In this document: one piece after another, positions 1 through 64,000 of the stretch
Numbering within the stretch: position 1 is the first letter of the stretch
How the letters are laid out: each line of letters begins with the position of its first letter
Origin: Apostichopus japonicus
Lineage: Eukaryota; Echinodermata; Holothuroidea; Aspidochirotida; Stichopodidae
Reading direction: 5' to 3'
DNA length: 64,000 nucleotides
NCBI RefSeq assembly: GCF_037975245.1
Contig: NC_092579.1
Span: 13,748,678 to 13,812,677 of the forward strand
Notes under the pieces: generated by a model
Told to the model about the DNA's origin: nothing
Database searches by the model: none
The model's input: the letters and a program-made list of their open reading frames with translations, nothing else
Made by a program: the position numbers and the translations under genes

Positions 1-360
1 TCAGCGAATAATTTAGTGTTCAAATTTTTGTGCAGCAAGTTTTAAAGGTTCTGAAATATCGTCTCATATAAAAGACTATATTTCCCTATGTATCAAACCT
101 GCTTTTACATCTTTGAAATTGTATAGTCCCCAAAAAATGCTGAGCATTTTGCGATGGGATACTGTATAAATTACTCCCTGTGAATGCACCACTGGTCGGG
201 CTCTCAACTTCCTTCTCTTCATGAGGGATCAAGCTGTTTCTTGCGCAAGACCACAAAACTAAGATTTTTTTCTTAAAAGAATTTGTTAGTTCAGCGTTCT
301 AATAAATTCCTTTTAAGTAGGAGGAAGTCATGAAGATGAAGAATTTCTCATAGCAGTGTG

Positions 361-538
361 GAATGGTTATTGTTTGTATATATTAGTTATTGGTATATAT
401 TGGTTATTGTTATTGTTTTATATATATATTGTTTTATATATTGTTATATATTGTTTTGTTTTATATATTGGTTATTGGTATATATTGGTTATTGTTATTG
501 TTATTGTTTTATATATATATATTGGTTATTGTTTTATA
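361..538. repeat. TATTGGTTATTG-type low-complexity repeat
   Basis: Imperfect repeats of TATTGGTTATTG and TATATATTGTT lie just downstream of the last visible VWA exon, so probably in the next intron. Open frames here are by-products of the low complexity. Confidence 0.75.
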
Positions 539-641
539 TCAAAATACATGTTTCTGACAGAGACAATATTAATGACGTCCTTATCACAAGTCACAGAATA
601 CTATTCAGCTGATAAATTAAATAAGAGATAAAGACCCTTAC

Positions 642-3600
642 AGTCTAATATTGGTGAATCTGGGACAATTCCAAAGTGCATCTACTGACGACCCAAAGGA
701 TAGAAAATACAGCATCTCCTTGTTGTGTAACTGCTCATCAATCAGTTCCTGAAAAATGAAAGAAAGAGAAAACATTTAATACATTATCGTAAAAATAGAA
801 TAGATTTAAGCAGCAATTCTGATTGGTTCTGGGAAACAATGGACATTATAGTCTATTCCTGTAAAAGATGTAAGCATGTGAGAAATCAAACACTTAACAG
901 AACAATTTTTTGAAAAGTGCATTTTGGGTTAAAAATGAAACAGTCTGATGGTGAAATGATCTTCTCTTAGAGACAGACAAGGTACCTTAAAAAATAAGAC
1001 CTGGTACCACCAATAAAAACACTAGAAGAAAAGAAGGAATTAACTTGAACAGTTTGCAAATGATACAAGAAATCATTGACATCAACTTTGTGGGACACAA
1101 AATTTCTCTATATTGGATATAACAGTTCTAATCTCTGTCATTAAGAGTTGTCCATTAATGTAAGGACATAACACTTTTAATTAGACAGGTGGGGAGGGTG
1201 GAGGGGGCAGGCGGTATTTTCCAATATATGTGTGAATAATACTCGTTTGGCTGAAATGATGTAAAGTTACAACCAGGACTCAAAATTTAAACTAAAATAA
1301 CTTAGTGTGGTGGCAATAAGCATTAAAGGAGTGTGCAGACCCCTGAAACTAAAAATAAGTATGTTAGCAAATTATCTTAAGTCAATACCCTTAATTCAAG
1401 GACAGAATTCAATCAAGTGATCAATATCTGCATTGTCTGCAAAAATACCTTAGACGTAATAAAATGAGTAAGATGAGTTTCCCCAAAAACTGTCAAGAAT
1501 GGCCAAAAAATGTTACTTTCACCATTTTATTGAAAAAAAAAAAACTGTGTCGAGAGCAAAGAAAAGACGAAATTTGAGCACATGAATTTCTTGCTAACAT
1601 TAAAATGTCCCCGTAACAGTATGGCTGAGTTTTGAGGGTGTGTAACTTTAAAAAAGCAATGATTCAATGACAACATGCCACTATTAAGCCCCTATGACCT
1701 CTTTATTTTATACAACACCTCCTTCTTTTGAATGCAGGTCTACAGGTTGTTTGTTCCACTGCACCCCCTAGGGATAAAATCCATAAATGGAATTAAAAGA
1801 CTAAATGGCAAAGGCATTATCCTGTTATGCAACTTACCTTTGTATCAGGCTAATAGATAAAAATAGGTGTACTGTATTGCATGAAAAAAAAAGTCAGCCT
1901 TACCCAATTATTGATAACAAAGTTATACACAAATTGCTACATGGTGACAGAATGAGGTACTTCTTTCTACAAATTTGGAGTTCTTCTTTCTCCAAATGTG
2001 GGGTTTTTTAAGTGAAAAACAAAGCATATTCTGAGCAGAGTTCAAAACTAATAACCATAGAGGCATTGTCTGCAAACAATGAGCTGTGGCAGAGTTAAAT
2101 TACAATGTTACTGTTTTTATCATTTTTTGCCTCTTTTTTGTCTTACCAGCAGCGCTTCCCTGAAGATGCTGAGTCTGCCAAATCCACAGTTAGCGTCTGA
2201 GCTGTCCAACACCACTGCAACCTTCTTCCCTTTCACCATTCCAAAAGTCTTGATAAGATGTCAAAGAGAGAGAGAGAGAGATAGGGGGTCAAAATGTTTT
2301 AATATGATACCATTTGATTACAAATAAATGTTTGTTAAATTAAATACCAACTGAAAATGATTTGGTGGAGATTTATGGTGATAACATGGAACAACACATT
2401 GTAGAGAAAAGGGAAAATAAAATGTCAGCACCTTATGGTATGTGAATATGGTCATCTAAAATATTGTATAAGATAGCTGCATATATTTATAGGAATAACA
2501 AACAATACGAATAAACAACTATGCTGCATTGAGTGAAAGGCTGGATCTCGAGTGAGATACAAAACATTATATTAAGTTACTGGTTGGAAGTAAAACTGCC
2601 AATAGTTGGATTTTGCAACACTTTAGGTGATCATGCACCGAAGTAGAGTTTGTTTTGCTCGAAAGCTCTGCAAAATCCAAATATTAGCAATATTTATATA
2701 TATCTATAAATATATTTGCATACATCTAAATATACATATTGTAAGAAAAAAGCAGCCCACATGTAATTAATAAACAAAACTGAGGAGATGACAGATAGAG
2801 TACTGAAATGTTTATGAGTTTATCAGAATTTTTGGTTTCCCAAAAACATTCTTTCAGCAATTCCAGTTTATAAAGAGATACATATCAAAATAACCTATAT
2901 GAGACAAGAATCAGGTACAATAAGATAACAAGAGCTAAAACTAAATATTTCGCTTTTTTAATGAAATTCAAATCATATTTTTCCGCTTACCTTTTTGCTT
3001 CCTTTCAATAACCATCGTATTCTGTTGTGATACATCTCTATAGACCTGAAAGAAACAACCCAGGAAAAGACAAATTGTGATATTGACGTAATGATATATT
3101 TTGATATAAACAGTAGAGATTGCAAAGGAAATAATCTTCGTTCTCTCTACACGGTGGAGTCGTCTGTATCAGATAATGATAAGTCAAGTAAATAGCCTTT
3201 ATAGGCTTTAACAGATATAGATAACTGACTGTGGTTGAGAGGAGGGTGATGAACAATTTGCAGGTCTTAATTTTCTTCTTTGCCTTGAAAAATAATAAAT
3301 GAGGGATAATCCAGGGCTTAAAATATTGGAAATGCAGCCCAATTCTTTCCTTCATACAAATACATGGGGTGAAATTCTGCTTTCATGTTTTTCTTTGGAA
3401 GAAACAAACAAGAAGTCAGAAAATGGATATGGTTGTGGCTATTCACAGATAAACAGTGGCAAAATTAATAACAAGCAAACTACCAACTTTATTATACCTT
3501 AGGATCACAAAAGCAATGTTACAAAATTAACGATGAAAATTTCGGTTCACAAGCATCGTTTCATCAATGCTACTCAACTCAGGGCTGATTTTCAAGGTTG

Positions 3601-6600
3601 CCCTTCTTTCTTGTTACTTTTTTTGGGTGGTGGGATAACCAAATCTATCAATGAGTGGAATATCACTTTCTTGATGCATCCCACACATTCCTCTGACTGC
3701 AAAATTGACTAAAAGGGAAAATCCCTACATTGTAAAAAAAAAAATATTAGAAATTAAATTTTCATACAAATCTCTCCACCAGTATGAAATTGTATCATTA
3801 ATGGTATGGACTTACTCATATAACTTGTATTCTACTTCATTAACAACGCTCGCTTCAAACGAGAGGTGTCTCCCGGTTAGTACACTATTCTGATCATTCT
3901 TACCCTCTGACCTGTTGAAATCAATAACATGATCATATATTACAAATAATCTTTAAACTATATAGCTTGTCTCAATCAACAGATAACTATTATCTAATTG
4001 GATCAATACATTACAATACTACAGATATCTCTTCTGATAAATCAATACAACAAAATGAAGCAGAAATGCCTTTGATGTATCTTTGATGAATCAATAAAAA
4101 TAAAAAAAAAGCAATACTGCAATTTTATCTCTTCATCAATACAATCATAACAATATGTCAAAAATGTGCATAGATGTTCTTTCTTGATGAATCAATATCT
4201 TTTAAATGAATCGATACGTCATAATATTGAAGGTATCTATATTTTCAACATAACAAACACATGTCTCTATTTTATGAATCCATACATCACATTAACATAT
4301 ATATCGTTTTTTCATTAATCAATTCATAACAAAAGTGCACATCTAATTTGATCAATCATTACATCATGTGCAATATTTCAGATCATCTTTATTCAATCAA
4401 ATCAGTTGTAATATTATACCCCAGTAGTAAAGAAAGTTGATATTTACCTGTCTCATATACACATACAACTAGCTCATAACAATTGGTAACATTCTTGCAC
4501 TGCGCCCCCAATGACCCCCCCCCCCGAGGTTCCACCCCTTGGAGGTTCACTACCTTCATCTTTCCGATCATACACATTCCAAACACTTATACTGTAGCAC
4601 TCTTTCTGGCTGAGTGAAGTACAGTAAATACATCTCTTGCGACTAATCGACGCATGAATAAACTTGAGACATCCATCTGATCCATAAATACATTCGAATA
4701 CCTCAGACCTTCATCTTTCCCATTTATTTGATAAGACAGGCTGCAGAGCAAACTAAACCAGCTGCTACACATCAGAAGAGTGATAAATGACAAGAACTTG
4801 CAACCTCTTAACTCTACAGATGAAACATCCTATCCATGCTGAGAGGCAGAGTAGCATCGCTTCAACCAGTTTTATGACAACCTCAATTTGTTCTGAAACT
4901 ATTTATTTATATTCTGTATGCTAGCTATTAAACCTACCTTACAACCTGTCCTTTCCCCAACAAATCTTTCAGAGTCAACTTGAAATGTTGGATGCTATGA
5001 TTACCCAGCCAGTCCTCCGACGACTGGCCTTCGTTAAACATCGCAGACATATCTCTTGCTCTCTGTAAAGGAATGGATACAACATACATCTGTTATTGAC
5101 TAGTAAAACATGGATTCAACTAATTGTGTGACTGGTGAGCTGTAACACACAGACGCAAACCACAGTATAAAGTGCGTATGGCAAAAGATTCTTAAATGGC
5201 TTCTAGGGTTGGGCGATATATCGAAAATTATTATTATCGCGATAATTTTTTTTCAAGACGATATTTTTTGAGGATTGAACAAATGACGATAATTTCTTGT
5301 GAAAGAAATTGGAAATAAGTGTGGATAAAAATGCGATTATCCTTTCTCCGTTTTATGTGTAAATGTTTATTCTAGCATTCCATGGTTAAGAAAGTTGAAA
5401 CAAAATAAAGTTTATCAACTTCATTTACTGACTTTTGAACTTCGTAAAAAACCCGTCCTTTACAACATTAACTGTATAGAGCAAAAAACCTCGAAAATCA
5501 GTAGAGAAATTACCAAATGTGCACGAACATTAAGTTGGTACACCTTTCAAATTTTACGAAAGATCGAGCAAAATACTTTCGAAAAATTCACGCGAAACTG
5601 GCATATCGTGCTAAATGCAACAAATGTCATGTAAACAAGGCTCTAGTACACCCATTTATGAATAAACCATACGACCACATCTGCTGTTAAGCGGGGGAAA
5701 GAGAAAGTATTTTCTAGAATTTCCACAAAAAAAGGAAAAATAAATATCCTACCATAGTTAGGAGTATAGTACATAGCCTAACCACTTCGTTGATTACGAA
5801 TCTCACGTAACAACAAAAACACAACTAATTGTATTTTGCGAAGTTGACGTTTTCTACAAGGACATGGAAACAATATTTAGCATTTAGTTAATCATGCCAA
5901 ATGGCCTAAAACATGGGATTGCAAGATATACTTTCATAAAGATGGCCATACTGTAGCTACTGGGGCATTGATATCGTGCTGTCTGTATGGTATAGACTGT
6001 GCCTCGTGTATCATGGGGAACATATTGTTTTGTTCATGCGGATGAGTCGGTTGGCTTGAGGTGTGTTTTTACCTCCATGGTTTTACCTACCTTAATGTTA
6101 CGGGGATATAAATTTTCTTAAACGTCTAAAATAATATTTCGCATAACTTTACAGATCCTTTACTGACTGACCTAATTAATTCTAGAGTGGAGGTTTACTC
6201 CATAAAGTTTTTTGGAAACGTGCCAAAAATGTTAACAAACAGATTTTAGGGGGGTTGTTTGGCAATTTACCTGAGAAAATCCGCAGCACATGTACAGTAG
6301 CCTACCGTGATATTTAAGTAGGGGTAAACACTGCAGTTAACTTGTAAACTGATGTACGTATTGCGCACGCTGTTCATTGTTAGGCAGTCTAGAAACGGGG
6401 CTTTGTCGAACATAGTTTCTTTCATAATATCGTCAGTTTTGTAAGTTAAACTTTTTAAAGATTGTAAGACAGATTAAATCTCTTTCATTTTATCACATAA
6501 TATAGCTACTCTAACTTGTCATTTTCAAATTTTCATCAGTTTCGTGACAATTTATATTCAAAAAGTTGTTAGTATTTTGAATCCTCAACTGCGAGTTTGT

Positions 6601-9600
6601 TATCGCCAGACACGCAAAAATACTAAAATTTTCCGGGGCCTTCGCCCCTGGACCCCACACAAGGGGTTCCATCCCTTAACCCCACTGGGGCCCTAAGGCG
6701 GGCCCCTTGACCCCACGCCATTATGCTCACACGCAACAGGGGTTGGTGTGTTCGCTGCGCGAAAACACCGGTGGTAAATCGGCAGTTGTTTTTAGTGTGT
6801 TTGCGAACACACTAAAAACAACAAGGAAAAATTATCGTAATTATCGAAATATCGCGATAATTTTTGAACTATTTATCGTGACGTTAAAAAGCAAATATCG
6901 CCCAACCCTAATGGCTTCTGATAACTTGATAATAAAACGGTATGATAGGGCACCAGAAGAGGTTAATACTAAACTCATTCAGGAACAATATTGCAACAAT
7001 ACAATTAAGGGCATGAAACATTGAAGGTTTTGAAGTGAATGAAAAATGAACTTTTTTAATGAGGGGTCGTCAAAATGGCTATTACCACAATGACCTGTAC
7101 CTTAGATAGAGGGTTTTCATCTATGAGTGGACTTAATCAGAATAAGGATGATGAAAATTCATGTTGGACACCAATGAAAATGATAGTAGTAGATACAAAA
7201 AAAAAAAAAAAAAAAAAAAGTAGAGGAATGTAGCTAATTATAATTGATCTAAACTTGAATGCATAAATTTGACTGGTGGAAGCTGCATACCACTTTATCA
7301 TGTGTCTGATTAATGTGGGTAACATAGAGGTCAGAGGTTGGGGTGGCACCATCCGTTGAGGGTTGTTCCCACGCTGGCCTATCTTCATGGATCAGCTTCT
7401 TCCTCGACCCCTTCCTTACCCTCCCTTTTGACTGTAGATTAGGTTGAGTCATAAATGCACGTTTCGATGGCATCAACCTACCAGTAAACAAGAAAATGAT
7501 TAATAAATCAACACATTTTAATACTTTCTATACAATTTTTTCTTCTTTCAAAGATTAATAAATCAACACATTTTAATACTTTCTATACAATTTTTTCTTC
7601 TTTCAAAGGCACTGGAAGTTGATATTAATTGACAAAAGTCTTATAAATCCTTCTACAAAGAGGGAAGGAAGCAGACCTGGATATCATCTTTCTCTTACAT
7701 AATAAAGATGATGTGTAAAAGTAAGTTGGCCTGACTTGTCCCTCCACTGTTTTTCTCCTACCTCTCCTCTTCCCTGTTGGTTTCTTTCTTTCTTCTCTCC
7801 ATCCCTTGTCTACTACTCCCCTTACATCCATCTCTTTGTGTTCACCATGCTCATTAACCTCTCTGTATTCTGTGCATGTTTTTGTCCCTTCTGTAACTGT
7901 TACTTGTCATTTAGCCTTTGAAGAAGATCCTGCTAGGATTGAAACGTCAGCCCAACTTACCTTTACACATTCTCTTACACAGGCTCTAGTGGATAAGCAG
8001 TTTGCTAACAGTTTTATTTTATTTTGATAATAAAGATGATTGAGAGGATCAACCCAGTCCTTTGTGAGATATCATGGTAAATACTGTAGTTATGTGAGGT
8101 GGGGAGGAAGGGAAGAGTGGAGGGCAATGTTTCCGTCATTTAGTCAATGTCTGATGTCGAAGTGCAAATCAGGAGGTAAACACTGAGTTAGTTTCACCAT
8201 ATTACCTAACTTCTTTTGTACATCTTCATAGTGAATGTAAGCAGTTTTTCGAAGTAGAGCAACTCAACCAGCTCAAAGTTTATCAAATTTTTTTCCCTTT
8301 AATAGTTGTTTGTGAACATTTTTTGCATTTTAAGCATCTAACACTGTAGGTTAATGATGACAGTCAAGTTTGCCACTCCTTTCAGAGGAAAGCAAATAAA
8401 CAAACAGCGAAACCTCAGCAAGATGAATGGTAAACTTGTGGAGAAATAATGCAAATAAAAGTCCACAAATTGGACACCTACGGAGATCCTAATGAGTCAG
8501 AAACAACAATTCTGCTCGACTGTATCGCATCAGATGATGCATCTCTCCATGCAGGGCCAGTTTGAGAGGTCATACATTTTTTTTCGTTGACAAAGTTTTC
8601 AACTTACTCTTCATCTTCTCCTTCCATTTCTGCCTCTTCTTCCAGATTCATCATCTCATCAGCTCCATACCCCAAAGCTTCATATGTAGCGGATGAACCA
8701 GGCCTATATTAAATCAAAGGTAAAAAAGGAGCTACATTTAGAAATTAGAAAGTTGAAAACAGTTAGGGGAGCAATCTGTGAATACAGTCTGTTCCAGTAA
8801 GTAATGATGTCAACAGAAAATTTAATTGACCTTAATTAACGGCTTTTTCTTTATCATATGTTACCTGTTCAACATAATGGTTGTGACCATGGCCACCATC
8901 AAGTAGCTGACATTGACAGTTAAATAACATCAGGCTTGGGGTAATCGTAATCAGTAATCGTAATCGATTACAATCGATTACATTTTTTGAAGTAATCGTA
9001 ATCGATTACTTTTGTGAAAATTACAAAGTAATCGTAATCGTAATCGATTACAAGGGCAAAGTAATCGTAATCGTATTACATTTATGATTACAGTGAAATT
9101 TGAATCAGAAGGGCAAAATTAGTAGAAAAGATTAAAACTAATTCTTACTATTGGCTTTTAGTGTGACCAAAGAAGTGTTCCTGCTTCTAGAATTCTCTAG
9201 CACAATAAACTTATACTAAGAAGTACTGGGGATTTGATCGCCATATTCAAGGATTTTTTATCACCTGAATTATTCTGTTCAATGCTGCCTCTCAGTGTTC
9301 ACAATCCTTTTGCATACACAACTGGTTGTCTGTTTAATTGTCTGTTCATTCATACTTAGTAAAGATTCCTAAATCCTATTGGTCCATTCAGGTCAGCTGA
9401 CCGTGGTTAATCCTGTGAGTAACGCACGGTAAAATTACGGGGCATCACTTTAATAAATCTTTGGTTATATGTTTAACCAAAAATGTTTTGTTTTATGATT
9501 TTTCCCCCACACAAATGTTAGTGTATGAATGAACGGGGTTAATCAACAGTCTAGCGTGCGTTACTCACATGATTAATGCACTCTGGGTGTTAATGCTATC

Positions 9601-10763
9601 GCTGGATGCACTCGGGCTCCGCTACGCTCCGCCCTCGTGCATCGCTTGCATTATCCCCTGATCGTGCATTAATCCTGTGAGTAACGCACGCTAGACCGTT
9701 GATTAACCCCTTATTTAAATTGTATTTTTTACTGGACTTATGGGTTACACATCTTAAATGTGTAATGCCTGGTAGGAATTGTAGATATACTTCCACAATT
9801 TTGTCCGTATATACTGTAAATGCCCTTCCTTTGCCCTATTTCATTGCCCTATTTCCCGGCAGAGAGTTATATTAAACAGATATGCAGAGGATTGTGCAAG
9901 TAACCACAATGTAATCGTGATTGTAATCACGATTACATTACAATGTAATCGTAATCGATTACTTCAACTTTAGGCTGTAATCATAATCGTAATCATACAT
10001 TCTCAAGTAATCGTAATCGATTACATTCAGATGTAATCGCCCCAAGCCTGAATAACATTCCCAATCAGGAAACCTGAATAGTTTCTTGATGTATGTATAT
10101 ATATCACAATTTAACAAATTGTTCCACGTATGAGACTATTTTGCATGGCTACGTTAGTGCTGTAGGTGAAATTGAAATTATGCTGCATTGCAATCCATTT
10201 CAAAGATGACATCGACCAAAATTGAACGACATTTCCTGTTGCTGAAACCATGTCCTTAGGCCTAAGCAGTATCAGCATGATAAGAAGTTAAAGTCCAGTT
10301 TACCCAAATTTACTACTGTACAAAATCAGCGATATAATCATCACCATTACCCTTTAAAGAACATAATCCCATTATTATCGAAATTTTACCGTATAGCCTA
10401 CCAACCATCATACCACATTCCTACCTAGGCCTAGTACTGACTCACTGAGTAGTAAATGTAGTTTTACTTTTTCTGAAAGTGTGTCTCACTTGTGAAACGG
10501 TCATAAATTAAATACTTGTCCTTCGTATATGCACCATTACTAGACGTGAAAAACGATGTCGTGTAGTGCTTAGGAATAGGAGTTCAGCTACGGCGCACAA
10601 GGGATAGGCTAAGCGTTATCCTAACAAGTAACGTTGAATTAACACAGACTAGAAAATCGTTCAGACGGCTTTGGTCATAAGCTAGCCTTTCATGGAATTT
10701 GTTCCTTGTTTGAGACTTGAATGAGAACACATACCTTGAATCATTATCTTCAGAAGGGTCCAT
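642..10763 (-). CDS. VWA-domain protein, VWA3-like (5' part of gene, continues past left edge)
   Basis: Split gene read from these minus-strand exons: 10735-10763, 8608-8703, 7291-7477, 4943-5062, 2991-3045, 2147-2248 and 642-748. Exon 1 starts with an ATG and encodes MDPSEDNDSR. The next encodes an acidic segment (GYGADEMMNLEEEAEMEGED), then a basic linker, then a segment reading SSEDWLGNHSIQHFKLTL, which resembles the region before the VWA domain in VWA3A/VWA3B proteins. The VWA domain begins at KKVAVVLDSSDANCGFG and continues through ELIDEQL and YFLSFGSSVDALW. The metal-site motif DxSxS reads DSSDA, so its last serine is absent. Reading phases match at every junction except 2991 to 2248, where phase 1 meets phase 0 and about 20-25 residues expected in the family are missing, so one exon there was probably missed. 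The last exon ends at a good donor (GTAAGG), so the gene runs off the left edge. The family call is by resemblance; the biological role is unknown. Confidence 0.66.
5205..6909. mobile_element. Non-autonomous TIR DNA transposon, 1.7 kb, 10-bp target duplication
   Basis: The ends are inverted copies of AGGGTTGGGCGATAT (left 5205-5219; right ends 6909), followed on both sides by further ATTATCGCGATA-type sequence. A perfect 10-bp direct repeat AATGGCTTCT flanks it (5195-5204 and 6910-6919). No transposase frame is visible. The interior contains a GC-rich block near 6635-6720 rich in GGGGCC/GGCCCC inverted motifs, and an inverted repeat around 6785-6825. It sits in the intron between VWA exons 5062 and 7291. 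The TIR looks hAT-like, but a 10-bp duplication is longer than the usual 8 bp and would also fit Mutator-like elements, so the superfamily is left open. Confidence 0.85.
7498..7607. repeat. Perfect 55-bp tandem duplication
   Basis: Two head-to-tail copies (7498-7552 and 7553-7607), each starting GATTAATAAATCAACAC and ending TTCTTCTTTCAAA. They appear identical, so the duplication is recent. It lies inside the VWA intron 7478-8607, 21 bp upstream of the exon acceptor end at 7477. Confidence 0.93.
7690..8040. mobile_element. Penelope-like / hammerhead-like repeat fragment pair
   Basis: Contains a plus-strand segment at about 7915-7975 reading TTTGAAGAAGATCCTGCTAG, then GATTGAAACGTC and CTTACCTTTACACATTC. 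A minus-strand partial copy (GTCAGGCCAACTTACTTTTA) lies at about 7700-7736. Related copies occur near 11270-11335 (minus) and 29180-29215 (plus). AATAAAGATGAT appears near both ends of the block. The arrangement CTGAAGA, hairpin, GAAAC recalls the degenerate hammerhead motif in Penelope-like elements. The family is inferred from the motif only; no reverse transcriptase is present. Confidence 0.45.
8931..10050. mobile_element. Non-autonomous hAT element, 1.1 kb, perfect 8-bp target duplication
   Basis: Termini are CAGGCTTGGGG (left, from 8931) and its inverse at the right (ending CCCCAAGCCTG at 10050). Both are followed inward by dense repeats of GTAATCGTAATCGATTAC (8941-9075 and 9905-10040), which form long inverted subterminal arrays. 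The 8-bp direct repeat AATAACAT flanks it exactly (8923-8930 and 10051-10058). TIRs beginning CAG plus an 8-bp duplication define hAT. No transposase frame is seen. It lies in intron 1 of the VWA gene and carries a nested hairpin at 9535-9710. Confidence 0.92.
9535..9710. repeat. 47-bp-arm inverted repeat nested in the hAT element
   Basis: Left arm 9535-9581 and right arm 9664-9710 match inverted with about two mismatches. Both contain CTAGCGTGCGTTACTCACA or its inverse, and the outer ends read GGGGTTAATCAAC and GTTGATTAACCCC. A third, partial copy of TAATCCTGTGAGTAACGCAC lies at about 9408-9428. The loop is GC-rich (around 9605-9650) compared with its surroundings. Confidence 0.85.
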
Positions 10764-11680
10764 GTTAAAAGGCTTTCTATTAGCTTATGACAAGAAGTTT
10801 TTACTTATTTTTTTGCACCCATCGACAAGTTTTACGGCTTTTCTTGCAGTTAAAATAACAAAATATAGGCCAAGTTGTTTTCACTAGGTTGCCTAGCAGA
10901 AGAATTTATGGTGGCGCTAAGTAGAATTGTATAGCCAAAACTCGGATTTTGTTGATACCGTCAGCTTTGCATTCGTACGGATGCCGATAGGTTTGGGGAT
11001 TTGCCGCAGCAATACATTTGCGACAATCACTGGTGCGGTTGCCACAACTAGTGAGTTTGCCACGAAGGTTTAAATATTTTTTTTCTGATAAACCGAGAGC
11101 CTAGATTAACTTTGTATAACCTAGACATGTTCGAAAATATCACACTTCCATCGTGTAGACTATTGTTTTGAAATACAGTAACGCAAAACATGTCATTCTT
11201 CTCCTTTACTGATTAAATCTCAGCGAACCGGAAAAATATACGGTAGCCTATATGTATCCTTATTAAAAAGAATGTGTAAAAGTAAGAGGGCCTAGTAAGA
11301 GGACCCTAGCAGGATCTTCTTCAGAGGCTTATTAAAAAAAAAGACAGACCGAAAAGATGATGCCTGTATATATGTAACATAAAATATCATCAAAATGCGC
11401 GAATATGAAATGAACTAACAACTAAAGTTGTTAGAGTAATATCAGAATTATCTGTCCGACTCAGGATTTATTTTGAATGAAATGATGAGTGGAAATTTAA
11501 CAAATTCAACCTCAAGATGATCAAATGTCGAGATAATAATAGTATTACCAAACATTTTCAGTACTGAATGAAAGCAATTAAAGCAATATAAAACATGTAG
11601 CACCATAAATAGTTTAACCAAATGGCATTTAATCAGCGAGTAATTGATAAATCCTTAAAATCCATTCGCGTATTGAATTG

Positions 11681-11912
11681 TACGGAAGCCCATTAAGGCC
11701 AAGGTTGTTCTTTTCCCCCTTGAATCCGAAACCCTTATTTTAAAATCCGAAATCCATTTTTTAAAATCCGAAATCTGTTTTTTAAAATCCGAAATCTGTT
11801 TTTTAAAATCCGAAATCCTTATTTAAAAATCCGAAATCTATTTATTTTAAAATCAGAAATCTGTTTTCCTTCGGATTCAAGGGGAAAAAAAAGAAAAAAA
11901 TGGGCTTCCGTA
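11681..11912. mobile_element. 232-bp TIR mini-element with 21-bp tandem core and 6-bp target duplication
   Basis: Inverted termini TACGGAAGCCCATT (11681-11694) and AATGGGCTTCCGTA (ending 11912) are flanked by the perfect 6-bp direct repeat GAATTG (11675-11680, 11913-11918). An inner inverted pair CCCCCTTGAATCCG and CGGATTCAAGGGG follows. The core is six or so copies of a 21-bp unit, AAAATCCGAAATCTGTTTTT. No coding capacity. Confidence 0.86.
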
Positions 11913-12079
11913 GAATTGCATGTGTAAAAATCAATTGAAAATATGGAATAGCGTCGAAAAACATAAAATGGAGCTAAACAAATATTCTGTACGTTGCTGA
12001 GTTGGTCACTTATTAAAATATACAGGAAAATTCCTGGATCTTTTAGCCAGTAGCACAATCCTGCATAACATTTTGTATG

Positions 12080-12149
12080 GCCAAATATATATATATATAT
12101 ATATAGGCCTATATATATATAGGCTTATATGTATATATAGGCCTATATA

Positions 12150-12210
<61 letters not shown>
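12080..12210. repeat. TA dinucleotide microsatellite with TAGGCCTATA interruptions
   Basis: Long alternating TA tract, interrupted near 12104-12146 by GGCCTATATA units. Open frames here are artefacts of the repeat. Confidence 0.95.
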
Positions 12211-12212
<2 letters not shown>

Positions 12213-15062
12213 TAGAAATTGAAAGTAGTTCAATTTCTATGGCCGTCTCCCTTCTTTGTGTACTAATGGTTTGCATGATAAACTGTGCAAGCATTATTGC
12301 TTTCGAGCTTAAAGTACGCATTATGTTGTATTATATTTCTCCCGTAGGGCGATACAAGCCCTATTCGTCACTTTGTGTAAATCGACATAGGAACCAAAAA
12401 TATTTATTATATTGTCAAAAGGTAGATTTATTGGCAATCTTCCTTTATGTATTATCACTTTAGTGACAGATCAAATAGGTAAGTATAATTTTTCTTTCTC
12501 TTTCTAACATTTAAATTGTCTTTCGAGAATTCGTAGCCCCTCGACTAACAGGTTGTGCTGTTCTGTAAGCTACCGAGGGCCGATATTTTACAACTGTACG
12601 AAGAATTTAAATAAAATCTGCTAGTTTTATTACCTTGTATGTATTATTACATATATTCTAGATATTTCGCCATCAGTACTCGCCATTAAATTGATTTCTG
12701 TCTGTGTTTAGGTCTATTTTTAAATGAGTCTGATTATTGTTGAGTGACACGAGGGATGCTTCGACCATCACTACTAGCTGAACATAACCAATTATAGTAC
12801 AGCTCATGCAGGATTTAACTGATTTGTCGACAATTTATAAACTGATTATAGGTCTTCTGAAAGTACCAGAGGAAGGACAGGGGTGTGAGGGTTAGAGGGG
12901 GTCACGGTGGGGTTCCTCCACTCCCGTCATTCTTCCCGTATACAGTCCCTGCAAATTTGCCATCATATTATACAACAAAGGCTCATGATTACAGTATGCA
13001 TAGCCTACGCCCGCAATGAGTAATTGAGGACCTATTAAGAGTCTGTGGGTTTTTAAAATTTCATTATTTTCTATATACGGGAATGAATAAATTAACTAAT
13101 TTAGAATTAATTGTTTTGATTTCATGAAAAAGAAAAGAAATCGTTGGTCTCGAAAGAATGCCCGATATTAATTTTTCATATTTCCATTCCCTTATACTCG
13201 TGACCTATTAGTATAACCTTCTCTTCCCCTTCAGTTCAAATCCCAAGTGACCAAGTATACGGGCTTATCCAAACCGACATTTTGTTAGATGAAAACCCGT
13301 ATCGGTAAAAAGGACTATAGGCCTAAAGCTAATTTCGTATTTGCAAGTGATACATACATTTTCAGTGTTAATTATACTGTAAATTCAGTTTTGTCTTTTT
13401 TTTCGGCTTAGATCTACATCTGTAAACCGAACCAATTACTAGTAAACCTAAAACCGTACTATGGTCTACATATACCGTATCGTATGAGATGACGGTTTCA
13501 AGTACGCTTCACGAAGGTAATGGAGAAAATGGCAAGTGACTTTAAAGTAATGCATAGGGCCTGCATATAGTGACGTGGTTAAAAGGCACAGTGGAGACAT
13601 TTTTCGTATCCCTTCCACGAAGCCCTTCGAATTGGAAACTGTATATTCTTTATATTTCATTTTAAGATTAGTTAAATGTTTTATACAACAAAGTACTAAC
13701 TTATGATATGAATTTGATATGAAGTTATTTTGATATGAAGTTATTTTGACTTTAATTCGTTGTTATAAGTCGTTTCATTTTGTAAAAGTTTCAAACGACT
13801 CATTCCACGCGATATCAAACATGTTTGTGTTTGCAACTTTGCAGCTCTGACGTAACACGTTAAAATAAATAAACTATATAGTAATACAATTTCGATGAAG
13901 TAGTTTCACAACACCTTTCAGGTATTGAAAGGAGTGTCCCTCACCTTGATCTCACCCGCACCACCACCCCTCCCCCCCCCAAAAAAAAACCCCTCCTATA
14001 TTACATAAATAATAAAGTTGTCTGCTACGAATATGAACCCCAATCACTGAACAATCTAAATTGGCATTGTATATGTATCAGTGTATCTTATCACACTAGT
14101 TGTATATACTATGACAACATATACAGTCTATAATGATATACAACCTGTTCTGGTCATTGCGAATGTATATATAGGCTAAGCGTGTTGTATGTAACTTGAA
14201 TGAACAAGATTGCAATTAAAACAATGTCATTTTGTAGTGTATATATCAGTATACTCTTTCACTTTCTATCTTGCTGGTTTTATTTTCATCGTCATTAAGA
14301 GAACAAAACACTGCAGTGCGTTAGTGAGCTGTTAATAACAATAATGATATATAAATAGGCTTAGGCCTTTAATATAGCGTTTGAACTTCCTTGTATAGTA
14401 AATGCATTCATATTCCATTGAAATCATTACGCCTATAGGCTACACATTTTAAACTATATTAAACATAGAAGTACAATGATCTCACAACGGACATATAGAA
14501 TATATGCGCACAATATATCTTGTGATTGTTACTAACATATATACAAGAATAAAATATATGTAAAATTTGATTTGTTTAGGTTTTGTTCAAATATATTCAG
14601 ATGTTTTCAGACATTTTAATATTTGTTCATATCTATATCATTAGCTTTAATATTTAATGAATAATGTAATATATCATGCAATATATTAAGAAGAAGAAGT
14701 ATAGCATTTTTTTTCTTGGCCTGAATGAAATTAAAACAACTTGAATACTTTGCTTCAAGTTGTGAAAATTTCAGCTGTTAATATCATATAAACCCCAAAA
14801 TAGAATTGAATGCAATTTTTCCAAGGAGGGAAGGGGGGGGGGGGGCGCATACAGAGGCGCTCTGTAAACATATCTTGCGGGCACACATACTTAAGATTTG
14901 AGGGCTCCTCTGGAAAGCAGTGCTCCTACACTGAGCAGGACTATACACTCATTAAAGATGACAATAATAAAAAATTAAATAAAAATAAAAAGCTAAATAT
15001 GTTTTTCATGTTGTTTTTTATATATATTTTTTTTTTATAGAATACGGTATTACGTAGTCCTT

Positions 15063-15206
15063 TTACATTTCTGCCTCTCCTTCCGGAATTGAGGCTCGTT
15101 CGCCATTATCCGGCTTTTGAGATGAAACAACGCCTCCTCCCATCGGTGTATACAAACTGGATAGTGGTATCTCGTAGAAGCTATTTTCAATTAACGTTTC
15201 GAATAT
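15063..15206 (-). CDS. C-terminal tail exon of the receptor, with YEIP and YTPM
   Basis: 48 codons ending in TAA at 15063-15065. It contains [22 protein letters not shown] fits the YxxM consensus bound by PI3-kinase p85 SH2 domains, and YEIP fits a general SH2 docking pattern. Docking is inferred from motif only. Confidence 0.78.
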   Translation of the reverse strand: MFETLIENSFYEIPLSSLYTPMGGGVVSSQKPDNGERASIPEGEAEM

Positions 15207-18200
15207 CTATATGAATAGAAATGGAAAACAAAACTTATTAATACAAAAAATATCTTAAAGGCGGCAATGGAAAATGCAGAAGATGAGACAAGAAAGATAC
15301 AAAACCACAAATGATTTGCCGAAAAGAATATTTTGTTCTTTATGACATAGCTAAATATTATTAGTCTTCCATTAAAAGAAGAAAACTGTTCTATTTTTCA
15401 ATCATGCATATTTTGTTGTTTATACCATCATTCGATACTTTCAATGTCGCATTTTCATGTTTTACCCTAATTTGCATATATGAATCGCAGCTTACATGTT
15501 TACTTCATTAAATGTTACGGATATCATTTATCATTATGCGTTGGACCTGTTTGTATGGTGACCTTTACTGACATTCATACATATTCATAAGCAAAACATA
15601 TATATATATTGATAGTTCATTGCACAATAGGTTTATGAAAGATACTTAATAGAGCGAAATAGGGTAATATTTTTCCAAAAAAAAATAACATATAACAGTA
15701 TAAATAGACAACAAAATCCTGACAAAGAACAAAAAATTGTCTGTCAGGAACTGGATTCGAACCAGTTTTATCTAAGGAATAAAATTTACATATATGTTAA
15801 TTATTTCTTACCGATTTGAATGAAGCTCTCAGTTGATGAATGGACGGTCGTAAAGAGCAGTTTTGATGCCAGCAGTCAAATAGTGAAAGATTACTGTTGA
15901 ACAAGGCAATGCAAGGAGATTTAACCTGGTTCTTTGATTTATTTCATATTTCAATCGAAGCTGGTGCCAATTATCTTTTTAACAACAAATTATGAACAAA
16001 GCAACACAATATATCATGCAGAGTAAAGACGTGATGTGTTATGTCGTTATCGGAGAAGTCAACCTATATATGTTACTTAAAAAAAATAAAACCCGTCAAA
16101 GTTAGCAAATTAGACATAACGTACCCTCAACACCTCTCCCCTCACGATCTTCCCATATTCACACGCACTTCCTTTCCTCCCCCTCCCCTTCCACCTCATA
16201 CCTTTTTACCTTGTTTTCGTACATAATTCAGTATTCCAATTGCATTATGAGAAATTGCCAAGAAGTTATCTTTGCCTGTGTGAGTAAACGTAAACACATT
16301 TTCAAAACGATTATTTTTGTTTATAAATATACATATATATATACCTTAGTTGTAGGTATCTAGGAGGCCAAATTAATTTGGGTGTTTCGACATCTTGACC
16401 AGGTGTAAGTTCCTCGTCAACTGGGAACGGAGAGGTTCCTTAATATCATATAAAAAATGAAGGGAAAAAATAGTCAATGTCTTTCTTCTTTCATCATTAT
16501 CGTCAATATGTATTCGTATATATTCAGTAAATTTATGATTCGCTTTAATATTAATGGATTGACAAATAAGTAACTTCTTTTAATAAAAGAGTATACCCCT
16601 TTCCTCCGTATGGGCACTGCGTCCCCTCGAGGCCCCCTAACAATTTTTTGCTCCCCTCCCTCCTCCCCCACTCCCCTCCCCTCCCCCTCCCCGTCTCTCC
16701 CCGTCGCTGAGGCTGTGGCTATAACCACAGACAGACTATCCGTGACCTGGTTCGATACGTATTTGCCTTTCAAACTTATTCACAATGTTCCCTTTTTTAT
16801 CTTATTACCATAGAGTAGAATAAAATGTAAAAAGACAGGGCTGAATTTATGGGCTGAGCCTGGGGGTGGATAGGGGGGGTGACCGGGAGATGGGGTAATG
16901 TTGCATCCACCCTTGCATTAAGGGACCCTGTGACAAAACAACTTCATCAACACAACACGCTCGTTATGTCGCAGTCCAGTAACCTATGTACAAACGACGC
17001 TAAAACATTACGAACTCATATTTACCCCATCAGTTAAAAAATAGGTTATTTGTGTGAAGATGAAAGGTAATTGTACATGTACAAAAGTAATTTTATTAGT
17101 GTATAATCACCATCTGATAAGAGCTCCCATATAACTACAGCCGTAGACCATACGTCACTTTCATGTGAGTATTCATTTCGGAAGACAGATTCTGGAGGAA
17201 ACTGGTTTAAAGTGAATGAAACCATCTGTCAAATAAAAGGAAATAATGGAGGTTAAGGTATACCTCTCTGTTAATCATTTGTCGACAAATATGCAGTTTC
17301 ATTTTCAGTTTGTTCTCCATAACTCCCCATATGAGGTATTCCAAGAGAGTTTAAAGATATCAAATACAACGTACAGGAAAAGGTGCACATAGTATCGCAG
17401 ACGATCGCAATGATTGACAAACTATATAAGGTGCGCGGTATACGCCCGAGACTTTAAGTCACGTGCGGTAGAAAGTAACATAACAATTAATATAATTCAT
17501 TAAAGCTTGCATATATAGTCAACTTGAAATGAAATGAAAACAACCCCCTTTTCTGGGGGGGGGGGTTGTATATGTATTTAAGTTTTAAAGATTTCAAATT
17601 TGTACTTCTCATGTGGACAGTCCTACCATGGAACGTACCTGGAGAACATTTCTGTTAGGATTTTCGAGTTATTAACACTTCTCTTATTAAAGTTTATTTG
17701 GTGAGGAAATGAATTTGTGAAGAAAACCCTTCTAAATCCTTTTCAATTTAATACTGAATTTGTGAGAAAAAAATGATTAAGATATGCTGCAACTTTAATT
17801 TTGATTCAAGAAAAGATTTTGGTAGTAAGAATTGAATATGAGCGAACAAACGTCTGAACTGCTAAACTTTGAAAAAAAAATGTAAAAAACATATTTGAGA
17901 CAGTTGTGGTTAGTAACTGAAAATCTTTGCTACGAAAACTCTATATTACGTCATAAAAACAGCGAAGCAGAGAAGTCTCATGGGGGACAGATATGCTCCT
18001 CGAAACTACTCCCCAGCCCCACATTTACACCCCCCACCCTCCCAGCTCAATAAGTGACATTATGTGATAATTGTTAGTTTAGGTCTAAATACGAAGAATT
18101 GATAACAAGTAGAATTAAAGAACTTTAATAAAATATACATAAAAATGGAATATCTACCAGCGACTTCTTTAGAGACACGATCTTTGGTGCGTCTTCAGCC

Positions 18201-21200
18201 AGGCAAAAATCATATAATTTACATATTCCGTCTTTGGTGTATAAAACTTTCTTTGTTGAAAAGCCCGGATGTAAAAACTGTGAGTCATAAGAATAAAAAC
18301 CGGTTCCAAATTTAAAAACGATTACTAACTTCATCTTTTGTTAAATGTCATATATGACTGTGTGAAACAACAACTTGGGAAAAGATTGTGTTTGAAAAAG
18401 TCATATCTATGAAGAATTATTTTAATTTTTTTTTTTATCAAAGTCTAGCAAAGTCATTAACATCCGTTAGTATAGGTATAATATACAAGTATAACGACAG
18501 TCACTTTGTGGGTGAATGGATGACAAACTTCATCTCCCCCGGAAGGGGTAATAGTTGAGGATGGAAGTGGAGGGGTAAGTGATAAGTAGAGAGGATGGGA
18601 TTGGAGGGGAGAGGAGAGGGGAAGGAGGTGAAGGGGAAGGGGAGGGGAAAAATATAAAACTAACCTATTATTATGTACATGACTTACCCCATATGATTTA
18701 ATAAATTCCATTCCTTCTAAAATTCCAGATATATGCTTCATGACATCAGGTACTGTCATTGGACTTTGTGTGCTTTCTGAATCAGGGTCAAAGTTCAGTC
18801 GGCTGTCCAAAGTCTCACAAACAACATGTTCCGTTATGAGGTAAAGCGTACCTGCTATAAAACATAAATTAAATCAATAAAAGAGACTATACACCATCAA
18901 GTGAGTGTTATTAATGGTTCAAGGTTATAACATATATCAGCAGATTCAGCAGTAGCCTATATGGACGATTGGCTATTTAATTACATGACACCGAATTGAC
19001 TTCAACAAGTGCACTCGTCCATGGTTAGGCTAAGGAAGTGCACTAATGAACATTATACAGTCAAATAGTCCAGGGAAAATATATCAATACTTTGTAAAAT
19101 AGTGTTTCATGCTTCGAACTGCACGCACGTGCAAAAAAATCTTATCAAATTAACACGAATCTCTCATATACCGTTAGTTTAACGAGGTTTATATCATAAT
19201 CCGAAATAATAATGGAAGTAAGTCGATCTTAAACAATTTTAAGCCTATACTCGATACCATACGAAGTAAGATATGTGTATAGAGTTTAACGCTTCAACCT
19301 GTACTGGTCACACAAACAAAAACAACAAACATACAAACAAGCAAGCAAACAGAGAAACAGACTATTGGGCAATTGACCCTCTGTTATATTCATCAAGGTA
19401 CACCGATCAGAGAGGTGTAACAACTGACACAGAACGCTATGCGAGGTTCGAATTATGTAACTGTTTTATAGAAAACAAAGCAAACCAAAAAGATGCATGA
19501 TGGATCGTAACGTGTGAAGGTACAGCAAAATCACTGATCTTTTCTCTCCCCCCCTCCACCACCATCACCCTTCACTCTTCCCCCTCCATTGCTTACGGAT
19601 AATATAACACTTAGTTATAGTCCTGTTCTATCACGGTAGTTAGAAAGTTGGAACACGAATTAATTCGTTATCATTTCTTTGATCAATACATCGACAAATA
19701 GTAAATAACTTTCTTTCAATAATATACTTACTTTTATCTACTCCTATTCCTGCAATTTTAGTCAGGTGATTAGTTTTCGGCAGATCAAGTGCTCGCTTAA
19801 CAAATTCATCCCAATGGATAATCTTCTTCTTTATAACTCCATCTGACGTCACGGAAAATAATGAAAGAAATCCCAGGGTACAGTGTTACCTTTTACACAT
19901 TGGCCTAGTATGGGCCTGTGTCATACACATTACAAAAGGAAAACTGTATTGAAAACTTGTCAACACTCCCCTTTCCTCCCCTTAGACTACTATGCCCTCC
20001 GAATTTTACTAGGTATCGAGAAGGGTTCAAGTAGATTTGAATGCCTCGGGAATGTCCCCCCCCCCCTCCCCTCCAACCCCTCTCACACAAGCACTACAAC
20101 TCACCACTATCTACTTCACACAGACTTTCCCCTCTTCACTATTCCCCTCACCCTTTCTCTATTTCCTCCCACCCTCCCCCTCCCCTCCCCTTTCCTTACA
20201 CACATCCTCTTCTCATGAAGATATATATGAAGCAAAACCAACATCACAACAATAATCTACTAAGTATTATCGCCGAATGGTATATACACATCATCCTATG
20301 TTTTGCAAACAACCTCTCACAAAAATACTCTTTAATAAAGTCATAATTTTTGTTTACCTGAAGCAGTCGTTAGAACAGCGCATTTTTTGCCGTGAATTGT
20401 TCCCATCCATCTATTGTATATGGTTCCAATCTTTATACTTAATAAGAGACAGAAATCGTTCTCACTGAAAATTCTGTCCTTTCCAGTACCTTCCTTCGCT
20501 GCAGAGTAATAATCTAAGTATCGGGGAGGGTTGAGGGAGGGGGAGGGGAGGAGGCAGGAAGAGGGAGGGATAGATGAGACGAAAAAAACCATATGGTGAT
20601 GAAGAATTAAAACTTTAAGAGAACATATATTTATAGCGTGCGTGACTTAGAACAGTATACTCATGGATTTTATTATCAGCTTCTAATGACGCAACGGTTT
20701 TTTTTTCTCGACATTATTCAGAGGAGCATCTACAAACCCTGAAGAATTTGATTCAAAGCTTCCAAATCAAAATCCTGTCATCCGGATAAAGACGAACTAT
20801 TATAGATTTATTATGTATAAATCAATTCTCCTCTAATATATTTGTAATTTTCACATATGTGACACTCACCCTGTTAGCAGAGATAAATATTTAAGGGTTT
20901 GAAACCATTTTCAATATAGTTCTACAATTGAAACAGTTATATCAAGAGCAAAAACAAAATAAACGAGCCTATATACATTAAGATTGGTTATCGCAAAATA
21001 GCATAAAATATTATCAACATAACTCACTAGTTTCACTGCTTCCAGTCGAGTTTAAAGAATTACTCTCATCACTCGGGATGCTTGGAAGATCGGATCTAAA
21101 TCGAGAGACAGAGAGAATATTGAAAACGCTTTTAATTTCGTTACAAGTCGATATTTAACAGCTACTATTAAAATATTGTCATATTATATATGCAAAGATT

Positions 21201-21346
21201 AAAGCACCAACTACATTCGTATTTTCTCTGTTTTAATGTCATGATTGGTTGGATACCATCAAAAGTCTTAAATTTGATTTTTCTGATACGATTCCAAGCA
21301 ATTTACAAAAAACATTGAGCTTGTAGCCTTACAACAAAAGTATCAC

Positions 21347-21405
<59 letters not shown>

Positions 21406-24400
21406 CCAGAAAGACATATAACCTTATATGCATATATAACACTCTGAGCGAACCTTGCTATTGTTTGCTAATCATTATGAATAAACTCTTGTTGTATTTA
21501 TACATAATTAACTTTAGGAATGAAATTTTTTAAACTATATCTCGTGATTTGAAATGGTTTAATCACTACAAGTGAGAATTTTTTTCGGATAACGTCATAT
21601 ATACTATATGTTTACAAGAAACTTCACTATATCATTTTACGGAAGAAGGAAAAAAAAACCAGCAGAACAAAACACAACAGAACATAAAATTCTTACTTTG
21701 GTTTTCCTTTAAAACTTCCTTGTAAAGTATTCTGCAGAACTAAGGAAGATAAATGTTATAAATAATATCATTACCATGTAATATTAATGTAATTAATTTC
21801 AAGCCATTTTATAGTGTATGGATGATATGATTGATTAACGTACGTGATTGGTCGGTTGGTGGCAGGCTGTTCAATTGAATCTGAGATGGTGCACGGAGAT
21901 TGGAATCTGTATTCCTAGTCAAAAAAAAAAAAAAAAAAAAAAATCCAATATGCCTTTCAAAGTCGTTTTCTGAACTTGCAGGTTATGCTAACATTGTAAA
22001 TTGCTATATAATCACATAAATGTTAGATTTTTTTCTTGGGGGGGGGGGGGGTAAAATAAACTGTGTAAAATATTATTAAAAATATATAACTTACGTTGAT
22101 AAGTTAGCAGACATCGAAGCTACAAAGGAAATGCAAACAAGTAGAAAATCTATCAACTTAAGTGAAAAGGAGTGTAAGAATTGTTCCATAATTTATTAAA
22201 TACATAATGAATCATGTCGCATGCCATTAAGCTGACCTTGTACACTCTTCTGTCAAATTCCATTATTGATTTTATTTTTATATTTCGTTAACTATACACT
22301 TTCATTTTAACTAACAATTCCAATTGAGTATTGCATAATAATTGTTACGACAAAAACAAATGGTGATGAGTACATGCACTTACATCTGAGTTTGATGATT
22401 ATTTTGTAGCCACAGACAAAGAATGAGAGGATACACAATAAAGCTAAAGTGGAACTCAACCACTGAAGAAGAGAAAAGACCCCTCCTACTAGGAAATGAA
22501 AGATATAAAAAGATATAAATTAATCAAAATAGTAAAGCATGAATGATCAAAACGAAAATATATATTAAGCTATCAAAATGAATAGATCAAATAAATAGAG
22601 TATATATATATATGTCTATATATATGTCTATATATATATGTCTATATATATGTCTATATATATATGTCTATATATATGTCTATATATATGTCTATATATA
22701 TGTCTATATATATATGTCTATATATATGTCTATATATATATGTCTATATATATGTCTATATATATGTCTATATATATGTCTATATATATATGTCTATATA
22801 TATGTGTCTATATATATATATATACTATATATATATATATATATACTATATATATATATATATAAAGTATATTAATCAAGTACAAATTAATTTTTTAGAT
22901 GTTGTTGGTCTATCAGTTCAAGATGTATTTCTATACCACTTATAACAATTTACAATAAACTCAGTGTATCAGTTCGCCATGTTTTACGTTAAAGAAAGCA
23001 GTTGCTCTGAAAATTATATGCTAAGCATGAAAGTCGATTGTGGAATATTTATGATGTGACAATTACATGTACGTGAGCTAATAAATGAAATGGAATAAAG
23101 GAAAGTAGAAATGCTGCTACTTTTGATAATTTTAAAATAGTTTCCCGTTTCTTTTCTGTATGTTACATCATTCAGCTAACTTAAATAGATATCCGGGGAA
23201 ACTTTATGTTCTAATCGCATCAAAGTAATTTATTAAGTCAGACCTGAAGATGAAGAAGGCACTAAAATTGTAGGTGTTGTTGTCCTTGTTGACTCTTCTG
23301 AAAGATAAACAAAGTAACAGAAGACATACAAAATAAATAGATACGTCCTGTATAGTCATTTTTGTTTTGTAAATAAAACAAATCAGCCGATACCATGTTG
23401 ATGTTTTGAAGCTATTTCAGTTTGGTTTTAGTCAATTTTTCAATTGCATTCAACCCCCAAATTGCCGTAACGATGAAATGCATGTAGTTTTACCAGGACA
23501 GTTTGCATATAGTGAACTCAAAGTCCCAAAGTTTTTATATTTTCCAACTGGGATTAATATTAATACAAAGAATGTCTCGACGACGGAATGTATGTTTGTT
23601 TAGACACCTGTTACGATTGCATCCTTAAGTATATACTTAAATCCTTCGACGGTTATAACACGATCGTTACATACGTCTATGGATGTTTTAACAGTTATAT
23701 CGTCGATAACATAAGCTTAGATAAACTCAACGATTATATTCTCCTCTACATAAACCGGTGCACGGACGGTAATATATACTAACGATGTTATATCTCTTTT
23801 AATAAAGCTTGGAGCTCATTGTTTGATGTTTCTTACCAGATAATTCCAATATTATCGTTACGCTGTTTTCGGGATTAGTGACATTTGGGATGTGTTGTAT
23901 GCTTTCGCAGGTGATAGTCTCGGGTTCCAGCCGTTTTACCAGAGGATACGTAATTATTGTGGAATGTTCATTGAACGTCGAATCTCTCATAGCTGCAAGT
24001 TTCTTGTTAAAGAGGTAAAGCGATAGCTCCGCCTCGGGTTTTGCTCCTTCAGCATGGCATGACACATTTAACATCGTCTCTGCTTTCACAAAATGTTCTT
24101 TCTCGACCCTTTTGCCATTAAAAGTCATATAAAGATCTGGAAAGACTTGACGTTTGAAAGAAAATTTGTGAACAGCCAAGTTTGTTTCTTCTTTTGTGAT
24201 AATTTACCCCCTCCCCCTTCCCTCCCCAATCACCTTACAAGCACAGTGGTGAATTCAGGAGTTCTCTAAGGTGGGGGAGGGGGGGGGTCAGCTCAACGCA
24301 ATAAAAATTCAACGCAAAATTACTATCAAAGCAGCGAAGCAATAAGACATCACCGTGAAGAAGAAGCTGAAATGATTGCGCGCGTCTTGTCACCATCATG

Positions 24401-24934
24401 ACATCACAACTTTCACAGAACATAACTAGATAGCCCCTTGAACACGAAACCCAATATTTATGTTACGTTATTATTCAAACTTATATAGGCCTATATATAT
24501 ATATTCTCGATATTAATGGACATGCCATTAAAACGAACTTTTTAAGTGTAAGTTAATGAAATATATGGTTTGAAACTGAAACCGTGAATAGATATTAAGT
24601 TGATCCTTACCATAGGTATAGAGTGAAACATTAAAATGATAAACTTTCGAGGAGACGCCATAAGCATTGCAGGATATCGTAACCACGTCTTTATCCGGTC
24701 GATAACTCGAGAACACAGATGTTGAAATCGTTGGAACGTTTTCAGTTACATGTTCTACATATGTTAGTGGAAGCCCATAGATCTCTTCACTGTTATTAAT
24801 AACCACAGTAACGTTTACTGCTGGTCTGGATTCCGAGGCAAGACAAGTTATATTTAATGACACATCTTTAGGAACCCAAAGATATGCTTGATCAAGTTCA
24901 TTTCCATTGATACGTATAGACATCTTTGGAGGTA
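15063..24934 (-). CDS. Ig-domain receptor tyrosine-kinase-like pseudokinase (5' end not found)
   Basis: Minus-strand exons: 24611-24934 and 23837-24136 (one Ig-like domain each, cysteines in LNITC/TISC and LNVSC/TITC), 23244-23297 (Ser/Thr stalk), 22384-22488 (transmembrane), 22095-22119, 21844-21914, 21697-21739, 21028-21095 (juxtamembrane), 20358-20498 (P-loop region), 19732-19842 (helix C), 18688-18851 (hinge, insert, helix E), 18158-18277 (catalytic and DFG region), 17111-17225 (PPE and SDVW), 16345-16420 or -16438, 15812-15925 and 15063-15206 (tail, TAA stop). Junction phases agree throughout except between the 16345 and 15812 exons. Catalytic residues are replaced: the VAVK lysine position reads CAVLT, HRD reads HPG, DFG reads DFC and the glycine loop is lost. 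Structural residues PPE, SDVW and CW-RP remain. About 660 residues are visible; signal peptide and first exons were not found. Predicted single-pass plasma-membrane receptor that binds ligand or partner without phosphotransfer. The exact RTK subfamily could not be assigned. Confidence 0.8.
16345..16438 (-). CDS. Small kinase C-lobe exon of the receptor (acceptor and joining uncertain)
   Basis: Reads [14 protein letters not shown] then [12 protein letters not shown], matching the segment after the WE-L-G motif in tyrosine kinases. Two in-frame acceptors are possible: TTCCCAG (exon from 16420) or TTAAG (exon from 16438). The donor is AAG|GTATAT in phase 2, but the next recognised exon (15812-15925) begins in phase 0. 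Either a microexon lies between them or the frame is broken here. Confidence 0.62.
18158..18277 (-). CDS. Catalytic-loop exon of the pseudokinase
   Basis: 40-codon, phase 0-0 exon. The catalytic loop reads [12 protein letters not shown] where active kinases have HRD plus AARNVL: the catalytic aspartate is glycine and the metal-binding asparagine is lysine. The next motif is [10 protein letters not shown], so DFG is DFC. The activation segment ([11 protein letters not shown]) has no tyrosine. All of this is read directly from one uninterrupted exon. Confidence 0.87.
20358..20498 (-). CDS. N-lobe (degenerate P-loop and beta-3) exon of the pseudokinase
   Basis: Encodes a start of lobe [16 protein letters not shown] and beta-3 [11 protein letters not shown]. 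The GxGxxG loop is not kept, and the invariant beta-3 lysine is replaced by leucine in CAVLT. The next exon (19732-19842) supplies helix C and the sequence [10 protein letters not shown], which aligns with the usual IVKLLGVC beta-4 region. Confidence 0.82.
21345..21402. repeat. TA microsatellite in a receptor intron
   Basis: Two TA tracts separated by CATATACA lie in the intron between the juxtamembrane exons 21028-21095 and 21697-21739. Confidence 0.9.
22384..22488 (-). CDS. Transmembrane exon of the receptor
   Basis: Encodes [20 protein letters not shown] then [14 protein letters not shown]: a hydrophobic span of about 23 residues followed by lysine/arginine, giving an outside-in single-pass orientation. 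The acceptor is TTTCCTAG; using the nearer TTCTTCAG would break the phase with the stalk exon. Confidence 0.83.
22602..22865. repeat. TATATATGTC minisatellite (10-12 bp unit)
   Basis: Alternating TATATATGTC and TATATATATGTC units, ending in TA tracts with ACTATA breaks (from about 22815). It lies in the intron between the stalk and transmembrane exons. Three overlapping open frames (repeated MSIY/ICLY) are repeat artefacts. Confidence 0.95.
23837..24136 (-). CDS. Ig-like domain exon 2 of the receptor
   Basis: 300-nt, phase 1-1 exon encoding a second Ig-like domain from DLYMTFNGK to TIILELS, with cysteines in LNVSC and ETITC. It is followed by a 17-residue threonine/serine-rich stalk exon at 23244-23297 ([15 protein letters not shown]). 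Confidence 0.85.
24611..24934 (-). CDS. Ig-like domain exon 1 of the receptor
   Basis: Phase 1 to phase 1 exon, 324 nt, starting after TCTACAG and ending before GTAAGG. It encodes one Ig-like domain with a cysteine pair (SLNITC and VVTISC) and several N-glycosylation sequons (NIT, NVT, NNS, NVS). The symmetric 1-1 phase lets such exons duplicate without breaking the frame, consistent with the decayed copy upstream. Confidence 0.85.
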
Positions 24935-25516
24935 CTGTAGAAAGAAGAAATGAAAAGATAAGTACATGAAGTAAAGATGTATCAGGGTATGGTCCCGTGG
25001 GGGTGGGGTGGAGGTGGGGACATGACAGGGGCAACTTTTAAAAGGAGGATGTAGCGCTGGGTCGTTGAACTCCGATGTAGGGAGGAACAGGGGCCCTTCT
25101 CCAGAAAGAAAAACAATACATTTTAGATGTGAAGTCGTGCACTATAGTGAGACATATTTAGGAAGGTATACATTAGGTCTGCACACAAGAATGTGCTACA
25201 CAATACACTATTAATTTTTGTGTGGGGTTGAAAAGAGGAGGTTGTACACTGTACACCTCTGCACCCTCTGCATCCGCGCCTGGCGAATTTTCCATTTTTT
25301 CTTTACAACTGTCTTCTTATATGCAACTCTGTGTTTTGGTAGTAATGTCGGGCCCCCTCCATCACTGTTCCTTCTTCTGAGATATAACGTACCGGTATCC
25401 GCCATCATGTACAATGTATGAATTCTAGGAATTACTGTAAAGTAATGTATCGCATTGACATCCAGGCTATGATACTTTATCCACCACCCCGATCCTCTCT
25501 CTCTCTCATCTACCCT

Positions 25517-25614
25517 ACACATCAACCTACCCAAGGAATCATCACTTGGACTAGCCCAAAAGTACGCTTGATCATATTTAATTTCAATGAAACTTGTAAA
25601 TATCATTGGAGGTT
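25517..25614 (-). pseudogene. Decayed duplicate of the receptor Ig exon
   Basis: After a TTTGCAG acceptor in the same phase, the minus strand reads PPMIFTSFIEIKYDQAYFWA, which matches [20 protein letters not shown] of the exon at 24934. Similarity fades after the first cysteine (LMC), and the rest of the Ig fold and a matching donor are not recognisable. It lies about 0.7 kb upstream of the intact exon and shares its orientation. It is most simply a tandem duplicate that has decayed. A diverged but live alternative exon is less likely. Confidence 0.68.
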
Positions 25615-25969
25615 CTGCAAACTGCTGCTTATTTTCCTGCCGGGGTTAATACGGTATAATTATATGCCGCATAATCAATACGGTGTAATACGATATAGTG
25701 CTTAAACTTTTAATGAATAAATATTTCTAGTATTTGTCTTCGTGTGATTACTCTGTGTAGTCTGGCTGAGTTCACGTTTATTTTCTCCTCAGATTTATCA
25801 AAATTGTCATATTTTGCAATCAGAGCGAATTTCGATGAAGTGCAGAGACATGAGTAATAAATTGGGTTGTGATGACGTCATCGACCATTGGTTACCAAGC
25901 AACTGATGGTTACTTGGTGTTGCGTTATAATTTTTTTATTTAACTTCAGCTCATATTCAACTTGTAGTG

Positions 25970-26018
25970 TTATACCAGGGAGTTGTTATGGAACATCCAT
26001 AACAACTCCCTGGTTATA
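25970..26018. mobile_element. 39-bp perfect hairpin between TTATA repeats (mini TIR remnant)
   Basis: 18-bp perfect inverted arms, CCAGGGAGTTGTTATGGA and its inverse, around a 3-base loop ACA (25975-26013). The direct repeat TTATA flanks both sides (25970-25974, 26014-26018). A related, shortened copy lies at 35772-35799. It looks like two element termini joined with no interior. Confidence 0.72.
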
Positions 26019-26808
26019 CGTATTTATTCATTCCCATATTGTGGCGCATAGTTGCCGGTACGCATACTCGCCCCAAACGGATTATACTATAGTAACCGAG
26101 GCATTATGGAATCTATAGTATAAACACAGGGCCGGATTAAGCAAACGCGGGGCCTGTAGCATTCAGCTATGGAAGGCGCGGTCCATATTCATTTTCATCT
26201 TTGTGTAGCGGCTATATGACTTATGTCTTTTATACCTTCGTATTTATGCATCGCATATGTATCACATTAATACCACACTCCCATGTATTACTGTGTTAAA
26301 GTAATAACCTCAAATTGAAGGTGGTAATTGGCTTAAATCGCTACAGGCGTTCATAAAAGTTGAAGCCAGTATTATGGTACTACAGTACAAGAGCAAGTGT
26401 ATAGTCACTGACTCGTAATTGAAACGCTTGCAAGCATTTAGCGTGGGGCGCTTGAAATTGCTAGGCCCGTAGCATATGCCACTTTTGCTATATATACTAG
26501 GTAAATTCGCACTGTATACACTCTTGTTCCGTATTCAGTAGCCTACTCGTGCTCGCACTTAAAACCTCGTACTCGTAATAGAGATTATGTTGTTTTACTC
26601 GTACGCCAAGTCTGTTGTCTGGCGACAATAGCCTCAATCTTAAATGTACAAAAGCTTGAACCGAAATCTCATAGAAAGTAAGCTAGGCTTGGTAAATCCT
26701 CTATATGATAGTGTGGTAGGTGGGAATTATCAAGCGCGCCACATTGTATTGTCCCAATGTTCTATCACGTACCTTCAAGCAAACAGCTAATTCATTAACT
26801 GTCTAAAA

Positions 26809-27107
26809 TGTCGAATTTAGCAAAGACCTGTTAATATGTAGAACGAACGTATTGTCGAATACTACATGCCAAAGAAAGGCATGTCGAATTCAGTCAACGA
26901 GGTGTCGAAATTAAAAAAAAACTCTCCCAACCTGTCGAATTGCGCAAACGACATGTCGGATATAGCATACAGCATGTCGGATATAGCATACAGCATGTCG
27001 AATAATGCCATACATATGTCGAAAAATGCTACAACCATGTCGATTTTCAGAAAACGACATGTCGAGTTTTACAGATACCTGTGGTCGAAGTTACCATAAT
27101 CTGTCGG
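26809..27107. repeat. Degenerate 21-bp minisatellite, CATGTCGRAT core
   Basis: TGTCGA/G recurs at 26853, 26882, 26903, 26933, 26954, 26975, 26996, 27017, 27038, 27060 and about 27083 and 27102, mostly at exactly 21 bp. Two central units are identical (26954-26995). In one frame it encodes heptads such as MSDIAYS, but the frame is short and has no gene context. Confidence 0.82.
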
Positions 27108-28483
27108 AAATTACTCACCGGTGGAACGCCCCTTTCTCCCTCCCGACAATCTATGGGGTGTTCTACCGTTGCAACAGGTACGAGAAATGGGACAAATATC
27201 TAATGTATTCTTACTGGAATACGCTTTGGTTAGTTTTTGATTGGCAGATTGAATATATATGGGGTTAACTGTAAGTGTTCGTAAACCGCACTCGTCACCC
27301 TGAAAACAGGCAGGTAAATGTGTGAATTGCTGACCTCTAAAGGGCGGTATGAATTTCACTTATGTTGGATAGTCATCGGCTGCGTTTCAAGTACACCTGT
27401 ATCGATACGACGTGTGTCACATGCGGTCTTTTCTTTCGGCAGAGGAGGGGGGTGGGGGTGGAACTGGGTGGACGGAGCGATGTAGACATCGTGAAAGGAA
27501 AATTGACGGGAATATCCTATTGAGGCTTGTAGAGTCAATGCATATGATAAGAGGCAGTAGTTTGTCCTCTAACTCCACCCCCTTTTCCCCCTAACCCCCT
27601 CTGTCTATTTCTCCATCCCTTTCCCATTTTCGTTCTTATCGATAGGAATGTGTAATGCACAGTATACGTGCAAACTAGAATGAGTTATGAAATCGACCAA
27701 ATCTTCTTGTGCAGTTGAAGCCAGAATTGACAGTAACTACTGAGTCGAACGATTACAGCTATGCGTTTTACAACTAAACCAAGACCTTCAACCATGTTCG
27801 TATAAGGGACATTGCTCACGAAATTTGGGGGCAAAGTGGGGTACTAGAAATGTAACTCAGCTCATTTTCAGGGGCGCCCGACATCAGCCCTTTTCTGTTA
27901 ATGGAAACCGAGGAACTTTGTTTTCATTTTTGAAATTAAAACTTGCCCTTTTATTATTTTTCAAAACTCAGGCCCTTTGTTGAGAATCGTCTAAATACTG
28001 GAATTTGAGGTATATTATTCAGAGGATTAATTTCTCATCTTTCGCTACCACACTGGATTATTAAACCAATCACAAATAAGTAGTTATAATCAAGTTCTTT
28101 AATTTTCTTTTCAAAACCTATACCGCCATTTCTGTAAATTCAGTTCTGAATAATCACCACCCCGCCCCCTCGGCCCTTTGTCACCAGGCCTATAAGGTAA
28201 AATGTGAAGGTATATTTAGCTGTCACCTTCGTGAAGGAGGCATGACGTCACTACATCTCACATTCCCAACTTTCGAGCGAGTAAAATCATGTTACGGTGG
28301 TGTCACATTGTGAAGGCCTACAGAAAAAAGTAGCCTACACATCTCCAAGACGACAAATGGAATTGCGGTTATTAATTCGAATATACATAGGCATTAATTC
28401 AGATACATGCCGGCATAGAAATTGGGGGAATGACGTCATCTGACATATACCACTCATCGAACTGGTGGCGCTTTGCTCGTGCG

Positions 28484-28921
28484 TATGGCAAGCCGTTTTA
28501 CTTTTTATTCGATATTTGATGATATCATCAAATATTTGGTGATATCAGCAAATAATTTATGATATCAACAATTATTTGGTGATATCAGCAAATAATTGTT
28601 GATATCATCAAATGATTTGCTGATATCACCAATTCATTTGCTGATATCACCAAATAATTGCTGATATCTGCAAATATTTGTTGATATCAGCAATTATTTG
28701 ATGATATCAACAAATGAATTGGTGATATCAACAAATGAATTGCTGATATCAGCAAATGAATTGCTGATATCAACAATTATTTGGTGATATCAGCAAATAA
28801 TTGTTGATATCAGCAATTATATCATCAAATGATTTGATGATATCAACAATTATTTGCTGATATCACCAAATATTTGATGATATCATCAAATATCGAATAA
28901 AAAGTAAAACGGCTTGCCATA
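28484..28921. mobile_element. 438-bp TIR element made of about 18 GATATC palindromes
   Basis: Long inverted termini (left 28484 onward: TATGGCAAGCCGTTTTACTT, TTTATTCGATATTTG; right ends TATGGCAAG inverse at 28921) extend more than 50 bp. A perfect 6-bp direct repeat CGTGCG flanks it (28478-28483, 28922-28927). The interior is a head-to-tail array of roughly 20-bp units, each itself palindromic around GATATC (TTGNTGATATCANCAA). No coding capacity. The termini resemble those of the element at 11681-11912 (TAYGG then AAGCC), which also has a 6-bp duplication and a tandem core. Confidence 0.88.
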
Positions 28922-28924
28922 CGT

Positions 28925-28970
28925 GCGACAAGCAGAGCCGTATATAGAGATATACGGCTCTGGCGACAAG
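28925..28970. mobile_element. 30-bp hAT-like terminal remnant with perfect 8-bp target duplication
   Basis: A perfect hairpin at 28933-28962 (arms CAGAGCCGTATA and TATACGGCTCTG, loop TAGAGA) is flanked by identical 8-bp direct repeats GCGACAAG (28925-28932 and 28963-28970). A terminus beginning CAG plus an 8-bp duplication is the hAT signature. The element therefore appears to be two termini and a 6-base interior. It sits 11 bp from the end of the preceding TIR element. Confidence 0.78.
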
Positions 28971-31900
28971 AAAGTACCGGCGCGTAACGCAAACACTATA
29001 CATCTTTGACATAACTAAAGTGATAAAAGTTCACATAAATCACTCGAAATGGTGATATCATGTGCCGCATTTGGGTGCCAAAATTGTCAATAATGTGTCA
29101 GTGGACTGCAGTTTCACAGGTAATTCTTAGGAAGCGATAGTAGAAGCAATTACATCGGATTCTATGTAATTAATTAGGATCAAAATGTCAGGCCCACTTA
29201 CTTTTACACAGGAATCTCATTACTTTACTAGTGTCGTCTGCTCAGCTGCTGTATTGTTATTCACTGGACCTTAGATATAGTTAGCCTAGGCCAGGTATGT
29301 TCTGGACAGTAACTATTAGGCGATTTTCCTAAATATGCTCTTCTAGGATTTTAAGGCCTTATGATGTTCACTAACGCTATTCGGACAAATCTATAGGCAA
29401 ACGACACACTCAAGCAACTACTCGTGCTAACATCTCATCCTTTGAAGACTGTGACTGAATGTTGACATTCACTCTCACTTCATAAGGTGGGATATGTTAT
29501 CCTGCATAAACTACTATACCCACTTTGCGACATTAACATTAAACTGAGAACTGCATACACACACTAATATGGAAGGTATTACTCAAAAGTATAGGTGTTT
29601 GGGAAGGAGGGGGCGGGAGTGGGGTTGCTTTTTTTACGGAATTTTCCAGGGACAACTATGACACTATCCGAGTGGAGCACTAAAATAATACAGGCAAGAA
29701 AATGTTTACTATGTGCCTCTCAGATACCGGAAATGAAACTTTCCAGACATTAAAAGTTGCATAAAACACTCCACTTGCTCGAGTCGTTACAGGCGCAATT
29801 TTTTTTTCTTCAAAGTTGGTTCTTAAGTCAGGAGTATAGTTCTAACCACTCTGGTCGCTATACCATGTCTCCGTCGTAAAAAAAAAATACACCTACTCAT
29901 TCGAAAAAACGGGTAAAATCAAATTCAATTCCAAAGTCGAATGCACAACGTATACGTATATGAAGACGCACAAATAATCTGGCTTTTCGCCGTACAACGC
30001 AAAGCGCCCTCATTTTTTTCAAGGCGTCACTGCTTATTAGACACACGGTGATACACTGTGTTGGTATTTGGGCATGAGTGACCATAACTGATTTGCTAGC
30101 ATATTTGGGGGCAATAAACTGCTGACCTTTATAGTGATTGGTCTATAATGTAGTAAAGTGGAATTTCTAGAGTATGTTCTTGTTTTGATCCACCATGTCG
30201 CTTTAACTTAAACAGATCTCACCCAAGGTTATCCAGGGTAGGCATGACTTGTTCCCTGTCAGTTGTTCACTCTGTGTCTATTCTACAAAACTTAATTATT
30301 ATCCCCCCCGTAGGACCTCTTGCGAGGTCGAACAGGGGTAAATTCCTTTATTGTTGTTGTTGTCACTCTGATATTAGTGGGCATCATACAATTTAGTGCC
30401 TGTATATTTTCTCTTAATTGGTTGAGGATCTTAGTATTTCTATAAATTTAACTTTCATCTATATCTACATGATTGTTTCCTACCTTATATTAAATGTTTT
30501 CCCCGTAAATATTCTTGTTACTGGTTAAAATTGATAGTTACGCCTTGTGTTACGTCTAGATGCTCACATGCGGAGCTTGTGAGGTAATTGCTTTTTGTTC
30601 TTGCGCTTGTCACTCATCGATCACTGAAGCGAGACGTCCGATTTCCGTCCAGTATATTGTTAGCCAAGAAGTGACTGTTTATCAAGTGATTTTTCTTGTA
30701 GGAATAAGTGGGTGAGTTTAATAAGTATTTTTGTACATGCGTGCAAGTATAGATGAAGACTTAATGTCTATTTGAGACCAAAATGATCTTTATTTTGTTG
30801 AAGCTAAGTTCCGTTACGAAGTATTTTAAGTAGCGTGTATCGTAACCTGTTATATACTAGTTTTGCGGATGTATTAGTTACGATCATTCCTTCACCTCGA
30901 TTGTCAACTTTGGATCTTGTGATTTGAAGATGATAATTTTTAATATGAATAACTATGTTAAAGCTCATCTCTAGTTGTGACTAGCGGTGATTATCGATGT
31001 TGATTATTTCATATTTTTAGAAGTAACGATTATGAAATGAATTGTACTTTTCGAGCTAAGGTACCAGAGTGAGTGTACATATATGTGAGAGATGGACACG
31101 CTCGAGGATTTTACGGAAAGAGGGAGACATTCTGATATGCACTATGAATGTTGATAATATGACATACCATGAGAAAATAAGGTTATTTGGTGATGAAGTA
31201 TGATATTATTCCAATGTGAAAATGGATTTCGTTATTTAGTGTTTTCTATTGTCGTATGTTGGTTGGTTATCACATCGTTTCAACTCCTAATACTTTATCG
31301 ATTATTGTCATTGTTGCCCTGAATGAAATTGTGTTATTATTAAAGTGAACTATAATCAGACTTGAACCCATTTGTACTGGGATAACTTTCCAACAACCAA
31401 TTGTCAGCTGATGATTATTTGATGTCAAAGTAAATTTAGTTGCCAGGGTAACGAAGAGTCTTAGTAAAGAGTGAATTAAGCAATGAAGGTAGCTGAATTT
31501 ATAAAATGTTTACAAAAGAACTAATATGTTATTAGGAAGGGGGCTCAGATTTATAAGGTATGGGTATGATGGGATTTACATTCCATTGTGGATGCATATC
31601 TTCGGTCTTTTGATTGCATTCTTGTTACATATTGTACAAACAGTAGTGTTATTAGATAAAAAATGGTCAAGATTGTTGTGTTGAGACAGTGTCACCTGAG
31701 TTCTATTGATATTTGGAGAATTAACCTGATAGTATCGCTGGAATGTGTGATTATGACAGCATTGAGTGTTCGTAACATGAGTTGATTTCATTCTTTGGTA
31801 TTTCCAGACATAATACTGTAGCAGGGTTCATATCAACATTTCAATGGTTGAATTATGGGAATGGGGTGTCTTGATTATTTTATGTCGTAGTGACCAATGT

Positions 31901-33833
31901 TATATGATTTTTGGTTGGCACATCTCTATTACCTGTTATATTTATTTTTTAGGTAACTGTCCTTGAAGGTGTAAAACTATCTTTGTGAGGGTATATTTCT
32001 ACTGGGTATCTGGATGGTGAGTCATGGTGTTTGGTAGTGATGATTATCTTATTTTTCAGCACAGTTCTGCTAAATTACTGCAAGGATATGTATTGGTATC
32101 ATCTGAACACAAATTCATTGTTTTTTTTTCTGGAAACTTAATATTTGAGTAACAGTTTTGTTTACAACTTTATATTTGGACAATACCCTCTACAGAATTT
32201 ATGCTTCATATTTTATGGCGTGCACTTACAGAGAGAATTTAGTAAGCAATTTCAGTAGAAGAGGTGACTATGGTAAAGATGATCAAGTACCTAAAACTGG
32301 CAACATGGGCTGTGACTTGCTTTAAGTTAAGTTTTCTCTAATCAACTATCTCGATTATTAAAGTGATGTTCCAGGTTGGAGATTTTCTTGCTTGATAACA
32401 TTTGTTTAACTTGCATAAGTTTTATACAGAAATCCAATGTTGATTGTTTACGATGAAGCATGGAGCATAATTACATTTTTATCCTTTATTTATCCAAGTC
32501 ATTTGAAACATGCTGTTGTGTGAATGCAAACTTTATTTTATCGTTTATTTACTTTGGTTTGTAACTTGTGAATTCCATGTTTCAGGAGCTGTTTATCCAG
32601 TATTGACAATATAGACCGTCAGACCGTATACTTCCTGGTTGTGTGATTCTTTCCCGAGGCTTACTACCTCAAATTTGCGTTTTTCTTCAATAATGGTACT
32701 TAATGACCTTGATGAATATTGATTTCCAATCAGAAGTGAATCTGATCACGGTAAGGTTATAACAAAATAGAGCAGGCAGGGACAGAGTGATGGTGAGGGC
32801 GTGCTGCACAATGATGGAAAAGAGAAAGTTGAAGTGACCTGGTGTATAAAGAGTTCGTGGAATAAATACAGATTCTACCTTGTCATAATGACCAAGGTCA
32901 GAAATACTTGTCAATTATCATCTTTTTCAACTGGACTATTAACCAAAAACCCACTATACAAATCGTGTCCAGTTATTGGGACTGTGGGCGTTCTTATATA
33001 TCACCGATTTCAAATAAATTGTTTGTTTGACTTGTTTGTCATATGACGTTTAATTAATTGCTTAGTGATTTTTGTTTTTTACTTCCCATCTTCTTAGAAT
33101 AACTTGAATCAAGCTCTATTGGTGGTCATTTGAAAATGCTTTCTTTTGAGATGCGGCGCATGATAATTTCCACTTAGTAGTGTGAATAGTTCAGAAGGCA
33201 TGCAGCGGTAAACAATGAAAATCTTCCCATCTAGCCTTTTCTTTCAAGCTCTGTGGTTGCTATGGAATTGATCTTTTTATTAAAAAGATTGATCCTTTAT
33301 TGTAAATACACAAACAAGCAGCCAGGGCCCAATTGGTACCTATTACAAGTGGTTTCATTTCATGGATGGACGATTCCATTGACTGTATAGGGATGGTATG
33401 ACATGCATAACGTCCTTCTCTCTCTCTTTGCATGAATAATTATTATACAAATAATCCACAATTCTCTGAATTTGTTTACTCTGACGTCTTGTTTGGCAAG
33501 GTAGCGAATTTGTTAGGTCAATTATGAAAAGAGAAAAAAAAAAAGAGATTTTTTTTTTACGTTTACAATATTTGTGTCCCCTATACACAAAGTGAACTGT
33601 CCCATGGTGAATTTTGTCCCAACACGAAATGTATGCGGTGTATGTTTGTACATTGGTTAATTTATTACGACTGTAGTAGGAAGGGTAAGTACATTCATAC
33701 GTGTGCATGTATGACAGAAAAAGTTATCAGCTAAAGAGATTAACACCTTTGTTTTCTCATTTAGTCGATAATAGGAATAAAAACAATCAATCAATACAAA
33801 AATATAAAAAAAATTGTAAACAATAATTTAGAA

Positions 33834-43898
<10,065 letters not shown>

Positions 43899-44420
43899 AG
43901 CAGTACTTTCTCACGCACAGTATTAGGCTAGTTAAACTACGTCCTGCCTAAAGTGATTAACTCAAAAGTCAATTTATTTTTAGTATGCATAAATTTGCAT
44001 TAAATTATTAAATTTGCAATAAATCGTTATATGCCTTATATGCGTGTCATAGATGCACATTGACAATTTGTATTGCTTTATTATTCACTTTATTGTTCTT
44101 GACCTTTGACTTGGGATGGTTCCAAGTTACGCTCCATGGGTTTGTGAAACCTATGCAATACCAATATACACTCTCCTTCTGATGTATCCACTTTGTAAGT
44201 AGAACATTGAATTTCAAGTGCCGAAAACCAACGATTCTTTCTTTCCAGTAAGTTAATTGTGCATCTATGATATGACTCTTTTACTATACCAAACGTAATA
44301 TAATGTTTTCAATGGCCATAGGCTATATCTTGCAACATGAAATTTAAAGAAGAGGGCCAACTTTGTTGTTCATGTCAGTATCGTCGAAAAGACGTGGCGT
44401 AATTAAATATATATAAAATA

Positions 44421-44483
<63 letters not shown>

Positions 44484-44673
44484 CTCATTTGAATTACAAT
44501 TCATCTTTTTTAGTGAAAAGTTAGAACAATGCAACTGAAACTTAAATCGCGGTCTTTAAGATTTTGCGAATTCTCAAGTTCACATTAGAATTATATATTG
44601 GTTTTACCAAACCATGAAGAAAATTGGCAAAGATTGCTGCTGTGTCTCGCGTGACAATACATGTATACCTACC

Positions 44674-45101
44674 CATAGGCGTAGGAGGCGGGGTGGGCTG
44701 GCAGCCCCCCACTCAACCAAATATTTTTGTGAAAATTCGGGCAATATTCTGAGAATTTATTGGGGTAGCTACTGAAAGAAAAATAAACTGCAAATGATGT
44801 AGCTAAAGGAAATCAAGTTTTCACCAGCACATATATATTCGGTAATTCACCAGTGTGTTTTTCAATGGTTAAACTTTTATTATTATCATTATTTTTGTAA
44901 CGACTTCCCCCCAAAATTGTAACCAATATGGAAAGGTAATAACACGGCAAATTATTGTATGTAATATGGCATGCGATGTAATAACCAATGCATGCCTATA
45001 TGATATGTTGAAAGCGCGCGGATCGCGCGAAAAAAGTTTGGTTATATTTTTCGGGCAAGTCGTTACAGCCCCATAAATCAAAGTGGGCTCCTACACCTAT
45101 G
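44674..45101. mobile_element. 428-bp hAT MITE
   Basis: Left terminus CATAGGCGTAGGAGGC and right terminus GGGCTCCTACACCTATG are inverted copies with two or three differences. The flanking 8-mers TACCTACC (44666-44673) and GACCTACC (45102-45109) match at 7 of 8 positions. No coding capacity. Confidence 0.8.
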
Positions 45102-45883
45102 GACCTACCGTGGGTTTAAAAATATAGTCTGGTGGCTAAAGTTGATGGCTTAACAAAAAAACAAAAAAATCTTCTGAATCTAACTGTGAAAGCCACATCC
45201 TCATAGCATTTAGCATTGCGAAGATACTGAATTTTTAAAATGTAATATTTTCTAACTGCATCAGATCACTTCAGCTGATAATGCCTCTGTTTTTCTTTAT
45301 AATTTGTCGATTATTTGTCCACAAACAAAACGAAATATTTCTACAAAAAAGATACGTTTGGATGAAATTCTTAGTACAGAGAACTTGAACAGGTATACTA
45401 GCAATGAATCAGGTTTCAAGGATAATTCAACAAGAATATTATAATAGCCTAAGTAAATTTTTTGAAGAGCATTTGACCAGATGACGTCACAGACGCTTTA
45501 CTGTGATCCACATTCCTGGAGTCAAGTCAAATTAGGTCACATTAAATTAACCATATCTCGAGTTAGGGGCATGCTATTGAGACGGGGTTTTGAACTATGG
45601 AAGTGTGGAATATTTGTCTCTTTAATATAAGTTTCATATTGTTTGTCGCCAGAATAATAAATATTGAATTCAATTCAATTTGAATTTATTGTCCACATGT
45701 CGTAAACGAAAAAAGAAATGAAAAGAAAAGAAAAGCAATAGTACAAGTAGCAATAGAGTGCGATACACATACAGTAATACAAACATATACAGGGGCGGAT
45801 CCAGGGGGGGGGCCCGGGCCCCCCTTTTTGAAAATCCTGATTTTTTTTTTACCGCGTTCGAGGGAAAGGGCCCCATGCGTGAT

Positions 45884-48120
45884 CAGTGGCGTAGCTACGG
45901 GGGGCCTGGGTGGCCGAGGCCCCCATGAAATAGGCTGGCCCCCCCACTGGGAATGGGGTAAAAATAAATGTTGTAAAAAAATAAAAATAAGTGCGATTCA
46001 CTTATATTTTTTGTTCAATAATTTGGGAAATGGAGTTACACAATTATTTCGTCTGCATCTGGCAGAATAAGAAAATACAATATCTGTAGTAATCATGAGA
46101 ATGGTCACACAGCATGGCATGGCAATGGTCGATGCGACGATTGCGACCATATACCACGAACCTTGTTGTGCTGCGCGATATCGATATCTGCTGAAAATAT
46201 GTTCAGTGCTTCCACCTAGCGCAACAATCTATCAAAAGATTGGCTCCGTTTGTACTGAGCCGAGGTATCAGGTTTTCATATATTGCCTCGAGTCAAATGA
46301 ATATATGCAGGCGCGGATCCAGCGGGGGGGGGGGGTCCAGGGGGTCCGGACCCCCCTGCTCTTGGCCAAAAAAAAAGAGAGAAAAAAAAAGAGAGAGAAA
46401 AAAAGAGAGAGAAAAAATAATTAAATTAAACGCCAATTTTAAACATGTAGGACGTCAGAAAAACGGTTATCCTCACAAGTCATCCAGGTGTGTCTTTTCC
46501 GTCAAATGAACTATAGTGTGCACGCGTGCTACACGTGCCAAAAATGCCTAACGATCTCAATTTTCAGACCGAAAAGTTTCAAAATTGAGGTGGTGTTCGA
46601 ATTTTTTTCGGCGGTGAGGTTACAGAGCGGTAGGCTGCTAGGATGCGCTAACGAATTTTTCATGAGCAAACCCTTCACCCTTCCAGAATCCTGGATACGG
46701 CCCTGCATCAAACAGTGGTGACGGAACGGGAGGGGATTGGGGGCTAATGGCATTATGATTTTTGTGTCATCTCAACTCATCTGATATGTAATACCATATT
46801 TCTTATTTCTTTATAGATTGTTTTTTTCTCATCAATTGAGAAATTGCAGACATGAGATCCATATTTTCAGGCTAGGTACATGCTGCTTAGAATACTCGGG
46901 AAGTGCCGTTTCCGGCCATCTGGGGGGTTTGTAAAACCAAAAATTTTCTTGTACGCTCCGCGCCAACCAATGATGGCGCTCCGCTTAGATAGTCTTACGT
47001 TCAGGCGCGGCTGGACCAGGCAGACCCCCCCCCCTGTCACAAATCCTGCATCCGCCCCTGATATGTCATTGAATAATCCACAAAACAACTTTTTTATGCC
47101 CACGAAACTGTCGAAACACTACTGGTAGAGATACAAAATAATTCTGAAATTCCGTCAAACATGCGGCTGTGCCTGTTCAATACTCACTACTGTATCGCCT
47201 TAAAAAATGATGAGTGGAAATAGTTTCTCCAGGACCGTATCGTATCGTGGGTATTGAGTGCGTCTGATATACGAACGTACGTACGTACGTCTATGATGAT
47301 ATGCACTGTACTGTACTGATAAAAACAGGTGAATTTCACTCCATGGGAGTGATCACTGAGCACATTCCGGTATAAGAGTGAATTTCCACTCCATTGGAGT
47401 AAATCTTAACTCCTAATAGAGTTATATTCACTCATATTAGGAGTGAGGGTTAACTCCAATAGAGTTAAATTTCACTCTTAATTTGAAGTGCGCCGAGTGA
47501 TCACTCCAATGGAATGAAATCCACTCATTTGTTTTTAGAGTGTTGCTAGATATATGAAGAAGAAATTTACATACCAATACATGTTATAGGTCATCGATTG
47601 GCACAAAAACCCAAATTCTGATGACAACTGCCTCAAGAAACCCAATAAATGGCCTAATTAGCACCGAGCCACTAATGTGGACCGTTACTGAAACATCGAT
47701 GCGTGTTAGTCTTCCATCCCCTTCCTCTAATGCTATTTAAGTCCACATGTGTGCATATCCTGCAAACCTACCGGTAGCCCACAGGGGTTTGAGTTGGGAG
47801 AAAGGCCTTGACAGCTTGAAACGACAAATGATGCCAACTTCTCTCAAGTTAAAAGTCTGGCTGAGTTTGCAAGGCCAGTCAGCATGAAAGAGAAAAAACT
47901 TTTTTTGCATTTCTGTCACCAAAGTTGCACATCTTTTTGGTTGCTATTTTGCCTCACAGGTGCCATCTCCTGCGATCTGGGGGGTGCTGAAATCTCAAAT
48001 TTTCTCTGTACGCTCCGCGTCAACCAAGGTGGCGCTCCGCTTAGATAGTAACCTCCGGCCCCCACAAGACAGAACAGCCCCCCATGGCCCCCCACTCAAA
48101 AAATCCTAGCTACGCCACTG
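45884..48120. mobile_element. Inner hAT-like element with CAGTGGCGTAGCTA termini
   Basis: Left CAGTGGCGTAGCTACGG (45884) and right CTAGCTACGCCACTG (ending 48120). Flanks TGCGTGAT and TGCGTGTA share 6 of 8 bases including TGCGTG. A 70-80-bp segment containing GTACGCTCCGC and GGCGCTCCGCTTAGATAG is present twice in direct orientation (about 46919-46991 and 47977-48048), so at least two related right-end segments are stacked. No transposase frame was recognised. Confidence 0.7.
47319..47540. mobile_element. Palindromic MITE, GAGTGATCACT subterminal motifs
   Basis: Left TAAAAACAGGTGAATTTCAC and CATGGGAGTGATCACT match inverted with right AGTGATCACTCCAATGG and CATTTGTTTTTA. The interior carries further GAGTGAAT / ACTCCAATAGAGTTAA inverted units. 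No target duplication was fixed. It lies inside the 45884-48120 element. Confidence 0.68.
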
Positions 48121-50829
48121 TGCGTGTAATTTTTTGTAAAATAAATTTGCAAAAAGAGTACACCATCATTCTGATAAAGTGAAGGTGAGAGGGGCACTCT
48201 GACTGCATCACTAGTCTCCATCTGGAAGGAGGCATCCAAGATGAAATGGCCTGGAGTAGCCTGGTAAAAAGTAGTTTGCATCACCACCTACTCCCCGAAG
48301 ACGTAAATCCCAGCTCATTGCTCGAAATTGCAAATATATGCCCCGCAAACCATGAATACATGATTTATTGGAAATAAATTTTACTCCAAACTTTCACGAA
48401 AAGTAGCACCAGATTGCACCGAGGACCTCCATATTTTGTGAAATTTTCCAAAGGGGAGGGGGCACCCACTCCCCTTAGACCCCTCCCCTGGGACGACGAT
48501 TAGGCATTTCCCATCTGGGCCCCCCCTTCGGCGAAATCCTGGATCCGCCACTGATATATACAGCAAGTCCTACAAATAAGAAACTTATCTTCTCACTTGT
48601 GAATTAAATATATGGATAGAATTAAGCACAAATGAGTATCTTTAGCGGGCCCTAAGTGTACGTGGGCATGGGCATAAACGCACTCCAGAGCGGTTGTAAA
48701 TGTAGTGCTCAAACAAAGGGTGTGTTGGGTCTTGCAGACCCTATCATGATATGTATTGTATTCCCGAAACAATCTACTAATAGGTATGACAACTCGTTAG
48801 TACTGTATTGAACAGTATAGTATTAGGCCTACAGAGGAATAATATGTCGAAGGCTTTGTAAATTTACAACAATCGAAATTGCAACCTTGCTCCTTTTAGA
48901 AGTCGGCATCTCAAAATTATCACCGCTCTCGGAATCAACAGCGTAACGGTCCTAAGCTGGTAAACCAGTTGGAAAATCCGCCCTACCATACCCCCCTCCC
49001 CCATTCCACACCCCCGAAAATCAGAATTCCGTACTACACGTCTGTATGTCATTGACCATTGAAATCAATAACGCCATAGGGCCGACTTCGAGTAGAACTG
49101 AGCTATATTGGTAGGCCAATTGCTGTTCGTGAAGTACAGCAATTAATGCGCATGAGAATCTGGCCTTGAATGGATCAATACGAAGTTATAGTATAGTAGA
49201 GTAGCAATTTGTTCTGTAGATGTTTTGTATTGATTTCAAGATGCAAAAGTAGGGCGCAGTGTTCCGTTCGTAAAGGCTATTATATGAGAATGATAAGATA
49301 CTTTTTGCAAAGAACAATCACCCAAGAAAGTGACTTTTTTTCAAAGAACAATCACTCAACAAAGAAACTGGGCACGAAAACCGAACGACTGATCCGCTCT
49401 CGACCCATTCCTTCATCTGTGTATCACGAGTCCATTAGAACGGGAACAGATACTACACATTCGAAGTATCAGAAGCATTAAGAAAGTGAAACCTTAACAC
49501 AAGTTTGTTATACTTCGGGCAAACGCCATTTAAAGACCTGCTTTACCACACTACCCTGAAGACCCCAGGTGATTAGTGCCGAAAATTGGAGCTTTTAGAA
49601 ACGTTTTGTACTTAAATGATGAAAAAAAAACTCATAGTTTTAATAAAACTCCATGTAATCTATTTTACATTGTATTTGGGGATTCCAACGTCAGACATGA
49701 GAATTGGCAGAAATATGCAATTTTAATCTATTTATTAACTTCTTCGGTATCGCATTTCAGAAAGAAGCACTTTTTCGTCTATGGAGTAATTGAATGATAA
49801 TTGATACTAGCCTGTCAAGGTCTCCAGTGGCGTTAGCAAGGGGTGGGGGATGGCCGTTACAACTATTGGACGAGTAAAAGTATTTATTAGCACCAAAAAC
49901 TGTGCGATTAGACCTAATTTATTGTCTAAATATGCCCCGGAATGTGCCAATTGACTTCCAAACTTTAATTTCTTTCTGGGGAAGGGAGGACAAGGATGGT
50001 GGTTGGCTAGGGTATGTTATAGGTGTGACAAAGTTTCACGACTCAAAAATGGGTAAAAGAACATTTTATAACAGCCCCCCCCAAAAAACCCCCTTCCTTT
50101 GATCTAGCAAACTGAGAGATGGGAAAAATACCTGACCCAATAGCCCGCCCCATTACCCCGCCCCAATACCCCTTCCCCGACCCACCCCCCAGATAAGTGA
50201 GTTGACCTACTGTATGCAGTTGAAATGAGACAAAAACTGAGAACACATCATTTGTCAGTTGAAATCTATTTGAAGATTGCTCTTTTCTCTTTTTTTATTC
50301 TTTTACCAATTTAATATTTTATTGTTATTTTTTCTTCTTCAAATACTGGTAATTTACATCAATGTACAGAATAGTTCAACTTGGTACATTTATGAGGAAG
50401 AATGACATAAACGAGTTAGTTCAACAATATTATTCAAGATGAATCGTTTCTCGTAAAGAGATAATACACTTACATACACGTACGCAACTTAATATCTTAA
50501 GAGAATATTTTAGGCATCCTAAACCGAGCTCTCCCCCCTCCCTACCCCTCCTCCCAAAACAAAATGAAACAATTGGCATATCAATACATTTGAAAAATTG
50601 ACAATGGCATTGATAGTTGATTGAGTTTGTTGGGAGGCGATGATACACTAACATTTTCTTCAAATGGTGGGTGGCTAGCAAATGAGACACATAAATGTTA
50701 TATTTACAGATCTATGTAAATTTGTCTTCAAGGTATAACAGTTGAAGACAAAACAAGGATTGACATAAACACTGCCACTGTCCAAGCACATTGTATTGAG
50801 AAAATCTTCTAAAAGGAAACAAACTTCAA

Positions 50830-51560
50830 AAGTCAGACCAAAATCTCCCCCCCCCTTCCCCCTACCCCAAAGTTACATAGTGAACTGTTTAGATTATACC
50901 TACCACGAAAGGATATTTTTTCAGTAATCCTGCTTTAATATATAGATATACTTAACCAGGAATACAGTACTCCTAGACCCCCCCATCACCCCCCCCCCAA
51001 ACCCCTTTCCTACATTTAACTCTAACTTGAGCATCACCAAAAGTAAACGATAACAGATGATTGTTAGAATAAAATAAAAGGAAGTGTTGAAATATTAACG
51101 GTTTCCTGTGATGAATATATAATTGCCAGAATAAAAAATGTGAAGGTACCAATATAAAACTGTCAAATGAACTTGCACTACGTAATTCATTATCCCACCC
51201 CACCACTCAAAGACACAAACATCTAAACGAGATCGTGCAATTAATCAACACACCTGATGGCCCTCCTCCAATAACATATCAAATTGGACTAGGACAACCT
51301 AACTACTCCATGGGCTTGATTATGCAAAAACATTTAACCTTTCATTCCTGTCCACTCTCCCCCCCCCCCTCCTCTTTCCAACAATATCCTTACCTACTCA
51401 TTTCACCCTCCAATCCATCCTCATTCCTCACCATTCCCACCCACCTGACCCAACCAATTCCACATTTACACAAGATGCTTAACTTTATAATGTAACCCCA
51501 CTCCCACCCCACGCATAGTACCCATCCCCAGTTCATCAACCCCCCCCACCTTACCTAACC
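50830..51560. repeat. C-rich low-complexity tracts
   Basis: Repeated runs of 6-10 C (50850, 50980-50998, 51360, 51540), often as CCCCACCC or CCCTCC. They are also present at 50070-50190. No gene signal was seen. Confidence 0.7.
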
Positions 51561-52199
51561 ATTCTTTGTAACAATTATCAATAGTACGAACAGGGTTCAA
51601 CCACTTTCTTGAAAACACATTTCAGAAAAGGAAATTCAATGACCTTTTCCATCAAATATGTCTGTACTATTGCTTTGGGTCAATTTTCAGGTTAAAAGAC
51701 AAACGTTTTACACCTTTCAATGCCCAGAAATTGATTTTATTTCCCAAAAGCTTGATAAACCTATATCACAGAACACTGAAATTACTTACCCAAAACATTT
51801 TCAATAAGAAGATGATATCAAGAATTCATTAATTAATCCTACAAATGCAGAACATGATGCAAGCAATATTTTAATGAATTAAAAAATAGTTATGATCAAC
51901 TTATTTGGTGTTGCAATAAATAGGTCACGATTACAAAATGGAACAATAAATACACTCAAGCATATCACCTTGGTACATTTCCCTTCTCGAGTCCCTTCCC
52001 ACTAACCCACCCCTACCCTCTTTGAGAGAAGCTGAACAGCACGTTTTCTCAACAGGTACTAATGATGAGTCAAAATGCAAAAGTCATTTAAATAATAAGA
52101 ACTGATGTTGTATTACAATATTTGCAATAACAGGAATCTCAACTCACTGGTAACTGGTAATTCTTGTTGACCACTTTGCTAGGGACTGGTCCTCAGCTT

Positions 52200-54300
52200 C
52201 AAGCTTTTGGTGGTTGTCTCTCACAGGAATGGGCTGCTATCTTCAACTTCTCTGGTAGTCATCATTCCAGCTTTGGTGGTTGTCTCTCTAACAGGAATGG
52301 GCTGCTATCTTCAACATCTCCGGTAGTATTTTGATTGTCGTACTTCCATTGGGGATGGTGTAACCTCAGTTGTAGAAATTAAAGCATATATCAGATTGTG
52401 ATTATTGTAACCTCCAAATTCATGGCGGTGTACCTCAATTTGAAAAGCTAGTGGACATCAGTCGAAAGCTGAACCTCCATTGGCGATGGTGATGTACATC
52501 AATTGGAATGGCAAACATCAGTGATTGATTGTACTTCACTTGGGATGGATGGAACTACCCAAGATGGCAATGTTGACTATGACATCAACCAGCAAACTTG
52601 TAAAGATTTTCCGAATTGGGGCTTTGAACAACTGTAAAGGTCTGCACCATTGACATAGTAGACTTCATCCCTTGGTTCCTTCTCTAGCAGTGCTGGATCT
52701 TTGATGACATCAAATAGCTGTACACTGGGTCAGCAGAACATTAACCTGGATTAAGCAGCACTCTCATCACACTGAATTGAGTAGAAAGGAAAAGTTGGAA
52801 CTTGACAGAACCAACCGCCAATATCTGCATACTCACTGTGACACATCAAACTTGCAGCTACAGATCTGTGGGAGGGCCCACTGTCGCCTGATATTAACTT
52901 ACTGGCATCAGCAATCGAGACGGCACCAACGGACGTCTCAATAATTACCATGGTTGTAGCATCTTTGAAGCGAAGTGAGGTTTACACACAACTGCTTATC
53001 AAAGACTGGTAGTTGACTTCTAAGGATTGGTAGTTGACACCTGCGTACTTGACACTGCCAATTGAGTACTGGAATGTGAAGACTTGTGGTTGACATCAGA
53101 GGACTGGTCGTTTACATCTGAGGACTGAGAGCTGGCTGGCATCCGAGGACTGGTGGTTGACATCCGAGGACTGGTGGTTGACATATCGAGGACTGGTGGT
53201 TGACATCCGAGGACTGGTGGTTGACATCCGAGGACTGGTGGTTGACATCCGAGGACTTGGTGTTGACATATCGAGGACTTGGCGTTGACATATGGAGGAC
53301 TGGGAGCTGACATCTGAGGACTGGTGGTTGACATATCGAGGACTTGGCGTTGACATATGGAGGACTGGGAGCTGGCATCTGAGGACTGGTGGTTGACATC
53401 CAAGGGCTGTTTGCTGACATCTGAGGACTGGTGGTTGACATATGGAGGACTTGGCGTTGACATATGGAGGACTGGGAGCTGACATCTGAGGACTGGTGGT
53501 TGAGATCCGAGGGCTGTTTGCTGACATCTGAGGACTGGTGGTTGACATCTGCCGATAGTGTAATAGGGGGTAACATCCAAGGATTGCTGCTAACCCTATG
53601 GGTGACAAACTTTTTTGGAACTACTTAGCTGGCATCTGAAAAAATCTGGTCTACAAAGTAGGGCCAAAAGACTGGTACCAACAAGAATAACAAATGACCC
53701 AATTACAATAAACATCTCTTCAAAAGGAATAGGAGACACCTGATTTAAACAGACTAACCACGAACAAAAATCATAAAACAAAACCTCAAAGATATAATAC
53801 TTCTGTTGGCATCTGACTTCTACTAGCACGCAACGGAAGGACATCATAAGGCCCTCTCAGACTCACTCCATTGACCGTAATGAAACTACAGGCAATTTCT
53901 TCATCGCTGTATCACCCAATGATAGTTGGCTCTACTACGATTGCTTATTTGGGTTGATGTGGAACAGTGACAATGGCTACCTATTGTGGCATCTAAGAAT
54001 ACATGGCTTTCATACAATGGCATAAAACTTTTGCAGTTCATGGATTTATTACAGAATTAACTGCGCTGGTAGTAAATGACTTGATTCTGTTTTGATGGCG
54101 TCTCAGGTTGATGATCCGGTGGCACATCTTAGGTGGTCTGACATCTTAGAACAGTCTGCTCTCATACGATGGAAAACATCTGGTGTTTCAACAATGGCAT
54201 CTAATTAATTTCATGATCCCTCATCTTGGTGGGTTGTGGCAGCTTTTATTTGTAATCTTGTGCATTGCACACCTGTTGATTAGGTGGTCTAAACTGGACA
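52200..54300. repeat. Degenerate minisatellite field with 21-bp homogeneous core (53090-53560)
   Basis: The core consists of tandem 21-bp units such as GAGGACTGGTGGTTGACATC, with variants (TTGGCGTTGACATATG, GGGAGCTGACATCTG) arranged in a partly higher-order pattern. Flanks on both sides carry weaker GGTGGTTGTCTCT, TGGCATCTAAG and GACATCTTAG relatives, and a direct repeat of about 50-60 bp (52214-52255 and 52279-52325). On the minus strand all three frames are open through the core because 21 is a multiple of three (heptads MSTTSPR, CQPPVLG, VNHQSSD). No splice or promoter context supports translation. Confidence 0.85.
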
Positions 54301-56172
54301 CTGGTAAGCTGGATGGCAGAGATCTTTTTTGATTATTTCATTACTTACAATACAAAAAGACACATTTCACATCATCACATTTATTTGCAGAACCTCTTTA
54401 CAGACTTGTCATCATTCTACAGTCTGCCTTGGTGGTACCACCACTCTCTCCTACTGCCAAAGGTAACTTCCTCTACAATTAGAGAACCAACTCTAACAGG
54501 TGCCAGACTGGGGCCAACCAAACCATGCAGTAGTTGGTGAAATGTAACATCAGGGTTGTAGACATTTTTTCTTTTTCCAAACTGGGGATGGCCAGGAACT
54601 TGCAGAAATCTTCCTAGTCCTTCGTGACAGAAAGGCCTTGCCGATCTGAATCGTAACCACTCCTCAAACACTACGTCACATGCGACAGTTCGTGCCTCGA
54701 GGCATTTCCAGAAAGAATGAAAAGGTATAGCACAGGAATACAGGCCAGCATTCCCTCATTTTCCAATTATCGGTTATCTTGAGTGACCACAGACCAGGAG
54801 GGTGAAAGGGACAGACCATTACATCTATGGTCATCGCCTCCAAAGTGAAAAGGGTTGCAAAGACCCTTGAGAAAAGACGTAGACACCCATCATCGACATA
54901 GCAACATACTCCTCCTCCCTCACACCTCTTTCTACCCCATACATGCTATGGTAACACTTGATATCATGCACAGGGTTGCAATCAGATTGTCCCATTTCTC
55001 GGAGGATATTTAGGCCACCTCTCAGAAACACCACCATGTAATTGGAAGCTTACAGCACACCACTGGATTTGCTTACTTTACATTTCCATGCCATGTCAAA
55101 AAAAAAAAAAACCAGACAACTAGGAGAAATTGACAAATGCATTGCTCCAAAATAAAACATTTGTCTGACCTAGATGACCCATTTTGAAGTTAATAGGAAA
55201 TTAGTCTTGGAAACCTGAACATTGTTACAAACAGCTGTTCTTTAGTTAAAGTATACTGGTTTTTAGTAATTTCCTGCATCCTAACATCTTGCATTAAGAG
55301 GAGTATTTCTTTAGTTAGGTCACATCTTTCATGGATACAATCATAGAGAGATGTCAAGCCTACCCATTCCATATCCAGCAATTTTCAATCATTTCTGCAA
55401 GAAACTTCAAGTTGGTTGTTTTCTTTCTGGTTCCTGCATAATCACAGCTAGTAAGAGGCACAAATGTCTTATCTTTCTTCACTGCTGCATTGTCCATTTT
55501 CTTCCTAAAACATCACCATGTAGTTTTCTTCCAAATATGATCCCTTGAAATGCTATACACAAAGTGAAAATTCCATATTCATATTTGAAGAATTTGAAAA
55601 CCTCTGATATTGGACTGCTTCCTTAATTTTTTTTTAGCTGATATCTTGACTTCACACAACCTAGGTGAGCATTTCTCACATCAGTCTTTTGTTTTTTTCA
55701 GTTCTTTCAAAGGTACTGCTTCCTTAGTAACGAGGAGATAGAAGATGACTCACTCCTAACGTGACAAGATTGTCTTTATATCAGTCAAACTGCAATTTAA
55801 CAATTCCAATCTGGAGAAAGCACTACTGCATGTCCCATGTCAAATTAACATTGTTCAAACATCTCCTGTCCCTCCTCATTCGAAGGCACTCCAAATGCTT
55901 CAGAATTTCTTCTGCTCTTGCTTGAAGAGGTTAGTGTTGCCAAACCAGCATCTACTACAGTAGCAATCGGTTGCTGACTGCGATACTTTGCTCTACTGAC
56001 TAGAGATTCTAGGAAGGCTTATCGCAACTTCTGCAATTGCTGTACTTATCATACTCACTGCATACTCTTTTTATACTCCTATGAATATTTGCAAGATGTT
56101 AGGACTAGGGAAATCGTGACCTCCGTCACTGACAGGAGGGTTAAAGACATGGAAATGCAATGTAAAGCTTTG

Positions 56173-59100
56173 CTACTGTGCTTGTAAGACCCCTTGACTC
56201 TGTGTGCAGTTGACTTTGGTTTTATCTTCAGTTAAGGTCACCCCTAAATCAGTCAGGAATTTAAGACAGTCTTCAGAACTCTGAAAAGCTAGTTCGTTCT
56301 GAATGAAGGCTACAGGCAGGTTGGGTCTGTATCTGAGATGGTAGGAAATAAATAGAGTTAGTCACCAAATACAGCGTAAAAGAAAAAAAAAAAAGATTTT
56401 TTTTCAAAAGGAAATCGACCACAAACTTGCAGGAGTACCTTACCACTATACCTGCAATAAAAGTTACATTAAATATTAGAAGCTCCACCACCAATATCTT
56501 TTACATTAATAAAAGCAAACATCCAACTCGAAACAGCTAAGAGCTGTAATTATCAATGAGAGGCTGGAGTAAGTCAACAAAGAATTAAACAAATATACCC
56601 ACCATCGTCAATCCTTCAAACATGTTCATTTTAATCAACAAACAGGAAATGCACTTGTGTACACATTCTGATTCATAGACTTATTTGTAAGGGATGATTT
56701 CTCAGAAACTTTTACACTACTTACCAGAATTTTAAAATGTTTAAAAATCTCAGTGATTTCAACATGTGCTGACAAAGTTTTACAAAGGTGTATTTTGGAC
56801 AATTGGAAAAAACGAACTCATGTACTAACAAAATGGACAACTTACCTGAGCAACCTCACCTGATGATTTCAACCTTAAGAAGTAATTTTGCAAGTCATAA
56901 CAACAAACTTCTGCAACTGATATACTCTAAATTTTCATCAACACATCACATTTTGTGTGAAAAACTACAAATTTTAAGCAGGATAAGTAGTGGAAAGCTA
57001 CTGTTTTAAAAGTTCTTTTTTCATCGTAGGGCACTTGCACTATAGGATGACTCACCTTACAGTTTTTACCATAGAATAAAACCTTTGGCATTCATATGCC
57101 ACCTTCCCTCACCCCCCCCCCCCCTCCTTACCAGCATATACAAAACTAAAAAGGAAAACAAGGAATATATATACGTACGATTTAACCATTGCTTTGATGG
57201 CATCTTTCCTTTGACGCTCCACAAACATGTCCATTAAATATGGGGACATTTTGGGAGCTGACCTGTATAAAAGAAAAAATTTATGGTAATCTGATAACGC
57301 TACGGCGGTTCGAAGTGCAAGGGCGTGTTGGACCATTGCATTGTTCTTGACAGTCGGAGACAGACTTGTAAGAGCTGTTGTTATATCTGCGAATGAGGAG
57401 AAAGAAAAACAACTTAGAGAACTCTCTAATATGAAGAAACATATTATTAATAACATCATGAAATAACTTTGTAACAATAATTTCTCATGTACGAGTGTAG
57501 AAAAAAGTCAAACACAAAGTGTAAGATTTATTTTACAGATAATTTCAACATGGGGTTTTGCTGTTAGCAGCAGCGCATAATATGGGTCAAACGACATTAT
57601 TTGATAAGAATGATGGATAAATTGTTATCTATTAATTTTTTGGCTTTGTTTATTAATCTGATTCATATGTGTTTAGATTCTGTCTCTCACCTGATGAACT
57701 GTTTGTCAAGATGTAATACAGGATTCGATAGGCTGTGAACTCATTCACGTTTCCTGGAATGTTTTCTGCGTACAAGGACTTGAGCTGTGTTTGACATTGG
57801 TTGAATTCTTCTCTGTCACCCTGTATGATAAATGAAAACACAATGACTGGCATGAACAAGCTCTTTCTAAGTACTCTGAATTCACTAAATAATTCCAGAC
57901 TATGCATCATCAGATCCACTTTTGTCTTTACTCAGTAATTATAAACTGCTATGTTCTGTGCAATGATGGGTTCGCCCTGAATCACATCAGCATTGACCAT
58001 ATCCCAATTGATTTATCAGATTTGCATGAGTACTTTGGTGCTCTTTGGTACAGTCACACCCCTAAAATATACCATTAACAAGTAGTTTTCTGAAGAATAA
58101 GTACATTGGAGTTAAGTTCCCTACAATCATCCCCTAAACCATAAGGCCGTCAACGTTAGTTTGTTACACAACTGACAAAGTCAAAAGATAAAATGACTGG
58201 TAAAATTTTTCAGCTCCTCAAAGATATCAAAAATACACCAAAAGATGATGGCGAAACTTACCTTTTCCAACGCTATCCTTGCGTGGGCTTCGTAGACCTT
58301 TACTGTGAAACCATTCCGTATTCTTTGGACCTGACACAAACAAACAAAGATAATAGATTGGTGAGGACCAGCACAGTCTGTTCCTTGTAAGTAAGATTGT
58401 ATGACCTCTAAGACATTTCACAAACATTGCATTAGGTCAAAGTGAAAATAGGAGGTGAGAATAACATTCAGTATTACAAAAAGTTCACTTATTCTTTTAA
58501 TACAAACAGGATTTAAGAGCACACTTACTGCACTGGACAACAGTATAGCTAAAATAGTCCTAACATGTGAGAGTCATGGAGGTTGGTGGAAGTGATTTTT
58601 ATAAGTCTGGAAGTGTCACTCACTGTAGTAGTGCATGTGAACATTAATTCTTAAATCATTTTGACCTTATATCATGAATATTTCATGACCTAACTTCATG
58701 AAGTGCAGATTATATTGTCATGGAAACTCAAATTTAATTTTGAAAACATAACAATCCAACACATTCCAGGAAAAAGTAATCGGCCATAAAAAAAAAAACT
58801 TTGAAAAAAATTTAATTTAAATTTAAATTAAAAAATTACTTTCTGAGGTTGCACATACTTATACTTAGGGGTGCAGCGCGGGTATGGTGAAATGCAAAGA
58901 AGACACTCACCGTTAAATCTTGGCGAATAGATTTTAATTGGTTGCATATGTAACGATAATCCTTCTTCTCCAGCCACTTTACCTTCACTGCTTCTATTGA
59001 CTTCTTAAGAACCTCTAGTGGACGGACTTCACTTGCATTTGGAGCCTAGAGTACAACAAAGTAACCAAAAGCTAGTATTATTGCTATCTATCATAATTTA

Positions 59101-62100
59101 AATCATTCCTCCCCCCCATCCCCTACTCAATTTAAATATAATATTAGTTCACAATGGGTGGTGACATCTCCTGGCAAAGATAAAGCAACAAGGCTTGTTA
59201 TTATAACAACAGAATAATTCAAGTTGGAGATATAAGTCAAAATTTCATCACTAACCAATTTCATCACTAATCAATTTCATCACTATCGATTTCATCACTA
59301 ATCAATAAATGCATCATCTGGACATTTTGCTTCATTGATGACAAGATACATCCATACCATGTGGTTAGTTTAGTACGTTCAAGAGATTAAAGCTATCCAA
59401 TCGCGTTAACCGTGTCACATGTGAGTTCCTGATCGACGGCAGCTGTACGATACAAGGTGACGTCAATGCATTTCGGCTTGTACATTGTAATGATGTAATC
59501 TCAATTGAATACTTACTGTGGTTAACCTCAGGTACTGCTTAAAAATATCCTGACATGTTCCAGATACTGGTTCCAAAGACCATTCTAGATCTTCTGATGA
59601 ATTGTTCTACAAAGCAAGACACATAACATAGAGGTGTAAAATATGAACAATTTTCCTCCACTTAAAAACAATTCATAAAGTGATGAGACTTGGGATTTGC
59701 AACACAATCCCATAGCATACAACATTCACAGGCAGTTAGTTATAAAGATGCTTTCTGTAGGCCGATTCATGGTTAATAACCTTTTAATTAGTTCCCAAAT
59801 AGTAATAACCACACAGATATATATATACTATATAGGATGAGGTGAGGTGACCAGACGTGCCCAATTTCTCCGGACAGTCCCAAGATTTTATGAATTGTCT
59901 CTAAATTTCGTGAACTATCGCATCATTACAAGTTTACCCGACTATTCCCGAATTTGTTAATACGCCCTGAAGTAATGTTAATTTGACAAACACATAAAAT
60001 GCTTGTGTCTAGAGAGGATGTATATATATATTACAGAAACTTGGGCATATGAACATCGTGATGAAGACATAGCACCGCCATACATTAGCTAACATAAAAA
60101 CGCCCTGATGTCAATAGGAGGGGTTTTACATCAACATCACTTCCCCAGACTTCTTGAAATTAATAAGGTCACAGTAGATTAAGGGGTAACTCCACCCTTC
60201 CCTTCAAACGTAGGCTACAGTGTGAGACATTCACCCTCCGGTGTTTCCCATATGTAAACATTGCATTCCTTTGTTCAAAATGTTACAATGTTGCCACTCC
60301 AACGTAAATGAGAATTATACGTTATTTGATCCAATTATCTCTACTCACTGTACTATTAATCTGGATGGAGAGATTTCCCTTGGTTGCTACTCCATGTAAA
60401 ATAGAGGTATATATACGTTATTTGAATCTATCATCTCTACTCACCGTACTATTAATCAGCATGGAGAGCTTTCCCATGTTAAATAGAGGTTATACGTTAT
60501 TTGAATCTATCATCTCTACTCACCGTACTATTAATCTGGATGGAGAGCTTTCCTTTACGCTGTTTCTTAGTTGGAGCTTCCTCCTTCAGCATGTCCTGGA
60601 AGCGGGCTGCTCTCTTCTGCATCTTGGCGGACACTAAAGGATCATCAATCTCACCAACCACACCAGCCTTGCCCCTGAAAAGATCAGTGCAAAAAAATAT
60701 GAACCACTAACAGGTAGAAAAATAATGATGGTTTTACTCGTAAAATCTGTATTTACAGAGACATTTCCATAAGTGGTTCCTAATAAGTCCTTCCATTATT
60801 AAACAATTGCCTTACATCTAATGACATTAACATTATAAAGTTAAAAAGAGTTATCAATGAAGACAAGGACTTTTCAACTCAAAAAACAAACTTGTAAGTA
60901 ATAATAAGTAGTAATTTACAAGTTTACGGATCAATTTTCCATATCTTCAACATGCAAGGACAATATGTTGAGTGTGTCTTGCAACAAAATGGGGTTAAGG
61001 GAGGAAGGATTATTGTGTGTAGTCTTTTCATCTGATATTTTCCTATTTTGTTCAATACAACATTTAAGTGCCATATTCTGACAACCTTATTTCTCACCTT
61101 CCCTTTCCTCTTTTCCCTTTCTTGCCCCTTTGATTATAAGTAGTGTCTTGTTCCTCATTTCCTGCATCTCGTCCTCTACCCCTGCCTCTTCCTCGTCCCC
61201 TGCCTCTGTCTTTTCCTCTCCCCCTGCCTCCCTTACCCCGCGTCTTCTCGCGGGGGCTGGAGAGGGATATGTAATCCGATGATGACTGGGATGGACTTCT
61301 GCTTCCTCCCCGGCCACGACTTCTGCTGCGGCTCCTGCTGCGGCTTCTGGAGCTACGACTGAGTTAAAAACATTGGATTATGGGTAATGCATATTGACAC
61401 GACGAAATGCTCAGTCGCTCAAATTCAAGAGAAAATGTCATCCCAAGAAGGTACAACACTTAGCCTGGTGGCATTCCATTTATGATGATAAAAAAAAAAT
61501 AACGATAAAATCATTGTCACATTGGCAGAACATGTGAACGAAAATGTTAATACTGACGAGTGAACTAATCTTTAATCCATTTCTTGTCATGTGATTCTCA
61601 AGTAAGATTTCAAGGTTTTTTTGTCAATAAAATGGTAGTAATGTGGTGATGTAACAAGTCTCATTTTTCAGACAATAACAGAATAAACTATTAGTTTTTT
61701 TTTTATCTCTTGCCGGTCCTACTTCAGCTTGCAACAGACCAAAACTGTTGTCACATTTCACGTCACGTTTGCCTTGTCTCATGGAAAATGCATTAAAATA
61801 CTATCGTAATAGACCACAACCAAAATGTCAATGTTGAGTCTAAATGCCTTTTGATATGACTAATAAATCTAAATAAATCTAATAAAATTCTGCATACTAC
61901 TGCTGCTATCCTTTCCATCTTTGATTTTACCTTCTAGACTTTCTTCTCCTGTTGGTCTTCCTGTAATACGGAGATCTTGAAGGACTTCTAGACCTGCTCC
62001 TGGAGCGGCTTCTGGACCTGCTCCGGGACCTGCCCAGGGCTTCCTCCTCACTGCTATCGTAGTCATACTTCCCGTATCTCATGGACCTTGGTTGTCTGTC

Positions 62101-63895
62101 TCTGTTGTTTGGGAACCGCTGGTTGTTGTTGCCGATACGGCCGTACTGTGGTTGTTGTGGAGGTCTACTGTTCTGCATACCCGATTCCCATCTGGATGCT
62201 TTCAGCTGTTCCGCGTGCTGCTTATTCACGGGAGGGGGTGCCGCCACAGTCGTCGGCATGTTTTCTTTCTTTTCCCTACAAGAAAGGAAAGAAAGTCGAT
62301 TGACATCTGCGAGACAAATTCTGAAGTTATCAAAATGCTACAAAAGCTTGAAGAAACTCCTTAACTATTTTAAACCTAATTCAGGAGATACTTTAATTGT
62401 ACCCAGTATCCCATCGAGAAACAAATTTGTCTACATGGTTAACTATGAATACATAACTGTGAGGACATAACCTCGATGACATTTATTGTTCTAATTAGGG
62501 AAACAGAAAACAATGAGTAATGTGAAGAGATGTGTTGAGATAGACCTTCCAGCCTTTAAGGAATATTCCAGTAGCCAAAGTTGAAATTGTCTAATAAAAA
62601 AGTTTGAAAATTTTCTGCATCTTAAGATCGAAACCATATCCTCATTGCATCTTGTAAGGCAAAGATATGAATTATTCATCTTGGTGTTAATTTTGTGGAT
62701 GCTTTTGGCAACAGCAAGAGTAAATGTCGTCATGGTAATTCAGCTGAGAATGTTTATGTTTTGGGTTTTTTTCTTTTATAACATTGATCTCACTTATTAA
62801 CAGATTAAAATGTCGCTTTGACAACAAAATATTTGCATTTTGGAATTCCAAAATACAGAAAACCTTAGTAAACATTCAAACCATATCAGATTTAGAGGAT
62901 AAAATCAACAAATAAGATTTATGAAAAGCAGAGGTTTTGAAGAACAACTGCCATCAGTTATGACTTCACAGATCACCTACTGTTATCCCCACTTTAGGGA
63001 GGAAGAACTGAGGGTTTAGCAAGTCAAAGAAGATTACATTCAAGCAAGATGGGGGGGGGGGTTCAAAAATCATTTTGGAATACGCTTTTCTTTCTCACGT
63101 AAGTGTCACGTTGTCCGCCAACTGAATATCTCTTTGACGAACAAATCCCCCAAAGAGGTAAACCTTGTGTATCTATTCTTTTCTTTAACCAGTATGTAAT
63201 AAAGAACACAATACTTACAAAGGCAGTGGTGTATTTGCCCAGTCTCTGTCAAGAAGTGATCCATCTCCCGAGACACTTGTCAATAACTTTTGTAAGAAAT
63301 CTTCAACTGAGTCTTTCTCCGCCTCCGTCTTGCAATGAGCAAACGCTTGCTGCACGTAATCCCTGGAAGAATAAAAATAGACAGTTCGCCCTACAATTAT
63401 CCATCCCCGAGACAACTGATACGATCAAGACGGCATCCCTCGTTCATTTGCCACGTCAAATACTTTAGAGGGTTCATACAATTCATACAACCTCTTACTC
63501 ATTGCTAAGATATTTCTATGCATTGTACTTTAAAGTAAATATAATGAAGCAAAACAGGCTGCTGCTGTTCAAACATATCAGATCACAAATCAATACCAAG
63601 TTGGAATAACCAGGGCTGTCAGTACTATACCAATCTGGTTTGAATACTGTTGAGCAATGACATCCAGCTAGGAGAAAATACTGTCAACTAATCTGATACA
63701 CAAAAATTCATTTTTCCCGCCAATAACCATTTCATCTGGTAGAAACTTTGCTGAATAACTGTCTTTATTTTTCGACCAATGTACAAACCGAAAACCAAAT
63801 CACCAATATCTGAATTGGAAACACTAAAACAATCTTTTTAATAACAAACAATAGAAGGTGCCACTTACTTTAGATCATTTGGCCAGTCCCCAGGC
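56173..63895 (-). CDS. LENG8: LENG8 homologue, SAC3/GANP family (3' part of gene, continues past right edge)
   Basis: Minus-strand exons: 63869-63895, 63219-63362, 61931-62275, 61098-61358, 60524-60674, 59517-59606, 58911-59045, 58262-58330, 57691-57820, 57179-57386 and 56173-56332 (TAG stop). All phases agree; 572 residues are visible. The order is PGDWPNDLK plus [10 protein letters not shown], an RS-rich region ([16 protein letters not shown]), a Gly-Arg-rich region ([17 protein letters not shown]), [12 protein letters not shown], then the SAC3/PCI domain: [79 protein letters not shown]. This matches vertebrate LENG8 closely. The family (yeast Thp3 is a relative) acts in nuclear mRNA processing and retention. 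The RS and RGG-type stretches fit RNA binding. The first exons lie beyond the window. Confidence 0.93.
59240..59304. repeat. 16-bp tandem repeat AATTTCATCACTAATC
   Basis: Four near-identical units in a LENG8 intron (59046-59516). Confidence 0.88.
60317..60553. repeat. Triplicated splice-donor segment of a LENG8 exon
   Basis: Three tandem copies (about 60317-60379, 60413-60474, 60491-60553) each contain intron sequence, a donor (GTGAGT on the minus strand) and about 28-30 bp of coding sequence ending in AATAGTACG or AATAGTACA. The rightmost copy is continuous with the exon 60524-60674. The other two lie downstream in the intron as decoys. Spacing is about 96 and 78 bp. Confidence 0.88.
61098..62275 (-). 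CDS. LENG8: RS and Gly-Arg-rich exons of LENG8
   Basis: Two exons (61931-62275 and 61098-61358) encode the low-complexity region. The first goes from [18 protein letters not shown] to a run of SR dipeptides ([14 protein letters not shown]). The second continues SRS dipeptides, then [15 protein letters not shown] and alternating GRGRGR. The SR tract is thus split by an intron. SR repeats are typical phosphorylation targets of SRPK/CLK kinases; that use here is inferred. Confidence 0.88.
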
Positions 63896-64000
63896 CTGTT
63901 AATACAAAAGAAAGCAAAAAAAAAAAAAATGAAAACAGTCTTGAAATAGAACGACATTAAAGATAAGCCAGATTCACAGTGTCTACGGCCATACAGGTAC

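Follow-up and report, generated by a model that had tools for sequence, protein, structure and literature searches.

The locus raises the question of whether a receptor gene whose kinase-like domain has every catalytic motif altered is a decaying copy or encodes a protein with a use for a dead kinase. In the window, that is, the whole stretch of 64,000 nucleotides of Apostichopus japonicus DNA analyzed, we read 16 exons on the minus strand (24934..15063; Table 1) that follow a single frame through to the stop and are joined at GT–AG junctions, with AG ahead of every exon and GT behind the first 15. Their translation contains the annotated protein P0001 (657 aa) letter for letter, and the frame of ∼1.96 kb is free of stops and frameshifts, bearing out the claim of the first-pass annotation that it is kept across about 16 exons. 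Two Ig-like domains are encoded first, followed by a transmembrane helix and then a tyrosine-kinase-like domain. The first Ig exon begins within a codon and is thus not the 5′ end of the gene. A scan from 24.9 to 34.5 kb found no convincing signal-peptide exon, and a loosened scan gave one unconvincing candidate; surface display of the window gene is therefore putative.

Table 1. Exons of the receptor model and the motifs located in them
Exon	Feature	Position	Strand	Basis
1	Ig-like domain 1	24611..24934	-	AF2 strands
2	Ig-like domain 2	23837..24145	-	weak C2-set match
3	Thr/Ser-rich stalk	23244..23297	-	
4	transmembrane helix, P0001 residues 230-261	22384..22485	-	AF2 model
5	juxtamembrane, 25 nt	22095..22119	-	
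6	juxtamembrane	21844..21914	-	
7	juxtamembrane	21697..21739	-	
8	juxtamembrane	21028..21095	-	
8	conserved LPx[IVL]P	21088-21074	-	family alignment
9	conserved YY motif, kinase N-lobe start	20358..20513	-	family alignment
9	degenerate glycine loop GTIYNRWMG	20427-20401	-	family alignment
9	CAVLTT in place of VAIK	20382-20365	-	family alignment
10	pseudokinase alpha-C region	19732..19842	-	AF2 model
11	pseudokinase hinge and alpha-D/alpha-E region	18688..18854	-	
12	exon with catalytic-loop remnant and DFC	18158..18277	-	
12	catalytic-loop remnant HPGFSTKK	18271-18248	-	family alignment
12	DFC	18211-18203	-	position counted by hand from exon
13	activation segment without Tyr	17111..17225	-	
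13	PPE	17198-17190	-	
13	SDVW	17159-17148	-	
14	pseudokinase C-lobe	16345..16438	-	
15	whole exon	15812..15893	-	
15	segment of 10 protein letters (not shown)	15874-15845	-	
16	tail, then stop	15063..15206	-	
16	YEIP	15176-15165	-	
16	YTPM	15152-15141	-	

The tyrosine-kinase-like domain lies behind the transmembrane helix, matches Pfam PF07714 at 1e-26, and takes a kinase fold in the predicted structure. In the register of four motif-keeping outgroup kinases (P0073, the TrkB-like P0074, the Daphnia kinase P0078, and the sea-star Ret-like P0087), its glycine loop reads KIGTIYNR, i.e., K-x-G-x-I-Y-x-R, for GxGxxGxV. CAVLT stands for the VAIK segment, HPGFSTKK for HRDLAARN, and DFC for DFG, and the structural residues PPE, SDVW, and CW..RP are retained. 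The activation segment holds no tyrosine and is helical in the AF2 model (residues 500-513). The degraded glycine loop, the altered and retained motifs, and the tyrosine-free activation segment had been read from the DNA in the first-pass annotation and were confirmed in P0001. It had also called the beta-3 lysine a leucine: the loss of the lysine stands, but the position, ambiguous by one residue, is Thr, or Leu if the register is slid by one. The beta-3 Lys, the HRD Asp, the catalytic Asn, two of the three loop glycines, and the beta-2 Val are thus replaced together, and a domain of this sequence is almost certainly catalytically dead. We considered the Trp of RWMG as a plug of the ATP pocket and dropped the idea, as Tyr, Phe, or Arg occupies this position in the four outgroup kinases; the Val-to-Arg change beside it is more telling than the Trp. 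One of these kinases, the ROR1-like P0073, is called inactive by its source though its motifs are kept.

A search with the kinase region matched 78 proteins, 72 of which (P0001-P0072; 61 from A. japonicus, 8 from Holothuria leucospilota, and 3 from other contigs) have a common signature as far as they are complete. After P0072 the E-value jumps from 4e-38 to 1.5e-12, where ordinary kinases start. Four more H. leucospilota members came from two additional searches: 7,994 candidates scored against a profile built on 13 diverse members yielded P0079, and a search with P0079 yielded the other three. The total of 76 (61, 12, and 3) counts entries and not genes, as isoforms and different A. japonicus assemblies are mixed, and counts over all 76 rows are noisier for the inclusion of the partial rows P0004, P0068, P0069, and P0086, whose N-lobe or loop aligns poorly. 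No further family members were found outside holothurians in these word-filtered searches, whose candidates were those sharing most words, a prefilter that remote echinoderm relatives could escape. The matches left outside the family included the ROR1-like, TrkB-like, Daphnia, and Ret-like sea-star kinases, Ig proteins, and P0077, an A. japonicus protein with HPG and FC; P0077, which sits on a long branch, may be a distant member and was not included in the family counts. The three contig entries come from contigs of 3.4-4.2 kb and encode proteins of 592-974 aa, which, given the many-intron genes, suggests that they are transcripts. The window protein carries the family signature (RWMG, LHPG..KK, DFC, and a tail YxxM), and we conclude that its gene belongs to a large family of Ig-domain receptor pseudokinases that has expanded in holothurians.

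The dead signature is common to this family. Of the entries with data at each position, all 74 lack the beta-3 Lys, all 70 have Pro for the HRD Arg, and all 71 have lost the DFG Gly, the DFG Asp being retained in 69 of 71. An earlier alignment showed a Lys in the last of three beta-3 columns in P0068, which has an incomplete N-lobe; in a later one, no Lys occurs in either ambiguous column or the next across the 76 family rows (two gapped in the first column). When the Lys, Asp, Asn, and DFG Gly are taken together, 66 of the 68 entries with data have none of the canonical residues, the exceptions being P0055, which keeps the HRD Asp, and P0059, which keeps the Asn. The relatives thus do not restore K/HRD/DFG, and because they carry the changes across the family, the changes in the window are not local errors.

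In 28 non-redundant members (<80% mutual identity, mean 44%; 9 of 73 rows with kinase coverage <85%, P0027, P0061, P0064, and P0066-P0071, were dropped), the altered RWMG, HPG..KK, and DFC were among the best-kept columns. Trp, His, Pro, and the Lys replacing Asn were found in all 28, Arg in 27, and the Gly of HPG and the Cys replacing the DFG Gly in 26 each. In the average column the commonest residue reached 58%, and 23 of 262 columns reached 95%. An activation-segment Tyr was present in 5 of 30 non-redundant relatives, this larger set being the 28 with P0084 and P0085, but not P0086, added by hand. That shared degenerate letters are kept points to constraint on a noncatalytic domain and not to neutral decay, and the earlier view that the receptor is not simply decaying now extends to a family spanning Stichopodidae (Apostichopus) and Holothuriidae (Holothuria). 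In a tree of sequences thinned with an identity cutoff of 88% and a minimum coverage of 75% (26 from A. japonicus, 11 from H. leucospilota, 3 others, and the distant P0077), a 100/100 branch split the 41 family-side rows from the four outgroup kinases; these were the only outgroups, with no FGFR among them, and a long-branch warning applies to P0077 at the base. The two species interleave, with 5 and 7 label changes, which together with their common signature suggests that the dead state predates the Apostichopus/Holothuria split.

The YEIP and YTPM reported by the first-pass annotation were both located (Table 1), YTPM being the only YxxM site of the window tail, and relatives keep such a site: YxxM occurs in 61 of 66 family tails of at least 20 residues and in 26 of 30 non-redundant tails, and YxPM in 48 and 20, respectively. 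Shuffling the 30 tails 2,000 times each gave YxxM in a mean of 3.0 (maximum 9) and YxPM in a mean of 0.23 (maximum 3); shuffles ignore kinship, so the YxxM statistic shows retention and not repeated origin, and the 26 of 30 are not independent events. YxxM is a short motif. The four non-redundant tails without it are those of P0011, P0048, P0049, and P0085, and the ends of P0011 and P0049 may be mis-annotated. Distant members lacking YEIP still have YVPM, YIPM, YMPM, or YEPM, and three H. leucospilota entries have YVHM or YVQM instead. On the juxtamembrane side, LPx[IVL]P is present in 25 and YY in 24 of the 30 non-redundant members. The SH2 domains of p85 prefer YxPM, and judging from the motif PI3K probably docks there. 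The best argument for a partner kinase is that tyrosines are conserved although the dead domain is not expected to phosphorylate them; phosphorylation in trans by such a partner is slightly favored, conditional on the rest.

On balance, we lean toward an anciently dead, holothurian-expanded family of Ig-receptor pseudokinases that dock PI3K after phosphorylation by another kinase. A tyrosine-kinase receptor would have lost catalysis before the sampled Apostichopus and Holothuria lineages separated and would have undergone many duplications afterward, the dead kinase domain being under constraint throughout. That domain would act as a folded platform: on ligand binding, conserved tyrosines in the juxtamembrane YY and in the C-terminal YxPM would be phosphorylated by a separate active tyrosine kinase, after which YxPM would recruit the SH2 domains of PI3K p85. 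HER3, IRS-1, CD28, and DAP10 follow a parallel logic.

The extracellular part gives ground for a different reading. In all 15 comparable pairs (hand-picked from 17 tried, local alignments), the ectodomain was less alike than the kinase plus tail, with identities of 24% vs. 91% in P0030/P0032 and 24% vs. 83% in another pair; in such extreme cases ectodomains appear to have been exchanged in addition to changing fast. Similarly, between P0001 and P0002, 48 of 225 positions differ in the ectodomain and 28 of 310 in the kinase plus tail (Fisher P = 8e-5). Such divergence would be expected of immune-type or self-recognition receptors, in which fast Ig ectodomains are attached to a conserved signaling module and the dead kinase serves docking or dimerization, and the expanded A. 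japonicus families of Zhang 2017 (PMC5638244) are described as chiefly those of signal recognition and immunity. On the other hand, ordinary receptor ectodomains also outpace kinase domains, our comparison has no active-receptor baseline, and the gap is small in some pairs, the smallest being 51% vs. 55% (P0072/P0079); we hold this reading to be less probable than not.

The same dead domain could make dominant-negative or decoy receptors, which would pair with active FGFR-like receptors or hold ligands and so damp signaling, and FGFRs do form most of the nearest solved kinase domains among the best 60. A pure decoy, however, has no need of a YxxM, a juxtamembrane YY, or an intact kinase fold, yet all are kept, and we find it unlikely. 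Less likely still is a domain that binds nucleotide or is weakly active in a noncanonical mode, as the retained DFG Asp and the predicted intact fold might allow, since the lysine, both other catalytic residues, two of the loop glycines, and the valine are replaced jointly. A decaying pseudogene, to which the missing signal-peptide exon and a decayed Ig-exon copy that may adjoin upstream could point, is very improbable in view of the open frame, the motifs conserved across the family, and the ∼5.7 stops that the 94 P0001–P0002 differences, if neutral, would lead one to expect over both lineages, although the window half alone puts this to the test, because an annotated protein cannot show stops.

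The docking-receptor reading bears on how these genes are named. Within the family, database names include FGFR1-like, VEGFR, ephrin receptor, CSK, BTK, and Src; these automatic names mislead, and genes annotated as growth-factor receptor kinases may instead encode docking scaffolds. Zhang 2017 lists “tyrosine-protein kinase receptor” among the expanded A. japonicus families, and Li 2018 (PMC6018497) reports 38 “Fgfr” genes, mostly in a separate clade, where other echinoderms or chordates have 4-13; the paper finds their expression mostly activated as the intestine regenerates and proposes a role via FGF signaling. The word kinase is absent from the main text of Li 2018. Both expansions are repeated in PMC13228809; PMC9890533 studies AjFGFR2, which may or may not belong to the window family; and the terms echinoderm, sea cucumber, and Apostichopus are absent from the part of PMC8662651 examined. 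Nothing decisive came from PMC10764150, PMC10874539, PMC12784826, or PMC11925454. Among the matches listed from the open-licence literature (titles and abstract openings), none describes a holothurian pseudokinase receptor family. The published expanded sets quite likely include the window family, and if the “Fgfr” expansion overlaps with it, the role proposed for that expansion in regeneration, as additional FGF signaling capacity, needs rethinking. More speculatively, a single receptor tyrosine kinase might have given rise in sea cucumbers to a noncatalytic, multigene, PI3K-coupled recognition repertoire with fast Ig ectodomains, a conserved dead kinase, and a YxPM tail. In that case, most of the “FGFR expansion” to which gut regeneration has been credited would consist of docking receptors with dead kinases that signal via other kinases and may resemble immune or self-recognition receptors. 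A dead receptor kinase has apparently been amplified to a large family in which both the dead signature and a PI3K-type motif are fixed; the family is also a natural test bench for how a kinase fold persists as a scaffold once catalysis is gone.

Of the known systems, FGFR1-4 share the Ig-like ectodomain, single transmembrane helix, and tyrosine-kinase fold. FGFRs made up all 60 of the best 60 of 1033 solved matches in a single-sequence search and 58 of the best 60 of 2504 in a profile search; by structure they are among the closest at ∼21% identity, with Mer, Kit, and others within 1 Z unit. They differ from the window family in that the latter has every catalytic motif altered and a C-terminal YxPM. 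The “HER3-like logic” of the first-pass annotation survives in part: the degenerate kinase and conserved YxxM tail would work like those of ErbB3/HER3, whereas kinship is not supported and the protein is not an ErbB3 relative: its ectodomain is Ig-like instead of a cysteine-rich L-domain one, and FGFRs make up most of the nearest solved kinase sequences. The P0001 model has two beta-sandwich regions, with an Ig match, and no L-domain or furin-like Pfam match was found in P0001 up to E 0.1, its 5′ end being incomplete. HER3 also keeps the beta-3 Lys and DFG and has several YxxM sites, used after phosphorylation by a partner; the window protein has lost both and has one site only. PTK7/CCK4 and other Ig-type receptor pseudokinases combine Ig domains, a transmembrane helix, and a dead tyrosine-kinase-like domain, an architecture that the window protein appears to share. 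PTK7 has seven Ig domains, against two in annotated P0001 with its incomplete 5′ end, its motif replacements differ, and the YxPM tail and large lineage expansion set the window family apart; to our knowledge, receptor pseudokinases are usually single conserved genes. Finally, receptors and adaptors of the CD28/ICOS/DAP10/CD19 type are noncatalytic, Ig-type, and couple to PI3K through YxxM, as the window family may do, but they have no kinase-like domain, which the window family has.

Local alignments of the holothurian Ig-receptor pseudokinases revealed pairs of database entries in which the two halves of the protein differ strongly in their conservation. The pseudokinase parts of P0030 and P0032 were 91% alike, whereas their ectodomains were just 24% alike, and the respective values for P0020 and P0036 were 83% and just 24%. 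This disparity, together with all four being recorded on a 34.6-Mb contig, suggests ectodomain shuffling.

Just upstream of the intact first Ig exon of the window gene, we observed weak tblastn matches to that exon (E 0.3–1.9), a site that is possibly a decayed copy. In the OATP (SLCO) gene region, a Kazal-like stretch near 40.8 kb was recognized by eye.

Features within the window
Feature	Position	Strand	Remarks
LPx[IVL]P motif of pseudokinase gene	21088-21074		juxtamembrane
Long (TATATATGTC)-type simple repeat	22598-22870		exon 3-exon 4 intron of pseudokinase gene model
Matches to first Ig exon	25612-25505	-	
OATP (SLCO) transporter gene	33765-43500	+	Pfam PF03137, 2.9e-14, first reading frame
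Non-LTR reverse transcriptase-like fragments	34945-35729	-	by eye; Pfam without match for the one piece searched
Trinucleotide array	about 41050-41450		
Tandem coding-like repeat	53020-53620		open in 3 minus-strand frames
SAC3/LENG8-like reading frames	57000-63400	-	by eye; Pfam without match for the single piece searched

The juxtamembrane LPx[IVL]P is present in 25 of the 30 nonredundant pseudokinase family members and resembles an SH3-type proline motif.
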